Source of the DNA: Prevotella sp.
Lineage (GTDB): Bacteria > Bacteroidota > Bacteroidia > Bacteroidales > Bacteroidaceae
NCBI GenBank assembly: GCA_016290175.1
Contig: JAEETD010000006.1
Coordinates: 1 to 64,000, forward strand
Direction: 5' to 3'
DNA: 64,000 nt
In this document: positions 1 to 64,000 of the stretch, in pieces
Position numbering within the stretch: position 1 is the first letter of the stretch
Layout: the number at the start of each line of letters is the position of its first letter
Translations under genes and position numbers: made by a program
Notes under the pieces: model-generated
Told to the model about the DNA's origin: nothing
Database searches by the model: none
What the model saw: the letters and a program-made list of their open reading frames with translations, nothing else

Positions 1-1
1 A

Positions 2-2032
2 AAATTACACAGTAGGGACGGTTCCTATTGTGTAAATTCGATGGAGGTACTGCTCATAGAGGAATCGGTTCGTCGCGGTACTCATGTGCTGGTGGAGTTG
101 CCGGAAGGGATGACACCTGAAACAGCACAGGAACTGATGAAAGAGGCTACGGGATTCACACCCGATGCAGCTGTGAAGGACGTTTCGAGGTGCATCTATA
201 TGGTGCCGGAGGATCATACCAAGTATGTTAATCCGAAGCTGTTTGAGGTATCAGAAGAACGTGAACTGAAATCTCAGCCGACGTCTAACGAGCGCAAATC
301 TGCGCCGATTGCCAACGAATCCAAAAGTGGATTGGTTGCAACTGAATCCAATTCTGGATTGAGTGAACAAGAGCTCAAATCTGAGCCGTCGTTCAAGGGC
401 ATACCTTATACCGCTATTATAAAAGAGTGGTGGCGGAGGAATGGTGGTGAGCCGGCTGAAGGTGAAAGGAATGTCAAGTTGCATAAACTGGCCGTTAATC
501 TCCGAGCCATCTGCGACAACAAGAAAGAGGTGTTGATGCAGGTGATGCCTCGTTTCGGACTTTCCGATGTGGAACTGAAATCGGTCGTTGACTCGGCTTG
601 CAAGGAAGAGCCCAAGGGCATTTCGAAGGTGATGCAGGGCATTGTGGATGACTTGTTTTTGTCCCCTAAGTTCTTGGACGAGCCAAGCGGCAAAGCCGAG
701 CGAGGGGACTACAGGGGTCTGAGCGAGGGATTGGATGACGATGGTTCAGACCCCCAACCCCCTAACTTAGGGGGCTTGTACAAACACCTGCCGATCGGAC
801 TCAAAGAATCGTTGGTTGGTGTGCCTGTCTCGATGCACATGCCTGTACTTTGTGGCATCATGCCCATCTGTGCAGCATACGCCGACCAGGTAACGGTAGA
901 GTATTGTGATGGCAACATCCACCGCCTCGGACTGATGTCAATCATTCGTGGTGAGCAGGCTTCCAATAAGTCGGTAGTCAAGAACGCTGTCGATATCTGG
1001 AAACGTCAGCTCGACGAAGAGGATGCCCTTGCCCGCAAGCGTGAGGAGGAATGGAAGGAGCGCAAGAAAGGCCGCAAGGCCAACGAGAAGGCTCCCGAAG
1101 ACCCACACGTATTGATTCGAGTGGTGCCTGTAACCGTCTCTTGTTCAACACTTTTGAAACGATTCAAGAATGCGCAGGGGCATACCTTGTATAGCTTCGG
1201 TGAGGAACTTGACACGCTTCGCAAAACCAATGGTGCAGGCTCTTGGAGTTCGAAATATGACATCTATCGTCTCTCGTTCGACTACGGTGAGTGGGGGCAG
1301 GATTACAACTCTGATCAGGCTGAGTCGGGAGTGGTCAACGTGGCCTACAACTGGACGATGCTCGGCACGAACGGTGCCATGCGGAAGTGCTTCAAGTCGG
1401 ACAACATCGAGAATGGTCTTTCTTCTCGTGTGCTCGTGGCTGAGATGCCTGACTCCAGCTTTGCCAAGATGCCCAAGTTTGGACGTCGTTCGGCTGAGGA
1501 TGAAGCCCGTATTCAGCAGGCCGTCACTCGTCTGCGTAGCTTTACTGGGCTCGTGGATGTACCTCGTTTGAGGAAGGCCATCGAGGCTTGGGTTGAGGAG
1601 AAACGCGTAGAGGCTGCTAAGGATATTGACCACGTAAAGGACACTTATCGTAAGCGTGCTGCCGTCATCGGCTTCCGCTGTGGGGTTATCTTCCACATGC
1701 TGTCTGGCAAGGATAAGGAGACCAAGGCGTGCATCGATTTTGCGCTGATGATGGCCGACTACTGCCTCTCTCAGCAGATTCGTGCCTTCGGCGAGGCCTT
1801 GCAGAATCAGTATATCGATGCTCAGGACGAGTGTCTGCGATACGGTGTCAATCACTCCATCTTCGACCAGCTGCCGCCTACGTTCACCATCGACGATCTG
1901 CGCCCTTTGAAACGAGGTTTCTGTTCAGAGGCAGCTCTCAGGAAAATCACTTCCCGTTGGGGTCGTGACGGCTGGATAGAGAAGGTGGACAAGACCCACT
2001 GGAGTAAGGTAAAAGTGAATAGTGAAAAGTGA
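2..2032 (+). CDS. DUF3987-like primase/helicase-type mobile-element protein, 5' truncated by window edge
   Basis: Long ORF resembling Bacteroidales VirE-N/DUF3987 proteins; frame stays open upstream of the first ATG (41) to the window edge. Confidence 0.6.
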   Translation, partial: KLHSRDGSYCVNSMEVLLIEESVRRGTHVLVELPEGMTPETAQELMKEATGFTPDAAVKDVSRCIYMVPEDHTKYVNPKLFEVSEERELKSQPTSNERKSAPIANESKSGLVATESNSGLSEQELKSEPSFKGIPYTAIIKEWWRRNGGEPAEGERNVKLHKLAVNLRAICDNKKEVLMQVMPRFGLSDVELKSVVDSACKEEPKGISKVMQGIVDDLFLSPKFLDEPSGKAERGDYRGLSEGLDDDGSDPQPPNLGGLYKHLPIGLKESLVGVPVSMHMPVLCGIMPICAAYADQVTVEYCDGNIHRLGLMSIIRGEQASNKSVVKNAVDIWKRQLDEEDALARKREEEWKERKKGRKANEKAPEDPHVLIRVVPVTVSCSTLLKRFKNAQGHTLYSFGEELDTLRKTNGAGSWSSKYDIYRLSFDYGEWGQDYNSDQAESGVVNVAYNWTMLGTNGAMRKCFKSDNIENGLSSRVLVAEMPDSSFAKMPKFGRRSAEDEARIQQAVTRLRSFTGLVDVPRLRKAIEAWVEEKRVEAAKDIDHVKDTYRKRAAVIGFRCGVIFHMLSGKDKETKACIDFALMMADYCLSQQIRAFGEALQNQYIDAQDECLRYGVNHSIFDQLPPTFTIDDLRPLKRGFCSEAALRKITSRWGRDGWIEKVDKTHWSKVKVNSEK
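5..35. repeat. REP-like palindrome TTACACAGTAGGGACGGTTCCTATTGTGTAA
   Basis: Imperfect inverted repeat; near-identical unit at 42006-42034 and split copy flanking the IS110 element. Confidence 0.8.
660..780. repeat. Nested inverted repeats inside CDS (GTCCCCT/AGGGGAC, GGGGTCTGA/TCAGACCCC, CCCCCTA/TAGGGGG)
   Basis: Direct reading of complementary arms at 661-667/703-709, 714-722/746-754, 759-765/769-775. Confidence 0.6.
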
Positions 2033-2052
2033 ACATTGAACATTGAAAATTA
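2011..2052. repeat. Heptameric array (aaaagtg aatagtg aaaagtg aacattg aacattg aaaatta)
   Basis: 7-bp periodicity; provides the stop codon of the upstream CDS. Confidence 0.75.
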
Positions 2053-2543
2053 TGGAATTAGTATTAGTACGCATAGCAAAACGCAAGACCTATACAATAG
2101 GCAAGCTCTACATTGTAGAGAAAGTAGATGATGAATACCTGGCAGGAGAAAAACAAACTTACTTCTGCGACACCCTCGAACCAACGGCATTGGAGTTGAA
2201 GACAACGGTATCGAAAGAAGCTGTGCTTCGATCGCCCAAGAAGGCAGAGAGTTTAAAGCCCTTCGCCATCCCAGAAGGCCGATACGCGGTAGTAATTACC
2301 TGGAGTCCGAAGTTCAAGATGTGGCTCCCTGTCCTGCTCGGTGGCCCCGACTTCAACCACCTCTTCAAGGGCATCCGCATCCACATGGGCAACACAGCCA
2401 AGGACACCCAAGGCTGCATCCTCGTAGGTCGCAACCAACTGGTAGGCCAAGTCCTCGAATCCCGCAAGTGGCTTTATGAACTCAAACAAAAGATCGTCGA
2501 GGCAAAAGCCCGTGATGAACCCGTCTGGCTGACCATCAAGTAA
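2052..2543 (+). CDS. DUF5675-like protein
   Basis: ORF with ATG at 2052; GGPDFNHLFKGIRIHMGNTAKDTQGCILVG motif. Confidence 0.6.
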   Translation: MELVLVRIAKRKTYTIGKLYIVEKVDDEYLAGEKQTYFCDTLEPTALELKTTVSKEAVLRSPKKAESLKPFAIPEGRYAVVITWSPKFKMWLPVLLGGPDFNHLFKGIRIHMGNTAKDTQGCILVGRNQLVGQVLESRKWLYELKQKIVEAKARDEPVWLTIK

Positions 2544-2577
2544 CCATCAGTCTCTTAATCAATCGCCCGGATATGAC

Positions 2578-3465
2578 TCACCTCATGTCTGGGCGATTTG
2601 CATCTATCATCTCCAAAGCCTCAGGCGTGAGGAAAGGACGGATATCCTGGAAAGGAATCTCGAAGATGATGATGCCGGAGGAATAAGGGGCTATCTCGTA
2701 CTGGGTATAGTTGAAGACGACGCCCGTGTCGGAGAGATAGGGAGAATTGCCGGGCAAAGGAATATTGTTGAGCGAACTGACCTCCTCGGCAAAAAGATAC
2801 TCCAACAGTTCATCGTCGCTTAGGAGGTGGTCGGCATCCCCTGAGAAATGGCGCCTCACACCCTCTTTGATCAGCGCCGATAGTTTGGGTGAATCGGTAT
2901 TGGTAAGCAGGGGAATCTGCTTGCCGTCGCTCTTGCGGAAGGTGAATCCCACTTCTGTGGTAAAGCCATGAGCGCCACCACCATACATAAAATTGCTATA
3001 GTAATAGGTGATGTAGCTGGCGGTCTCGGTCAGCTTGGTGATGTCGTGGCTCCTGGAAAAGGCTCCAAGGCGATCGTCCGGCTCCATCTCATCATATACG
3101 TCATGCCATTCAGCCGACACCGACTCGAACAGCGATTCGCCATAAGTCTGGAAGTCCTTGGGATCATCAAACTCGCCATCAAGCAACCAACAGATATGCT
3201 TCCGCAGGCTATCGACAATCACCTTATCGCCACTGACCGGCCAATGAACGAGAAGTGACACTTCAGCGGAGGAGTCATTCTTCTCGAATTTAACGGTTTC
3301 CACTGTGACCATATTCCCGACATCTGCCATAAGGCTGTCTTGACTCACGGTAGCAGCAATGCTATCCGTCGTTTCCTTGCCCTCAGTCTGAGGAGCACGC
3401 TGACCGCATGCACAGAACATGGCAGCGATCGTCATTATCATATAGAAGTGTCTCTGTTTCGCCAT
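2578..3465 (-). CDS. Lipoprotein with DUF3298/RsiV-like domain
   Basis: Lipobox MFCAC; YYSNFMYGGGAHG motif. Confidence 0.65.
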   Translation of the reverse strand: MAKQRHFYMIMTIAAMFCACGQRAPQTEGKETTDSIAATVSQDSLMADVGNMVTVETVKFEKNDSSAEVSLLVHWPVSGDKVIVDSLRKHICWLLDGEFDDPKDFQTYGESLFESVSAEWHDVYDEMEPDDRLGAFSRSHDITKLTETASYITYYYSNFMYGGGAHGFTTEVGFTFRKSDGKQIPLLTNTDSPKLSALIKEGVRRHFSGDADHLLSDDELLEYLFAEEVSSLNNIPLPGNSPYLSDTGVVFNYTQYEIAPYSSGIIIFEIPFQDIRPFLTPEALEMIDANRPDMR

Positions 3466-5054
3466 CAGAAGGTATATCCGAGGGTAAGGAGCACTTGATG
3501 ACGCTTATTGCTGACGCTGGCAGCATCCAGGCTGCCTGTCAGATTAGGCTGGAAGGGATAGAAGGTTCCATCGGTTGTGCTGTATTGATAAGCCACATCG
3601 AGGTTCATGTCACCGATCTTGCAACCTACGCCGGCAGTGATACGGTTGGTGCTCTTCCAGTTGACATAGTCGGAGGTGGAAGCATATTTCACACCGTAGG
3701 AGTCGAGTGTCTGGTCACGCACGCCGTTCTCAGCGTATGCCGACGAGATGTAATTGTAACCCAGACGCAGGGCCACCTCAGGAACGGGCTTGAACTCAAG
3801 ACCCAGCTTCAGCGTGGAAACACCCTTCAACACATCCTCCGTGTTACGCTTCATAACATTGTCCTTATAGGAATCCTCATTGCCATAGTAATCGTAACCA
3901 TCCTTCACGCGGTTCTGACTGGCACCGTAGTCGGAGAACTCGTAGGTAGCACCGATGGCGAGATTGTTGCCGATGGTGTGACCCAGGCTGAGACCAAACT
4001 TCCATGCTGTATAGTAACGGAATTCGTAGGAGTTCTCAATGTCGCCCATTTCGATATGGGTGCCATCCAAAAGCTCACCAAGAGCACTCTGGTTGTAGAG
4101 CGCGGTGGTATTATCTGTGGTCAGGTCATACCAGGTGGGGGTATTGATATAGAGACCCAGACGGAACGGTGAATACTCCACAGGACGGACGATGACGCCA
4201 GCCTTGATATCGACACCCGTACCCTTGATGGTACGATAGTCACCATAGCTGACAATACCGCCATCGTTGCCGTTGAGGAACCTCAAGCCTTCGGTATACT
4301 CGCTGTAACCCTTGTATTTGACATCATAGATGCCTGCGGTGACACCCCAGTAGACGCGGTCGTTGGAATTACCGCTAAGGGTGAAGTCGAACTCATTGAT
4401 CCAGCCACGATGGGCACGGTCGAAATTATAGGCATCGCCATTCATACCATTGTACATCCAACCGTAATCAACATCATCATCGGCCAGAACATTGGCATTC
4501 AGATAGTCGAGTTGGCTGAAATTGAGCGCCTGCTGTGAACTCGTGGCAGACTTATATCCCAGTATATATCCGTCGTTGCTCATGTCAAGGCAGTAGTGGC
4601 CCTGCAGATCCTTCTCGGCAGTGATGAGGTTCGACGATACTTCGCGCAAGGCATGATCGGCCACAGAGAGAATCTGATTGAAATTGCGGCTCTTGTGGTA
4701 GTTGAACGAGAAGTTGAGAAACGAGGTGCGGTCCATGCGCATCGAATAGACAAAACCAGCCTGATCGAAACTCATGTTAGAGGTGCTGCGACCGTCGAAC
4801 TCGTGTGCATCAGCCTGCGACACCAGTCCGAAACTTGCGCTCATAGTGGAATGGCGGAACAGACCAATACCGGCGGGGTTAGAACTCGTGGTGGAGATAT
4901 CGGCTCCTAAGGCCTCCATCGCGCCACCCATGCCCACGTAGCGAGCCGTACCGTTAAGGTCACTTCCCAGCAGACGGCCACTTTCGTATGTATCCTGTGC
5001 AGCGGCTGGCAGGACGACTGCCATAGCCAAGGCTGCGAAAAATATCTTCTTCAT
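3465..5054 (-). CDS. Outer membrane transport protein, OmpP1/FadL/TodX-like
   Basis: Signal peptide; GTARYVGMGGAMEALGADISTTSSNPAGIGLF. Confidence 0.7.
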   Translation of the reverse strand: MKKIFFAALAMAVVLPAAAQDTYESGRLLGSDLNGTARYVGMGGAMEALGADISTTSSNPAGIGLFRHSTMSASFGLVSQADAHEFDGRSTSNMSFDQAGFVYSMRMDRTSFLNFSFNYHKSRNFNQILSVADHALREVSSNLITAEKDLQGHYCLDMSNDGYILGYKSATSSQQALNFSQLDYLNANVLADDDVDYGWMYNGMNGDAYNFDRAHRGWINEFDFTLSGNSNDRVYWGVTAGIYDVKYKGYSEYTEGLRFLNGNDGGIVSYGDYRTIKGTGVDIKAGVIVRPVEYSPFRLGLYINTPTWYDLTTDNTTALYNQSALGELLDGTHIEMGDIENSYEFRYYTAWKFGLSLGHTIGNNLAIGATYEFSDYGASQNRVKDGYDYYGNEDSYKDNVMKRNTEDVLKGVSTLKLGLEFKPVPEVALRLGYNYISSAYAENGVRDQTLDSYGVKYASTSDYVNWKSTNRITAGVGCKIGDMNLDVAYQYSTTDGTFYPFQPNLTGSLDAASVSNKRHQVLLTLGYTF

Positions 5055-5061
5055 ACTATTT

Positions 5062-5100
5062 TTCACTATTAACTATTCACTATTAACTATTCACTACTAT
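5062..5100. repeat. Heptameric array (ttcacta/ttaacta x5)
   Basis: Exact 7-bp period in intergenic gap. Confidence 0.85.
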
Positions 5101-6056
5101 CTGCGTCCGCCTACATGGCCACCGCCAGAACGGCCTCCACCGCCTCCGCCACCAGAGGCACGTCCACCGCCACCGCTGAAGCCACCGCCGCCAACGCTGC
5201 CACCTCCACCGGTGGTAGTCGGTGTATAGGTAGTCGTAGCCCGGTTAGTTGTGGTACGTGTCGTTGCAGTACGTGATGACGTAGAGGGTGTATAGGCGCT
5301 GTGGTTGCCCACGGTGCGGTCTCGCAAGCTGCTGGTACGCTGGGCTCCCAGGCGACTGCTGGCACTGCTACGGGTGCCGCCCGATGTGGCAGAAGAATAG
5401 ATACGTCCGTTCATGTTGCCACGATCCATGCGGATTGTGCCAGTGTGGTCGTTATAGCTGAGACGTCCTCCGATTCCACCACCCCAGTAGCTATAGCCAT
5501 AGCGATAGTAAGGATAGCCATAGTAATCGTAGTACCAGGGATCATACCACCAGCCACCATACCAGCTGTAAGGTCCATAATACCAAGGATCGTAGATGCC
5601 ATAGCGCCAGCTACTGTAATACCAGGGATCATACCAATTATACCAGCCGTAGGTGCGGTAGTACCAGGGCGAATGCCACCACAGGTCGTGACGGCCCTCC
5701 TGATAGCCTGCCCAGTAGGCGGCATTGTCGGAGAGACTATAGTCGTCGAAACGTTCCATCTTACGTGTCAACGTATAGTCATCCAACGAATCAGGATAAA
5801 CACCCAGTTCACCGTTGAAGTCGATGATATCGGATGCAGCAGAATCGATGGGCACATAAGTGCTCATACGACGGTTATAATCGTCAACACTACGGTTGCT
5901 CCCCGCATAATACGTCTCGCGAGGCAGACCGTAGTTGTCATTCACTCTCTCTACCTTGCTGCTCTTTTTAGGAACGAAGTAGAGATCGTCATCCTGGGCC
6001 ACCATCGAAAGAGGCAGGGCCCCGATGAGTAACGAGATAAGAATCAGTTTCTTCAT
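5097..6056 (-). CDS. Secreted Tyr/Trp/Gly-rich low-complexity protein
   Basis: Signal peptide, WYYGPYSWYGGWWYDPWYYDYYG repeats, GGGG/RG-rich C-terminus. Confidence 0.6.
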   Translation of the reverse strand: MKKLILISLLIGALPLSMVAQDDDLYFVPKKSSKVERVNDNYGLPRETYYAGSNRSVDDYNRRMSTYVPIDSAASDIIDFNGELGVYPDSLDDYTLTRKMERFDDYSLSDNAAYWAGYQEGRHDLWWHSPWYYRTYGWYNWYDPWYYSSWRYGIYDPWYYGPYSWYGGWWYDPWYYDYYGYPYYRYGYSYWGGGIGGRLSYNDHTGTIRMDRGNMNGRIYSSATSGGTRSSASSRLGAQRTSSLRDRTVGNHSAYTPSTSSRTATTRTTTNRATTTYTPTTTGGGGSVGGGGFSGGGGRASGGGGGGGRSGGGHVGGRR

Positions 6057-6187
6057 ATTTCAACACTATTTAATTGTTCACGATGCAAAATTACTCACAA
6101 TTTTACTGCAAATATAAGGAAAAACCCTAAACCACGGTAGGATTTTCCCTATTTTTTGTAAATTTGCACCAAAATTTAACATCCAAT

Positions 6188-7078
6188 ATGAAATATTACG
6201 AGGTAGCATTCACCCTGACCCCCTACTCTGCCGATGCCTGCGACGTGTTGGCAGCGATGGCTGGAGATGTAGGTTTTGAAACATTCGTGGAGACAGAAAC
6301 CGGTCTGACAGGCTATGTACAACAAGCACTTTTCGACGAGCAGGCCCTTCAGAAATCGTTGGAGGATTTCCCCTTTGATGGCGTCAGCATCAGTTATGAC
6401 ATTCGGGAGGCTGAAGACAAAGACTGGAACGAACAGTGGGAACAGGAAGGTTTTGAGCCGATAGAAGTAAGAAGTAAGATGGAAGATGGAAGAGGTGTGA
6501 TCATCCACGATGGACGGCATCTGCCAAAAGTCATCTCCGATCAGGACATCGCGATTGAGATTGATGCGAAGCTGGCTTTTGGCACCGGTACCCACGAGAC
6601 CACCCGCATGATCTGCGCCACCCTCCAAGAACTATTCACTATTCACTCTTCACTATTCACTACCCTGAAGGTGCTGGACTGTGGGACGGGAACAGGCATA
6701 TTAGCGATATGTGCGCTGAAACTCGGTGCGAAAGAAGCTGTGGGTTATGACATCGACGAGTGGAGCGTAGACAATGCCCGCCATAATGCTGTGATCAATC
6801 GTGTGGACGAACGATTCACCTCGCTGTTGGGCGACGTGAATATATTAAAAGAGGTGGAAGGTTCCTTCGACCTCGTGATGGCTAACATCAATCGCAACAT
6901 CCTGTTGGCAGACATGCCGATGATGCATGAGAAGATGGCTCCTGGTGCACGCCTGATACTGAGCGGATTCTATACCGCCGATATCCCCATGCTCACAGAG
7001 AAAGCACAAAGTTTAGGAATGACACTGGCAGCACAGAAGGAAGACAACGAATGGGCTTGTCTCGTATTCCAAAACTAA
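6188..7078 (+). CDS. prmA: Ribosomal protein L11 methyltransferase
   Basis: GTGTHETTRMICATL and VLDCGTGTGILAICALKLGA motifs. Confidence 0.9.
   Translation: MKYYEVAFTLTPYSADACDVLAAMAGDVGFETFVETETGLTGYVQQALFDEQALQKSLEDFPFDGVSISYDIREAEDKDWNEQWEQEGFEPIEVRSKMEDGRGVIIHDGRHLPKVISDQDIAIEIDAKLAFGTGTHETTRMICATLQELFTIHSSLFTTLKVLDCGTGTGILAICALKLGAKEAVGYDIDEWSVDNARHNAVINRVDERFTSLLGDVNILKEVEGSFDLVMANINRNILLADMPMMHEKMAPGARLILSGFYTADIPMLTEKAQSLGMTLAAQKEDNEWACLVFQN
6464..6497. repeat. In-frame heptameric array in prmA (gaagtaa x2, gatggaa x2)
   Basis: 7-bp period encoding EVRSKMEDGRG. Confidence 0.75.
6631..6665. repeat. In-frame heptameric array in prmA (actattc x2, actcttc, actattc, actaccc)
   Basis: 7-bp period encoding LFTIHSSLFT. 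Confidence 0.85.
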
Positions 7079-7085
7079 GTTTCTG

Positions 7086-7916
7086 ATGGCAAAGATCATA
7101 GAGATATCATCATTGACGGAGCCTGGTATAGAGATGTTCTCATCGCTTACGGAAGCCCAACTGCGTAACAAGGTAGAGCCTCAGAAGGGCATCTTCATCG
7201 CAGAGAGTCCCAAGGTGATACAGGTGGCGCTGAATGCCGGCTACGAACCCGTGGCACTGCTCTGCGAGCGCAGGCATATCGAGGGCGATGCCAAGACCAT
7301 CATCGGACAATGTGGGGAGATACCCGTCTATACAGGTAACAGAGCATTGCTGGAACAACTGACGGGCTACACGCTGACCCGGGGCGTGCTTTGTGGGATG
7401 CGAAGACCTCAGGAACGCACAGCCATCGAACTGCTTCAGACCATCACCGAGACAGAAGCCCCACATAGACAGAAGCGCATCGTGGTGATCGACGGTGTGG
7501 TGGATACCACGAACATCGGTGCAATCTTTCGTTCGGCTGCTGCCCTCGACATTGATGCCGTACTCCTGACGAGAAATGCATGTGACCCTCTGAACCGAAG
7601 AGCCGTGAGAGTATCGATGGGCAGTGTATTCCTCGTACCCTGGACTTGGTTAGACAATTATGATACCCTGCATGACTATGGTTTCAAGACAGCAGCGATG
7701 GCACTGACAGACCAATCGGTATCTATCGACAATGCCACCGTAGCCAGCGAAGAGCGGTTGGCTATCATCATGGGAACGGAGGGCGACGGATTGCCCCAAG
7801 AAACGATTAACGAAGCCGACTATACGGTGCGTATACCTATGGCTCACGGTGTCGACTCACTGAATGTGGCTGCTGCAGCTGCCGTTGCCTTCTGGCAACT
7901 GCGGGCTAAGGAATAA
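7086..7916 (+). CDS. TrmH/SpoU family RNA methyltransferase
   Basis: NIGAIFRSAAALDIDAVLLT, IIMGTEGDGLP, IPMAHGVDSLNVAAAAAV. Confidence 0.9.
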   Translation: MAKIIEISSLTEPGIEMFSSLTEAQLRNKVEPQKGIFIAESPKVIQVALNAGYEPVALLCERRHIEGDAKTIIGQCGEIPVYTGNRALLEQLTGYTLTRGVLCGMRRPQERTAIELLQTITETEAPHRQKRIVVIDGVVDTTNIGAIFRSAAALDIDAVLLTRNACDPLNRRAVRVSMGSVFLVPWTWLDNYDTLHDYGFKTAAMALTDQSVSIDNATVASEERLAIIMGTEGDGLPQETINEADYTVRIPMAHGVDSLNVAAAAAVAFWQLRAKE

Positions 7917-9138
7917 GCAGCGACGAATCGCCATAGCTCAGGAAACGGAAATCGTGGGCTAAGGCAAAATCATAGATCTTTCGCCAGTCACCCTTGACAA
8001 AGGCACTCACCAATAGCAGCAAAGTAGACTGCGGCTGGTGGAAATTGGTGACGAGCATCTTGACGATATGATAGTCGTAGCCTGGGGCGATGATGATCTG
8101 TGTGCTGCTATGAAGCACCTCTAACTGACGGGCATCCATCCATGCTGCCAAGGCCTTTATGGCCTCCAGGCTTTTGATACATCTTCCATCTTCCATCTTA
8201 CATCTTCCTTCATACGGTTCCCATTGGGCTACATGAAGTTGATCATCCGCAAGATCGGGATTTTGCATCACCTTCAGACCCATGTAGTAGAGACTTTCCA
8301 AAGTTCTGACACTCGTGGTACCCACCGCGATAGCAGAAGCATCATGATCAATGAGTTTCTGGATGGTTGAGCGACGCACACTGATAAACTCCGTATGCAT
8401 CTCATGCCCCTCGATCTCCTCACTCTTCACAGGTTTGAATGTGCCTGCACCCACATGCAGCGTAAGTTCCTCACGGTCAATGCCTGCATCATCAATCGCC
8501 TGGAGCACCTGTTCAGTGAAATGAAGGCCTGCTGTAGGGGCTGCTACGCTACCCTTGATTTTGGAGTAGACCGTCTGATAGGTGGTCTTGTCGCTCTCCT
8601 GTGTCTCACGATTAAGATATGGCGGGATCGGCAGTTCACCCATTGCGTCGATCACTTCTGCAAAGGAAACACCACCCGTCCACTCGAAATCGATGCGATG
8701 GGATGTGCCGTGAATCTCTCCGCGGGTAGCACTTATTATGCATTGTGCATTATGAATTATGCATTCTCTCGTCAGCGTGCCCTCTTTCCATTTCTTCAGA
8801 TTGCCAACCAGGCAATACCAAGCACAATGACCCGATGTCTGAAACATTAACTCGTAATCGGAAGGCTCTGCAGGTTCCAGCAGGAACACCTCAATCAAGG
8901 CGCCTGTCGACTTACGGAAATGCATACGGGCCTGAATCACCTTAGTATTGTTAAACACCATCAGACTACCCTTCGGTAAATAGTCTGGCAAATGATAGAA
9001 CACGTCTTCTCCCACTTCACCGTGACGATAGACCAACAGTTTGGAATGATCACGCTGAGCGATGGGAAATTTGGCTATACGTTCGTCTGGAAGCGGATAC
9101 TGATAGTCGCTAATATGGATATGTTTGGGATCAATCAT
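7906..9138 (-). CDS. queA: tRNA preQ1(34) S-adenosylmethionine ribosyltransferase-isomerase
   Basis: YPLPDERIAKFPI, PTAGLHFTEQVL, VTNFHQPQSTLLLLVSAF. Confidence 0.92.
   Translation of the reverse strand: MIDPKHIHISDYQYPLPDERIAKFPIAQRDHSKLLVYRHGEVGEDVFYHLPDYLPKGSLMVFNNTKVIQARMHFRKSTGALIEVFLLEPAEPSDYELMFQTSGHCAWYCLVGNLKKWKEGTLTRECIIHNAQCIISATRGEIHGTSHRIDFEWTGGVSFAEVIDAMGELPIPPYLNRETQESDKTTYQTVYSKIKGSVAAPTAGLHFTEQVLQAIDDAGIDREELTLHVGAGTFKPVKSEEIEGHEMHTEFISVRRSTIQKLIDHDASAIAVGTTSVRTLESLYYMGLKVMQNPDLADDQLHVAQWEPYEGRCKMEDGRCIKSLEAIKALAAWMDARQLEVLHSSTQIIIAPGYDYHIVKMLVTNFHQPQSTLLLLVSAFVKGDWRKIYDFALAHDFRFLSYGDSSLLIP
8180..8213. repeat. In-frame heptameric array in queA (catcttc/catctta)
   Basis: 7-bp period; coding strand gtaagatggaagatggaaga is shared with the prmA array. 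Confidence 0.8.
8735..8766. repeat. In-frame heptameric array in queA (attatgc attgtgc attatga attatgc)
   Basis: 7-bp period encoding ECIIHNAQCII. Confidence 0.8.
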
Positions 9139-9160
9139 TGTTTTCTATTATTAAAAAGAG

Positions 9161-9853
9161 TCATGCGAGGCACGCACGCAGAACCGCATAGATCAGCGTA
9201 AACACCAGCACACATACCGGAAGATCGGCATCGTTCAGAGCAAACCCCGTCTTGGTATAGGCGAGTGAGGTAAAACGGGAGGGCTGAGTCCACTTGTTGA
9301 TCAGATAGCGATAGAGGAAGTAGACACCCGTACCAACGATTCCACCCCAGCAAAGACCGACTAAGATATCACCTGGGAAATGAACACCCAGATAGAGACG
9401 TGTCCAGCAATTGGTGAGTGACCACAGAACCAGTGCAATGGAAAGCAAGCGACTGCGCACCAGCCAGCAGAAGAAAACGGCGATGCTGAACGTGTTGGCA
9501 GCATGGGCTGAGAAAAAGCCATAATTGCCGCCACGATAGCCATCGACGATATCCACCATGAGTCCTATCTCCGGATCACGGGTAGGACGCCAACGACCCA
9601 CCAAAGGCTTGACAATTGTATCATCGATAGTACCAGCCAGCAGCACACATAGTCCTGCCGAGGCTATAATGAGCGATATCTTCAAGGCTGACTCGCTGTT
9701 CTTGATGACAACTATCAAAAGACTAATATAAAGCGGCACCCACGTCCAGGCAGTCGTCAAAGTAACTACCAGGGAGTCAAGAAAGAGCGAATCACTGCCA
9801 TTCAGCAAGAGCAGCAATTGTTTGTCGAAATCTATGATCGGCTGAAAGTCCAT
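9161..9853 (-). CDS. PAP2 family phosphatase
   Basis: KPLVGRWRPTRDP, SAHAANTFSIAVF, LYLGVHFPGDILVG. Confidence 0.85.
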   Translation of the reverse strand: MDFQPIIDFDKQLLLLLNGSDSLFLDSLVVTLTTAWTWVPLYISLLIVVIKNSESALKISLIIASAGLCVLLAGTIDDTIVKPLVGRWRPTRDPEIGLMVDIVDGYRGGNYGFFSAHAANTFSIAVFFCWLVRSRLLSIALVLWSLTNCWTRLYLGVHFPGDILVGLCWGGIVGTGVYFLYRYLINKWTQPSRFTSLAYTKTGFALNDADLPVCVLVFTLIYAVLRACLA

Positions 9854-9885
9854 CGGTATTTTTTTACCCTTTAAGCTTTTTACCT

Positions 9886-12543
9886 TTAAATGGTCTCCAT
9901 CTGTTTGGTTTCTATCCAACCCTCCTTACCGTCTGCCAGGCGAATCTCCTTCCACTCCTTCATCGAGGCGTCGATGATGGTAACCCTTGTACCCTCGTGA
10001 AGAATGAAGAGGTCTATGCCGTTCTTGGCTGGCGTACTCTTCACATTGACGGCTGATTCGATAATGATGGCACCTGAGCGGTTCACCAACTGATTTTTCT
10101 GCTGATGGGCGAAGATATTACTGCAGATGAAGACAACAATCATCAGGAAGGCTCCAAAAAAGCCCACCTTGCGCAGCCATACATAGTTGGAGAAAAGATA
10201 TATCAATGCCAGGATAATGGCAAGACCCAGACACACCAGTGCAATCATGGCCCATCCATCGACACTGGCCATATTAACTAGCGAACGATACCAGGTAACG
10301 AAGAACATCTCCTGTTCGGGCACAATCTTGTCGATGGTCTTGGAACGAGCCATCTGCAAGTTAAAGCGGATATCCGGATCGCTTGGCGACAACAACAATG
10401 CACGTTCATAGTTGAGCACAGCACGGGTGATATTCTCTGTGCGATAATAGGCATTGCCAAGATTATAATACAGCTCGGCTGAGACACCCTTCTTAAGCAG
10501 GGCCTCATAGTCGTCGATAGCCTTCTGGTATTCGCCTCGTACATAGGCGGAATCAGCTTCTGCTTTTGTGATGGCATGAGAGGCAAGCGGTATGAGAAAA
10601 GAGGAAAGAGAGATGACCGCAAGCAGAATGAGACGGGCCTTCCCGCTTTCCACTTTCCTCTTTCCACTTTTCTTCATCACCTCTTCAATCTTCTCAATCG
10701 CATTCATGGCCTTATCATATACCTTATTCATATTACCCTTTGGATCACCAGGGGCATAGCGTTCAAACTCGCATTCATCGAGGGCACCCATAAACTCACC
10801 GATGGTCACCTCGTCAACCTGCCGTTCAGTCAGACGCTGGCTGATATTATCATGGGATAGCTGCTCCACAGGAATGGCGAGCTTATCACCCACATATCCC
10901 CAAAGGGCACGGAGTACCTCATCGTAAAACTCACTGGGTTTATTTTCTGCCATCAGGCGTGAAGCCTTCTTCAGGCGCTTGGTAGCTACCTTATTGGCAC
11001 GTTTGCCACGCTGCTTGGTGATGTTGGCATTCTCGATTGCCCGCTGACGGAAGATCACGAATAGAGAGATAAAGATGACTGCCAGGATGATGAGCGAGCA
11101 CCAATAACCCGTAGATCCAAAGAAGAAGTCATCGAGTGAGTGCTGCCTGCTGGCACCCGTCTTGATATGACGGATATCCTTGTTCAACAGCTGGAGGTCT
11201 TCCTGTCCTGTGAAATCGCTGACCTTAGCACTACCAGACCCCTTGGCCACATTGAGTGTAAAGCCCTCGGACTTCACCGTCTCATATTTTTGTGTAGCCG
11301 TATTGAAGAAAACGAACTCAATAGGCGGTATTTCAAACTTGCCAGGATGACGGGGCACTGCCAGGATATCGTAGATCATCGAGCCTTCTACACCATTCGA
11401 CGTCAACTTTGTCTTATCAGTAATCTTTGCATCGTACTTATCAAAGTCCTTGGGGAACTCCACCTGAGGCTGCTTGATAAGTTTCAGATTACCCACACCA
11501 CTGACGATGACACGCAGGGAGATGGGATCATTGGCCTTGGCCTCGGTCTTGTCGAGTTGTGCAGAGATATTGAATTTTCCCACACCACCTGAGAAGTTTG
11601 CAGGGCGCTGTGGCAGCGGATCCACCTGAATATCAATACTGGGGGCAACAATCTGCTTCTTCACCTCCACATAGCCCGAACCCCCATTGAAGAAAGCCTC
11701 AAAGGGGTCGATGTTACGATTCTGCTGAACAACGATGCCATTGAAAGTGATGCTTGGAATCGTCAACTTACCCGTCAGCTGGGGAAACATCACATACTGG
11801 CTCCATGTCACTGTGCGATACGGACGGCCATTGAGTGTCTCGATCTTGAAACTCTTCTGCTGTGGCAGATCCACCTCCTGAGTATGGAAACCTTTCAGGT
11901 CGGGCATCTTACCCTCTAACTGCGTCAGAGACACCAAGGTATATACCTTATAGGTCAGGAGAATGGGTTCTTGCTCATAGACACGCTTCTTGTTGGCACT
12001 CACCTTGATAAAGAGATCCGATCCGGAGATATGACTGCCGGCATCCCTCAACTCAGGCTCATCATCATGCTGACGTTGTCGAGCAGATGTTCCGGCACCA
12101 TTTGCCTGACTACGGGCATTGCCTGATACTGTAATCTTCAAGGTGTTTGAAGCGATGCTCTTACCGTCAACAATGACATGAGCAGCAGGAATCGTATATG
12201 TGCCGTTTTTTGTAGGCACCACGATATATGTATACGTGATGGACGACGAGGAACTGGTATGGCCATTGATAATCTGATAGCTGGACTGCATAGAACGATT
12301 GGGGCCTATGAGTACTTCCAGTTCATCTGGGATATCGCCAGCTCTGAACTCACTGACATTCTGAGTATTAACTGTATAGGTAAGTCGGAACTGCTCTCCC
12401 ACCCCCACATGTGAGGGAGCCGAGGCCGTCAGTGTCTGGGCTACAGCAGTGAATAGTGAATAGTGAATAGTGAACAGTACCAATAGCACTTTCACCATCC
12501 ATCTACACTTCACTGCATCTGTCCTATTTCTTTTCATTATCAC
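9886..12543 (-). CDS. BatD-BatE-like fusion (BatD Ig-like/TM + TPR/TM/SH3-like)
   Basis: 885-aa ORF combining domains that are normally separate batD and batE products; no stop at junction. Confidence 0.75.
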   Translation of the reverse strand: MIMKRNRTDAVKCRWMVKVLLVLFTIHYSLFTAVAQTLTASAPSHVGVGEQFRLTYTVNTQNVSEFRAGDIPDELEVLIGPNRSMQSSYQIINGHTSSSSSITYTYIVVPTKNGTYTIPAAHVIVDGKSIASNTLKITVSGNARSQANGAGTSARQRQHDDEPELRDAGSHISGSDLFIKVSANKKRVYEQEPILLTYKVYTLVSLTQLEGKMPDLKGFHTQEVDLPQQKSFKIETLNGRPYRTVTWSQYVMFPQLTGKLTIPSITFNGIVVQQNRNIDPFEAFFNGGSGYVEVKKQIVAPSIDIQVDPLPQRPANFSGGVGKFNISAQLDKTEAKANDPISLRVIVSGVGNLKLIKQPQVEFPKDFDKYDAKITDKTKLTSNGVEGSMIYDILAVPRHPGKFEIPPIEFVFFNTATQKYETVKSEGFTLNVAKGSGSAKVSDFTGQEDLQLLNKDIRHIKTGASRQHSLDDFFFGSTGYWCSLIILAVIFISLFVIFRQRAIENANITKQRGKRANKVATKRLKKASRLMAENKPSEFYDEVLRALWGYVGDKLAIPVEQLSHDNISQRLTERQVDEVTIGEFMGALDECEFERYAPGDPKGNMNKVYDKAMNAIEKIEEVMKKSGKRKVESGKARLILLAVISLSSFLIPLASHAITKAEADSAYVRGEYQKAIDDYEALLKKGVSAELYYNLGNAYYRTENITRAVLNYERALLLSPSDPDIRFNLQMARSKTIDKIVPEQEMFFVTWYRSLVNMASVDGWAMIALVCLGLAIILALIYLFSNYVWLRKVGFFGAFLMIVVFICSNIFAHQQKNQLVNRSGAIIIESAVNVKSTPAKNGIDLFILHEGTRVTIIDASMKEWKEIRLADGKEGWIETKQMETI
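10594..10675. repeat. Inverted heptameric arrays flanking an internal signal-peptide-like segment
   Basis: gaaaagaggaaagag vs ctctttccacttttc; 7-bp period gctttcc actttcc tctttcc acttttc. Confidence 0.65.
12448..12480. repeat. Heptameric array (agtgaat x3, agtgaac) inside signal-peptide coding region
   Basis: Encodes LFTIHYSLFT on the minus strand. Confidence 0.9.
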
Positions 12544-12575
12544 TATTATCTATTCACTTATCACTATTCACAATA
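12541..12575. repeat. Heptameric array (cactatt atctatt cacttat cactatt)
   Basis: 7-bp period in intergenic gap. Confidence 0.75.
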
Positions 12576-12577
12576 AA

Positions 12578-14275
12578 TCACCAATTCTTCAAGACCTGAC
12601 GTCGCTGGGGCTGCTGCTGGGCTTTCTTCAGACGATCCTGTGTCTGTTTCTCCTGTTGCATGGCAGCATTAAGCAGCTGTTCGGCATTGTCCTTACTCAT
12701 CTGAGGCTTCTGCTCTTTCTGCTTGTCCTTGTTCTGCTCTTGCTTATCCTGTTCTTTTTTATCGTCTTTCTTATCCTGCTTCTGCTGCTGATTCTGCTGC
12801 TGGTTCTGATCCTGCTTATTCTTCTGATGCTTGCATAGAACGAGGTTGTAACGCGTCTCATTATCTTCCGGATTCAACCTGAGTGCGTTTTTATAGGCCT
12901 CTATAGCCTCACCATACATCTTATGTCCCTGACAAATCACACCCATATTATGGAAAGCACGATACTTACGCATGGGATTTGTTTCCAACTTAGCAGCATT
13001 CTGGAACTGCTCTATAGCCGCTGAGTCTTTCTTCTGGGCCATCAGCGCATTGCCCAGATTATAGGTAGCCTGGGGATTACGGGGATTCTTCTCTACTGCC
13101 TTACGATAAGATACCTCGGCATTGGCAAAGTCGCCTGCGCGATACTGCTTATTTCCCTGGCGTACATACTGACGATCCGTCTGAGCGTTGGCAGAGGTGA
13201 ATGGGGAGAGGCAAGCGGTAAGAGATATGACTGCTACTAAAATGAGTCGGGAATTCCTTTTAAAGAGTGAAAGTTTCTTCAGCAAGGGGTTACGACGATC
13301 CAGAATACAAATCTCGATAATCAGCAAGAGTAGAGCTAATATACCAAAAGCCTGGAACTGTTCGTCGTAATCGCTGTAAACCGTCGTATTGGTCTCTTTC
13401 TTCGATAGCTTATCGAGTTCATTATCCAACTGCTGCTGAGCCGCACTATTGTTCTCCACATGGATATAGACACCGCCACCTGCTGCTGCAATCTGCTTAC
13501 ACATATCTTCATTCAGGGCAGACATCACTGTGTTGCCCGTGTTATCCTTCATGTAATTACCAGTACCGGGGATGGGAATTGGCGCTCCCTGAGAAGAGCC
13601 AACACCTAGCACATAAACACGCATACCTTTCTTCTTGGCAGTTTCAGCAGCCTCAAGGGCACCACCCTCATGATCCTCACCATCAGTAATGACGATAATA
13701 GCCTTGCCAATACCTTCCTCCTGCGTAAAACTGTTCATACCCATATTGATGGCAGCGGCAATATCCGTTCCCTGTGTCGCCATCATCGAAGGATCAATAC
13801 TCGACAGGAACATTTTCGCCGACACATAGTCGCTGGTAATAGGCAACTGTACAAAAGCATCGCCTGCAAAGACGATCAAGCCTATCTTATCGTTGGTGAA
13901 ATGGTCAACAAGATTCTCTACCATCATCTTACTACGGTCCAAACGGCTTGGTACGATATCCTCTGCCAACATAGAGTTGGAAATGTCGAGGGCGATAATC
14001 GTTTCAATACCCGTGCGTTTCTCCTGACTAATCTTCGTACCCATCTGAGGACGAGCCAGCATGATGATGAGAAGTGCCAAGGCTGCCAATAAAATCCAGA
14101 ACTTGACAGAAGGACGGAAGCGCGACACATCGGGCATCAGTTCCTTCAGCAACTTCGGATCGCCGAACTTGCGCAGCTTTCTCTTCTGGTTCCGGTAAGA
14201 GATGAATCTGACGAGTGCTAATACAGGTATCAGCACCAACAGCCAGAGATATATGGGGTCTTCAAATCTAAACAT
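12578..14275 (-). CDS. BatB-BatC-like fusion (VWA + TPR)
   Basis: VWA MIDAS DISNSML; TPR repeats; internal signal-peptide-like RLILVAVISLTACLSPFTSANA. Confidence 0.8.
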   Translation of the reverse strand: MFRFEDPIYLWLLVLIPVLALVRFISYRNQKRKLRKFGDPKLLKELMPDVSRFRPSVKFWILLAALALLIIMLARPQMGTKISQEKRTGIETIIALDISNSMLAEDIVPSRLDRSKMMVENLVDHFTNDKIGLIVFAGDAFVQLPITSDYVSAKMFLSSIDPSMMATQGTDIAAAINMGMNSFTQEEGIGKAIIVITDGEDHEGGALEAAETAKKKGMRVYVLGVGSSQGAPIPIPGTGNYMKDNTGNTVMSALNEDMCKQIAAAGGGVYIHVENNSAAQQQLDNELDKLSKKETNTTVYSDYDEQFQAFGILALLLLIIEICILDRRNPLLKKLSLFKRNSRLILVAVISLTACLSPFTSANAQTDRQYVRQGNKQYRAGDFANAEVSYRKAVEKNPRNPQATYNLGNALMAQKKDSAAIEQFQNAAKLETNPMRKYRAFHNMGVICQGHKMYGEAIEAYKNALRLNPEDNETRYNLVLCKHQKNKQDQNQQQNQQQKQDKKDDKKEQDKQEQNKDKQKEQKPQMSKDNAEQLLNAAMQQEKQTQDRLKKAQQQPQRRQVLKNW

Positions 14276-14276
14276 C

Positions 14277-15275
14277 TTACGGTATCCTCCTGAATATAGT
14301 TATACGTAACAGAATCTCAAGCAACAAGGCCAGCACGGCAATCAGCGCAAAAGGCTGATAAGCCTCATACCTCTTGCTGAACTGTTTCACGTTGAGTTTT
14401 GATTTCTCCAGTCTGTCAATTTCCTGATAGATCTTACGAAGTTCCTTCGTATTCGTAGCACGGTAAAAATCGCCTTCTGTGGCTACTGCAATCTCACTGA
14501 GCGTCTTGTTATCGATCTCCACAGGAATATTCACATATTGTACACCACCAGCCACAGGCATCGGATAAGGCGCCACCTTGTTCGTTCCCACGCCAATGGT
14601 GTAAACACGGATACCAAGACTTCTGGCAATCTCTGCGGCCGTCATCGGGGAGATATCACCGCGGTTGTTACTACCATCGGTCAACAGGATCACAACCTTG
14701 CTCTTGGCCTTGGAGTCTTTCAGACGAGAGACGGCATTAGCCAGTCCCATACCGATGGCTGTACCGTCCTCAATAAGACCTCGGGCTGCGATATCCGTAC
14801 GCACATTCTGCAGGAGATTCATCAAAGAGGCGTGATCGGTGGTCATCGGACACTGGGTAAATGCCTCGCCAGCAAAGATGGAGAGACCGATATTATCATT
14901 CGGACGTCCTGCAATGAACTCAGAAGCCACCTGTTTGGCAGCCTCAATACGATTGGGCTTCAGATCTTCTGCCAACATGGAAGTGGAAACGTCCATTGCC
15001 AGCATGATATCGATACCCTCGACAGACTTGTTCTTCCACGAATTCTGTGTCTGAGGACGAGCCAACACGAGGACTATCATCACAAATGCCAGCATACGGA
15101 GCAGCATGGACAGGGGCATGAGACGCACCTTCCAGCTCTTCGGTGCATAACGGAAGGCAAAGGTATCGCTCATCCGCATGGTGGGCTCCGTTTTCTTCCT
15201 GTACATCATATACCATATTAAATAAGGTATGAGGAGCAGGAGCAGAAACAGATATTCTTTATTGGCAAATTCCAT
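14277..15275 (-). CDS. BatA-like VWA protein
   Basis: AMDVSTSMLAEDL, DGTAIGMGLANAVSRL. Confidence 0.85.
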   Translation of the reverse strand: MEFANKEYLFLLLLLIPYLIWYMMYRKKTEPTMRMSDTFAFRYAPKSWKVRLMPLSMLLRMLAFVMIVLVLARPQTQNSWKNKSVEGIDIMLAMDVSTSMLAEDLKPNRIEAAKQVASEFIAGRPNDNIGLSIFAGEAFTQCPMTTDHASLMNLLQNVRTDIAARGLIEDGTAIGMGLANAVSRLKDSKAKSKVVILLTDGSNNRGDISPMTAAEIARSLGIRVYTIGVGTNKVAPYPMPVAGGVQYVNIPVEIDNKTLSEIAVATEGDFYRATNTKELRKIYQEIDRLEKSKLNVKQFSKRYEAYQPFALIAVLALLLEILLRITIFRRIP

Positions 15276-15283
15276 CTTCTCAA

Positions 15284-16408
15284 TTAATTAATCTGTTGAT
15301 AAACAGTATATACCACATAGCACAGCAAGGCGACACAACATACGATCAGCACCATGATGACACCTTTCAATGTACGACGCATCTTCTGAGATCGTACGTC
15401 CTCCTCAGACAACTGTGGCTTGACAACCTCTTCGGTAGGTACATTCTCCAACTTCGTCTGGTTAATGAACTCAATAGCATTCACGAGATTCATATCATTC
15501 TCGTTTATCAGCGTAGAGTATTTCGCAAACTTCACAAGATCGGCTGTTGTAAACAACTGGCGCAGTTCAGCGAGTGCCTTCTGGTCTTGAGAGGCTGTCA
15601 GTTTCTCGATAATTTCACTGCTGGTCATCTCCATCGCACTGAAGCCATAACGCTCTTCGATATATCTACGGAGTGTATCAGTCAGCTTGGTATAATACTC
15701 CTTTGGATTCTCCGACGACACCATCTTATCGGCCTTGATTTGTTCGATTTCCTTCATAGCCTTCTGGTGCGGCAGCAATTTCTTAACGATACGGATATGT
15801 GTAATAATCGGCTTATTATCACGTATACGTATATACAGATAATAAACTAAGGCCAAGAGGATTAGAAGCAGAACGCTCAACCAAAACGAGAGGCTCCAGT
15901 CACTCCAAAGGAAGGGATTATCCTGCACATCCTTTGGTCCGAAAAATTGTTCAACATGTGTGGTGTCAACTTCTATGGTCAGCACCTTCAGTGCCAGACT
16001 CTTGCTCTGATATGGTTTACCATCAACCTTAACGGTGAGAGGCGGCAGATAATAGAGCGTATCGTCGAAGGATGTGAGGGTATAGACCATCGACTTCTCG
16101 ACACAGCCATTATCCAATTCCTTGTCATCCAACGCCTGACCTGTCAGCACTTCTACACCAGGTGTTACGAATTCCGATGGTCCGAACTTAGGAAACTCCA
16201 CCTTTGAATTCTCTTTCACCACAGCCTTCAGTGTCACATGAGCCTGCTGTCCGACGAGCATCTCAATACGATCCACACTGGCCTCTACGGAAACCTGGGC
16301 GAAAGAAGTGAACAGTGAACAGTGAATAGTGAACAGTACAAGCAGTACTTTCACCATCCATTCTGACTTCACTTCCTTCAATGCTCTTATTTTCATCTCA
16401 CTATTCAC
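15284..16408 (-). CDS. Bat-operon membrane protein (BatD-like)
   Basis: Operon context; N-terminal signal peptide, central TM, DTLRRYIEERYGFSAMEMTSSEI. Confidence 0.6.
   Translation of the reverse strand: MNSEMKIRALKEVKSEWMVKVLLVLFTIHCSLFTSFAQVSVEASVDRIEMLVGQQAHVTLKAVVKENSKVEFPKFGPSEFVTPGVEVLTGQALDDKELDNGCVEKSMVYTLTSFDDTLYYLPPLTVKVDGKPYQSKSLALKVLTIEVDTTHVEQFFGPKDVQDNPFLWSDWSLSFWLSVLLLILLALVYYLYIRIRDNKPIITHIRIVKKLLPHQKAMKEIEQIKADKMVSSENPKEYYTKLTDTLRRYIEERYGFSAMEMTSSEIIEKLTASQDQKALAELRQLFTTADLVKFAKYSTLINENDMNLVNAIEFINQTKLENVPTEEVVKPQLSEEDVRSQKMRRTLKGVIMVLIVCCVALLCYVVYTVYQQIN
16307..16340. repeat. Heptameric array (agtgaac x2, agtgaat, agtgaac) in signal-peptide coding region
   Basis: Encodes LFTIHCSLFT; same context as 12448-12480. 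Confidence 0.9.
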
Positions 16409-16412
16409 TATT

Positions 16413-17282
16413 TCAGCTTCTCTGTTTGAACAACATCAGTAGTGCTTTTACGAAGTCCTCGTTGGTAGCAATGCTGACATTATCCACATTACTTTTATTA
16501 AAGGTCTCCAGCAACTGTGACTGGCGACTCTGCCAATATTTGTGATAGGATTCACGCAGGCGCTTGGAACTGGTATCTACATACTGTTCAAAACCTGTCT
16601 CAGCATCCACAACCTTCATCAGCCCTATATCAGGCAACTCCCGGGCACGCTGGTCATAAACTTGTATAGCCACCACATCATGCTTACGATTGGCAATCTG
16701 TAGCGACTGCTGGAAATCATTGCGTACATAGAAGTCGCTGAGGATAAAGGCTGTCGTACGCCGTTTCTGGACACTCGACAAGAACTCCACTGCCTGCTTC
16801 ACATCCGTCCGCTTCGACTCTGGATGGAAATCCAGCATCTCACGGATAATATAGAGGATATGCTTACGGCCTTTCTTGGGTGGGATGTATTTCTCAATCT
16901 TATCGGAAAAGAACACAACGCCGATCTTATCATTGTTCTGAATGGCGCTAAAGGCGATGGTAGCAGCTATCTCCGTCACCATATCACGCTTCATCTGCTT
17001 CTGAGTTCCGAAATCGAGTGAGCCACTGACATCAATCAGCAACATTACCGTCAGTTCGCGCTCTTCCTCAAACACCTTGACGTATGGACGATGGAAACGG
17101 GCGGTCACATTCCAGTCAATGTCACGCACATCATCACCAAACTGATATTCCCGCACCTCGCTGAAGGCCATTCCCCTACCCTTGAAGGCAGAATGATACT
17201 GGCCGGCAAAGATGTTTGAACTCAGCCCACGGGTCTTGATTTCAATCTTACGGACTTTCTTTATAATCTCACTAGTCTCCAT
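16413..17282 (-). CDS. DUF58 domain protein
   Basis: GRGMAFSEVREYQFGDDVRDIDWNVTAR. Confidence 0.9.
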   Translation of the reverse strand: METSEIIKKVRKIEIKTRGLSSNIFAGQYHSAFKGRGMAFSEVREYQFGDDVRDIDWNVTARFHRPYVKVFEEERELTVMLLIDVSGSLDFGTQKQMKRDMVTEIAATIAFSAIQNNDKIGVVFFSDKIEKYIPPKKGRKHILYIIREMLDFHPESKRTDVKQAVEFLSSVQKRRTTAFILSDFYVRNDFQQSLQIANRKHDVVAIQVYDQRARELPDIGLMKVVDAETGFEQYVDTSSKRLRESYHKYWQSRQSQLLETFNKSNVDNVSIATNEDFVKALLMLFKQRS

Positions 17283-17329
17283 AACAATCCAGATATTCTA
17301 GATATTCAGACTTTCAAGTCTTTCTAGAA

Positions 17330-18325
17330 TCAGGGAACCTCAACCTTGTTGACGATCTTAGAAACGATTTCCTCGCTTGTGATGTTGCTGGCTTCAGCCT
17401 CATAGGTAAGGCCAATACGATGACGCAGTACATCATGGGCCACAGCACGGACATCCTCAGGCACCACATAGCCACGCCGTTTGATAAAGGCATAGGCACG
17501 GGCAGCCTTGGCCAGATTGATACTGGCACGCGGAGATCCACCGAAGGAGATCATGTCCTTCAGATCCTTCAAGCCATAACGGTCAGGATAACGGCTGGCG
17601 AAAACGATATCGGCAATATACTGCTCAATCTTCTCGTCGAGATATACCTCGCCTACCACACTACGTGCTTTGAGAATCTCATCAGCAGTCGTTACCGGAG
17701 TCACCTTCGGCATCTCGCCGGCAATGTTCTCGCGGATAATCTTCTTTTCCTCATCGAGTGTGGGATAATCAATCACCACCTTCAACATGAAACGGTCTAC
17801 CTGTGCTTCTGGCAATGGATAGGTACCCTCCTGTTCAATGGGGTTCTGTGTAGCCATAACAAGGAAGGGATTTGGCAACTTGAAAGTCTCACTGCCAATC
17901 GTCACCTGCTTTTCCTGCATGGCCTCAAGCAAGGCACTCTGCACCTTTGCTGGAGCACGGTTGATTTCATCTGCTAACACGAAGTTCGCAAATACAGGGC
18001 CTTTCTTCACCTGGAACTTCTCATCTTTCTGCGAATAGATCATCGTTCCGATCACGTCGGCAGGGAGAAGGTCTGGTGTAAACTGAATACGGCTGTATTC
18101 TGAATCGATCAGTTGAGCCAGGGTCTTGATGGCCAGTGTCTTAGCCAGACCAGGTACACCTTCCAAAAGAATATGTCCATCACTCAACAGACCAATCAGG
18201 AGAGAGTCTACCAGATGTTTCTGTCCTACGATGACACGGTCCATACCAGCTACGAGATTCGTAACAAATGCACTCTGCTGTTCTATCCGGATATTCAACT
18301 CACGGATGTCAATTGCTTCTGCCAT
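17330..18325 (-). CDS. MoxR family AAA ATPase
   Basis: LEGVPGLAKTLAIKTLA, ADEINRAPAKVQSALLEAMQEKQVTIG. Confidence 0.93.
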   Translation of the reverse strand: MAEAIDIRELNIRIEQQSAFVTNLVAGMDRVIVGQKHLVDSLLIGLLSDGHILLEGVPGLAKTLAIKTLAQLIDSEYSRIQFTPDLLPADVIGTMIYSQKDEKFQVKKGPVFANFVLADEINRAPAKVQSALLEAMQEKQVTIGSETFKLPNPFLVMATQNPIEQEGTYPLPEAQVDRFMLKVVIDYPTLDEEKKIIRENIAGEMPKVTPVTTADEILKARSVVGEVYLDEKIEQYIADIVFASRYPDRYGLKDLKDMISFGGSPRASINLAKAARAYAFIKRRGYVVPEDVRAVAHDVLRHRIGLTYEAEASNITSEEIVSKIVNKVEVP

Positions 18326-18420
18326 AATATTTTTTCTATTTGATGTTTTCTAAATTTGACCGCAAAAGTAGTGAATAAATCGAATATAACGAACATTCTT
18401 CCACCTAAATAATATTAAAA

Positions 18421-18456
18421 AAGTTCCCTAAAACTTAAGTTTTAAGAAACTTTTTC
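18421..18456 (-). terminator. Hairpin with U-run downstream of HU-LysM gene
   Basis: AAAACTTAAGTTTT palindrome with flanking pairing and T-run on minus strand. Confidence 0.55.
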
Positions 18457-18477
18457 ATTCAGTAGGAAATTATTACT

Positions 18478-19695
18478 CTATTTTCTTCTTTTCTTCTTCA
18501 ATTCCAACTTCGGAATCTTGATTTCCTGCCCCGCAGACAAGACTGCCCCTGAAGAAAGGCCATTGTATACTTCCAGATAGCATTCCATACCCGGGCCAAG
18601 AAGACGATTGGCAATACGGGTGAGCTTATCTCCTGCCTTGGCTTTCACTATGGTGTCAGTACCGACAATACGGTAAGCGCCTGTCCTGACACGGGCATCC
18701 ATCGTCTCCCACTTATCTAAAGCACGTTCTTCTTCCTTGGCCTCCACATCATCTGTCACATCTTCATCTTCTTCAGCTTCCTCAGCATCTTCATCTTCTT
18801 CCATGATTTCATCTTCGACATCAGCCTCCTTATTAATGATAGCCGAGTCCTTTGGCAGGTTTGTAGCGACCTCTTTTTCAACAGTTTCAGCAGACGGGCT
18901 CTGTTGTGTATCAGACGTATTACTGGGGCGATTGCCCATTAGATAGCCTATCAAGATGCCAATAGCAAGGGTCAGCACTGCTATACCAATCCACTTATAA
19001 TACTTCTTGAATACATTTTCTTTTTCAAGCAACTCCGGCTCTTCGGAAGCATCCGGCTCTTCACTTTCATCGGGTGATTTCTCAGTATTGTCTTCTTCCG
19101 TCTCGGCAGATATCGGTTCCTGCTGTGTTGGCACCTGCTCCACCAGTTTTTCAGGAGCTGCCGGAATATCCGGTTCCTTTGGTGTGTTCTGCTTTTCAAA
19201 CACCTTTACTGGCTCCTCAGGAACAACCGGGATTTCTGGTGTTTCTTGGATTTCCTGGGTTTCCGTCTGAGGCTCATCAACAAATTCCACTAACGGCGCA
19301 GCACTGTCCTCCGTCTCCAGTACAACATCTGGTGTTTCCTCGGGTTGATCGACAGCAGCTTCTTTGAAGTCGACACCCTCATTAAGAACCACCGTCTCAA
19401 ACTGTGAAAAAGGCTTGTTTACCAGTTCCTTCATCAGTGCGTCGGGAGTAAAGGTGATCTTTCCGTGACCTTCTATCAGTACACGGTCACCTGTATTCAC
19501 ATCCACACTCTCACGATCGTCAACATCGATAATCTTGAATGTTCCCAGGCCTTTTACCTTGACATTCTTTTCCTCGTCGAGAGATTTCTGAATCACAAAA
19601 AACAACTCGTTGACAAACATTGAAGCTTCTTTCTTGCCCAAATGCCAGCGTTCAACAAGCACACTTGCCAAATCCTGTATAGTGATCTTTGACAT
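18478..19695 (-). CDS. HU-fold DNA-binding domain + TM + acidic linker + LysM protein
   Basis: N-term HU-like (KVKGLGTFKI), TM WIGIAVLTLAIGILIGYLMG, C-term KAGDKLTRIANRLLG...EIKIPKL. Confidence 0.8.
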   Translation of the reverse strand: MSKITIQDLASVLVERWHLGKKEASMFVNELFFVIQKSLDEEKNVKVKGLGTFKIIDVDDRESVDVNTGDRVLIEGHGKITFTPDALMKELVNKPFSQFETVVLNEGVDFKEAAVDQPEETPDVVLETEDSAAPLVEFVDEPQTETQEIQETPEIPVVPEEPVKVFEKQNTPKEPDIPAAPEKLVEQVPTQQEPISAETEEDNTEKSPDESEEPDASEEPELLEKENVFKKYYKWIGIAVLTLAIGILIGYLMGNRPSNTSDTQQSPSAETVEKEVATNLPKDSAIINKEADVEDEIMEEDEDAEEAEEDEDVTDDVEAKEEERALDKWETMDARVRTGAYRIVGTDTIVKAKAGDKLTRIANRLLGPGMECYLEVYNGLSSGAVLSAGQEIKIPKLELKKKRRK

Positions 19696-19982
19696 TACTC
19701 AGTCCCTCCATTTTTAACACGTTCCTTCCAGCCTACATTCGGCTTAAAGTTCAAAACCAGTTTGGGAGGCACCAACATACGCTGTCCCGTAGAAGGATTA
19801 ACCATCACCCTTTCCAACTTTTTCTTGACCTCAAAGGTACCAAAATTTGGCACAAGAACAGTATCATCTTCCAGAAAATGGTCACCCATAGTCTCCACCA
19901 CAGTATCAACCATCCGTTGAGTTTCCTCCACAGAATGGCCTGTCCTTGCTGCCAATGTTGCGATAAAGTCTTTGTTATTCAT
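19695..19982 (-). CDS. HU/IHF family DNA-binding protein
   Basis: VLVPNFGTFEVKKKLERVMVNPSTGQRMLVPPKLVLNFKP. Confidence 0.85.
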   Translation of the reverse strand: MNNKDFIATLAARTGHSVEETQRMVDTVVETMGDHFLEDDTVLVPNFGTFEVKKKLERVMVNPSTGQRMLVPPKLVLNFKPNVGWKERVKNGGTE

Positions 19983-19988
19983 ATCCTT

Positions 19989-21308
19989 TTATTTGATTGT
20001 TATTCCGTAAATGTCAAATTCCTCAGAGTCAGTGATGAGCACATCATAGAACTCACCGATCTCCAGCTGTCGGTCTGAAACAGGTATCAACACCTCCGGA
20101 TCAACCTCCGGCGAGCTATACTGTGTCCGCCCGACATAATAATCACCTTCCTCACGATCGATGATGACTCGCTGGATAGAATTCACTTTTTCAGCCTCTA
20201 TTTCCTCACTGATACGCTGTTGCACACGCATCAGTTTGTCCAAACGCTGCTGTTTAATCTCCTCTGGCACATCATCTTCATAATGCAGTTCCGAATAGGT
20301 GCCTTCCTCTTCAGAATAAGCGAAGGCCCCCATCCGCTCAAAGCGAGCCCATTGGGCAAAGGCAATCAGTTCATCAAAATCCTTCTGTGTCTCTCCTGGG
20401 AAACCCACCATCAGCGTCGTCCGCAAATGGATATCGGGTACATCCCTTCTGAGTCGCTCCACAAAATCATAGGTCTCCCGTCTGGTGACGTTGCGCTTCA
20501 TTCTTGTCAGCATATTGTCGGAAATATGCTGCAAGGCTACATCCAGGTATTTACAGACATTCTTGTGTTTACGCATCACTGGTAACAGATCCCAGGGGAA
20601 ATGCGTAGGATAGGCATAGTGGAGTCGTATCCATTCCACACCGTCGATGTCTGCCATTTGATCTATCAGTTCTGCGATATGTTGCTGGCCATCGATATCA
20701 ACACCATAATAGGTCAGTTCCTGGGCTATCACATTAAATTCCTTGGTTCCCTGGCTCACTAGATAGCGCACCTCGTCGAGTATCTCTTTCATCGGCCTAC
20801 TCTGATGCTTGCCTGTGATCAAAGGAATGGCACAATAGGCACAATGACGGTCACAACCCTCACTGATCTTGATATAAGTATAATGTTTCGGTGTTGTGAT
20901 ATGGCGGTGATAATCGGAATTGATCAGAGTATTCGGACAACTCGGAGTATTCTGAGATTCAAGATCACTCAGCAATTTCCTATAATTGAACTTGCCATAC
21001 CACCCATCCACCTCAGGTATCTCCCTTTCGAGATCAGCCAGATAGCGTTCGGACAGACAACCCATCACGAAAAGTTTCTCAATACGCCCCTCTGTCTTTG
21101 CCTGCGCAAATTCCAGAATGGTATTGATACTCTCCTCCTTGGCATCATTGATAAAGCCACAGGTGTTCACCACGACAATCTCTCCCTGAGGGTCATCACT
21201 ATCGTGCGTACAATGATAACCGTTGGCCTCCATCAGCCCCATCAGCATCTCACTGTCAACGAGGTTCTTGGAGCATCCGAGCGATATGATGTCTATCGTC
21301 TTCTTCAC
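19989..21308 (-). CDS. rimO: Ribosomal protein S12 methylthiotransferase
   Basis: SLGCSKNLVDSEMLMG, SEGCDRHCAYCAIP. Confidence 0.93.
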   Translation of the reverse strand: MKKTIDIISLGCSKNLVDSEMLMGLMEANGYHCTHDSDDPQGEIVVVNTCGFINDAKEESINTILEFAQAKTEGRIEKLFVMGCLSERYLADLEREIPEVDGWYGKFNYRKLLSDLESQNTPSCPNTLINSDYHRHITTPKHYTYIKISEGCDRHCAYCAIPLITGKHQSRPMKEILDEVRYLVSQGTKEFNVIAQELTYYGVDIDGQQHIAELIDQMADIDGVEWIRLHYAYPTHFPWDLLPVMRKHKNVCKYLDVALQHISDNMLTRMKRNVTRRETYDFVERLRRDVPDIHLRTTLMVGFPGETQKDFDELIAFAQWARFERMGAFAYSEEEGTYSELHYEDDVPEEIKQQRLDKLMRVQQRISEEIEAEKVNSIQRVIIDREEGDYYVGRTQYSSPEVDPEVLIPVSDRQLEIGEFYDVLITDSEEFDIYGITIK

Positions 21309-21314
21309 TGTTCC

Positions 21315-22271
21315 CTATACACTTTCAAAGAGTGAATCTACAAACTGTCGCTTGTTAAAAAGTTGGAGGTCAGTCATACCCTCACCTAGTCCGATATACT
21401 TTACAGGCACCTTCAACTGGTCGCTGATGCCGATGACGACACCACCTTTCGCTGTACCATCCAGTTTCGTGATTGCCAACGAGGTTATCTGCGTCACAGC
21501 CGAGAACTGCTTGGCCTGTTCAAAGGCATTCTGACCCGTGGAGCCATCCAGCACCAGCATCACCTCGTCGGGAGCCTCTGGCATCACCTTCTTCATCACG
21601 TCCTTGATCTTCTTCAGCTCATTCATCAGTCCGACCTTATTATGCAGACGTCCGGCGGTATCTATCAACACCACATCGGCACCATTTGCCTTAGCACTGG
21701 AGATCGTATCAAAGGCTACGCTGGCAGGATCACTGCCCATCTGTTGTTTGATGACAGGCACACCTACCCGCTCACCCCAGATACAGAGTTGCTCCACAGC
21801 AGCAGCACGGAACGTGTCGGCAGCTCCCAGATAGACCTTTTTACCGGCCTGTTTGAACTGCCAGGCAAGTTTCCCTATCGTCGTAGTCTTGCCAACGCCA
21901 TTCACACCTACCACCAGTATCACATATGGCTTATGATCACCTGGCAGATCCCAGTTGTCATTATCTTCAGAATTGTTCTCAGCCAACAGATCTGCAATCT
22001 CCTCCTTCAGGATGCCGTTCAGTTCCGATGTTGACACATATTTGTCACGAGCCACACGTTCCTCGATACGCTCAATGATCTTCAGCGTGGTATCCACACC
22101 TACGTCACTGGTGATCAACACCTCTTCCAAATTGTCCAACACATCATCGTCAACCTTAGATTTACCAGCAACGGCACGGGCGAGTTTATCAAACACACTC
22201 GATTTCGTTTTCTCCAGTCCCTTGTCTAAAGTTTCCTTCTTTTCTTTATTGAAAAAACCAAAAATACCCAT
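21315..22271 (-). CDS. ftsY: Signal recognition particle receptor
   Basis: GVNGVGKTTTIGKLA, DTAGRLHNKVGLMNEL, TKLDGTAKGGVV. Confidence 0.95.
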   Translation of the reverse strand: MGIFGFFNKEKKETLDKGLEKTKSSVFDKLARAVAGKSKVDDDVLDNLEEVLITSDVGVDTTLKIIERIEERVARDKYVSTSELNGILKEEIADLLAENNSEDNDNWDLPGDHKPYVILVVGVNGVGKTTTIGKLAWQFKQAGKKVYLGAADTFRAAAVEQLCIWGERVGVPVIKQQMGSDPASVAFDTISSAKANGADVVLIDTAGRLHNKVGLMNELKKIKDVMKKVMPEAPDEVMLVLDGSTGQNAFEQAKQFSAVTQITSLAITKLDGTAKGGVVIGISDQLKVPVKYIGLGEGMTDLQLFNKRQFVDSLFESV

Positions 22272-22326
22272 ATCACAATATATATTACGGGGCAAAGTTA
22301 ACAAAAAAAGATGAGAAAACAAAAAA

Positions 22327-22360
22327 AGAGGTCGCAAATTGCTTTGCAACCTCTCTTTTT
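22327..22360 (-). terminator. Terminator after rpmB-rpmG-DUF4295
   Basis: GAGGTTGC...GCGACCTC stem and T-run on minus strand. Confidence 0.7.
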
Positions 22361-22377
22361 TATCTGAAAAATCAATC

Positions 22378-22536
22378 TTAGTTCTTGAAGAAGTCCTTAA
22401 CGGCCTCGTTAGGAACCATCTGCTCGTCGAAGATGTAAGCACCAGTCTTGGGGCTCTTTACCATCTTAATCACCTTTGTGTAAGCGCGACCATCCTTTGA
22501 ACCTTCATGGAGGGTAGCAACGGTTTTCTTTGCCAT
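22378..22536 (-). CDS. DUF4295 small protein
   Basis: MAKKTVATLHEGSKDGRAYTKVIKMVKSPKTGAYIFDEQMVPNEAVKDFFKN; below the ORF track length cut-off. Confidence 0.85.
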   Translation of the reverse strand: MAKKTVATLHEGSKDGRAYTKVIKMVKSPKTGAYIFDEQMVPNEAVKDFFKN

Positions 22537-22547
22537 ACTTTAAGTTC

Positions 22548-22739
22548 TTATTTAATCTCCTTGTGAAGAGTCATTTTCTTCAGGATGGGGTTATACTTCA
22601 TCAGCTCCAGACGCTCAGCCGTGTTCTTACGGTTCTTTACCGTGATATAACGGCTTGTGCCGGGCAGACCACTATTCTTCATCTCGGTGCACTCCAGGAT
22701 TACCTGGACACGATTACCCTTTGCTTTCTTGTTTGCCAT
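22548..22739 (-). CDS. rpmG: 50S ribosomal protein L33
   Basis: [35 protein letters not shown]. Confidence 0.95.
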
Positions 22740-22744
22740 CGTCG

Positions 22745-23008
22745 TTAGTCTCCTATCACTTTAATGTCCTTCCAATCTACATATCCCTTGGCAACAGCCT
22801 GCTTCAATGCAGCGTCAAGACCTACTTTATTAATCATGCGAAGGCCAGCGGCGCTGATCTTCAACTGAATCCAGCAGTTCTCTTCTACATAGAAGAATTT
22901 CTTGCTGAACAGGTTGACGTCAAAGCTTCTCTTCGTGTGGTGCTTTGAGTGAGACACATTACAACCTATCTGTGCCTTCTTTCCTGTAATTTGACAAACT
23001 TTAGACAT
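22745..23008 (-). CDS. rpmB: 50S ribosomal protein L28
   Basis: [33 protein letters not shown]. Confidence 0.95.
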
Positions 23009-23131
23009 TTCTATCTACTTTTTACTTGTTCTTTTTTACTACTTATTCCAAACAGGGTGCAAAATTACTAATTTTCCTTGAAATAAGAAAAGGCACAAAC
23101 CGGTTTTGGATAACAATTATGATTTTTTAAC

Positions 23132-23644
23132 TTATTCCTCAACCTCTGCAACTGTCTCACCCTTAAGATAGTCCAAAAACAACTGCATAGCGCGATTGGT
23201 AGCAATGGCCAGATTGATGTCACGTCCGTGATCTTCTTCTACTTTGACAGTCACCACCCTCTCGGCATTGCCACAAGCCAGCCAGATTGTACCTACAGGG
23301 ATATCTTTCGTTCCACCTGTAGGGCCTGCTATTCCCGTTGCAGAGATGGCGTAATTGGTGTTCAGGATCTTACAGGCGCCCAACACCATCTCCTTGGCCA
23401 CCTCCTCACAAACGGCCGTCTGTTCCTCCAGCACCTGAGGATCGACACCCAGCAACGACTCTTTAATCTCATTCACATATGAGATGATACCTCCCTTGAA
23501 ATATTTCGAAGCACCGGGAACCGACATGATGGCTTCGGCAATGCGTCCGCCTGTACAACTCTCAGCTGTTCCTACGGTTTTTTCCATATCCCAAAGCAGT
23601 TCGCTCACCTCCCTGCTTATCACTTTCGATTCAAAATCCAACAT
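23132..23644 (-). CDS. CinA C-terminal family (nicotinamide-nucleotide amidohydrolase)
   Basis: TAESCTGGRIAEAIMSVPGASKYFKGG. Confidence 0.9.
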   Translation of the reverse strand: MLDFESKVISREVSELLWDMEKTVGTAESCTGGRIAEAIMSVPGASKYFKGGIISYVNEIKESLLGVDPQVLEEQTAVCEEVAKEMVLGACKILNTNYAISATGIAGPTGGTKDIPVGTIWLACGNAERVVTVKVEEDHGRDINLAIATNRAMQLFLDYLKGETVAEVEE

Positions 23645-23645
23645 A

Positions 23646-23680
23646 ACTATTCACTTTTCAATGTTCATTATTCACTTAAA
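23646..23680. repeat. Heptameric array (actattc acttttc aatgttc attattc)
   Basis: 7-bp period between cinA and tsaD. Confidence 0.7.
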
Positions 23681-24700
23681 AGTCACTTTCGAAAAGGCTG
23701 GTGCATCAATACCACAAAACTCACCATCCAAATACTTATAATAGCCCACGATGCCTATCATCGCGGCGTTATCGGTGGTATAACTGAATTTGGGAATATA
23801 GATTGTCCAACCATAACGTTTCTCTGCATCATAGAATGCATTACGCAGTCCGTTGTTGGCACTCACACCACCGGCCACAGCCACATGTTTGATACCCGTC
23901 TGCTTAACAGCCTTCTTCAGTTTCTTCATCAGGATATCCACAATCGTCCATTCCAGCGAGGCTGCAATATCCTCCTTGTTTTTCTCGATGAAGTCCGGGT
24001 CATCAGCCACCCATTTTTGCAGGGAATACAAAAACGAGGTCTTCAGTCCGGAGAAACTATAGTCGAGGTCTGGAATATTCGGTTCTGCAAAATGGAAGGC
24101 CTTCGGATTTCCCTTCCGCGCCAGACGGTCGATTATGGGTCCTCCTGGATAGCCTAGTCCCATCACCTTCGAACACTTGTCGATAGCCTCACCGGCAGCA
24201 TCGTCGATGGTCTGTCCCAGCACTTCCATATCATTATAGGCATTCACCTTCACAATCTGTGAATTGCCACCAGAAACCAGCAGACACAAAAACGGCAATG
24301 GCGGTTGATGCGAATCATCTTCATCCTCACGGATAAAGTGCGCCATTACATGACCCTGCAGATGATTCACATCGATCATCGGTATCCCCAGACTCCTGGC
24401 AAACCCTTTGGCAAAGCTCACACCAACCAGCAACGAGCCCATCAGTCCCGGACCTCTTGTAAAGGCGATGGCCGACAACTGCTCCTTCGTGATACCAGCC
24501 CGTTTGATAGCCTGATCCACCACTGGCACCACATTCTGCTGGTGCGCCCTCGATGCCAGTTCAGGCACCACGCCACCGTAGGCTTCATGTACTGACTGCG
24601 ACGCCGTCACATTCGACAACAGCACACCATTCTTCAGTACTGCCGCCGATGTATCGTCGCAACTCGACTCTATACCTAATATATATATATCCTTATTCAC
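23672..24700 (-). CDS. tsaD: tRNA N6-adenosine threonylcarbamoyltransferase
   Basis: ILGIESSCDDTSAAV, ASRAHQQNVVPV, LLVSGGNSQI; apparent GTG start. Confidence 0.95.
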   Translation of the reverse strand: MNKDIYILGIESSCDDTSAAVLKNGVLLSNVTASQSVHEAYGGVVPELASRAHQQNVVPVVDQAIKRAGITKEQLSAIAFTRGPGLMGSLLVGVSFAKGFARSLGIPMIDVNHLQGHVMAHFIREDEDDSHQPPLPFLCLLVSGGNSQIVKVNAYNDMEVLGQTIDDAAGEAIDKCSKVMGLGYPGGPIIDRLARKGNPKAFHFAEPNIPDLDYSFSGLKTSFLYSLQKWVADDPDFIEKNKEDIAASLEWTIVDILMKKLKKAVKQTGIKHVAVAGGVSANNGLRNAFYDAEKRYGWTIYIPKFSYTTDNAAMIGIVGYYKYLDGEFCGIDAPAFSKVTFK

Positions 24701-24739
24701 TCTTTACTATTCACTAATCACTATTCACTCTTCACTAAT
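24695..24739. repeat. Heptameric array (ttcactc tttacta ttcacta atcacta ttcactc ttcacta)
   Basis: 7-bp period spanning the tsaD start and map stop codons. Confidence 0.85.
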
Positions 24740-25619
24740 ACGTCAGTATCTCCACGCCGTGCTCAGTCATCACCAGCGTATGCTCCCATTGTGCACTTGG
24801 CTTCTCATCTGCCGAGATCACCTCCCATCCATAGGGATCGTCTGCATCGATAAACACCTCATAGGTGCCCATATTGATCATCGGTTCAATGGTAAACACC
24901 ATTCCAGGCACAAGCAGCATACCAGTTCCGCGATGGCCGTAATGGTTCACATCGGGCTCCTCATGGAAATGCAATCCTACCCCATGACCGGCTAAGTCTC
25001 TCACAACACCGTAGTGATATTTCTTGCAGTGCTTCTCTATCGCATGGCCGATATCACCCACAAACGAATAGGGTTTGGCGGCCTCCATACCGATTTCAAG
25101 ACATTCCTTGGCCACACGCACCAGTTGTTCTTTCTCGGGTGTGGTCTTGCCGATGATGAACATCCGGCTGGCGTCAGCATAATAGCCATCAAGAATGGTG
25201 GTGAAGTCTACGTTAATGATATCACCCTCCTCGAGGACATCCTCCTCTTTAGGTACACCATGACAGACCACCTCGTTGATGCTGGTGCATACCGACATCG
25301 GGAAGGGAGGTGTATCCTCGTCGCCGCCATAGTTCAGACAAGCGGGTATAGCATTATGCTCCTCGCAGTATTTCCGGCAAATCCGGTCTATCTCCAGCGT
25401 CGACATACCTGCACAGATATGCTTCGCTACCTCGTCGAGCACACCCGTATTCACGACACCAGCCCTGCGGATGCCTTCTATCTGTTCCGGTGTCTTTATC
25501 AGGTCGCGCGTCGGCACCTCTTTGCCCTTATTCTCCCAATACATGATGGTCTTGTCCATCTCCGTAGGTTCCTGTCCTGACAAGCAGTGCCAACGTCTTT
25601 TTTTATTCTTAAAAGCCAT
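24735..25619 (-). CDS. map: Methionine aminopeptidase
   Basis: GDIINVDFTTILDGYYADASRMF, GHGVGLHFHEEPDV, FTIEPM. Confidence 0.93.
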   Translation of the reverse strand: MAFKNKKRRWHCLSGQEPTEMDKTIMYWENKGKEVPTRDLIKTPEQIEGIRRAGVVNTGVLDEVAKHICAGMSTLEIDRICRKYCEEHNAIPACLNYGGDEDTPPFPMSVCTSINEVVCHGVPKEEDVLEEGDIINVDFTTILDGYYADASRMFIIGKTTPEKEQLVRVAKECLEIGMEAAKPYSFVGDIGHAIEKHCKKYHYGVVRDLAGHGVGLHFHEEPDVNHYGHRGTGMLLVPGMVFTIEPMINMGTYEVFIDADDPYGWEVISADEKPSAQWEHTLVMTEHGVEILTY

Positions 25620-25756
25620 TATATTACCTTATTATATATAAGCGGGTGCAAAGTTAGGCATTTTTCCCCTATCTTCCAAATTTCCCCATGATTATTTGGT
25701 TTTGGAGTTTTTTATTTGGTATTGTCGAAGAAAATGTCTAACTTTGCAGCATCGAT

Positions 25757-26335
25757 ATGGAGAAAATAATCTTAGGTATTGACCCAGGAACAAACCTGAT
25801 GGGTTACGGACTGCTGAAGGTGAGCGACGGCAAGGCAACGATGGTCACCATGGGCGTGATTGATCTCAGGAAATTTCCGGATGCCTATCTGAAACTCGGA
25901 CATATTTTCGAGCGTGTCACTGGCATCATCGACGGCTATCTGCCCGATGAGATGGCCATCGAGGCGCCGTTCTTTGGCAAGAACGTACAGTCGATGCTGA
26001 AACTGGGTCGGGCACAGGGTACTGCTATTGCTGCGGCTATCCATCACGGTGTGCCCATCCATGAGTATGCTCCCATGAAGATCAAGATGGCCCTGACGGG
26101 TAATGGTGCAGCCTCGAAGGAACAGGTAGCTGGCATGTTGCAACGGCTCCTGAAGATACCCAATGAAGAGATGTCGAGGTTTATGGATGCCACTGACGCC
26201 CTCGCTGCCGCCTATTGCCATTATCTGCAGATGGGCAGGCCTGAGAGCGACGTGAAGTATCGGGGATGGAAGGATTTCGTAAACAAGAACCAGGATAAGG
26301 TTTCAAAACGCAAGAAGAAGGATGAAGACGATTGA
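25757..26335 (+). CDS. ruvC: Holliday junction endonuclease
   Basis: [38 protein letters not shown]. Confidence 0.95.
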
Positions 26336-27764
26336 GATGACTCAGGCCCGTGCGAGAAAGCCTGATTGGTCGATGGCAGAACCTGTGGACTTCTGTCTGG
26401 ATGCGGGAGAACACATTGCCATTGTGGGTCGCAACGGTGCAGGTAAGTCGATGTTTGTGGATATGCTCACGGGGTGCCATCCCGTCTTTCCAGGTATGAT
26501 CAGATACGCCTTCGACGAGCCCTATAACAATCTGAAGCACATCACTTTCCGGGATACATACGGTGGTGACAACGACCGCACCTATTTCCTGCAGCAGCGC
26601 TGGAATCAGATGGAGATCGACGAGGAGACACCAACAGTAGGTGACAAACTCGAAGAGGCTTATCAGTTGGCTGGCGAAGACACCCCTGAGCGAAGGGCAC
26701 TGCAGAAGCATATCTATGAAATCTTTCATCTGGAGCCCCTGCTCGATAAGTATATCATTCTGCTATCGAGTGGCGAGTTGCGGAAATACAAACTGGCTTC
26801 ATCGCTTTTCACCAATCCGAAGGTGCTCATCATGGAGAATCCGTTTATCGGACTCGATCGTGAGACAAGGACGCAGTTGAAAGAACTGATGACGATGCTG
26901 GCAAGAGAGCAAGGTCTGCAGATTATACTCGTGCTGGCGAAGACCGACGAAATACCAGAGTTCATTACGCACATCGTCGAGGTGAGGGACATGAGGGTCT
27001 TGCCGAAGTATAGTGTAGAGTGGAGAACTGAGAGTTTAAAGTTCTTGCCACCAAAGGGACGCAAGAACTCTACACTCTACACTCTCAATTCTAAACAAAA
27101 AACAGAGGTTATCAAGTTCAACAACGTGAGCATCCGCTACGGCTCCCGCACGATCCTAAAGGACCTGGACTGGACGGTGATGAAAGGAGAGCATTGGTCA
27201 TTGTCGGGACAGAATGGCTCCGGCAAGTCTACCCTACTCTCATTGGTCTGCGCCGATAACCCCCAGAGCTACGCCTGCGACATCTCTCTCTTCGGACGCA
27301 AGCGAGGTTCGGGTGAGAGCATCTGGGACATCAAGCGCCATATCGGCTATGTTTCGCCAGAGATGCATCGCAGCTACCGGCAGAACATCCCTGTCATCGA
27401 GATTGTGGCCAGCGGATTAAAAGATACGGTGGGACTCTACACACGACCTACTGAAGCAGAGAAGGTTCAGTGCCGGAAATGGCTCGACCGTCTGGGAATC
27501 ATCCATCTGGCGGAACGGAAGTTTATGGAGATTTCAAGCGGTGAACAGCGGTTAGTACTCTTATCAAGGGCATTCGTCAAGGAACCCGACCTGCTGATAC
27601 TCGACGAGCCGCTACATGGTCTTGACGATGAGAACCGTCGCATGGTGAAGGCGCTTGTGGACGATTATTGCCAGGATCCTAACGTGACCATGATCTATGT
27701 GACCCACTATCAGGAAGAGCTACCAACCTGTATCGATCATAGCATCTTCCTGGAAAGGCATTGA
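26322..27764 (+). CDS. Duplicated ABC ATPase (ModF/PhrA-like)
   Basis: Two Walker A motifs ([20 protein letters not shown]). Confidence 0.85.
27008..27094. repeat. Paired inverted heptameric arrays in ABC ATPase interdomain linker
   Basis: gtgtagagtggagaactgagagtt ... aactctacactctacactctcaattct; AGTTCTTGC/GCAAGAACT arms. Confidence 0.75.
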
Positions 27765-27765
27765 T

Positions 27766-28368
27766 TTATTTATCATCAAGCAGCGCAGCCGTGCGGACAC
27801 GCGAGAGTGTCTCCGGTGTCATCTGCAGATAACTGGCGATATATACCAACGGGGCACGAAGCACCAGTTGCGGCTGACGCTTGATCAGTTTCTGATAGCG
27901 ATCCTGTGCACTCTCAAAGCGCAGCATGTCGGCATGGATCTGTGACAGGATAAGCGACTCTTCAAGAATCTTTCTGTAAAGGATCTGGATGTTCACGCTC
28001 TTCATGGCGACAGCCTCCAGGTCTGCTTTGGGCATCGCAATGAGGACGGTAGGTTCGATGGCCTTGATCTGCAGGTGCGTGGGCTGCTCACGGAACAGGC
28101 TCTCGATACACATCACAATCGAGTTCTCGGTAGCCATATACTCCGTCAGCTCCTTACCATTCTTATAATAGAACTGGCGCACGAGTCCCTTCACCACCCA
28201 ATAGATATTGGTGCAGGTCTCGCCCTCACGAAGAATCATCTCGTTCTTCCCATATCTCATAGGAACAAGGATGCTTTCCAGCAAGTCCAGCTCCTCATGG
28301 GTCATTGTACTGTAACGACGGGCCAGCTCGCGGGCAACGTCTCTTGAAGTAATACTGACAGTAGCCAT
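27766..28368 (-). CDS. Crp/Fnr family regulator
   Basis: Cyclic-nucleotide-binding fold and C-terminal HTH ASYLQMTPETLSRVR. Confidence 0.85.
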   Translation of the reverse strand: MATVSITSRDVARELARRYSTMTHEELDLLESILVPMRYGKNEMILREGETCTNIYWVVKGLVRQFYYKNGKELTEYMATENSIVMCIESLFREQPTHLQIKAIEPTVLIAMPKADLEAVAMKSVNIQILYRKILEESLILSQIHADMLRFESAQDRYQKLIKRQPQLVLRAPLVYIASYLQMTPETLSRVRTAALLDDK

Positions 28369-28398
28369 AGGTCTTTATAAATATAAATATGTATGTTA

Positions 28399-30180
28399 TT
28401 AGTCCAATTTCAACACAGCGAGGAAGGCCTTCTGAGGCACCTCCACATTACCAATCTGCTTCATGCGCTTCTTACCGCGCTTCTGCTTCTCGAGCAGCTT
28501 ACGCTTACGCGACACATCACCACCATAACACTTGGCAGTAACATCCTTACGCACCTGCTTCACCGTCTCACGGGCGATGATCTTCGCTCCAATAGCAGCC
28601 TGGATAGCGATATCAAACTGCTGACGCGGAATGAGTTCCTTCAGTTTCTCACACATGCGCCGGCCGAAGGTTACGGCATTGTCCTGATGCGTGAGTGTGG
28701 AAAGTGCATCCACAGGCTCACCATTCAGGAGGATATCAAGCTTGGCCAGCTTCGACGGACGGAAGCCATCGATGTGATAATCGAATGAAGCATAGCCTTT
28801 AGAGATTGACTTCAGCTTGTCATAGAAGTCGATCACGATCTCACCCAAAGGCAGCATGAAGTGTATCTCCACACGGTTGCCGCTCACATATTGCTGGTCG
28901 ATGAGTTCACCACGCTTGTCAAGACAAAGGGTCATGATGGGACCGATATAGTCGGCAGCGGTGATAATCGAGGCACGGATATAAGGTTCCTCAATATGGT
29001 CGATGAGTGTCAGATCGGGCAGTCCCGAGGGATTATGCACCTCCTTCACATCACCCTGCTTGGTGTAGCACATATATGATACGTTGGGCACGGTGGTGAT
29101 AACGTCCATATCAAATTCACGGTCGAGGCGTTCCTGAATGATCTCCATGTGAAGCAGACCCAGGAATCCGCAACGGAAACCGAAACCGAGGGCCACAGAG
29201 CTCTCTGGTGTAAACGTGAGCGAGGCATCATTCAGCTGCAGTTTCTCGAGCGAGGCACGAAGATTCTCATAGTCGGTGGGATCAATGGGATAGACGCCCG
29301 CAAACACCATCGGCTTCACTTCCTGGAAACCCTCGATGGCAGCCTTACAGGGCGTGGCCACATGGGTGATGGTATCTCCCACCTTCACCTCCTTCGAATT
29401 CTTGATACCCGAGATGATATAGCCTACATCACCTGTGCGCAGCTCCTTACGGGGAATCATGTCCATCTTCAACACCCCGATCTCATCGGCATCGTATTCC
29501 ATTCCGGTATTGAAGAACTTTACGAGGTCACCCTGGCGGATTACACCGTTCACGATTTTGAAATAGGCAATGATACCTCGGAAGGAATTGAACACAGAGT
29601 CGAAGATAAGCGCCTGTAACGGGGCATTCTCATCGCCCTCAGGATGCGGGATACGCTCCACAATGGCATCGAGCACCTGCTCAATACCCTCGCCCGTCTT
29701 TCCTGACGCACGAAGGATCTCCGAGCGGTCACAGCCTATCAGGTCTACGATCTCATCCTCTACCTCATCGGGCATAGCCGACGGCATGTCAATCTTGTTG
29801 ATCACGGGGATGATCTCCAGATTGTGGTCAATGGCCATATAGAGATTTGATATCGTCTGAGCCTGGACACCCTGAGTGGCATCCACCACCAGCAAAGCGC
29901 CCTCACAGGCAGCAATGGAACGCGACACCTCGTAGGAGAAGTCGACGTGTCCCGGCGTATCAATCAGATTGAGGATATATTTTTCACCATTGTGCATATA
30001 TTCCATCTGGATAGCGTGGCTCTTGATGGTGATACCGCGCTCACGCTCCAAGTCCATATCATCAAGCATCTGTCCCTCAGTCACTTGAATGGTCTTGGTA
30101 AATTCCAGCATGCGGTCAGCCAGCGTCGACTTACCGTGGTCTATATGTGCAATGATACAGAAATTTCTGATATGATTCAT
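28399..30180 (-). CDS. lepA: Elongation factor 4
   Basis: [36 protein letters not shown]. Confidence 0.96.
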
Positions 30181-30281
30181 TAATAATCGTGTAGTTTGAG
30201 TTGCAAAGGTACAAAATTTCTGTCGTTTCACCAATATTTTTGCTTTTTTTTGTATCTTTGCACCGAAAAATTACATTCGTT

Positions 30282-30671
30282 ATGAAAAAAGTAATACTAT
30301 TTGCGTTGGCAACCCTCATTTTGGGAGCCTGTCAGGAGTCGCTGGAAGACAAATGTGCCAGAGAGTGTGTGGAGTTTACGAAGCGGAAGTGTCCCTCAGC
30401 TGTGGCACAGGACATGATTATCGACAGCATGACCTTCGAACGTGCCTCGCACACCATACAATATTATTATAAGCTAACGGGCGCTTCCGACCGTTCCGAT
30501 GCCTATCTGAAGGATCAGGCCCGAGACGCCCTGAAGAACGCGCTCAAAAACACCACTCAGGTAATGTCTTACAAGGAGGCTGGTTATAACTTCAGGTATA
30601 TCTACTATTCTGAGAAGAATCCGCAGACGATCTATCTCGATATCCTGCTGACGGAAAAAGATTATCAATAA
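30282..30671 (+). CDS. Hypothetical lipoprotein
   Basis: Lipobox LILGAC. Confidence 0.6.
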   Translation: MKKVILFALATLILGACQESLEDKCARECVEFTKRKCPSAVAQDMIIDSMTFERASHTIQYYYKLTGASDRSDAYLKDQARDALKNALKNTTQVMSYKEAGYNFRYIYYSEKNPQTIYLDILLTEKDYQ

Positions 30672-30687
30672 GCCCGCTTTTTTATGT

Positions 30688-31383
30688 TTATACTTTATTT
30701 TTGAACATCCGACTTATGGTATTCATATAGTCCGTTGGCGTGATACCGAAGGAGAATTTAAAAGCACTGTTGAAAGCAGCTGTATCCTTGAAGCCACACT
30801 TGCTGACAATGTTTTCCATCGAGTAGTCCGTGTGTTCCATGAGTAGCTTTGCAGCATATTCTGCCCGAAGGGAGTTGATATAGTCTTTTGTTCTTTCGGG
30901 ATCCGTGTAGCGTGGCACAAGCCTGCAGAACTCATCCTGACTGACTCTCATAAACTTTATCAGTGCGTAATAGTCGAAATCGGGATCCGTAAATGGTTTC
31001 TCCTTTTTCACACGGGCATCCATCTTCACAAAGAAAGCCTCCTCATCTTTTGGAGCAGCCTTGGTCTTTTTCGTCTTCGGCTCCAATTCTTTTATTTTCA
31101 CCACATCTACCTGCTCATCCAACGACAGTTCTCCGTCGCCCACAATTGTCCGATTGTCATCCAGTGCATTAAGAATACGGCGAAGTTGCTCATTTCGCTG
31201 CCTGATGATCCTTCCTTGACGCAGACCGATACTTCCCAGCACGAGGAGCACTATCACGATGACAACCAGTATCACGATGATGTTATCGGCCTCAGCCAGC
31301 GTATGTACATGGGCGTGGCAAAACTGCGTTGAAAGTAATAGCAGCGAGGCGGTTACGATAATGTTCCTTCTTATAATAATCAT
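30688..31383 (-). CDS. Membrane-anchored AraC-type HTH protein
   Basis: N-terminal signal/TM helices and C-terminal AraC HTH (SFGITPTDYMN). Confidence 0.75.
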   Translation of the reverse strand: MIIIRRNIIVTASLLLLSTQFCHAHVHTLAEADNIIVILVVIVIVLLVLGSIGLRQGRIIRQRNEQLRRILNALDDNRTIVGDGELSLDEQVDVVKIKELEPKTKKTKAAPKDEEAFFVKMDARVKKEKPFTDPDFDYYALIKFMRVSQDEFCRLVPRYTDPERTKDYINSLRAEYAAKLLMEHTDYSMENIVSKCGFKDTAAFNSAFKFSFGITPTDYMNTISRMFKNKV

Positions 31384-31546
31384 TTATATAGTTTATGGCT
31401 GCAAAATTATTGTTTTTTTGTGGTATATACAAGTATTTACAGTCAGAAAATGCTATCGATTTTCGACTGTTTGCTATCAAAATGTGTGATTTATTGTTGT
31501 TATTTGAAATAAAAGTTGTAATTTTGCAACCGTAAAATGACAAGAA

Positions 31547-32425
31547 ATGATACAGATTGACGCAACATTAGATCAATTGTTACAGTCCGTTGAGCAGAAT
31601 GGTGTGTGTGTGGAAAAAGAGATACACGGTTACCCCGTGACCAGCGTGGATGTGGTGTTTCCGCACGTCATGGTCCTTTTGTGCCTGCGCGGCACTGCAC
31701 GCATCATGTTCGACATGCAGGAGTTTGTGATTGAAAAGAACGACTTTGGAATCATCCCACCCGGCCATTTCTTGCAGCGCATATCGTGTTCGGAAGATTA
31801 CACCTTAGCATGCGTTCTCATCTCGGCGGAGATGTACGAAGAGGCGAAGGCACATACTTTCAGCCACGAACATGATAAGTTCAACTATGCACCGATATGC
31901 CGTCTGACCGATGAGCAAGCCCAGCACGTGATGGCGCTGAACGATATTATGGAGGCGATTGCTTCGCACGACACCAACGACTTGCAACTGCGGCAGCAGA
32001 TGTTGTTGTCGCATCTGGCAGTGGGCTTGGAGTTCATCAACTACTACCGCCGTGAACAGGACAGGGAGTGGGCGGAGAGCCGTTCCGCAAAGCTTTACAC
32101 GCAGTTCTGCGATCTGGTGATAGAGCATTATAGGGAGAACCGCAATGTCAATTTCTATGCCAACCTGATGGACTACGACCCACGGTATTTCTCAAAAGTG
32201 TTCCGCCAGTTCTCTGGCGGTCACTCGCCTCTGGAATGGATTCAGCAATATGTGGCGACGCAGGCGAAGCGCATCATGGACATGCATCCTAAGCAGACGG
32301 TCAAGGAGACCGCCTACCAACTCGGTTTTCCTGACACTGCCAATTTCTGCCGTTACTTCAAGCGTGCCACCGGCATCTATCCGCAGGAGTATAAAAAGAG
32401 GATGTATTCAAAAACTCAAGATTAG
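31547..32425 (+). CDS. AraC family regulator
   Basis: C-terminal HTH KETAYQLGFPDTANFCRYFKRATGIYPQEYKK. Confidence 0.9.
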   Translation: MIQIDATLDQLLQSVEQNGVCVEKEIHGYPVTSVDVVFPHVMVLLCLRGTARIMFDMQEFVIEKNDFGIIPPGHFLQRISCSEDYTLACVLISAEMYEEAKAHTFSHEHDKFNYAPICRLTDEQAQHVMALNDIMEAIASHDTNDLQLRQQMLLSHLAVGLEFINYYRREQDREWAESRSAKLYTQFCDLVIEHYRENRNVNFYANLMDYDPRYFSKVFRQFSGGHSPLEWIQQYVATQAKRIMDMHPKQTVKETAYQLGFPDTANFCRYFKRATGIYPQEYKKRMYSKTQD

Positions 32426-32470
32426 TTTAATTTTCAAAGTTGAATAACCCGCTTCTGTTCATCAGACAAG

Positions 32471-32499
32471 TGTAACAGGGGGACGGTTCTTTTGTTACA
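32471..32499. repeat. REP-like palindrome TGTAACAGGGGGACGGTTCTTTTGTTACA
   Basis: TGTAACA/TGTTACA arms around GGGGGACGGTTC core. Confidence 0.8.
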
Positions 32500-32892
32500 T
32501 TACGGAAGTTCGGTCTGGAACTTCTCCAGCAGGAACAGCGAACGCTCCTTGGCGCCGTTTTCACGCCATTTGTCGACCTTGCAGTTGTAATAGGGATTGT
32601 CGCAGAAGGCATCCGACAACGTCCCCGGCCGACAGCCCCAGCTCAGGTGCAGCTCCTGGGCGATGGCGTCCACCTCACGCTCAAACTGCGACTTGTTGTT
32701 GGGATAGCCGCGATGGTCACGGCACTCGCAAAAGAGCACCGCATAGGCACTGGCGCCCCACATGTAGGTCTGGACGGCAGCCACGGCCTTGGCTAGCTCC
32801 TCGCGGGTGAGCGGTGTGGCGGGTTTCTTATCGGTGGCGGCAGTTTCTTTCTTGTAACAGAGTTCGTTGACATTGCCGTCGATGATGTTCAA
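32500..32892 (-). CDS. Hypothetical protein
   Basis: 130-aa ORF; no family recognised. Confidence 0.45.
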   Translation of the reverse strand: MNIIDGNVNELCYKKETAATDKKPATPLTREELAKAVAAVQTYMWGASAYAVLFCECRDHRGYPNNKSQFEREVDAIAQELHLSWGCRPGTLSDAFCDNPYYNCKVDKWRENGAKERSLFLLEKFQTELP

Positions 32893-32927
32893 TTGTCCGA
32901 TCTGTGCGCCTAGGCTCTCCGCGCATC

Positions 32928-33121
32928 CATTTCATTATTTCATATTTCATAATTTCATAAAGGTGTATTTTGGATGGATTTTCGGTGCGGCAGCATATAG
33001 GGAGGATATTTCAATATTATATACTCTATATATTATATATATTATAATATATATAATATATAGAAATCTATGATTCATTATTTCAGAAAATGCTTATGAA
33101 ATTATGAAATAATGAAATGAC
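32928..33121. repeat. AT-rich core flanked by inverted ATTTCAT heptamer arrays
   Basis: CATTTCATTATTTCATATTTCATAATTTCATAA ... TTATGAAATTATGAAATAATGAAATG around a TATATATTATA-rich core. Confidence 0.75.
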
Positions 33122-33305
33122 GCAGGAGGGAGCAGCGGTCGTGTAAAGAATCTTCAATCAACTCATTTTGCAGGCTCAGAGACCTGTCCGCAGAACCCCC
33201 CGACCGCCCTCACAGGGAGGCTTGGGCGGAATACCAGAAACCCCGGGCTTTCCGTCAGAAACCCCAAAGCCATCCCTTGTCACGCGTAAACATTTCTTAC
33301 CGATT

Positions 33306-33506
33306 TCAAGGTGTGCCGAGGACGGCGAAGATGGTGGCGACTTCCGCCGGCAGGAAGGTGCGGCGGGTGAGACGGGCCAGATGAGAGGTGGAGGGGTCGT
33401 CGATGAGCAGCGACTTGAGCTTCTTCCAGGCCGCGCGGGGAGTGATGGCGGGAAAATAGGCCTGCGCCAACTCCATTCGTCCGTATGATCTTGTGGTTGT
33501 TTTCAT
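33306..33506 (-). CDS. DUF4248-like protein
   Basis: YGRMELAQAYFPAITPRAAWKKLKSLL; next to HU-like gene. Confidence 0.7.
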   Translation of the reverse strand: MKTTTRSYGRMELAQAYFPAITPRAAWKKLKSLLIDDPSTSHLARLTRRTFLPAEVATIFAVLGTP

Positions 33507-33556
33507 ACTGCAAAGATACTAAAAATCCCTGAATTATGCAAATATTTTAGCATGAA

Positions 33557-33606
33557 AAGTGGCCATAAGTGGCATTAAGTTTCCATAGGTTTCCACAAGT
33601 GGCATC
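33557..33606. repeat. Five tandem decamers (aagtggccat aagtggcatt aagtttccat aggtttccac aagtggcatc)
   Basis: Exact 10-bp phase between DUF4248 and HU-like genes. Confidence 0.8.
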
Positions 33607-33717
33607 GAAGACCGGAAAAGCTTGTATTTACGAAGAATTCTGCGTATCTTTGCAACAGAATCTTCAATAGGTTTTAAAATTAACATTTTTGTTTCACTCT
33701 TTTAAAATTTTTCAATT

Positions 33718-34617
33718 ATGGCAAAGGAAAACATTGCTTTTTTGGTAAACCTCCGCAAGAACACCCAAGAGGGTTCGCCGATGGAGGGTCGTTACTACCC
33801 TGAGGCCGAGTCGAAGGAGACCCTTTCGACCAAGGGTTTCGCCAAGCACGTCTCTGAGCACGGCGGCACGCTGGTGACGCTCGAGTTCATGCAGCTCGTC
33901 TTGGCAGCCATCGTGAAGTGCCTCAAGGAGATGATGAGTCACGGTCAGCCCGTGAAGCTCGACGGTCTGGGCACCTTCCGCCCTACTGTTACCTCTGTTA
34001 AGAACGGCGCCGCCACGATCGAGGATGCCCTCCGCATGGGTGTCAACAACATGGTTGCCGGCGTTAACTTCGTGTTTATCCCCGAGAACGCCCAGGGTGA
34101 GGAGATCACCTCGAAGAAGTTCAAGGATCAGTGCTCATTGCAGTTCGCCTACCTCGTGGAGACCGTCAAGAAGGTCATCGGTGGCAAGGAGAAGAGCTAC
34201 ACCCTGCGCACCCCGCTTTCGGCCTGGGGCATCATCAGCGCCGACGAAGAGGGCTCTGAGGGCTCTGAAGGCGGCGAGACGCAGCAGGGCGGCCAGGGCC
34301 AGCAGGGCAATCAGAATCAGCCCACGGGCTATGCGCTGACCATCAGCAAGACCGGTAGCGGTAGTGCAAGTGTGACTCATGATGGCAACGCCGTGACTTC
34401 TGGCGCTTCTCTGAACGAGGACGATGAGGTGGAGATCAGCATCACGCCCGCCAGCGGTGCAACGCCCACTGCAACCATCAACGGTTCGACCATCGAGCTG
34501 ACCGCGGACGGTGGTGTCTACTCTGGTAGCTTCGCTATGCCTGCCCAGGCTTCGACCCTCGTGATCAATTCCGGCACTGGCGGCGGTGACGGTGGCGACG
34601 GACTGACGAACGACTAG
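33718..34617 (+). CDS. HU-fold DNA-binding fusion protein ending GGDGGDGLTND
   Basis: HU-like N-terminus (LDGLGTFRPTV), Gly/Gln linker, bacterial-repeat-like C-terminus. Confidence 0.75.
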   Translation: MAKENIAFLVNLRKNTQEGSPMEGRYYPEAESKETLSTKGFAKHVSEHGGTLVTLEFMQLVLAAIVKCLKEMMSHGQPVKLDGLGTFRPTVTSVKNGAATIEDALRMGVNNMVAGVNFVFIPENAQGEEITSKKFKDQCSLQFAYLVETVKKVIGGKEKSYTLRTPLSAWGIISADEEGSEGSEGGETQQGGQGQQGNQNQPTGYALTISKTGSGSASVTHDGNAVTSGASLNEDDEVEISITPASGATPTATINGSTIELTADGGVYSGSFAMPAQASTLVINSGTGGGDGGDGLTND

Positions 34618-34621
34618 GCCT

Positions 34622-34735
34622 ATGAAAAAGAGGATCATTGAGATTGCGGTGAAGGTCATAGTAGCCGCACTCACGGCCTTCCTGACGGCCATCACCACCA
34701 CGAGCTGCATGGGACTGGGGCCCTTTGGGCAGTGA
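34622..34735 (+). CDS. Smalltalk-like small protein
   Basis: MKKRIIEIAVKVIVAALTAFLTAITTTSCMGLGPFGQ directly after HU-like gene. Confidence 0.75.
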   Translation: MKKRIIEIAVKVIVAALTAFLTAITTTSCMGLGPFGQ

Positions 34736-34761
34736 GAAGTGAAAAGTGAGAAGTGAATAAC
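34731..34761. repeat. Heptameric array (agtgaga agtgaaa agtgaga agtgaat)
   Basis: 7-bp period; includes the smalltalk stop codon. Confidence 0.8.
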
Positions 34762-34763
34762 GA

Positions 34764-34804
34764 GAAAAAGGGACTGACATCGCTGCGATGCCGGTCCCTT
34801 TTAC
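34764..34804 (+). terminator. Terminator-like hairpin AAAAAGGGAC...GTCCCTTTT
   Basis: Complementary arms plus T-run. Confidence 0.6.
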
Positions 34805-35117
34805 GTTGCGGAGAGAGAGGGATGGAGACTATTATGCCGTATCATACCGTAACTCTCTGTTTTTATTTGCCTTAAAAGCCGTTTAACTCTATTGTTGTTA
34901 CACATTATTTCATTTCATTCTGTCTGATTTTGGGTATTTCAGCATCATGGCAGCCTTGTTTCTTATTCCTGTTAGAAGAAAATAATCCTAATTAATTTAG
35001 GAAATCATCCTCACCAGAACCGGCTGCAAAAATACAAAGAATTGTTGATTCCACCAAATGTTAAAATAAATTTTTGCGATAACAAACAGTCTCACCAGAA
35101 CAATAAGGCACTTATAA

Positions 35118-37727
35118 TTATCCTGCGCCAAGTTTTCCAAGACGCATTATTATTGATGTCTGGCTTCTTCCCATTTTACGGGATATATACTTGATGTCTT
35201 TTCCTTCTTGATACATAGCCAAAAGAAGTCTGTCCTCACCTCTTGTCCATGTTTTATTAGCATTAGGATGTACAGCATAACTTTTCTCTGTAACCTTTTC
35301 CGGATTCAAGAACTCATCAACAAAAACAGACGGATATCGCTTGTCGTACATAACTATGGTTCTAATCTTTGCTCTTGTAATAGCTACATAAAACAGTCTG
35401 CGTTCCTCTCCAAATGGGAATTTGTCACTTTTGGTTAGCACGATATCTAAAACGGGATCATCACTAACCTGTGATGGAAAGCCATATATATCTTTGTTAC
35501 ACTGAAGTATAATGACATAGTCTGCCTCCAAACCCTTAGACTTGTGAACAGTAAGGAACTCTATTTTTCGACCATTGATAACATAATAGAACTTTCCGTT
35601 TTCCTTCACACTTTGATATGTAAAGGACAGGTAGTAATCATCGAACGAATACCTTCCAAGAAGAAAGATTGATTTGTCTTCCGGAATGTCATCTACAAGC
35701 TGACCAATATCATTGCAATAATTATTCCTTTCATACCCATGAAATGCAAGTTCTGTCCTTATATTATTGCTAAATGGATGGATACTCTTCGTAATCTGTG
35801 CCTTATTCTTCTGTATAAATCCTGAAGATAGACTTACCAACGGCTCGCCGAATCTATAAGTCGTCTCTATCTTATTGATTTCTGTCGGGCCAAAGAATTC
35901 TGAAAAACTATTGAACAGCGCCATATCACTGCCTGAGAAACGGTAGATAGACTGCCAGTCATCACCAACGCAATATAACTTTGCTGGAGGATTGCCTTCC
36001 CTCAATGCCAAAAGGAATTGGTATCTGTCAACACTGATATCTTGAAACTCATCTACGATAATATAATCGTATTGTACCGGATGATGTCTGCGGCATAGAT
36101 CTGTTGCGTTCAGTATAGCATCGGTAAAATCTATCTGACCTCTCCGACGGAGTTCATCCACATAATGATCGTACACCGGTCTAAAGATGTTTTTGATGAT
36201 GAACAAACTCCTTTGGTCATCTGTTTTATTTAGAAGCTTATCAAGAGATTTGCAGCTGGACTTCAGCAGTGTGATAAACGTCACTACCAAACGTATAAAA
36301 GCCTTCTCCTGCTTGCTACCTTCAGGGATAATCATGTCGTATAGCTCCTCAGCCGACTTCTCCTGATATGGTATTCCATGCTTGTCAAGCACCTTTTTCA
36401 AACTCTCTTTTATGTCAGTATAATAGAAGTCAGCACTAGTCGTTGTTAGGAGGGTGGTGCCAAACTTCTCATGAACAGCTTTCTTCCAAGTAATACCATC
36501 GCCATAATGCTCATTTGCCTCTTCATAGGTAATGCCTTTATCTTTGGCAAACCAAACAGGAACCAGACCATGCTCATCTACACCAAAATGTTCAAGATAT
36601 GCTCTTCTCATCTTACCATGATCATCATAATAAATGGAAAAGTCTGGTTTATACTGCGCATGAGTCTCATCAGCCACCTTATGCTCATACTGCTCTTCAT
36701 AGCGAAATTTAATGCCGAGAGATGAGAGTGCGAAACACAATTTCTGTTCCTGCTGGCTTCTGACATAAATGGGGTTTCCATCCATATCAGGGAACATGCT
36801 CTTTAACGTATTTGCCTTCTGAGCAATAAGATCCTGCCTACGCTCGCTTTTTCTCTTTTCCCAGTCCGTTTCGGATATTTGGTAGTCAACGAAGTATTCT
36901 ACGACGCTCTCACGAAAATTCTCATTCTTCAGGAGTTCACGATAGATACTGACAAAAAGAGCATCAGTATTTTCACAGATAGAAGGCTCCTGTCCTGTCA
37001 CCTGACCTATGAGATCAAGTGCAAGTTTATGAAATGTATAGCCTCTTAGTCCTGGTATATCCATCCTGTCAGTCAGTTCTGCTGCAGCTTTGTTGGTATA
37101 GCTTATCAGCAGAATCTTCTCTGGATTGACATTTAACCTTTCTGTCAGATATTTGACTTTGCCGACAATAGAAGAGGTTTTCCCGCTTCCTGCACTACTA
37201 ACCACAAGACAGTTATTCTCCTCAGAAACAATAGATCGTCTTTGCTGTCCGTCTAAGGGATAAGTCAAACAATGATCGAAAAAATCTTTATTCTGGTCAA
37301 GACGAGATTTTATGATTGCCTCATTATGTTTTTTCACAAGGCTATTGATTTCCCCATAATCAGATATCAGTTTCTCCAGTCTATACGAGGGGGTAATTTT
37401 GAAAGTATCTAATTTTCTCTTCAGCGTATAGGCATCATTGAACACGGAGGTAAATTGATCAATAAAATGTTCTTCCTCAGAACCAGACACATAACACCCA
37501 TCGAATACTTTCTCTAATGCACTTTCTATATCATCAAACTTACATTCATTCTGTTGTTTAGCTTTCTCATATGCAACGTCATAACTGCTACGTATAGGAA
37601 TGGTGAGTGATTGCGAAATCTCATAATCGAAGTTGTCCGACTCAGTTTTGAGCCGATTTCTCATTGTTATGAACAGGATAATTCCTAAAACGACAAGAAC
37701 TGCTGCTAAAATGATGTACGATGTCAT
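35118..37727 (-). CDS. UvrD/Rep-type SF1 helicase with N-terminal TM, PD-(D/E)xK-like insert and C-terminal Myb/SANT-like segment
   Basis: Walker A SSAGSGKTSSIVGK, VDEFQDIS, YKPDFSIYYDD...YLEHFG, TWTRGEDRLLLAMYQEGKDIKYISRKMGRS. Confidence 0.75.
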   Translation of the reverse strand: MTSYIILAAVLVVLGIILFITMRNRLKTESDNFDYEISQSLTIPIRSSYDVAYEKAKQQNECKFDDIESALEKVFDGCYVSGSEEEHFIDQFTSVFNDAYTLKRKLDTFKITPSYRLEKLISDYGEINSLVKKHNEAIIKSRLDQNKDFFDHCLTYPLDGQQRRSIVSEENNCLVVSSAGSGKTSSIVGKVKYLTERLNVNPEKILLISYTNKAAAELTDRMDIPGLRGYTFHKLALDLIGQVTGQEPSICENTDALFVSIYRELLKNENFRESVVEYFVDYQISETDWEKRKSERRQDLIAQKANTLKSMFPDMDGNPIYVRSQQEQKLCFALSSLGIKFRYEEQYEHKVADETHAQYKPDFSIYYDDHGKMRRAYLEHFGVDEHGLVPVWFAKDKGITYEEANEHYGDGITWKKAVHEKFGTTLLTTTSADFYYTDIKESLKKVLDKHGIPYQEKSAEELYDMIIPEGSKQEKAFIRLVVTFITLLKSSCKSLDKLLNKTDDQRSLFIIKNIFRPVYDHYVDELRRRGQIDFTDAILNATDLCRRHHPVQYDYIIVDEFQDISVDRYQFLLALREGNPPAKLYCVGDDWQSIYRFSGSDMALFNSFSEFFGPTEINKIETTYRFGEPLVSLSSGFIQKNKAQITKSIHPFSNNIRTELAFHGYERNNYCNDIGQLVDDIPEDKSIFLLGRYSFDDYYLSFTYQSVKENGKFYYVINGRKIEFLTVHKSKGLEADYVIILQCNKDIYGFPSQVSDDPVLDIVLTKSDKFPFGEERRLFYVAITRAKIRTIVMYDKRYPSVFVDEFLNPEKVTEKSYAVHPNANKTWTRGEDRLLLAMYQEGKDIKYISRKMGRSQTSIIMRLGKLGAG

Positions 37728-37968
37728 GCTATCTCCATATCAAACATTCTCATAAATTATGCGGCAAAGATACTAATAATCTGTCAGTTTCTTATCAAGT
37801 TCTCCTTTTTTTCGTATTTTAATAATCAAATGAGTATCAATAATTGAATGATTTAATCCAATAAAAAGATAAAATAACCTAATTATATATAGGAGACAGC
37901 ACTATCCAAAACACCATTTCGTTTTTTTCTGTATTTTTGTTGTCCGTATAGAGAACTAAGACGAAAAA

Positions 37969-38253
37969 ATGCTGTACAATCTACATGAAGACAGATACAG
38001 GTCATAGGATTTACATCCACAACACGAACTGCTCACTGGTAAAATCCAATGGGACAATGGGCTCGCCGAGTTCCTTGGCTGTGGAAGCACGAAGGCCCAA
38101 AACATAATGAATTCTGGTGTCCTTCAAGAACGAGACATAGCCTATCGTGCTGGAAACCGGTGGCGTTTCAACAAGACACTACTAACAAGACTGCTAGAGG
38201 AGGAACCGGAGAGGTGGGTCAGGGGACGGTTCTCTGACCCACTTTTTCATTAA
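37969..38253 (+). pseudogene. DUF3853/excisionase-like HTH gene interrupted by one in-frame TAG
   Basis: MLYNLHEDRYRS*DLHPQHELLTGKIQWDNGLAEFLGCGSTKAQNIMNSGVLQERDIAYRAGNRWRFNKTLLTRLLEEEPERW; TAG at 38005-38007. Confidence 0.5.
38214..38242. repeat. REP-like palindrome GTGGGTCAGGGGACGGTTCTCTGACCCAC
   Basis: 9-bp perfect arms. Confidence 0.85.
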
Positions 38254-38304
38254 TGTGGGTCATCCTAGTCATGGGGACAGATTCTGTCTTTGATCTTTTT
38301 TGAG

Positions 38305-38370
38305 ATCACGGGGTCGGTTCTCCTGATCATTTTTTACGTTGAAAATGATCAGGAGAACCGACCCCGTGAT
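38305..38370. repeat. 29-bp perfect inverted repeat, 8-nt loop, built from two opposed REP units
   Basis: ATCACGGGGTCGGTTCTCCTGATCATTTT / AAAATGATCAGGAGAACCGACCCCGTGAT. Confidence 0.9.
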
Positions 38371-38669
38371 TAACACATTCTAGTTACTGCAACCCACCAA
38401 ATTATCAAGGCAAAAACAATTTGGATCAGGATATAACAAAACAACCGTTCCACTGTTACATTGTATTGGTTAATTTTGTGCCGTTCGTCGATTTAACTTT
38501 TCTTTATTTTATTTTTTTTGATATTAACGATAAAAGCACTACCTTTGCAGCCGCAACAGATTTAATCACGTTTTTCGCATTAATAATCTGCTACCATTCA
38601 CAAGCTAAACTGATAACTACAAAGAAAGATGAAGTGTGTTTTTATGTATTAACAAAAAAAGTTTAGCTT

Positions 38670-41609
38670 ATGGTAACAAAGAAAAAACAGTTTGAGAAGC
38701 CCTCGATGATAACAAGAGCTTACACAACAGCCTCCTCCAGCTGCAGGCAACTAAGTTTTGGAGGTGCATGGCGGCGCCTTAGTCTGACGCTGCTCGTCGC
38801 GCTCTGCTGCCACACCGCTGCAAGCGCAGAGACACTTACGGTTTATGATGGGACGAATGATTCCCAGTATCTCCCTGTATACGGGTATTATGCAGACATG
38901 TCAGATACCAAATCCGAGTTTGTCATCCCCAAAGGACAGTTGGGTGATATGGAAGAAGGCACTATCTCCAAACTGAAGTTTTATCTTAAGACAAGCTTAA
39001 CTGCCGCCTGGACTGCTAAGTTTCAGGTGTATCTCAAAGAAATTGATGCAACCACATTGACGGGTATTGTCGGCCCCGATGCCAGCACCGTGGTCTATAC
39101 CGGAACCTTGGATGCCACAGGAACGGAGATGACGGTGACATTTGACACACCATATACCTACAATGGTGGCAACCTGCTGATTGGTACAAATGTCAGTGAG
39201 AAAAGTAGTAATTGTAACAAAGCATATTTCTATGGTGTTGATCAAAACGAGAATACTGGATGTTATAGAGGAACTCTGTCAAAGTTCATCCCAAAGACCA
39301 CATTCACCTACACACCCTCCAGCAGCGTGGTGTCTAAGCCGAAAAATCTGGCTGCCTCGAACATCACGCACGAAAAGGCTACCATCACCTGGATAAGCGA
39401 TGAATCTGCCTGGGACATCGCCTGGAGCACCGATCCCGACTTTAATCCGGCATCAGCTACCACACGTGCCGACAACGTGAGCGAAAAGACCTACACCATC
39501 ACCGGTCTCAGCCAGTTGACCGACTATTATGTTGCCGTGCAGAATGCCGGTAGCGGTAAATGGAGCTCAACGTTGCATTTCAAGACCGCGGCTATAGCCA
39601 CTGCCGTCGGCAATAGCTGGAGCGAAAACTTTGAAAGTCCCGGCGGATGGGATCTCATCAATGGTGAACTTACCAACCAGTGGACTTGGGGCACCGCTGC
39701 CAACAACGGCGGTACGCACGCCCTCTACATCTCCAACGACGGCGGTACAACCAATGCCTATACTTTTATTACTAGTAATACGATAGTGTATGCCACAAGG
39801 TTACTTACCTTCACCGAAGGGACATTCGAGTTCTCCTACGACTGGCGGGCCTACGGTGAGAACAATAGTGACTATCTGAGAGTAGCCCTGAAACCAGCAA
39901 CAGAGTCGCTCACTGCTGGTACGACCGCTCCTACAGGTCTTAATGCTACGTCACTCCCCACGGGCTGGATAGCCTTGGACGGTGGGAGTCAACTGAGTGG
40001 GGTTACGGCATGGCAACACAAAGATGCAACCATCGATGTCGCCGCTGGCGACTACTATCTGGTCTTTGCCTGGCGCAACGACGGTGGTGCAGGAAATAAT
40101 CCACCGGCAGCCATTGATAATGTGAGCATCAGTAAATATACTGATAAGGTTACAGACTTGGCCGTGAGCAACATCACTACCACCGCCGCCACCATCAGTT
40201 GGAACGGCAACGGCGATAGTTATAACGTCAGATATACAAAACTGTTCCTCACTGAAGGCTTTGAAGGTGGTAGCATGCCCGCAGGATGGACAAAAGAGGG
40301 TACTGGTCTTTTTTCAATAGGAACAGGTGACAATGAAACTGACCGTGGCAGCCATAGTGGCAACAAAAATGCAAGGTTTCCGTCTTCTTCCTCTAATATA
40401 GGCAACCAGACATATCTTATCACCCCAAGCATGGATTTAAGTGGGGAGACAAGCCTGAAACTCTCTTTCTGGTATATCAACAGAGCTGCTGTTAGTCATA
40501 TCGATGGCATCGGCGTGTACTATCGTGTGGGCACTGAAGGTGAATGGAACGAACTGTGGAGCACCACAGAAGCACATGGATCTTGGACGAACCAAGAGGT
40601 TACGCTGACAGGCCTTGCTGCCAACTACCAGTTAGGCTTTAAGATGACAAACAACGATGGCTATGGAGTCGGATTGGACGATATCCAAATTACCCCCGCT
40701 GACTGGCAGACCGTCAACGACATCACAACCAAGAGTACTACCCTTACAGGACTTGACGCTAACACCACATACGGATGTCAGGTGCAAAACGTGAAGGGTG
40801 GTAATACTTCCCTCTGGTCGCCTATTGCTACGTTTACCACTGCGGCGGCTGCCGTCGTTCTGACCGACGGTGAAGACCTGTCGGCCCTGTCAGCATACGC
40901 CGGGCAGAAGGTTGTCGTGACCTATTTGCGCTCATTCACCAGCGGCAAGGCTTCTACGGTGTGTGTGCCGTTCGCCTTCGACGTAACATCGGCTGGTGGC
41001 ACGTTCTACACGTTTACGGGCATCACGAAGAGCGGTAGCACATATATTGCCAATATGACGGCAAGTGTGAGCAAGACGCTGACACCTAATACGCCTTACG
41101 TCTTCATGCCGAGTGCAACGGGCGACATGGATTTCAGCGGTACATATACGCTCCCTGCCTCGCTGACGGCCAGCTCGGCCACAAGCGGCGACTGGAAATT
41201 CTACGGCACCTATACGCGGCTGACTTACGGCACGGCTCCGATGACGGGCTATGTGTATGGCTTTGCCTCGGTGGATGCAACGGTGGAGGGTCACGAAGTG
41301 ACAGCGGGCGAGTTCGTACGTGCCACGACGGGTGCTGGTGTTCCCCCGATGCGCTGCTACCTGATCTACAAGGACGGCGAGGCTTATACCAATGCCCGCG
41401 CCCTGACGCGCGGCGAGGAGATGCCGCAGAGCATCATTGTGCGCCTGCTGGATGCGAACGGGCAGACGACGAGCATCGGCTCGCTGGACATGAAGACGGG
41501 CGAGATGGAGTTCGATGGATGGTACTCGCTCGACGGTAGCCGCCTCGAAGGCAAGCCCACAAAGAAGGGACTGTATATCAATAATGGAAAGAAGGTTATC
41601 ATTAAATAA
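38670..41609 (+). CDS. Large secreted fibronectin-III / choice-of-anchor (MAM-like) surface protein
   Basis: Repeated VTDLAVSNITTTAATISWNG-type Fn3 motifs, signal peptide-like LTLLVALCCHTAASA. Confidence 0.75.
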   Translation: MVTKKKQFEKPSMITRAYTTASSSCRQLSFGGAWRRLSLTLLVALCCHTAASAETLTVYDGTNDSQYLPVYGYYADMSDTKSEFVIPKGQLGDMEEGTISKLKFYLKTSLTAAWTAKFQVYLKEIDATTLTGIVGPDASTVVYTGTLDATGTEMTVTFDTPYTYNGGNLLIGTNVSEKSSNCNKAYFYGVDQNENTGCYRGTLSKFIPKTTFTYTPSSSVVSKPKNLAASNITHEKATITWISDESAWDIAWSTDPDFNPASATTRADNVSEKTYTITGLSQLTDYYVAVQNAGSGKWSSTLHFKTAAIATAVGNSWSENFESPGGWDLINGELTNQWTWGTAANNGGTHALYISNDGGTTNAYTFITSNTIVYATRLLTFTEGTFEFSYDWRAYGENNSDYLRVALKPATESLTAGTTAPTGLNATSLPTGWIALDGGSQLSGVTAWQHKDATIDVAAGDYYLVFAWRNDGGAGNNPPAAIDNVSISKYTDKVTDLAVSNITTTAATISWNGNGDSYNVRYTKLFLTEGFEGGSMPAGWTKEGTGLFSIGTGDNETDRGSHSGNKNARFPSSSSNIGNQTYLITPSMDLSGETSLKLSFWYINRAAVSHIDGIGVYYRVGTEGEWNELWSTTEAHGSWTNQEVTLTGLAANYQLGFKMTNNDGYGVGLDDIQITPADWQTVNDITTKSTTLTGLDANTTYGCQVQNVKGGNTSLWSPIATFTTAAAAVVLTDGEDLSALSAYAGQKVVVTYLRSFTSGKASTVCVPFAFDVTSAGGTFYTFTGITKSGSTYIANMTASVSKTLTPNTPYVFMPSATGDMDFSGTYTLPASLTASSATSGDWKFYGTYTRLTYGTAPMTGYVYGFASVDATVEGHEVTAGEFVRATTGAGVPPMRCYLIYKDGEAYTNARALTRGEEMPQSIIVRLLDANGQTTSIGSLDMKTGEMEFDGWYSLDGSRLEGKPTKKGLYINNGKKVIIK

Positions 41610-41627
41610 GGAAAGGAGGACACAATT

Positions 41628-41771
41628 ATGAAGAAACAATATGAGAAGCCTTCGATGAAGGTATACGAACTGAAAGGACGCTCACAGATTCTGGCTGGAA
41701 GCCCCGACCCATACGACCGCGACTTCGGCTACATGCCTGGCGTCAACGATGATATGAACAAGACGGCGTAA
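41628..41771 (+). CDS. Short LAGS-motif peptide A
   Basis: MKKQYEKPSMKVYELKGRSQILAGSPDPYDRDFGYMPGVNDDMNKTA with AAGGAGGA RBS; not in ORF track. Confidence 0.75.
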   Translation: MKKQYEKPSMKVYELKGRSQILAGSPDPYDRDFGYMPGVNDDMNKTA

Positions 41772-41858
41772 AAAAGTGTGCAGAAGAAAAGAATAAACAA
41801 AAGGTTTCTTTTTGTGCACTAGGCTAGGTCTTTGATCTTTATTAAAGAAGAGAATAGG

Positions 41859-41885
41859 AAACGGAAGTCAGTCGGCTTCCGTTTT
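41859..41885. repeat. AAACGGAAGTCA...GGCTTCCGTTT hairpin unit
   Basis: Related copies at 42218-42245, 46138-46166, 48222-48247. Confidence 0.75.
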
Positions 41886-41910
41886 TTTCGTCGTACGCTC
41901 GGCAAACCCA

Positions 41911-41933
41911 GACAAGGGGCAGGTCCCTGTCAG
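41911..41933. repeat. REP-like unit GACAAGGGGCAGGTCCCTGTCAG
   Basis: GACA/TGTC arms, core similar to other units. Confidence 0.6.
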
Positions 41934-42005
41934 GAGGATATAATCGGACTGGCGTTTGGCTACTCGTTTTACTTTGGCAAGGAGGGTAAATGCCGGTTAC
42001 GCCTG

Positions 42006-42034
42006 TACACAGTAGGGTCGGTTCCTACTGTGTA
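42006..42034. repeat. REP-like palindrome TACACAGTAGGGTCGGTTCCTACTGTGTA
   Basis: 11-bp perfect arms. Confidence 0.9.
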
Positions 42035-42253
42035 TAGATAAATATACCGCTGCAAAGATACGCGCTCGGCTCTGCCGCTTGCTACCGCAGGGACGCAAGA
42101 ACTAAATGGGTCGGGGGACGGTCCTCTGATCTGTTTTAAAGATAAAACCAGGAAACGGAAGTCCGCAGGAGATCGCGGGGACAGGTGATTGATCTTTTCC
42201 CCTAAGATGAGAATAGGAAACGGAAGTCAGCCGCAGCTTCCGTTTCTTCGTTG

Positions 42254-42330
42254 TAGTCATGGGGACAGATTCTGTCTTAATCTCCAAATGGATCATGGGG
42301 TCGGTTCTATTGATCACTTATCAAGGCAAA
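42254..42330. repeat. REP composite matching 38266-38414
   Basis: tagtcatggggacagattctgtctt...gatcatggggtcggttct..tgatca..tatcaaggcaaa. Confidence 0.75.
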
Positions 42331-42359
42331 TAATATGAGAATTAAGACAGTAATGAATC

Positions 42360-42404
42360 ATGACACACCGTGCCTGACACACCGTGCCTGGCACCGTGTG
42401 ACAT
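42360..42404. repeat. REP-like unit TGACACACCGTGCC...GGCACCGTGTGACA
   Basis: Tandem plus inverted copies of TGACACACCGTGCC. Confidence 0.75.
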
Positions 42405-42656
42405 TATCAGATTCCTTCAAAATCGCCTCTTTTCCGTATTCGTGCCACCAGAATGTGGTGCCATAGAGGGCGTAGTTTGGACAACTTTGGGGCCTATTTC
42501 CTCAATATGTCCAAAGATGGGGTGTTTGTCCACACAAGTATGAGAAGAATCTGCGTTTTTTCTTGGAATCGGAAGAAAATCGCCGTAACTTTGCATCGTC
42601 GAAAAGAAACAGACGACAAAGATAACAATAGTATAAACATTAAAATATTTAAGATT

Positions 42657-42941
42657 ATGACAACAAAGAATTTCAATGCAAAGAAGATGCTCATGAGCGC
42701 AGTTGCAGCAGTAGTTTTCTCATTCGTGTTCACCACCAGTGCTAACGCAGGTACCACACCTCAAGAGAATACGCAAAGGACCAATCTTGAAGTCCGAGTC
42801 AAAGCGAGTCCTAATGGGGATAGCCAAAAGAAGCAAGAACAGAATAAAGATCAGAAGCAAGAAAAGAAGCAGGAACAGAAGCAAGAAAATACAGATGTTG
42901 TATCCAAACTCATCCAGAAGTTTGGCATTCGTGTAAAATAA
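42657..42941 (+). CDS. Small secreted Lys/Gln-rich protein
   Basis: Signal peptide AVVFSFVFTTSANA then KKQEQNKDQKQEKKQEQKQE. Confidence 0.6.
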   Translation: MTTKNFNAKKMLMSAVAAVVFSFVFTTSANAGTTPQENTQRTNLEVRVKASPNGDSQKKQEQNKDQKQEKKQEQKQENTDVVSKLIQKFGIRVK

Positions 42942-43055
42942 CCTGCTACTGATCATAAGACAATAAACAAAGCGTCCTGGATTCGTTTCCAGGACGCATT
43001 TTCTTTTCAAAGAGCACAAAGTTATTACGGTGCAACGAAGTTTTTCCCATAATTA

Positions 43056-43087
43056 TTTGGAAGTTTCAACTAAAGTTCGTATCTTTG
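43056..43087 (+). promoter_or_regulatory. Bacteroidetes-type promoter (TTTG-N20-TATCTTTG)
   Basis: Consensus -33/-7 match; near-identical copy at 51661-51692. Confidence 0.65.
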
Positions 43088-43093
43088 CAAACG

Positions 43094-43245
43094 GTTAAAT
43101 GAATCAGGATACAGATTATAGTTTTTTTAAAATTTGATCATAAATTGTTTTAGGTTTAATAATGTCGAGAAGACATTGTATAGGTTTCTATTTCTTAGTA
43201 TTAGACTAAGTTAACTATCAGCTCGCAGCGGCGGGCCTTTTTTGT
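43094..43245 (+). ncRNA. Candidate structured ncRNA, about 150 nt
   Basis: Promoter upstream; hairpins AATGTC-gagaa-GACATT, CTTAGT-attag-ACTAAG, GCTCGC-agcg-GCGGGC-U-run; no substantial ORF. Confidence 0.5.
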
Positions 43246-43284
43246 ATATATACCGTGCCCAAACATCAAAAAATGTCCCCAAAA

Positions 43285-43502
43285 TGTCCCGAAAACGTTT
43301 CAAATGTTTCTTTTGTATCACGTTTCTTTTGTATCACGGCGGGGATGAAATTTCCTATTAATATATGACATTACTTATTTTTATTTTTTAATATATTTAT
43401 AAAAATAAAATAATATAATATATATATAAAAATAAAGACAAATTTCCCGCACGAGGCAAAGATACAAAAGAAACGTGAAACATTTGAAACATTTGAAACG
43501 CT
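43285..43502. repeat. AT-rich core flanked by inverted CGTTTCAAATGTTTC / GAAACATTTGAAACG arrays
   Basis: Complementary blocks either side of an AT-only tract; third block at 45950-45993. Confidence 0.75.
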
Positions 43503-43809
43503 TGTACTACTTTATGTCGAGAAGCCCCTCAAAATTGTCTGGGATGGATATCTTAAAAAATGTTGAACGACTAGAAAAACCTGGAGTTCCGAACTGAAAA
43601 CACGTTGACGCGCCCTTACAAATATGTTCGCATCGAACTAGGAATGGAAAAAATACACATTGCGGAAAAAGTTTTGGAATATTATTCCGTAAAGAATGTT
43701 AACGTTTTCGGAACTTTTTCAGGATTCACTTGTTTTCGTTTTTATATGTGCTTACCTTTGCAGTGCTTTCTTTTCATTCAAGTATTAACAATTTAAATTT
43801 TTAAAGATT

Positions 43810-44190
43810 ATGGGTAATATCAAAGTTAGAGGCAAAATGCAGCGTGTGGCGGTCATCAACCAGAACCGCGTCCTCGCTCGTGCCGTACGTTACTCTACAG
43901 TGAAGCAGAATGAACTGGTGAGCTACGCCTCACAGTCATCCCACATCCCTGAGAGTCAGCTTCGCGCCTGCACACTGGCAATCCGCGAGGCTATCGCCTA
44001 TTTTGTGCTGAACGGTCACCATGTTGACCTCGGCAAGTTCGGTTATCTTGGCATCCGCTCTAAGCAGAAGGCTGCAAACGATGCAGAGCAGGTCAGGAGT
44101 GATCTCGTAAAGCGCGTTACCATTGGTTACACCCCCTCGGTGGAAATCAAGAACGCCATCGCTTCAATCAGAATAGATACAGAAATTTAA
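43810..44190 (+). CDS. HU-fold DNA-binding-like protein
   Basis: HHVDLGKFGYLGIRSKQKA; HU-like size and fold signature. Confidence 0.65.
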   Translation: MGNIKVRGKMQRVAVINQNRVLARAVRYSTVKQNELVSYASQSSHIPESQLRACTLAIREAIAYFVLNGHHVDLGKFGYLGIRSKQKAANDAEQVRSDLVKRVTIGYTPSVEIKNAIASIRIDTEI

Positions 44191-44202
44191 GGATTTACAG
44201 TT

Positions 44203-45879
44203 ATGAAAAAGGGTCAAATCAACATCAAGTACACTCCCCGTAATATTGCTTTCCTTAATAAGGAGGCTCTTGTGGGACTGGCCGACCGCTACTCTACCAT
44301 AGAGTACAGCGCCATCATCGCCTATGCTGCCAAGGCAGCTGCTGTGCCCGATTCAAGCATCGAGATGGCCATGGAGGCTATCTTCGACGCCATGAACTAC
44401 TTCGTGCTCAACGGCCACAGCGTCCAGATTCCGAACCTCGGAACGTTCTCCATCGGTGTCCGCGCCAAGAGCGCGCTGACAGAGCAGGCTTTCCAGAACG
44501 ACTTCTCTCAGAACCTCAGGAACGTGAAGATCAACTTCCTGCCCGATCCCGAGCTGAAGCAGATGCTTGCCTCCACCTCGATCATCACCAGTTCTGAAGT
44601 GCCTGAGGGCTACTCCAGCTCGGGCGTGATCAGCGTGACCAAGGGCTGTTTCCTCCGCAGCGGGCTTGAGGTGCCCATCAACGAGGGCCTCTGCTACGCC
44701 CTTGAGGAGATTACGGGCTTCGAGGTGAAGGGCTCGCGCCTCGTGGAGAAGTTCATCGGAGAGAACCCCGTTGTCATCACCTTCATCGACGATGCGGGTG
44801 AGGAGGTGGTCTACACACCGACTTCCAGCCGTGCCATCGTACAGTCGTACGACCGCATCAGCATCGACATGCGCTGGATCAGGAACCAGAACGCCTCGTT
44901 CAAGTATATCAAGAAGGTGGAGGTGAAGAACCTCAAGGCAGACGATGCCGTGATCTACTCCAAGACGCTCGGAACACCCGTAGCAGGCGTGCCTGCCATC
45001 GGTGCCCTGGTGGTAGACGAGGTAGCCGCCGCGCCTGGTGCCACACTGGCATTCACCGCCGGTAAGCTGGTGAAGGTACAGATATTCGGTGTCAACCTGG
45101 CTGTGGTGGAGAACTTCTACGCCGGGGGTACCCAGATGGAAGTGAAATCCGCCAGCGTGGGCTATGCGGAGTGCACGTTCACCCCTGCCGCATCGGGCAA
45201 CTACCCCATCCTGGGTAAGTATAACGAGGAGGCTGATGCCACCAACACCTACAACATCAGCTTCGGTCAGGCTGGCGGCTCCAGCATCAGCAGCGTGACG
45301 GCCAACGGCGATCCGCTCGTCAATGGCGGTTCTACCAACATCACCGCTGGCAGCAACTACAACCTGAGCATCCTCGGTTCGGGTCTCGGCGAGCTGACGG
45401 CTGCCAACTTCACCCTGCCTGGCGGTGCCACGCTGAGCATCAACTCTCAGTCGGACACCATGATCGGGGCTACCATCAGCAACACACAGGCCGGTACGTT
45501 CAAGGTGACGGTCGACGGTGTGGATATCTTCACCGCTACGCTGGTGGCTGTGGTGCCTGCCGTCTCGGTAACGGGCTACAAGCTCACCCAGAACGGTGCC
45601 ACCCAGTCGATGAGCACGGCCGTATCGGCAAACGATGGCGGTGCGTTCAGCATCTACCTCGTTGGTAACGGCCTCGATGATCTCACCGACGACAGCTTCA
45701 GCGGCACCAACATATCGATCTCAGAGTATGACGCGGCCACCCACAACCTTGTGGGAAGCCTGAGCGGCGGCTCTTCTTCTCAGCTGGTCATCACGGCCAA
45801 TGCTACGACGATCGGAACGATCACCATCAGCCCCTATTCCAGCGGCGGCGACGGTGGCGACGGTCTGACAAACGACTAA
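44203..45879 (+). CDS. HU-fold N-terminus + Ig-like domains, ending GGDGGDGLTND
   Basis: NGHSVQIPNLGTFSIGVRAKSA; IPT/Ig-like repeats; tail shared with 33718-34617. Confidence 0.7.
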   Translation: MKKGQINIKYTPRNIAFLNKEALVGLADRYSTIEYSAIIAYAAKAAAVPDSSIEMAMEAIFDAMNYFVLNGHSVQIPNLGTFSIGVRAKSALTEQAFQNDFSQNLRNVKINFLPDPELKQMLASTSIITSSEVPEGYSSSGVISVTKGCFLRSGLEVPINEGLCYALEEITGFEVKGSRLVEKFIGENPVVITFIDDAGEEVVYTPTSSRAIVQSYDRISIDMRWIRNQNASFKYIKKVEVKNLKADDAVIYSKTLGTPVAGVPAIGALVVDEVAAAPGATLAFTAGKLVKVQIFGVNLAVVENFYAGGTQMEVKSASVGYAECTFTPAASGNYPILGKYNEEADATNTYNISFGQAGGSSISSVTANGDPLVNGGSTNITAGSNYNLSILGSGLGELTAANFTLPGGATLSINSQSDTMIGATISNTQAGTFKVTVDGVDIFTATLVAVVPAVSVTGYKLTQNGATQSMSTAVSANDGGAFSIYLVGNGLDDLTDDSFSGTNISISEYDAATHNLVGSLSGGSSSQLVITANATTIGTITISPYSSGGDGGDGLTND

Positions 45880-45917
45880 CTTCTTTCTTTTTTACGGTTT
45901 TGATTTGAATTGCGTTT

Positions 45918-45942
45918 CCCCTGCTCCGGCAGGGGATTTTTA
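45918..45942 (+). terminator. Terminator CCCCTGCTCCGGCAGGGG-ATTTTT
   Basis: GC stem and T-run after stop codon. Confidence 0.7.
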
Positions 45943-46080
45943 TGCCCAAAAACGTTTCAAATGTTTCAAATGTTTCACGTTTCTTTTGTATCACGAGCAC
46001 TTTTTCCTGTGATGTCTCTCGTAAAGTATGACATCACAGGAAGAACCGTGTCACGATGGGGTCAGGATAGTTTGTGACTG

Positions 46081-46252
46081 TATCAAAGTGTCCAGACCCC
46101 GGTGTGACATGAGGCGATTATTTCAAAAACCAGTCGAAAAAACGGAAGCCGAATGACTTCCGTTTTTCCATTTTCTTCTTTGAGCGCGGGGTATGTCACA
46201 AAGTGTCCAGACCCCGGTGTGACACAAAGTGTCCAGACCCCGGTGTGACACG
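46081..46252. repeat. Three copies of AAAGTGTCCAGACCCCGGTGTGACA unit
   Basis: Copies near 46086, 46199 and 46227; related unit at 48306-48340. Confidence 0.8.
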
Positions 46253-46296
46253 GCGGTGTTTTTGGGATTATTAACATTCCGACAGGCGGCTGGCTG

Positions 46297-47886
46297 TTAC
46301 CGCGCCATGAGACGCACCATCCACGTTTCATCACTAGCTCTATTATCCGTTGTATGGGCACGGGGGTCTGTAACAGTGACATCACCGTCAGCAATGATGT
46401 ATATGGTCGCTTGATCGCCGAGGTCCTTATTGGTCCAGTAAGGTCCTTCTATCCACAAGAAACCGGTATCAAATTGGGCAATTGTCCTGCCATAGCCATT
46501 CACACACGCTTTGCTCCATTTTTTACTTTTCCAGCTTAGGGCACTGAACTGTTCCGGGCTTGGCAGAACTCCCAATTCATAAGTTTTACCCTTTGCTTCT
46601 AAATATGTGTAACGTGGTGTGAAATAACCTAACTTTTCCGGGACAGACACACCGAAATCACAGGTATACCAGGTGCCAACATCATCTTTAATCGTTATTC
46701 CGTCATCTGCGAAGTTTCGAAGCTTGACCGTCTCGTATTCTCCCATTTTCTGCCATTTGCCGATGGGGAGCTTTTCGTCGTCTTTGTAAGTGTTAATATT
46801 GTTGGTGGCTGGCAGTCTGATGGCGTCGTGGCTGGCAAGCGTCTTGCCCACCACATAATAGTCGTAACGCTCGTCACGTATGACGGTGGGACCACTACCG
46901 GAGGGGTGGTCGTATTCATCGCCGGAGTTGTTGTTGCCCCCGTTGGTGTAGCTGGTCTTGGTCATGGCGAAACAATAATTGCCGGGACAACGGTAACTGT
47001 CGCTCAGTTTCCCGTAGAAGAGATTGCCCTTCACGTTGCCGTCATTATAGACATATCTCGGCAAAGTAAAATCATTCGCCAATAGCCTCTCATTCTCGGT
47101 GGTCTCGATCTCGGTGATGGTGCCCTCGCTGCTAATGGAAACCACGCGAACGGGGTTGACCGCGTCCAAAACCAACTGGCATTTAATATATTGATCGTCC
47201 TCGCCATCCGGCAAGAAGATCTGCACAAAGCCGTCGGCAATCATCATGTTGAAAGCGCCGGACACGGTATTGTCAACCACTTCGTAAGGGAGCGTGCCCG
47301 TCATGTAGTAGGCGCGGGGTGTCTCGCTGAACGCGAAAGTATGATATCTGCCTTCTTCGTCAGGCTCCCCGCCGGCCGATACGGTGACATCATTTCCGTA
47401 GGGCAGGTACACCGCCGTCATCGTGCCCGTGGGGTAACGAGACAACTCAGATGATAGCGCTCCGGGCGATGCTGTAGGACCCTCATACTCCACGGAAGTC
47501 CATGTCGTACCGTCGTAGGTCATCTTCAGGTGTACCGGGACTCTGACTCCGTAGTAATCAGAATTTTCGTCTTTTCTGGTTTCGTGGAAGAACACGAAGA
47601 TGGCATCGCCGGCCTCCCAGTCCTGCTTCACGGCGCGGGTCGTGGCGGGAAGGGCTTCTCCGGCAGGCACGTCGTCGTCCCACGACTGCCACCGCCATCC
47701 GCCGCTCTCGCCGCCGCGCGTCGTGGCCACGTCGTTGGGGTGCGTGGCGGTCAGGTTGAAGGTGATGGGCTGCGCCGGCTCCGTCTGCGTGGGCTCCGTC
47801 GGAGTCAGGGGTATGTCGTTGTCGTCGCTGTTGCAGGCAGCCAGCGCAAGGATGGCGCACAGCAGTAATATTGCTCTTGTCTTCAT
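46297..47886 (-). CDS. Fimbrillin-family-like lipoprotein
   Basis: Lipobox ALAACNSDDND, TTRAVKQDWEAGDAIFVFF; GGAGG RBS. Confidence 0.65.
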   Translation of the reverse strand: MKTRAILLLCAILALAACNSDDNDIPLTPTEPTQTEPAQPITFNLTATHPNDVATTRGGESGGWRWQSWDDDVPAGEALPATTRAVKQDWEAGDAIFVFFHETRKDENSDYYGVRVPVHLKMTYDGTTWTSVEYEGPTASPGALSSELSRYPTGTMTAVYLPYGNDVTVSAGGEPDEEGRYHTFAFSETPRAYYMTGTLPYEVVDNTVSGAFNMMIADGFVQIFLPDGEDDQYIKCQLVLDAVNPVRVVSISSEGTITEIETTENERLLANDFTLPRYVYNDGNVKGNLFYGKLSDSYRCPGNYCFAMTKTSYTNGGNNNSGDEYDHPSGSGPTVIRDERYDYYVVGKTLASHDAIRLPATNNINTYKDDEKLPIGKWQKMGEYETVKLRNFADDGITIKDDVGTWYTCDFGVSVPEKLGYFTPRYTYLEAKGKTYELGVLPSPEQFSALSWKSKKWSKACVNGYGRTIAQFDTGFLWIEGPYWTNKDLGDQATIYIIADGDVTVTDPRAHTTDNRASDETWMVRLMAR

Positions 47887-47905
47887 CTTTTTGTCCTCCT
47901 TTCTT

Positions 47906-48067
47906 TTACCATTCTTTTTCCTCGTTAAAGGGGTTATAGGTCGGGGCCACAGTGGTTTGTCCGCTGCCTGCCAGCAGCTGCGGATGCTCACCCAGCTGAT
48001 ACACCCGCATCGCGGGCCTCGCGTAAGCTCGCTTCGTTAGAGCGCTTTTTGTTGGTTTTGTATTCAT
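47906..48067 (-). CDS. Short LAGS-motif peptide B
   Basis: MNTKPTKSALTKRAYARPAMRVYQLGEHPQLLAGSGQTTVAPTYNPFNEEKEW; immediately upstream of lipoprotein gene. Confidence 0.7.
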   Translation of the reverse strand: MNTKPTKSALTKRAYARPAMRVYQLGEHPQLLAGSGQTTVAPTYNPFNEEKEW

Positions 48068-48156
48068 AACGGTTGGATGATTGAAAAAGCTGATCTCGTG
48101 GTTGGGAATGTTGATTGTAATTGCTGTCATAATCCTAACACTTTCGTTTTACGCCG

Positions 48157-48188
48157 CAAAGATAGGGAAAAAATCAATAACTTCCAAA
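48157..48188 (-). promoter_or_regulatory. Bacteroidetes-type promoter for peptide B/lipoprotein operon
   Basis: Minus strand TTTGGAAGTT...TATCTTTG, 20-nt spacer. Confidence 0.6.
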
Positions 48189-48405
48189 TGATGAGGCGAT
48201 TATTTCAAAAACCAGACGAAAAAACGGAAGCCGAATGACTTCCGTTTTCCATTTTCTTCTTTATAAAAGTTCAAAGACCTGTCACCATTTATCAATCTAC
48301 CGGGGTATGTCACATTGTATCCTGACCCCAGTGTGACACTTCTTTAAAAAGTACACAAAAGGAACCGCATTCTATGCTAAATTCCTAACATTGATTGATA
48401 TTTAA

Positions 48406-49470
48406 CTATATATTTAACACTTGAGGAGCTAGGCTTAGCTCGTTGCTTGTTCGATACACGTTATCTGGGTTATATTTCACTCTGTCTCGGACCATTGCTA
48501 CGAGGATGTGCAGCATCTTATTTTTGATGTTATTATGCACTAGCAGAGGATGCTTGCCACGCTCTATGAGTCGCTGATAATAACTATGTACGTTTATGTC
48601 AAACTTAATTGCAGCCAAGGCTGCTTGTGAGAGCAAAGATTTGATCATCCTGTTGGCAAAAGGACTGACCTGAGGCCTGCTGTTAACGCTGGTGCCCGAT
48701 TGTCGTCCGAACGGAGCTATACCATAATAGCAGGCAATCTTCCTTGAGTCCAAGTCAAATTTCTGAAAGTTATCCGTATAGACCATCAGACATGTTGCGT
48801 TCTGCACGCCAATACCAGGCATGGAGGTGATGATGTCGAAGACCTCCCTGAGCTCGTCATCAGAGGCGATAATCTCCTTAATCTTTTGGTCACATTTGAC
48901 GATGGCCTTGTTTACCTCTGTAATAAGGTGTTTGCTGGTAAAGGACATGAAAGCCCTGGCATCCGACTTCTCTTGTGTGAGCCGTTTCTCATCTCTCCTG
49001 ACCGTCAGTGCAACCTTTTGCCTGACAAGGCTGTGACGATAAAGGAACACCTCTCTCAGGCACGTCAGCGAGGCACTCTGAGGCTTGTGCAGTATCATCT
49101 TGTCGTAATTACGCATGGCGTACTCTGCAATGGCGCGTGAGTCTGCCTTGTCGTTCTTCACACGCTGGATACCTGCTGAGTGCTTAATCTTGTAAGCACA
49201 CTCCAGCCACATATCATAGCCCGAGGCATAAAGATAGTTGCTCAGGCCTATACTATAACCACCTGTGTTCTCCCCGCAGAAGAGCCAGGCGTCTGCCGCA
49301 CAGCCATCTGCATGAGCCTTTACCCATTTCGCCAGACAACGGTAGCCTGATGTCTTGTTGTCAAACACTTCGTGCACACTTGGAGCACATTCCTTCAATC
49401 CCTCTGCCTTAATGAGGGTCGCATCAAACTTTTCTTTCGAGAAATCGATGCCGATAAAGATTTTTTTCAT
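48406..49470 (-). CDS. IS110 family transposase
   Basis: FIGIDFSKEKFDATLI, ENTGGYSIGLSNYLYASGYDMW, KNDKADSRAIAEYA, SMPGIGVQNATCLMVYTDNF. Confidence 0.9.
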   Translation of the reverse strand: MKKIFIGIDFSKEKFDATLIKAEGLKECAPSVHEVFDNKTSGYRCLAKWVKAHADGCAADAWLFCGENTGGYSIGLSNYLYASGYDMWLECAYKIKHSAGIQRVKNDKADSRAIAEYAMRNYDKMILHKPQSASLTCLREVFLYRHSLVRQKVALTVRRDEKRLTQEKSDARAFMSFTSKHLITEVNKAIVKCDQKIKEIIASDDELREVFDIITSMPGIGVQNATCLMVYTDNFQKFDLDSRKIACYYGIAPFGRQSGTSVNSRPQVSPFANRMIKSLLSQAALAAIKFDINVHSYYQRLIERGKHPLLVHNNIKNKMLHILVAMVRDRVKYNPDNVYRTSNELSLAPQVLNI

Positions 49471-49740
49471 ACCTTTGCAGCAGTTTTATAAATGAAGGAA
49501 TTGGCCAATAGTTGTCTAGTCTTGGACTCTAAATAGGCTATCATGCCGCTGGCATTCTATCTGGACTTTGCAACTAAGCAGGAAGGACTAAGACGGTTCA
49601 TAGACTCTAAAGGACTGTAGTCCCTGGATATAGATTCCCTTTCCTGCCGGCCTCTTCCTCCTTCTGACAACAAAGGTAAGGATTTGGCCGTGATAAAGCA
49701 AATTCTTCACTGATATATTCTATCAGAGCGCAAAATTAGA
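49471..49740 (-). ncRNA. Predicted bridge RNA-encoding non-coding end of IS110 element
   Basis: About 270-nt non-coding segment 5' of transposase inside IS boundary; position expected for IS110-group bridge RNAs. Confidence 0.4.
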
Positions 49741-49816
49741 GTCCCTACTGTGTTACGATTCTAAGTTCGAATGCCATGTTTTTGTGTTCGGAGAAATGAA
49801 TCCGCGATTACAGAAA

Positions 49817-51253
49817 TCAATAAGCAAATACGGCAACGACATTGAAATTCGCTGTCTTTTCTAGGCAGTCAAAAATGCAATAAAAAGGTTCGATGATCCA
49901 AGCCTTGCCATCATTGCCAGTAACCTCTGAACTAAACCAGGTATCGTAGATCCAAGCACCAGTAACAATATAACCCGTCAAGATATCATAACTAACAACT
50001 TTTTGGATCGTAAATATATCAGAACCGGAAGAATAATTCAGGCCTTTATTTACGCCGATGGGGGTGGTGGGTGATTTTCCAAAAATACCTGCGTAGAGAT
50101 AGCGCCAGTCAGTGACAGTGGGCATTCGCCAGCCCTGATGCAGTGTTGTGGCGGTGGCGGAAGTGGCGGTATTGTCGTTTGTCACTACGTCGTAAACTGA
50201 TGTCCATGCATTCGTGTTGTTATAGGTTGTGCCGCCGATGGTGATGGGATGGTTCCCAGCATAGGTGCCTATAGCCGTCAAGGCATCGCTCCAGGTTACT
50301 TTATTAGCCGCATCAGACAGCGCGATGGCAAGGAAATGGTTGAAGTATTTGTCAACCGTTCCGACATAGACTATCACGGCCTCTTGTCCACTGGTTCCTT
50401 TCGTTGCGAACTTGCCGTCAGAGAGTATCGCATCACCTACGGTAGCCATCTTCACTGTGCTCTGATAATACTTGCCAGCCACGGTAGCAGTGCTTATGTT
50501 AGCCTTGGCAATATAGGGTTTGCTGTCGATGGTGGCGTTGAACCAGTAGGTTCCATCACCCATTGCGGGCAGAGCTACATACAATACATCAGAGGCAGAG
50601 CCAGGCTTAACGGTGGTAATCACACTGCCAGAGTTGTCGCTGACCTTGAACTCCGTAGCACTCTTAGCTGCAGCGCTGAGATCCTGCAGTGTGAATTTGA
50701 AGATGGCGTTCAGGTTGGTGAGCGTTACGGTTCCCTTCAACGAAGCCGTTGTGCCATCAATCTTCAACTTAGCAGGAGTTGTCGTCTTGCGCAGTTCATA
50801 ATTCTCGGCGATACTGCCAGGACCCGTCAGCAGTCCGTTCTGTAAGTCCAGCAGACCGGTCTTCACGTCTTTGGTCGACTCATCAACTGCCGAATAGGGA
50901 TATACGATGGTTACGTCGGTATCGTCGGCAGGGCTGCCTTCGAGCGTCGTGCTGATGGTGGCGGTACCGCCAGCTTGCGGCGTAACCTCGGCTTCCTTCA
51001 AATAAGTGGTGGATCCGACGGTGTAGATCAGAGCCACTTTCTCGCCAGTAGCCCATGTGGCCTCAATCGTTGTTCCGTTTTCAGTCAGTGCGCGGGTGGA
51101 AGCACTCTCGCCTATGCTGATAGTGGCGGTGAAGGGGATGCCCTCACTCTTGGCGGGCTGCTCAGCAGGGGTCAGAATGTCGTTATCGTCGTTGCTGCAG
51201 GCTACTGTTATCAATGCCAGTGCAGCCATCATGATAATCTTTGTTGCTTTCAT
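49817..51253 (-). CDS. Fimbrillin-family-like lipoprotein
   Basis: Lipobox ITVACSNDDND, STRALTENGTTIEATWATGEKVALIY. Confidence 0.65.
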   Translation of the reverse strand: MKATKIIMMAALALITVACSNDDNDILTPAEQPAKSEGIPFTATISIGESASTRALTENGTTIEATWATGEKVALIYTVGSTTYLKEAEVTPQAGGTATISTTLEGSPADDTDVTIVYPYSAVDESTKDVKTGLLDLQNGLLTGPGSIAENYELRKTTTPAKLKIDGTTASLKGTVTLTNLNAIFKFTLQDLSAAAKSATEFKVSDNSGSVITTVKPGSASDVLYVALPAMGDGTYWFNATIDSKPYIAKANISTATVAGKYYQSTVKMATVGDAILSDGKFATKGTSGQEAVIVYVGTVDKYFNHFLAIALSDAANKVTWSDALTAIGTYAGNHPITIGGTTYNNTNAWTSVYDVVTNDNTATSATATTLHQGWRMPTVTDWRYLYAGIFGKSPTTPIGVNKGLNYSSGSDIFTIQKVVSYDILTGYIVTGAWIYDTWFSSEVTGNDGKAWIIEPFYCIFDCLEKTANFNVVAVFAY

Positions 51254-51294
51254 TGTCTTTACGTTTTTTTTGATTGTTACTACACTGTTGTTGA

Positions 51295-51438
51295 TTAATA
51301 ACTGAACGGATCGCCGCCGTTGCCGTAATCATTGGGATCGCTCAGTCCACTGCCGGCCAGGATCTGCGGCTGCTGTCTCAACTCGAAGACCTGCATCGCA
51401 GGCTTCTCGTACTTTCGTTTCTCTTTGATTGTTGTCAT
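51295..51438 (-). CDS. Short LAGS-motif peptide C
   Basis: MTTIKEKRKYEKPAMQVFELRQQPQILAGSGLSDPNDYGNGGDPFSY; not in ORF track. Confidence 0.75.
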   Translation of the reverse strand: MTTIKEKRKYEKPAMQVFELRQQPQILAGSGLSDPNDYGNGGDPFSY

Positions 51439-51559
51439 TGTCTATTGTTTGATTATTAATGTTCGCGAACAATTTTAATGGTTTATTTCGGGCGCAAAAT
51501 TACAAATAATTTTGTTAATTTGTGTCACCCCCCCCTTAAATTGTGTTAATAGACCGAAT

Positions 51560-51632
51560 CTGACAGGGGACAGGTACCTGTCAGAACACTTTGACGCGGA
51601 CTTGAATCTGACAGGTACCTGTCCCCTGTCAG
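51560..51632. repeat. Inverted pair of 25-bp REP units, 23-nt spacer
   Basis: CTGACAGGGGACAGGTACCTGTCAG / reverse complement; identical geometry to 54393-54465. Confidence 0.95.
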
Positions 51633-51660
51633 TGTCCGCGAGTAGAAAAACCGGGCAAAA

Positions 51661-51692
51661 TTTGGAAGTTTCAAATAAAGTTCCTACCTTTG
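51661..51692 (+). promoter_or_regulatory. Bacteroidetes-type promoter for kinase-peptidase-PqqD-ABC operon
   Basis: TTTGGAAGTTTCAAATAAAGTTCCTACCTTTG. Confidence 0.65.
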
Positions 51693-51823
51693 CAGCGACT
51701 CACGTGAGAAAGAACAATATCCCATCGGGTTACAAAGAGAGCAAGCACTTATATGAATCATCAATACGATGACAAATCCAAACGCATCAGGTACAAGACA
51801 CTATCGTTAAGAAACGTTCCAAG

Positions 51824-52654
51824 ATGAAAGAGACGAGATATTACAAGGTGGCAGGACACCGGTTCTGCGTGACGGGCGAGGCGGAAGGCTTTGCCAATTA
51901 TGAACCGTTCCTGTGCGAGGAAGGCGAGACGGTTTTCGCACTGAGCATCGGGGATGGCGAGGCACCGGAATATGTTGAAGAAATAAGACAGGAAGACGAG
52001 GGACAGGAAATCATCTGCGGCAAGACGGCTGCGGACGAAGCGGTGTTCGAATTCCATTGGTGGAACGATACGGCGGGCTGGCTCATCTGCTCTGCCGACT
52101 ACCACAAAGGCCGGCTCATCACGACGGGCAGGCATGTGAAGATGGCCATCGACAACGCCCTGATGGTGCTTTACGCCCTGGCTACGGCCGACCGGCAGAC
52201 GGCGCTCTTCCATGCGGCCGTGGTGAGCTATGAGGGCAAGGGATATATGTTTCTCGGCCCCAGCGGCACAGGCAAAAGCACCCATGCCAGTCTGTGGCTG
52301 CGGTATATAGCGGGGACGGCACTGGTGAACGACGACAATCCGGTGGTGAGAGACGGCGTGGTCTACGGTTCGCCCTGGAGCGGCAAGACGCCCTGCTATC
52401 GCAATGTGCACTATCCCCTGGGAGGCATCGTGGTGCTGAGCCAGGCGCCCTACAACAGGATACAGCGTCTGAGCGGTCTCCATGCGTATGCTGCCCTGGT
52501 GGCAAGCATCAGCGGCAAACGCTGGGATGCCCGCATCGCCGACGGACTGCACCAGACGGAGAACGCGCTGGCCTCTACCGTACCCGTGTGGCATCTGGAG
52601 TGCCTGCCCGACGAAGAAGCAGCGAGAGTGTGCCAATTAACAATTAAGAGGTAA
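51824..52654 (+). CDS. HprK-like (serine) kinase
   Basis: P-loop FLGPSGTGKSTHASLW, LVNDDNPVVR, GSPWSGKTPCYRN. Confidence 0.75.
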   Translation: MKETRYYKVAGHRFCVTGEAEGFANYEPFLCEEGETVFALSIGDGEAPEYVEEIRQEDEGQEIICGKTAADEAVFEFHWWNDTAGWLICSADYHKGRLITTGRHVKMAIDNALMVLYALATADRQTALFHAAVVSYEGKGYMFLGPSGTGKSTHASLWLRYIAGTALVNDDNPVVRDGVVYGSPWSGKTPCYRNVHYPLGGIVVLSQAPYNRIQRLSGLHAYAALVASISGKRWDARIADGLHQTENALASTVPVWHLECLPDEEAARVCQLTIKR

Positions 52655-52666
52655 GAATTAAGAGTT

Positions 52667-53131
52667 ATGATTACCGATGAGCGGATAATAGAGGAGGCGG
52701 TCAGGCTGGTGGAGGACGGCGTGTGCGTGACGCTGCCAGTAGATGGCAACAGCATGCTGCCGTTCATCATCGGTGGCAAGGAGAGCGTCATACTGCAGCA
52801 GTCCGGTGAGCCGAAAGTTGGCGACGTGGTGCTGGCGTGGGTCGAGAAGTCCCGTGCAGGTGCGCCAGCGGCTGTGAGCCACCTCTATGTGGTGCATCGC
52901 ATCATCCGGATCGACGGCGACCATGTGACGCTGATGGGCGACGGCAATATCGCCGGCACGGAGCACTGCCTGCGCAGCGCCATCAAGGCCCGTGTGACGC
53001 ATGTGGTGGATGAAAATGAGAGAACGCATGACATTTATAGCTGGTGGCGGAAACTGGCGGCAAGACTATGGTTCTGGCTGCGACCCGTCAGACGGTATTT
53101 ACTGGCAATATACAGAAGAGTAAAAAGGTAA
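52667..53131 (+). CDS. S24/S26 family peptidase, signal-peptidase-like with Ser-His-type signature
   Basis: VDGNSMLPFI, GDVVLAW, YVVHRIIRI, MGDGN. Confidence 0.75.
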   Translation: MITDERIIEEAVRLVEDGVCVTLPVDGNSMLPFIIGGKESVILQQSGEPKVGDVVLAWVEKSRAGAPAAVSHLYVVHRIIRIDGDHVTLMGDGNIAGTEHCLRSAIKARVTHVVDENERTHDIYSWWRKLAARLWFWLRPVRRYLLAIYRRVKR

Positions 53132-53148
53132 AAAAGTAAAAAGGTAAT

Positions 53149-53421
53149 ATGAGAATCAAGAAAGGATTTGTGCTGCGCGAAGTGTGCGGCGAACGTGTGA
53201 TCATGGGCGAGGGCCTCGGAGCCATCAACTTCAAGAAGATGCTCGCCCTGAACGAGTCGGCCGGATGGCTGTGGAAACAGGCTCAGGAGATGGGCGAATT
53301 CACCGTTGAGTCGCTGGCCGGAAAGCTGTGCGAGGAATACGAGGTGGAGGCCGACGAGGCAAAGGCCGATGTTGCCGACATCATCGCTTCCTGGCGCTCG
53401 GTCAACGTCATCGAAGACTAA
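53149..53421 (+). CDS. PqqD-like peptide chaperone
   Basis: 90-aa; GAINFKKMLALNESAGWLWKQ...ESLAGKLCEEYEV...DVADIIASW. Confidence 0.75.
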   Translation: MRIKKGFVLREVCGERVIMGEGLGAINFKKMLALNESAGWLWKQAQEMGEFTVESLAGKLCEEYEVEADEAKADVADIIASWRSVNVIED

Positions 53422-53443
53422 TTATTCATTATGCTTATTAATT

Positions 53444-55051
53444 ATGAATTACATCTCGTGGCTTTGGCGGAACATGCGGGGCATCCGATGGAATGCCGTC
53501 GCAAGGATCGTGACCGGTGTGACCCAGGTGGTGCTCGGCCTGCTGATGGTATGGCTCAGCAAACGGTTCATCGATGAGACCATCCGCACGGGCACGGCCG
53601 ACGATGTGCTGAGGATGGTCATCTGGCTGGTGCTGACCGTCGTGGGCGGCGTGCTGATGAGTCAGGCTGGCTTCTGGCTGGCCACCTCGGCGAGTGTCCG
53701 TCAGACCAACGCCCTGCGCCTGCGCATCTTCAGCAGCCTCTTCCGCAGGCAGCTCTACGACGGCGAAACACTGCATTCGGGGGATATCACCTCGCGCCTG
53801 GCAAAGGATATCGAACAGGTGACCAACGTCTGCACCGACACATTGCCTCAGATGGTGATCACGATGATACAGCTCTGCGGCGCATTCCTGCTCATGCGGT
53901 GGTTTAATCCGCAGCTGGCATGGGCATTGCTGCTGCTGACACCGCTGGCCATCGTCTTCGGCAAACTCATTGCACGGCGCCTCAGGAAGATGACGCTCGA
54001 CATACGGCAGGACGAAAGCCGCATACAGATGCAGGTGCAGGAGGGCATGGAGCATAATGCCGTGCTGCGCTCGCTCGGCTCTGAGCAATGGGTGACCGAC
54101 CGACTCGACTCGATGCAGCAACGGCTCCGCGGGAACGTGATGCGGCGCATGCGCTTTACCGTCATCACACGGCTCATCATGGGATGCGCCTTCGGACTCG
54201 GCTATCTGCTGGCCTTCGTGTGGGGCGGCATCGGACTGCGCAACGGCACGATTACCTTCGGTGTGATGACCTCGTTCCTGCAGCTCGTCGGCATGATCCA
54301 GCACCCCATCCTGCAGCTGCTGAACATGGTGCCCAGCGTGATCCACGCCACCGCCAGCATCGACCGCCTCGAGGAACTTGATTCTGACAATTCTGACAGG
54401 GGACAGGTACCTGTCAGAAAACAATCCCGCGCTAACAATTCTGACAGGTACCTGTCCCCTGTCAGATTCTCCGACGTGAGTTTCCGCTACGCCAAGGGCG
54501 ACAGGCAGATACTCTCCCACTTCACACATGAGTTCAAGGCAGGCTCCAAGACCGCCATCATGGGCGAGACGGGCATCGGCAAGACCACGTTGTTCCGGCT
54601 GATACTCGGCTTTACCGAGCCTACCGACGGAGAGATCACTGTAGGCGGTGAAATCTGTTTCGTGCCGCAGGGAAACACCCTGATGAGCGGCACCATCCGC
54701 TACAACCTGCAACTGGCCAAGCCCGACGCCACCGACGACGAACTGCGGCAGGTGCTGCATACCGCCTGCGCTGATTTCGTGCTCGACCTGCCCGAGGGCC
54801 TGAACACCGAACTGGGTGAACGGGGCAGCGGACTCAGCGAGGGTCAGGCACAGCGCATCGCTATCGCCCGCGGACTGCTACACGGCGGCGACATCCTCCT
54901 GCTTGACGAGATCAGCAGTTCGCTCGACGAAGCCACCGAACGCGAACTCTTCGCCCGGTTGTTTGCCGCTTGTCCTCAAAAAACCATTCTTTTCATCACC
55001 CATCGTTCCGCCATGTCCTCCCTCTGCGACGATGTGGTGCGGTTGTCCTAA
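53444..55051 (+). CDS. ABC exporter (TMD-NBD) with in-frame REP pair in linker
   Basis: TM helices, Walker A GETGIGKTTL, signature LSEGQAQRIAIARGLL, D-loop region. Confidence 0.9.
   Translation: MNYISWLWRNMRGIRWNAVARIVTGVTQVVLGLLMVWLSKRFIDETIRTGTADDVLRMVIWLVLTVVGGVLMSQAGFWLATSASVRQTNALRLRIFSSLFRRQLYDGETLHSGDITSRLAKDIEQVTNVCTDTLPQMVITMIQLCGAFLLMRWFNPQLAWALLLLTPLAIVFGKLIARRLRKMTLDIRQDESRIQMQVQEGMEHNAVLRSLGSEQWVTDRLDSMQQRLRGNVMRRMRFTVITRLIMGCAFGLGYLLAFVWGGIGLRNGTITFGVMTSFLQLVGMIQHPILQLLNMVPSVIHATASIDRLEELDSDNSDRGQVPVRKQSRANNSDRYLSPVRFSDVSFRYAKGDRQILSHFTHEFKAGSKTAIMGETGIGKTTLFRLILGFTEPTDGEITVGGEICFVPQGNTLMSGTIRYNLQLAKPDATDDELRQVLHTACADFVLDLPEGLNTELGERGSGLSEGQAQRIAIARGLLHGGDILLLDEISSSLDEATERELFARLFAACPQKTILFITHRSAMSSLCDDVVRLS
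54393..54465. repeat. Inverted pair of 25-bp REP units inside CDS
   Basis: Same 25-mers and 23-nt spacer length as 51560-51632; encodes SDRGQVPVRKQSRANNSDRYLSPVR. Confidence 0.95.
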
Positions 55052-55074
55052 TAGTTGGTGACGCTGTGGTATCT

Positions 55075-56175
55075 TCATCGGGTGAGGGCGATGTTGTAGT
55101 TGAGGTAGCGGGGATTGCCGGTGACGTCTTCGAGCACCTTGATGAAAGGCGGGAAGTTGACCGTCTCCTGCTCTCCTACCCCCTTGGTCTCCATCATCAC
55201 CAGATCGTTGATAGGCGACTGGAAGGTGTCGATCTCGAAGAACTGGCCCTTCCAGATGAAGCTCTGGCGCTTCTTCTTGATGGTAGAACGATATGGGTCG
55301 GCCTGCTGGAGCATCTGCTCGTAGAGGTTGTTGTCGATGCGGCGCTCGGTCTCGATGTCCTCGGTCTCGGAGATGCGTTTCCTGGAACGGTGGACATTGA
55401 CCACCTTTCCACCGCTGAACACCCTACGGCGCAGACGAACCTCGCATCCCGGCTCAGCCACCAGATAGGTCTGCGTGATCTCGCTCTCGGAGCACTCGGG
55501 AATCTCACCCACAATCTCCACACGGTAGACACGCTCCTCCTGAACGGGCTGCGGCAGACCGACAACCTTCGAAATCTCCTTCAGCACACGGTTGAGCTTG
55601 TTCTCGAAGTCATCGTGGTTGTTGATGACCCGCAGATGGGGATGGCCCGTCCAGGCCTTGATGACCTTCTTATCGAGTTCACGCGCCAGACGGAGTCCCT
55701 CTTCATTGGCCTGTTCGTAACGGGTGGCGTTGGTGGCGGTGGTGTAATACTGCTCGGCACCGTCAGCAGCACTCACCAGATGGAGTACGGCATCGTAACG
55801 CTCCAGCAGTTCGTTGGGGTTGGTGCCGGCCATCGCGGTGATCTCCTGCCACTCCTCAGGCTTGATATAGGCGGAGATGTCCATTGTGCCGCGGTCGCAG
55901 ACAATGAGCACGGGCTTGGTACAGACCTCTGCCAGGTGGAGAAACGAATCTTCGAGATCCAGCTGTGTCTCGAGAATGGCACGCTCACCCTGATAATAGA
56001 GGTCGCGGTTGGGCGTGAGATAGTTCCACCCCGCCGTACTGTAGATAGTGGGCACTTCAGGCACGTTAAACACCTTGTAGCCGAAGCCGGAGAAATATTC
56101 GGTGATCTTCACCAGGGCCGTAGTCTTACCGGCACAGGGACCACCTGTCAGGACGATTTTCTTGATTTCAGGCAT
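55075..56175 (-). CDS. AAA ATPase + CYTH-like protein (TTD14-like)
   Basis: LTGGPCAGKTTALVKI; C-terminal VRLRRR...ETERRI CYTH-like pattern. Confidence 0.7.
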   Translation of the reverse strand: MPEIKKIVLTGGPCAGKTTALVKITEYFSGFGYKVFNVPEVPTIYSTAGWNYLTPNRDLYYQGERAILETQLDLEDSFLHLAEVCTKPVLIVCDRGTMDISAYIKPEEWQEITAMAGTNPNELLERYDAVLHLVSAADGAEQYYTTATNATRYEQANEEGLRLARELDKKVIKAWTGHPHLRVINNHDDFENKLNRVLKEISKVVGLPQPVQEERVYRVEIVGEIPECSESEITQTYLVAEPGCEVRLRRRVFSGGKVVNVHRSRKRISETEDIETERRIDNNLYEQMLQQADPYRSTIKKKRQSFIWKGQFFEIDTFQSPINDLVMMETKGVGEQETVNFPPFIKVLEDVTGNPRYLNYNIALTR

Positions 56176-56182
56176 ATTATCT

Positions 56183-57592
56183 TCAGTTATTGATATAGAT
56201 TTCGAGCCAGAGGACGGCGAATCCCACTATCCATCCTAACAGCACCTTGGGCGAGATGTTCTTCAGATACCAGCCCAGACGGACGTGCTCCATCTTCATC
56301 AGGGCAATGCCGCTGGTGGAACCAACAGACAACAGGCAGCCTCCCACGGCCGTGGAGAAGGCGATGACAAGCCAGTAGGCACCGTTGGCCACAAAGTTGG
56401 CCATGTAGTCGGCATCTGCCCAATGGCCCAGCTGGTGCTGCTCAAGGACCGGATAGAGCGAAATGTCGCTGATGGCGATGGTGAACGTATCCACGAGACT
56501 GGAGAGAAGACCCGACAGCAGACCGACGATCCAGATGTTATGGATATTATAGTCGATCCAGGCCGACACATCGCCGAAGACGCCCGTCTCCATCACCACA
56601 CCCATGCCCAACATGATACCCATCACGAACAGCATCTGCTGGATGGCACCGTACTTCATAGCCTGCGGCGTGCGACGCTCCGACATCCGGTCGGCCTGCA
56701 TCAGCTTGCGGTTGAAGGCCTCGTTGACCACCCATAGCACACTCAGCACACAGAGAGCACCGAGGAACGGTGGCAGTTTGGTGATGTTATGGAAGGTTGG
56801 GATGAACCACAGACCACCGATGCCGACAAAGAGCATCAGGATACGCTGCCAAGGAAGGAGGTTCGTCTCATCGCCACGATAAGGCATCGGCGACCACTGG
56901 GTGTCGAGACTTTCCGGCAGCTGGACATTGATCATGATGGTAGGTATGACCCACGCCAGTACGGCCGGCAAGGCCAGATAGGCGGAGAAATGCGTGGCAG
57001 TCACGGCTCCGTTGCCCCACAGCAACAAGCCCGTAGGATCGCCAATCACAGTGAAGCAGCCACCACAACAGGCAGCTATCACAATGGCGCTGCCAATGAG
57101 CACCCGCTGACGGCGGTTCTGCACGATACCCCGCATGATGACCAGCATCATCGTGGCTGTGGTGAGGTTGTCGAGATTGGCAGAAATAATGAAAGTGGCA
57201 ATGGTGATCGTCCAAAGCAGACGTTTCGGATTGCGGGTCTTAATCCATTTCTGGACGAAGTCGAAACAGCCGTTATTGTCGAGGATCTCGATGATGGACA
57301 TGGTGGCCAGGAGGAACATCACAATGCTGGCAGCCCGACCTACGTAATTGAGGAAGATCTCATTGCAGATATAGAATTTCACAGCACTGCTCGAAGGTTC
57401 CTCACCCGCCAGATAGTCGGCATACTCACGCGGGTGCTGTGACATCACGAAATCGGCTCCCCAACAGATATAGAGCACCCAGCCCACCGTACCGAGAAAC
57501 ATGGCGATGGCAGCCTTGTTGACACCTGTGAGATGACCTGTTGCAATGAGCAGATATCCACAGATTAAAAGTATGACGATGATGAGTGTCAT
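56183..57592 (-). CDS. nhaD: NhaD-type Na+/H+ antiporter
   Basis: SANLDNLTTATMMLVIMR, GGCFTVIGDPTGLLLWG. Confidence 0.85.
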   Translation of the reverse strand: MTLIIVILLICGYLLIATGHLTGVNKAAIAMFLGTVGWVLYICWGADFVMSQHPREYADYLAGEEPSSSAVKFYICNEIFLNYVGRAASIVMFLLATMSIIEILDNNGCFDFVQKWIKTRNPKRLLWTITIATFIISANLDNLTTATMMLVIMRGIVQNRRQRVLIGSAIVIAACCGGCFTVIGDPTGLLLWGNGAVTATHFSAYLALPAVLAWVIPTIMINVQLPESLDTQWSPMPYRGDETNLLPWQRILMLFVGIGGLWFIPTFHNITKLPPFLGALCVLSVLWVVNEAFNRKLMQADRMSERRTPQAMKYGAIQQMLFVMGIMLGMGVVMETGVFGDVSAWIDYNIHNIWIVGLLSGLLSSLVDTFTIAISDISLYPVLEQHQLGHWADADYMANFVANGAYWLVIAFSTAVGGCLLSVGSTSGIALMKMEHVRLGWYLKNISPKVLLGWIVGFAVLWLEIYINN

Positions 57593-57672
57593 TGCTTCAC
57601 ATTACACTTTCGGCCACAAAATTACAACAAAAAAAAGAAACCTCCAAAATTTTGGAGGAAAAAAGAGTGAGA

Positions 57673-59016
57673 TCAGAGCAACTCTATTTTCAGGACCGAC
57701 GTGGTAGAGGGCGTGATGCGGAAACGATGGTCGGTGCGATGACCTACCAGCCAAAGGATATTGTCGTTGGCGTCGGTGACAACCATCTGACTGCGCTTGG
57801 CCCAGAGACTGATCTTACGGTCGGTGAGATAGTCGCTGACGAGCTTAGAGCCGTTCATGCCGAAGGGCACAAAACGGTCGCCAGGCTGGGTGATCCTGAC
57901 GGTCAGAGGAAATTCAATCTTTTCTTTATTAAGTGTAGCGCAATCGTCTGATTTTGAAATATCTACGCTTTCTGAAATTGTGACCTTAAATTTCATATCC
58001 TCCTGATATTTGTAGATGCCGTCTTCGGGCATTCTCATGGGCAAAGCAGGCTGATAATCCGGTGCAACCACCAACTCGCTACGGTCGATATAAAGCACGT
58101 GCGTAGCGGAACTGAAGGTCGTTCCAGAGGGTGCATCAAGGCTCTCCGCAATCTTAATGATCTGTGCAGAAGTGAAGCCATAGGGGCGCAGCCATTCGAA
58201 CAGGAAGCACTCTGGTGAGGGTAAATCCAGCATGTCGGTAATCCTGACGGCACAGGCTTCGCGACGATCAGCAGAACCTAGAGCAGGCTGTAACGTTGTG
58301 ACGAGTCTGGAAAGAGCTGACTGTATCGCCTCGTCATATACTGCTTCCACATCTTTTATATATGTAGCGGTACGGGCGATATTCTCCGATGACTTCGGCA
58401 AAATCTGCTGCATCAGGGGAATGAGATGGAGACGGATCTTGTTGCGCAGTACATCATCGACGGCATTGGTGGAGTCGGTGACGTAGGATTGATCGATGGA
58501 ATGGAGGAATTCTTCTATCTCAGAGCGGCTCAGACATAAGAGCGGACGGACGATATGGCCATTCTTAGGACGGATACCTGTAAGACCGTGAATACCCGTG
58601 CCGTTCATCAGGTTCATCAGCAAGGTCTCCACCGCATCATCACGGTGATGGGCTACACAGATGGTGTCGGCACCGAGGTCCTGACGCAGTTGCTCAAAAT
58701 AATGGTAACGGAGTTCACGGGCCGCCATCTCGATGCTCATCTTATGCAAGGCCGCATATTCCCGGGTATCGAAATGTGCCCGATGGATTGGGATATTCTG
58801 CGATTCGCACAACGCGCAGACAAAAGACTCGTCGCGGTCGGACTCTTCTCCACGAAGCCGGAAATTGCAATGGGCGGCTTCTATCCGATAGCCCAGCTGT
58901 TTCAGGATCAGCAGCAGCGCCACACTGTCGGCCCCGCCACTCAGTGCCACAATATGCAGGCCTTCCTTGTTCAGCAGGCCCTCTTTCGCGATGAAACCGG
59001 CAACTTTACTATTCAC
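57673..59016 (-). CDS. tilS: tRNA(Ile)-lysidine synthase
   Basis: VALSGGADSVALLLIL, VAHHRDDAVETLLMNL; apparent GTG start. Confidence 0.92.
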   Translation of the reverse strand: MNSKVAGFIAKEGLLNKEGLHIVALSGGADSVALLLILKQLGYRIEAAHCNFRLRGEESDRDESFVCALCESQNIPIHRAHFDTREYAALHKMSIEMAARELRYHYFEQLRQDLGADTICVAHHRDDAVETLLMNLMNGTGIHGLTGIRPKNGHIVRPLLCLSRSEIEEFLHSIDQSYVTDSTNAVDDVLRNKIRLHLIPLMQQILPKSSENIARTATYIKDVEAVYDEAIQSALSRLVTTLQPALGSADRREACAVRITDMLDLPSPECFLFEWLRPYGFTSAQIIKIAESLDAPSGTTFSSATHVLYIDRSELVVAPDYQPALPMRMPEDGIYKYQEDMKFKVTISESVDISKSDDCATLNKEKIEFPLTVRITQPGDRFVPFGMNGSKLVSDYLTDRKISLWAKRSQMVVTDANDNILWLVGHRTDHRFRITPSTTSVLKIELL

Positions 59017-59046
59017 TAATCACTTTTCACTAATCACTTTTCACTC
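59005..59046. repeat. Heptameric array (tttacta ttcacta atcactt ttcacta atcactt ttcactc)
   Basis: 7-bp period spanning tilS start and downstream gene stop. Confidence 0.85.
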
Positions 59047-60213
59047 CACATAAAGTACCAGTCCTTTGAGATACTCGCCTTCGGGATGATAGATGTTGAT
59101 GGGATGATCGGCGGGCTGATGCAGCTGATGAAGGATACGGACCTTGCGGCCTGCCTGGGAAGCAGCCGTAAAGACGGCATTGCGGAAATGATCCTTCGTC
59201 ACCACCTGCGAACAACTGAAGGTAAACAGGATTCCCCCAGGCTGGATCATCTGGAAGGCTTTGTTGTTCAGACGGGTATAACCCTTCAGCGCATTATGCA
59301 ACGCCCCACGGTGCTTGGCAAAGGCAGGAGGGTCTAAGATGATCAGATCATATTGGTTATCGGCACCCTCGAGATACTTGAAGGCGTCCTCACAGAATGC
59401 CTGATGACGCGTGTCACCGGGGTAGTTCAGCTGTACATTCCGGTTTGTGAGCTCTATCGCCTTTGCGCTGCTGTCGACGGAATGCACCAGCCTGGCCCCG
59501 CCTCGCATGGCATAGAACGAGAAACCGCCTGTGTAGCAGAACATATTCAGCACTTTGCGACCCTTGGCGAATTTCTCCAACAGAGAACGGTTCTCACGCT
59601 GGTCGACGAAGAAGCCCGTTTTCTGGCCACGAAGCCAGTCGACATAGAACATCAGGCCATTCTCGACAGCGGTATTATCGCCACCGCCACCGATGATGAA
59701 GCCGTTCTCCATCTCGTCCATAAACGGCAAGGTGGTCTCGCTCTTATAGTAGACATTCTCGATGCGGCCCTGCATCACCTTCTGCAACTGTTCGGCAATG
59801 CTCACACGGGCCAGGTGCATACCAATGCTATGCGCCTGCATAACCGCCGTCTTTCCATAGACGTCGATCACCAGTCCGGGCAGGTTGTCACCCTCGCCAT
59901 GTACAAGGCGGTAGGTGTTGTTATCAGGATTGTCTGCCAGTCCGATGGCGATACGCATGTTCAGGGCCGACGACAGACGGGAATACCAGAATTCATCGTC
60001 AATAGCGACATCGCGGAACGACAGCACGCGTACAGCAATGGAGCCTTTCTGATAATGACCCACAGCGATGAAACGGCCCTCATTCGTCAGGACACGCACC
60101 AGATCGCCATCCTCAAGCCCCTCATCAGCCGTTTGAATGGCACCCGAGAACACCCAAGGATGGAAACGCAACAAACTCTCTTCCTTACCTCTTTTGAGCT
60201 GCAAGTACTTCAT
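59041..60213 (-). CDS. RlmI-like class I SAM-dependent rRNA methyltransferase
   Basis: PUA-like N-terminus, TGFFVDQRENR, NMFCYTGGFSFYAMRGGA, LDPPAFAKHR. Confidence 0.9.
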   Translation of the reverse strand: MKYLQLKRGKEESLLRFHPWVFSGAIQTADEGLEDGDLVRVLTNEGRFIAVGHYQKGSIAVRVLSFRDVAIDDEFWYSRLSSALNMRIAIGLADNPDNNTYRLVHGEGDNLPGLVIDVYGKTAVMQAHSIGMHLARVSIAEQLQKVMQGRIENVYYKSETTLPFMDEMENGFIIGGGGDNTAVENGLMFYVDWLRGQKTGFFVDQRENRSLLEKFAKGRKVLNMFCYTGGFSFYAMRGGARLVHSVDSSAKAIELTNRNVQLNYPGDTRHQAFCEDAFKYLEGADNQYDLIILDPPAFAKHRGALHNALKGYTRLNNKAFQMIQPGGILFTFSCSQVVTKDHFRNAVFTAASQAGRKVRILHQLHQPADHPINIYHPEGEYLKGLVLYVE

Positions 60214-60862
60214 ATAGCCTAAAATCTTCTTCTATCTCCAGTTCTGTCTGTTCATCGATAACCTCGTATTCACCGCTGGCCTTCAGGCTCTCCAGTTCTT
60301 CGTACAGACGGATACAGGCCCACGCATCGATGGCGGCATACGTCATCTGTTTTTCCTGGAGCACATCACGCTCCCAGTTCGACAGACGCTCGGCCTTGCT
60401 GATTCGCTCATTGAAGAGGTTGGCATACAGTTTCTGAAGACTGAGATCCTCAATACCTATCTCGCTCATGTGATCCTGAAGGTCGATGAAATTGCCAGGG
60501 GTAAACCGTCCAAGTTCCAGCAGGGAGTGGATGTCATCATGCCACGAGAGCCCCACCTTGGGCACCTTTGTATCCTCAAGAAGCCGGATGATGGCGGGCG
60601 GCATACCTATATAATTCAGACGGAACAGAAAACAATTATGATGGGTGGCCACCTGAAGCAGCGAACATCTGTAATGCTGGTTTTTGGTGAACGACGGCCG
60701 TGTCTCGGTGTCTACCCCAAGAATGGGCATAGACAAGAGGTAGTCGACGGCTTTCTCAGCTTCAGACAAAGAGGTCACCACGATGATTTTCCCATTGTAA
60801 ACCACCTTGGGCAAGTTCTCCAGCCACGCTTTATTAAACCTGTTATAAATGATTTTTTTCAT
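60185..60862 (-). CDS. 3'-5' exonuclease (RNase D-like)
   Basis: LGVDTETRPSF, DDIHSLLELG, YAAIDAWACIRLYEEL. Confidence 0.85.
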   Translation of the reverse strand: MKKIIYNRFNKAWLENLPKVVYNGKIIVVTSLSEAEKAVDYLLSMPILGVDTETRPSFTKNQHYRCSLLQVATHHNCFLFRLNYIGMPPAIIRLLEDTKVPKVGLSWHDDIHSLLELGRFTPGNFIDLQDHMSEIGIEDLSLQKLYANLFNERISKAERLSNWERDVLQEKQMTYAAIDAWACIRLYEELESLKASGEYEVIDEQTELEIEEDFRLYEVLAAQKR

Positions 60863-60958
60863 TCTCAGGTGCAAAATTACATAAAAAATCGGGAAAAAAT
60901 GATGAAATGTGAGTTTTTTGATATACTTTTGCAGAAAAAATCAGGAAGCATCTGTAAT

Positions 60959-63412
60959 ATGGTCAAGAAAAAGAAGGAAAAGAAGGAGAATCGTCCATCC
61001 GGATTCTTAGATATATTAGGTTTTAAAAAATTCTTTGCTAACGAGAAGCTGGGCTTTCTCCTGGGCATCTTATTGTTCCTCGTCGCAGGCTATCTCACAT
61101 TGGCATTTATCTCTTATTTCACCACGGGCACAGCCGATCAGAGCATGATTGAGGCGCCTCGTGAGGGTGAGATCCTGAATGAGCATCAGGAGTTCAGCAA
61201 CACCTGTGGCAGCGTGGGTGCCTATGCAGCTTGGTATTTCATCAAACGCTGCTTCGGACTCTCCGCCTTCTTCATTCCCATCTTCCTGTTCCTGGTAAGC
61301 ATCCATCTCATCAAGGCCTATCGCGTGAACCTGCTGAAATGGTTCATGTGTCTCATGATCCTGATGGTCTGGAGTTCTGTGACATTCTCAAAGTTCCTGT
61401 CACCCTTCTTCAGCGATGCCTGCTATAACCCTGGTGGTGATCATGGCCTTTATATCCAACAGGCCATCGAGAACTTGATCGGCACCCCTGGTCTGACGGC
61501 GATTCTCGCTCTCACGGCCATCGCCTTCCTCACCTATCTGAGTGCTGAGACAATCTTTATCATCCGTAAAATCCTGAATCCATCGAAGTTTATCGACAAG
61601 GTGAAGTTCAAGATCACCAATAATGATCCCAACGAACCGAAGGAATCCTACGAAGACCAGATCCAGACGGAGGAAGACCCGACGGTATTCGACGACCCCG
61701 CAACACAGACCGTTGAGTTCAAGTCTGACGGTAAGGCCGTAGTGATAGACGATGTCTATAACCAGGACGAGAAAGATCCCGTCAAGCCTGAGCGCAAAAA
61801 GATCGTTAATGATGTCAAAATGGAGGTTGAGGTGGCTGACGGCGAGGAGACAGCCGATTCCAAGACCCTCGGTATTCTGGAGACTGAAGGTCCATACGAT
61901 CCTAAGAAGGATCTCGAGAACTACCGCTATCCTACCCTCGACCTGTTGAAGAAATACGATAACGACGGTAAGCCCTATATCGACATGGCCGAGCAGACCG
62001 CCAACAAGAACCGTATCGTAGAAGTGCTGCGCACCTTTGGCGTGGAGATATCGAGCATCAAGGCAACAGTCGGACCTACCATCACCCTTTACGAGATCAC
62101 CCTCGCCCCTGGCGTCCGCATCTCGAAAGTCCGTTCACTGGAAGACGATATCGCCCTGAGTCTCTCGGCTCTCGGTATCCGTATCATTGCACCGATTCCC
62201 GGTAAGGGTACCATCGGTATTGAGGTACCGAATGCGAAGCCATCGATTGTGTCGATGGAATCGATACTTAATTCCAAGAAATTCCAGGAGAGTCAGATGG
62301 AACTGCCCTGTGCTGTGGGTAAGACCATTACGAACGAAGTATTCATGTTCGACCTGGCCAAGGCACCTCACCTGCTGGTGGCCGGAGCAACAGGACAGGG
62401 TAAGTCTGTCGGACTGAATGCCATCGTCACCTCTTTATTATATAAGAAGCACCCCGCAGAGTTGAAGATTGTGCTTGTCGACCCCAAGAAGGTTGAGTTC
62501 TCTATCTACAACCCGCTGATCAACCACTTCCTGGCGAAGGTGCCCGATGAGGATGCCGATCCCATCATCACCGACGTCACCAAGGTAGTGCGAACCCTGA
62601 ACTCCCTCTGCAAACTGATGGACACCCGCTACGACCTGCTGAAGGAGGTGGGCGCCCGTAATATCAAGGAATACAACAAGAAATTCATCGACCGTAAGAT
62701 TCCACCACGTGGAGGACACGGCTATATGCCTTACATCGTGGTGATCATCGATGAGTTCGGCGATCTGATTATGACCGCAGGCAAGGAGATAGAACTGCCT
62801 ATCGCCCGTATTGCCCAGTTGGCACGTGCCGTGGGTATCCACATGGTGATTGCCACCCAACGTCCTACTACGACCATTATCACGGGTAATATCAAGGCCA
62901 ACTTCCCCGCCCGTATCGCCTTCAAGGTATCGGCGGGCATCGACTCGAAGACCATCCTCGACCGTACAGGTGCCCAGCAGCTCATCGGTAAGGGTGACAT
63001 GCTCTATCTCGGTGGCGCAGAGCCTATCCGTGTACAGTGTGCCTTCGTCGACACGCCTGAGGTGGAACGCATAAACGAGTTCATCGCTTCGCAGCAGAGC
63101 TATAACATGCCATTCGAACTGCCCGAGCCCGATACGCCTGAGGCAGACTTCGGCGATGGTGGCGACAAGGATGTCGACATGCAGCATCTCGATCCTCTCT
63201 TTGAGGATGCCGCCCGTCTGATTGTCATCAACCAGAGCGGTTCTACCTCACTCATCCAACGTAAGTTCGCCATCGGCTACAACCGTGCAGGTCGCTTGAT
63301 GGATCAGTTGGAGAAAGCAGGCGTTGTGGGTGCAGCGATGGGGTCGAAACCCCGCGAGGTGATGATTCAGGACGAGATGAGCCTCAATAACCTGCTCGCC
63401 TCACTCAAATAG
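60959..63412 (+). CDS. ftsK: DNA translocase FtsK/SpoIIIE
   Basis: VAGATGQGKSVGLNAIV, VVIIDEFGDLIMTAG, IATQRPTTTIITGNIKANFPARIAFKV. Confidence 0.95.
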   Translation: MVKKKKEKKENRPSGFLDILGFKKFFANEKLGFLLGILLFLVAGYLTLAFISYFTTGTADQSMIEAPREGEILNEHQEFSNTCGSVGAYAAWYFIKRCFGLSAFFIPIFLFLVSIHLIKAYRVNLLKWFMCLMILMVWSSVTFSKFLSPFFSDACYNPGGDHGLYIQQAIENLIGTPGLTAILALTAIAFLTYLSAETIFIIRKILNPSKFIDKVKFKITNNDPNEPKESYEDQIQTEEDPTVFDDPATQTVEFKSDGKAVVIDDVYNQDEKDPVKPERKKIVNDVKMEVEVADGEETADSKTLGILETEGPYDPKKDLENYRYPTLDLLKKYDNDGKPYIDMAEQTANKNRIVEVLRTFGVEISSIKATVGPTITLYEITLAPGVRISKVRSLEDDIALSLSALGIRIIAPIPGKGTIGIEVPNAKPSIVSMESILNSKKFQESQMELPCAVGKTITNEVFMFDLAKAPHLLVAGATGQGKSVGLNAIVTSLLYKKHPAELKIVLVDPKKVEFSIYNPLINHFLAKVPDEDADPIITDVTKVVRTLNSLCKLMDTRYDLLKEVGARNIKEYNKKFIDRKIPPRGGHGYMPYIVVIIDEFGDLIMTAGKEIELPIARIAQLARAVGIHMVIATQRPTTTIITGNIKANFPARIAFKVSAGIDSKTILDRTGAQQLIGKGDMLYLGGAEPIRVQCAFVDTPEVERINEFIASQQSYNMPFELPEPDTPEADFGDGGDKDVDMQHLDPLFEDAARLIVINQSGSTSLIQRKFAIGYNRAGRLMDQLEKAGVVGAAMGSKPREVMIQDEMSLNNLLASLK

Positions 63413-63436
63413 GAACTGAATTAAGAAACAGAAGAT

Positions 63437-64000
63437 ATGAAAAAGCATTTTGCCCTTATCATGATGCTCTTGCTTAGTGTGGGAGCTCAGGCCGAAAGCG
63501 CCAAGCGTATACTCGATAAAGCTGCTGCCTCGGTAAGTAATCCTAGTGGCGTTCAGGCTCATTTCCAGATGATCAGCAAGCAGTTTGGTTCAACAGAAGG
63601 AGAAATCGCGGTAAAAGGCAACAAGTTCCACGCCACCACACCCGATGCCACCATCTGGTTTGACGGCAAGACCCAGTGGACCTATATGAAAAGTAACGAC
63701 GAGGTAAATGTCAGCACCCCCACAGAGGCACAGTTGCAAGCCATCAACCCCTATAACTTCATCAACATCTACAAGAAGGGCTACAAGCTCTCGTCAAAAA
63801 AGGTTGAGAATTTCTACGAGGTTCATCTGGTTCCAACCGATAAGAACCGTAAGATCCAGGAGATGTATATCATCGTGGATGCCAATTCCTATCATCCCAC
63901 ACATGTGAAGATGAAGCAAAAGGACAAGTGGAGCACCGTCATTATCAGTCAGTTGAAGACGGCGACCCTGAGCGACGATCTGTTCCAGTTTAATTCCAAG
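63437..64000 (+). CDS. LolA-like outer membrane lipoprotein carrier, truncated at window end
   Basis: MKKHFALIMMLLLSVGAQAESAKRILDKAAASV...; open to window edge. Confidence 0.8.
   Translation, partial: MKKHFALIMMLLLSVGAQAESAKRILDKAAASVSNPSGVQAHFQMISKQFGSTEGEIAVKGNKFHATTPDATIWFDGKTQWTYMKSNDEVNVSTPTEAQLQAINPYNFINIYKKGYKLSSKKVENFYEVHLVPTDKNRKIQEMYIIVDANSYHPTHVKMKQKDKWSTVIISQLKTATLSDDLFQFNSK

Follow-up and report, generated by a model that had tools for sequence, protein, structure and literature searches.

Dispersed small peptides with a YxxP leader in Prevotella: candidate precursors of a kinase, peptidase, RRE and exporter operon, paired with surface-protein genes

Results

Three peptides and a four-gene operon

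The stretch of Prevotella sp. DNA analysed here, 64,000 nucleotides of contig JAEETD010000006.1 (the window), contains three short open reading frames that share an N-terminal motif and, beside the third of these, the four-gene operon K-S-B-D (51824-55051). Candidate precursor peptide A, of 47 aa, is encoded on the forward strand (41628..41771) and starts 18 bp after the gene for its putative cargo, described below. Peptide B is on the reverse strand in an ORF that spans 47906-48130; from the likeliest ATG, at 48067, the product is 53 aa (47906..48067). Peptide C, also of 47 aa, is on the reverse strand (51295..51438) and is divergent from the kinase gene K. Searches of Pfam and NCBIfam returned no matching model for A, B or C and, judged from sequence, none of the three has a signal-peptide-like stretch.

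The motif shared by the three peptides, noted in the first-pass annotation of this DNA, is real, although its spacing had been given one residue too long: it reads V-x-x-L-x(4)-Q-[IL]-L-A-G-S rather than x(5). It is far above chance, since a profile of the three peptides retrieved six more ORFs from the same genome with E <= 5e-5. These have the same start throughout and each contains LAGS or LVGS. The genome therefore has nine peptide loci in total, six of which are outside the window.

The genes of the operon are all on the forward strand. The first, K (51824..52654), encodes a protein of 276 aa with the P-loop GPSGTGKST and weak matches to the ScmC and HprK-related models of NCBIfam. In the alignment of K with its homologs, SGTGKST and NDD are invariant. 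HprK and PEPCK have a common fold, and the closest PDB folds to the structure model of K (pLDDT 92) are PEPCKs (E = 6e-9). On the strength of its sequence and modelled structure, K is an HprK/PEPCK-type P-loop kinase of predicted activity. The second gene, S (52667..53131), encodes a signal-peptidase-like protein of 154 aa of the S24/S26 type (NCBIfam, Pfam), the putative leader peptidase, in which Ser29, His77 and Asp92 are invariant in an alignment of 16 homologs. Single-sequence searches of the PDB with K and S gave no informative match. The 90 aa product of B (53149..53421) is a discrete PqqD-type RiPP recognition element, or RRE (Pfam PqqD, 3.8e-14), and its profile matched the lasso peptide RREs TfuB1 (6jx3; 2e-4) and PbaB1 (9x90; 0.011) in the PDB. 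The last gene, D (53444..55051, taken to start at MNYISW), encodes an MsbA-like ABC exporter (NCBIfam, Pfam) in which Pfam recognised ABC_membrane and ABC_tran only, with no C39 domain.

The K-S-B-D gene order is kept in relatives. K is found together with S and B at nearly every locus, and several kinase-bearing genomes in which the profile detected no peptide have K-S-B without an adjacent MsbA-like exporter. Named hosts of the operon are Segatella baroniae B14, Prevotella ruminicola KHT3 and Prevotella sp. tf2-5; others are rumen Bacteroidales MAGs and MAGs labelled Fibrobacter succinogenes. NTP transferases of family PF14907 adjoin K in several relatives, and none was found in the window's genome, which is 83% complete.

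The peptide family

Across 60 distinct peptides the family leader is [KR][KR]x[YF]xKPxMxVxxLx(5)LLAGS. The Pro is present in 100% of these, the Tyr in 95% (Phe in 5%) and the Ser in 96% (Thr in 4%); Val is found at Tyr+7 in 82%, Leu before AGS in 88% and the Gly in 83%. The conserved Ser sits at Tyr+19 to +21, mostly at +20, and is followed by a variable, acidic part with a mean of about 25 aa, in which Asp, Gly, Glu and Pro are most frequent. A conserved N-terminal half and a variable remainder had been proposed from the three peptides of the window, and this division is borne out by the alignment of the family. The first-pass annotation had named an absence of conservation or purifying selection as evidence against its idea; for the leader, strong residue conservation is seen across the 60 peptides. 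At the codon level, A and its copy in genome G031 differ by just 2 silent and 2 replacement changes, which are too few for gauging selection. The leader contains YxxP and fits [Y/W]xxPx[L/V/I/F/A], the motif bound by discrete RREs.

A profile of the nine sequences from the window's genome detected peptides in 28 of 48 genomes of the same genus, the window's genome counted, and in 0 of 32 genomes that belong to the same order but to different families. A wider leader profile was built from 40 sequences and run on 300 genomes of the window's own family, all of them near-complete. Peptides were found in 112 of these, in 15 of the 22 sampled genera, with at most 19 copies per genome.

Comparison with known peptide systems

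In 2026 the lpp cluster of Paenibacillus alginolyticus was reported as a source of linear polyphosphorylated peptides (LPP) (PMC13381572). This cluster contains LppK, LppB, LppS, LppD, LppN and a precursor with the leader YxxPxVLxHQxIxFETxxS. LppB binds YxxP, LppK adds several phosphates to core Ser3, and LppS (S29, H68, D93) takes off the leader with LppB (PMC13381572). LPP were called Bacillota-restricted by their authors (PMC13381572) and have no known role.

The system of the window is like that of LPP in its HprK-like kinase, its discrete RRE, its signal-peptidase-like peptidase with an LppS-type Ser-His-Asp triad, its MsbA-like exporter and its absence of a cyclase. The precursors are alike too: YxxP is conserved in the leader, a Ser that follows the leader is conserved as well, and the C-terminal part varies. 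Residues N35 and D74 of B align with N33 and D70 of LppB, which fix the leader Pro and the leader Tyr, respectively; LppB (9x8z), the one LPP RRE compared, is matched weakly by the profile of B (0.93). An NTP transferase beside K is a further likeness in several relatives, but not in the window's genome.

The two systems differ in their hosts, which are Bacteroidota and MAGs labelled Fibrobacter here and Bacillota for LPP. They also differ at the leader end, where LLAGS with the Ser mostly at Tyr+20 stands in place of FETxxS with the Ser at Tyr+18. Of the LPP leader, the window family has YxxP and, at +5, a hydrophobic residue; HQxIxFET is absent. LPP have one to three precursors, within the cluster; here there are up to 19, dispersed and paired with surface-protein genes. 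A literature search, with bioRxiv and most subscription papers outside its scope, found no Bacteroidota case of LPP and no report of this arrangement of peptide and surface-protein genes.

Beyond LPP, the comparison took in peptides with a double-glycine leader whose exporters contain C39 (PCAT); these occur in Bacteroidales and have leaders that end in Gly-small (PMC10352776). The peptides of the window are likewise short and from Bacteroidales, and Gly-small also closes their conserved leader. They differ in that this leader has YxxP and that the serine peptidase is a protein of its own; the PCAT identity was rejected because exporter D has no C39. Radical SAM (sactipeptide-like) RiPPs are resembled by loci L117-L119 and L198. 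There the leader of the window family is kept near K-S-B, but the core behind it is rich in Cys and a radical SAM gene is near K; the window system differs in having no adjacent radical SAM gene and no Cys in its cores. At L117-L119 a radical SAM protein (Pfam, L117) and a second PqqD are encoded between the Cys-rich precursor and the kinase region. The leader at these three loci is FxxP, and their RRE has a Ser in place of the Tyr-binding Asp of the others, a hint of a matched change in a single lineage.

Pairing with surface-protein genes

The gene upstream of A (38670..41609, forward strand) encodes a large secreted protein of 979 aa with fn3 and MAM domains (Pfam) and a T9SS-type short C-terminal domain, or CTD (WYSLDGSRLEGKPTKKGLYINNGKKVIIK). 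On the reverse strand, 19 bp downstream of B, is the gene for a lipoprotein with a weak fimbrillin-like match (46297..47886), and 41 bp downstream of C is the gene for a lipoprotein of 478 aa (49817..51253). The T9SS C-termini, including that of the partner of A, were not recognised by Pfam or NCBIfam models. Since no library model recognises the CTD, the T9SS-type call rests on the short-CTD motifs B, D and E of Prevotella intermedia (PMC11969387) and on our own pattern.

All nine peptides of the window's genome are paired, three with a CTD gene and six with a lipoprotein gene. The first-pass annotation had seen the three peptides and the cluster; it had missed the six extra copies and the pairing. 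Across the family, 47 of the 60 peptides abut a gene for a T9SS-like cargo (upstream) or a lipoprotein (downstream). A same-strand gene is found no more than 160 bp upstream of 32 peptides, and 28 of these 32 have the T9SS-type short CTD (background 1.3%); a same-strand gene no more than 130 bp downstream is found for 25, with lipoproteins in 19 (background 7.9%) and NTP transferases in several others, where the CTD and lipobox patterns are crude ones of our own and the background genes are from kinase loci, not from whole genomes. Because most precursors are encoded with T9SS-type cargo or a surface lipoprotein, the product may act at the cell surface alongside that protein.

Linking the peptides to the operon

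Are the peptides the substrates of the operon at 51.8-55 kb, as had been proposed from the window alone? Among the 300 family genomes, K is present in 111 of the 112 peptide carriers and in 117 of the 188 non-carriers (Fisher p = 3e-16, inflated by shared lineage). The peptides are not equally abundant in genomes that lack the cluster, since merely one of the 112 carriers is without K, and this near absence from genomes without the kinase supports the substrate idea. In the 48 congeners, genomes with the full K-S-B-D operon have a mean of 8.1 peptides vs 2.0 for the others (p = 3e-5, partly lineage-linked). The same test gave p = 7e-5 without the window's genome, and p = 0.016 when limited to genomes whose LepA shares 91% identity or more with that of the window's genome. 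The presence of K alone was not significantly associated with peptides in these 48 congeners (p = 0.10). One close relative, G020 (LepA 95% identical, 92% complete), is without K and B and has zero peptides.

Location gives a second link. Eight peptides are within 8 kb of 15 kinases vs 0.5 expected, a density about 15-fold higher. The majority of kinase loci have no peptide inside 8 kb, and in 117 of the 228 kinase-bearing genomes no peptide is detectable with the wider profile. At L116/L194 the genes for a secreted protein (the cargo), a peptide, an NTP transferase, K, S, B and D form one run, with a gap of 10-12 bp on each side of the peptide. The run at L185 is similar but is without the NTP transferase, and on contigs that bear the label Fibrobacter, L199 and L202 combine cargo and peptide genes with those for an NTP transferase, K and S. 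The proposal that the cluster handles the precursors is thus supported by co-occurrence, by enrichment near the operon, by one-run linkage in a relative and by the YxxP leader.

The abutment of T9SS-type or lipoprotein genes would also be expected if the small ORFs were accessory or regulatory parts of surface-protein operons, such as coupling ORFs, chaperones or anchoring helpers, with a link to K-S-B-D that reflects shared lineage. Consistent with this, most peptides are far from the operon, and G031 (97% complete) and G001 (79%) have peptides with no kinase detected; in G031 the copy of A lies on a segment of 338 bp from which the cargo gene is missing. However, K is missing from a single carrier in 112, peptides are enriched near K, the linkage to the operon is direct at L116/L194, L185, L199 and L202, and the conserved leader is not generic but a motif known to be bound by RREs. 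We regard the accessory-ORF explanation as improbable.

Discussion

It is likely that A, B and C are RiPP-type precursors of K-S-B-D, with RRE-guided phosphorylation, trimming and export; they may act near the surface with a partner. The reading that fits best is an LPP-like system of Bacteroidota in which the precursors are numerous, dispersed and paired with surface proteins. Computation shows directly the genes and their catalytic and pocket residues, the leader of the peptides, their pairing with surface-protein genes, and their co-occurrence and co-location with the operon.

The steps of the pathway are proposed by analogy with LPP and lasso biochemistry. The leader segment [YF]xKPxMxV would sit in the groove of RRE protein B. 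K would phosphorylate the Ser that is conserved in LAGS, possibly more than once, and S would remove the leader next to LAGS from a substrate presented by B. D would then export the short acidic product. The first-pass annotation had likened LAGS to a processing site and had thought of secreted signals as possible products. The Ser of LAGS matches the LPP phospho-acceptor and is therefore a possible modification site; by the same analogy, cleavage may occur one to two residues before it. The likeliest cut, between Leu and AGS, would make this Ser core residue 3, as in LPP. A single operon would serve many precursors scattered across the genome and, more speculatively, the product would act on the cell surface together with its partner protein.

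An exporter, a leader peptidase and variable cores would equally suit ordinary leader-bearing bacteriocins or signals, trimmed by S, exported by D and left unphosphorylated, with K acting elsewhere. We give this little credence, as K occurs together with S and B at nearly every locus and the Ser close to where the acceptor is expected is conserved in 96% of the peptides. That the peptides are lasso precursors with a cyclase and B2 peptidase encoded elsewhere is very hard to believe: a YxxP or WxxP leader, a discrete PqqD-type (B1) RRE, an HprK-like kinase and an ABC exporter are all found in paeninodin-type clusters, but the window system has a serine peptidase and no cyclase in its operon, and the lasso reading was rejected because the 83%-complete genome has no match to Transglut_core3 (B2) and the cores have no ring-acceptor signal (Asp or Glu at core position 7-9 in 23 of 54 peptides vs 28 expected from shuffled cores).

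The phosphopeptide reading could be taken further. The modified peptide, one per cargo or lipoprotein, might be joined to its partner or be needed for its anchoring or display, which would make this a new Bacteroidota system of surface-protein maturation; we consider this a long shot. If a Bacteroidota version of LPP is true, the LPP class would extend to abundant gut and rumen bacteria, and dozens of natural substrates would be available for one RRE. It would also provide the first lead on the function of LPP, which would be at the cell surface.

Other features of the window

The secreted fn3/MAM protein encoded directly upstream of precursor peptide A begins with a leader-like stretch (38670-38708, MVTKKKQFEKPSM), which resembles the MKKQYEKPSM of peptide A and precedes the protein's signal peptide. 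This stretch may be left over from a leader that was fused or recombined. An IS110-type transposase-like gene lies between the loci of the two other precursors, peptides B and C (48406-49470). In addition, the proteins encoded at 33718-34617 and 44203-45879 both terminate in the tail GGDGGDGLTND, and the N-terminus of the latter is HU-like, as judged by eye.

Related loci in other genomes

A more distant set of the kinase, peptidase and PqqD-type genes is present at loci L138, L140 and L150, with no exporter adjoining. In several congeners, the neighbours of such sets are a sigma-70-like gene and one for a small secreted protein, and the site of the sets looks to be fixed.

At L117, L118, L119 and L198, the kinase gene is adjoined by a radical SAM-type gene and a second PqqD, together with a precursor whose core is Cys-rich. 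The leader of these precursors is identical in type to that of the main peptide family, and these loci would represent a second chemistry acting on one common leader system.

Three loci on contigs labelled Fibrobacter (L199, L202 and L224) carry the kinase, the NTP transferase and YxxP peptides, the peptides at L199 and L202 being preceded by a gene whose product has a distinct T9SS-like C-terminus. The presence of all three components on these contigs suggests that, unless the bins are contaminated, the system extends outside the Bacteroidota.

Follow-up and report, generated by a model that had tools for sequence, protein, structure and literature searches.

A kinase, peptidase, RRE and exporter operon of Prevotella as the probable processing machinery of an LPP-like peptide system

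Background

The Linear Polyphosphorylated Peptide (LPP) systems described by Popov et al. in 2026 comprise LppA precursors, the kinase LppK, the RiPP recognition element (RRE) LppB, the SipW-like peptidase LppS, the pump LppD, and the NTP transferase LppN (PMC13381572). Deletion of lppK abolished phosphorylation, deletion of lppS abolished leader removal, and leader cleavage in vitro required the RRE (PMC13381572). The catalytic residues of LppS are S29, H68, and D93, while Asn33 and Asp70 of LppB fix the Pro kink and the Tyr of the leader, and Y-x2-P-x-(hydrophobic) is the motif that is bound by both lasso and LPP RREs (PMC13381572). LPPs have been stated to be restricted to Bacillota, to be patchy in distribution, and to have a function that is not known (PMC13381572). 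An HprK-like kinase together with a PqqD-like protein is also found in the HprK_rel_A/PqqD_rel_X pair (TIGR04352/TIGR04353) and in the case of SynChlorMet ScmC. The TIGR04352/TIGR04353 system was rejected for the locus described here because the scores were 19.1 bits against a cut-off of 200 and 13.9 bits against a cut-off of 35.

The operon that we report lies in a 64,000-nucleotide stretch of DNA from a rumen Prevotella sp. (contig JAEETD010000006.1 of assembly GCA_016290175.1, positions 1 to 64,000), which we call the window. The window's genome is an 83% complete assembly. This operon had been predicted to form a phospho-peptide tailoring and secretion system that matches no classical class. 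The linkage of its genes, its RRE, and candidate substrates that carry the RRE-binding motif support such a system, in which phosphorylation and cleavage would follow by analogy and export from the gene content. The statement about class needs correction because the gene functions match those of the LPP type published in 2026 (PMC13381572). We propose that the operon is probably the processing machinery of an LPP-like RiPP system, that is, one for linear phosphorylated peptides, and that its four genes very probably bind, phosphorylate, cut, and export small peptides encoded beside surface-protein genes. Term searches of open-access papers that deal with RiPPs in Bacteroidales, with the mining of RREs, and with lasso peptides of the rumen gave no mention of such a system.

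Results and discussion

The four intact genes at 51824-55051 are separated by gaps of 12, 17, and 22 bp and are preceded by a promoter (Table 1), and thus the predicted arrangement of four tightly packed genes on the same strand behind one promoter holds. That promoter coincides with the start of the interval originally singled out. It was found with a Bacteroidetes-type pattern that has 12 sites in the window against 0.9 expected, whereas a sigma-70 scan is uninformative in this phylum. The promoter at 43056-43087 (+) is nearly identical to it over the full length (TTTGGAAGTTTCAAxTAAAGTTC), and the two may be co-regulated. We also observed paired inverted copies of CTGACAGGGGACAGGTACCTGTCAG, which are REPIN-like, at 51560-51632 and 54393-54465; across the genome this sequence has 44 matches, most of which form pairs with a spacing of about 45 bp. 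The second pair is in frame within the ABC gene, in the linker between TMD and NBD, and this linker is variable among relatives.

Table 1. Features of the operon, the candidate precursors, and the genes next to them, in positions of the window
Feature	Position	Strand	Details
Large secreted protein (fn3, MAM)	38670..41609	+	on the strand of precursor C, ending about 20 bp ahead of it
Candidate precursor C	41628..41771	+	47 aa: MKKQYEKPSMKVYELKGRSQILAGSPDPYDRDFGYMPGVNDDMNKTA
Fimbrillin-like lipoprotein gene	46297..47886	-	weak Mfa_like_1; on the strand of precursor B, 19 bp downstream
Candidate precursor B	47906..48067	-	53 aa: MNTKPTKSALTKRAYARPAMRVYQLGEHPQLLAGSGQTTVAPTYNPFNEEKEW
Bacteroidetes-type promoter upstream of precursor B	48157..48188	-	promoter pattern scan
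Lipoprotein gene	49817..51253	-	lipobox ...VACSNDD; on the strand of precursor A, 41 bp downstream
Candidate precursor A	51295..51438	-	47 aa: MTTIKEKRKYEKPAMQVFELRQQPQILAGSGLSDPNDYGNGGDPFSY
Bacteroidetes-type promoter of operon	51661..51692	+	TTTG-N20-TACCTTTG
HprK-like kinase	51824..52654	+	276 aa; His130, Walker A SGTGKST, NDD motif conserved
S26 SipW/ER-type peptidase, putative leader peptidase	52667..53131	+	154 aa; Ser29/His77, Asp92, Glu99
PqqD-like discrete RRE	53149..53421	+	90 aa; Asn35, Asp74
MsbA/CydCD-type TMD-NBD ABC exporter	53444..55051	+	535 aa; no C39 domain

The identities originally given to the four genes stand, those of the PqqD-like and ABC proteins on firm matches and those of the kinase and the S26 protein on weak matches that alignments support. 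In family searches the kinase matched HprK-like families at 2e-5 to 3e-3. Its assignment as HprK-like is supported by an alignment of 30 diverse homologues in which there is little or no variation at His130, in the Walker A sequence SGTGKST, and in the Asn-Asp-Asp motif, and we take these to be the catalytic His, the P-loop, and the Asp region of HprK. The S26 protein matched signal peptidase I at 6e-5, and Ser29, His77, Arg78, Gly91, and Asp92 are invariant in 30 out of 30 homologues, while Glu99 is near-invariant; Asp92 or Glu99 is the candidate for the third catalytic residue. A His where bacterial signal peptidase I has its Lys is the mark of the archaeal/ER/SipW type. The predicted model of this protein (pLDDT 92) retrieved LexA/UmuD and signal peptidase folds with Foldseek, at modest scores that leave the subtype unfixed. 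The ABC protein matched at 1e-32 over its TMD and 3e-20 over its NBD, and a Pfam/NCBIfam search found no C39 peptidase domain in it, and hence export of the GG-leader/PCAT kind was rejected.

The original prediction had named two findings that would speak against it, and one of these was that the PqqD-like fold is not that of an RRE. The profile, the predicted fold, and the aligned residues all speak for an RRE. The protein matches the PqqD family of Pfam at E=3.8e-14, which is above the family cut-off, and a profile built from 34 PqqD proteins matched in the PDB TfuB1 (1.7e-6), PbaB1 (9e-4), TbiB1 (2e-3), and LppB (0.14), thereby ranking lasso RREs above LppB. The top fold matches of its AF2 model (pLDDT 88) are TbiB1-leader complexes, with TM scores of about 0.74-0.79. 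Asn35 and Asp74 align with Asn33 and Asp70 of LppB and are near-invariant among the 34 homologues. On these three grounds the PqqD-like protein is a genuine RRE, with the residues for leader binding in place, and its gene is the one PqqD gene in the window's genome.

No precursor had been listed for this operon. We found nine candidate peptides in the genome, three of which lie in the window, and these nine have the common leader K-R/K-x-Y-x2-P-x-M-x-V-x2-L-x5-(I/L)LAGS, after which the sequences diverge. What a loose regular expression returned was for the most part noise, and the precursors were then searched for with profiles. Across loci 84 distinct precursors were collected; all 84 have [YF]xxP, and, counting from the aromatic residue, 77 have Lys at -3, 52 have Met at +5, and 70 have Val at +7; in 72 the leader end has its first Ser at +19 or +20. 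The leader of these 84 has low entropy and the core high entropy, and the core is rich in Asp, Gly, Glu, and Pro. As to their C-termini, a D-x(2,4)-LA motif is common to some precursors, which are from records titled Prevotella and Fibrobacter (loci L148, L168, L172, L185, L188, L190, and L195); 13 out of 84 end in LA or LT and another 25 end near a Trp.

The leader matches in sequence the motif that lasso and LPP RREs bind. By analogy, the PqqD-like RRE would bind the leader K-x2-Y-x2-P-x-M-x-V of the precursors beside surface-protein genes, the HprK-like kinase would phosphorylate a Ser, most likely the conserved one 19-20 residues after the Tyr, and the SipW-like Ser/His peptidase would remove the leader, perhaps near (I/L)LAGS. 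The MsbA-like ABC protein may then export the linear, phosphorylated, and acidic Asp/Gly/Pro-rich core, and the gene content suggests a possible role of the product at the cell surface.

The precursors go together with the operon across genomes. With a profile of 42 members, at least one peptide was found in 98 out of 123 genomes that have the kinase and in 6 out of 28 that do not (Fisher p=1e-8), some kinase-less genomes thus giving matches as well; with a narrower profile the numbers were 60/123 and 3/28 (p=2e-4). Both p-values overstate independence because the genomes are related. The precursors number up to 17 per genome and are dispersed, most of them far from the operon. Even so, 10 of the 146 best matches lie within 11 kb of the kinase where 1.2 would be expected (p=7e-7), and leaving out the window's genome there are 7 against 1.15 (p=2e-4), a co-location that is partly selected for in some genomes because kinase-near peptides were among the sequences from which the profile was built.

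A gene for a PF14907 NTP transferase, which completes the LPP gene set, is directly upstream of the kinase in 22 relatives, among them Segatella baroniae B14 and records titled Fibrobacter. The five such genes tested matched PF14907 at E of about 1e-39 to 1e-48. The records titled Fibrobacter (L181, L185, L188, L190, L191, L196, and L200), which are MAGs, have NTP transferase and kinase, mostly with precursors just upstream, and in L181, L185, L188, and L190 the surroundings of the kinase gave no PqqD gene. An NTP transferase in this position raises the question whether the peptides, while being true substrates, are further modified, for example by nucleotidylation or glycosylation, phosphorylation being only an intermediate step. 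The authors of the LPP work did not identify the final product and also suspected more steps (PMC13381572). However, PF14907 has no match in the window's genome, as far as its 83% complete assembly goes, and the operon is without a glycosyltransferase; we therefore regard further modification as improbable.

The genes beside the precursors point to the cell surface. In the window's genome six of the nine precursors are directly before a lipoprotein gene, within about 45 bp or overlapping it, and two are directly after the gene for a large secreted protein, namely, the fn3/MAM protein and a C10 protease. Among 80 precursors that could be placed, 36 have a co-directional gene at most 200 bp downstream, and 14 of these genes code for lipoproteins against a background of 29 out of 432 genes, while 54 have a co-directional gene upstream, 26 of which carry a signal peptide against a background of 135 out of 432; the signal calls were made by simple heuristics, and many of the upstream genes are cut off where the locus ends. 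Several relatives have the peptide between the gene for a large secreted protein and an NTP transferase-kinase pair. The link of the precursors to surface-protein genes is a correlation. That all precursors are upstream of lipoproteins was considered and dropped because many in relatives are directly downstream of large secreted proteins. Two further features of this region were seen. The N-terminus of the fn3/MAM protein (38670-38730, +), MVTKKKQFEKPSM, resembles the precursor leader motif and stands ahead of a stretch like a signal peptide, and an IS110-family transposase gene (48406-49470, -) separates precursor B from the lipoprotein gene that goes with precursor A.

The position of six out of nine peptides so close before, or overlapping, a lipoprotein gene is also what would be seen if they were upstream leader ORFs that couple lipoprotein translation, and if the operon were unrelated to them and acted on some protein. 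This is quite improbable, since the leader fits the RRE-binding motif, the presence of the peptide tracks the kinase across genomes, and in many relatives the peptide follows a large secreted protein or stands between that and the NTP transferase/kinase genes. Taking the peptides as substrates of the operon, it is conceivable, though we would put it at somewhat less than an even chance, that in the Prevotella-containing family one near-core hub of RRE, kinase, and peptidase matures up to about 17 dispersed precursors, which would all have different partners among the surface lipoproteins and large secreted proteins, and that maturation is thereby coupled to the display of proteins on the cell surface.

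The kinase, S26, and PqqD genes are linked beyond chance. The S26 and PqqD genes are close to the kinase gene on the same strand at 109 out of 141 kinase loci, 99 of them in the order kinase-S26-PqqD, and so the other finding that would have spoken against the original prediction, that these genes are unlinked elsewhere, is not what the neighbourhoods give. The kinase is present in 123 of the 151 genomes of the host family (88/109 of the good genomes) and in 14 out of 393 genomes sampled across the phylum with the kinase profile, the strong matches being in the host family and in a single further family within the class. The records with its closest relatives are titled Prevotella and Segatella, and rumen samples are the source of many of them. 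The trio occurs in two contexts. In one it is with an ABC gene, as in the window, and S26, PqqD, and ABC genes are nearby in 54 of the 80 closest loci. In the other, seen in many relatives, it is without the ABC gene and beside rpoD-like and degQ-like genes; at L066, L058, and L069 this trio is at a conserved site after genes for an rpoD-like protein, a degQ-like protein, and a small secreted protein. Because the trio of many relatives stands at what looks like a housekeeping locus and has no ABC gene with it, export may be dispensable or may go via another pump.

The second context could also suggest a non-RiPP function, namely, a serine kinase module that regulates proteins in an HPr-like or metabolic manner together with a housekeeping peptidase. 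We find this very unlikely because an RRE is a hallmark of RiPP systems and this one has the conserved leader-binding residues, and because NTP transferase and precursor genes are adjacent in relatives. A lasso peptide cluster with the cyclase encoded elsewhere, which would fit an RRE whose profile and fold are closest to those of lasso B1 proteins and a leader motif common to lasso leaders, was rejected as the least probable reading, since the B2 cysteine leader peptidase (PF13471) is absent from the window's genome, the peptides are without the conserved penultimate Thr of lasso leaders, and, as originally predicted, there is no macrolactam cyclase (Asn-synthetase-like) among the operon genes and scanned neighbours.

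Comparison with known systems

The paeninodin-like phosphorylated lasso peptide systems resemble the Prevotella system in having a discrete RRE, an HprK-like kinase, an ABC exporter, and a [Y/W]xxP leader motif, but the operon here has no macrolactam cyclase and has an S26 peptidase in place of the B2 cysteine peptidase. The likeness to the LPP systems goes further. It extends to the HprK-like kinase, the discrete RRE, the putative SipW-like leader peptidase, the MsbA-like pump and, in relatives, the NTP transferase, to candidate precursors with a conserved N-terminal YxxP leader, a Ser conserved close to where the leader ends, and a variable core, and to an operon without macrolactam cyclase. 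When the LPP consensus was compared with the precursors found here, YxxP and the downstream Ser were present and HQxIxFET was absent. Because the LPP functions are present, but HQxIxFET is absent and the RRE is not closest to LppB, we conclude from these sequence comparisons that the Prevotella system probably works like an LPP system, and that the likeness is one of functions and not of settled descent.

If this is true, phosphorylated linear RiPPs would be common among the bacteria that dominate the rumen and the gut, and many precursors tied to surface-protein genes would be the first genetic clue to the function of LPPs. Segatella baroniae, Prevotella sp. tf2-5, and P. aff. ruminicola Tc2-24 are named isolates in which this can be tested. 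The system differs from the LPP systems in that the NTP transferase is missing from the window's genome and in that the leader is YxxPxMxV...LLAGS instead of YxxPxVLxHQxIxFETxxS. What is new with respect to LPPs is the host, which is Bacteroidota (and records titled Fibrobacter) and not Bacillota, the up to 17 precursors dispersed beside surface-protein genes as against one to three in the LPP cluster, and the near-core conservation in the family as against the patchy occurrence of LPPs. The Prevotella operon looks like the first Bacteroidota branch of the LPP peptide family.
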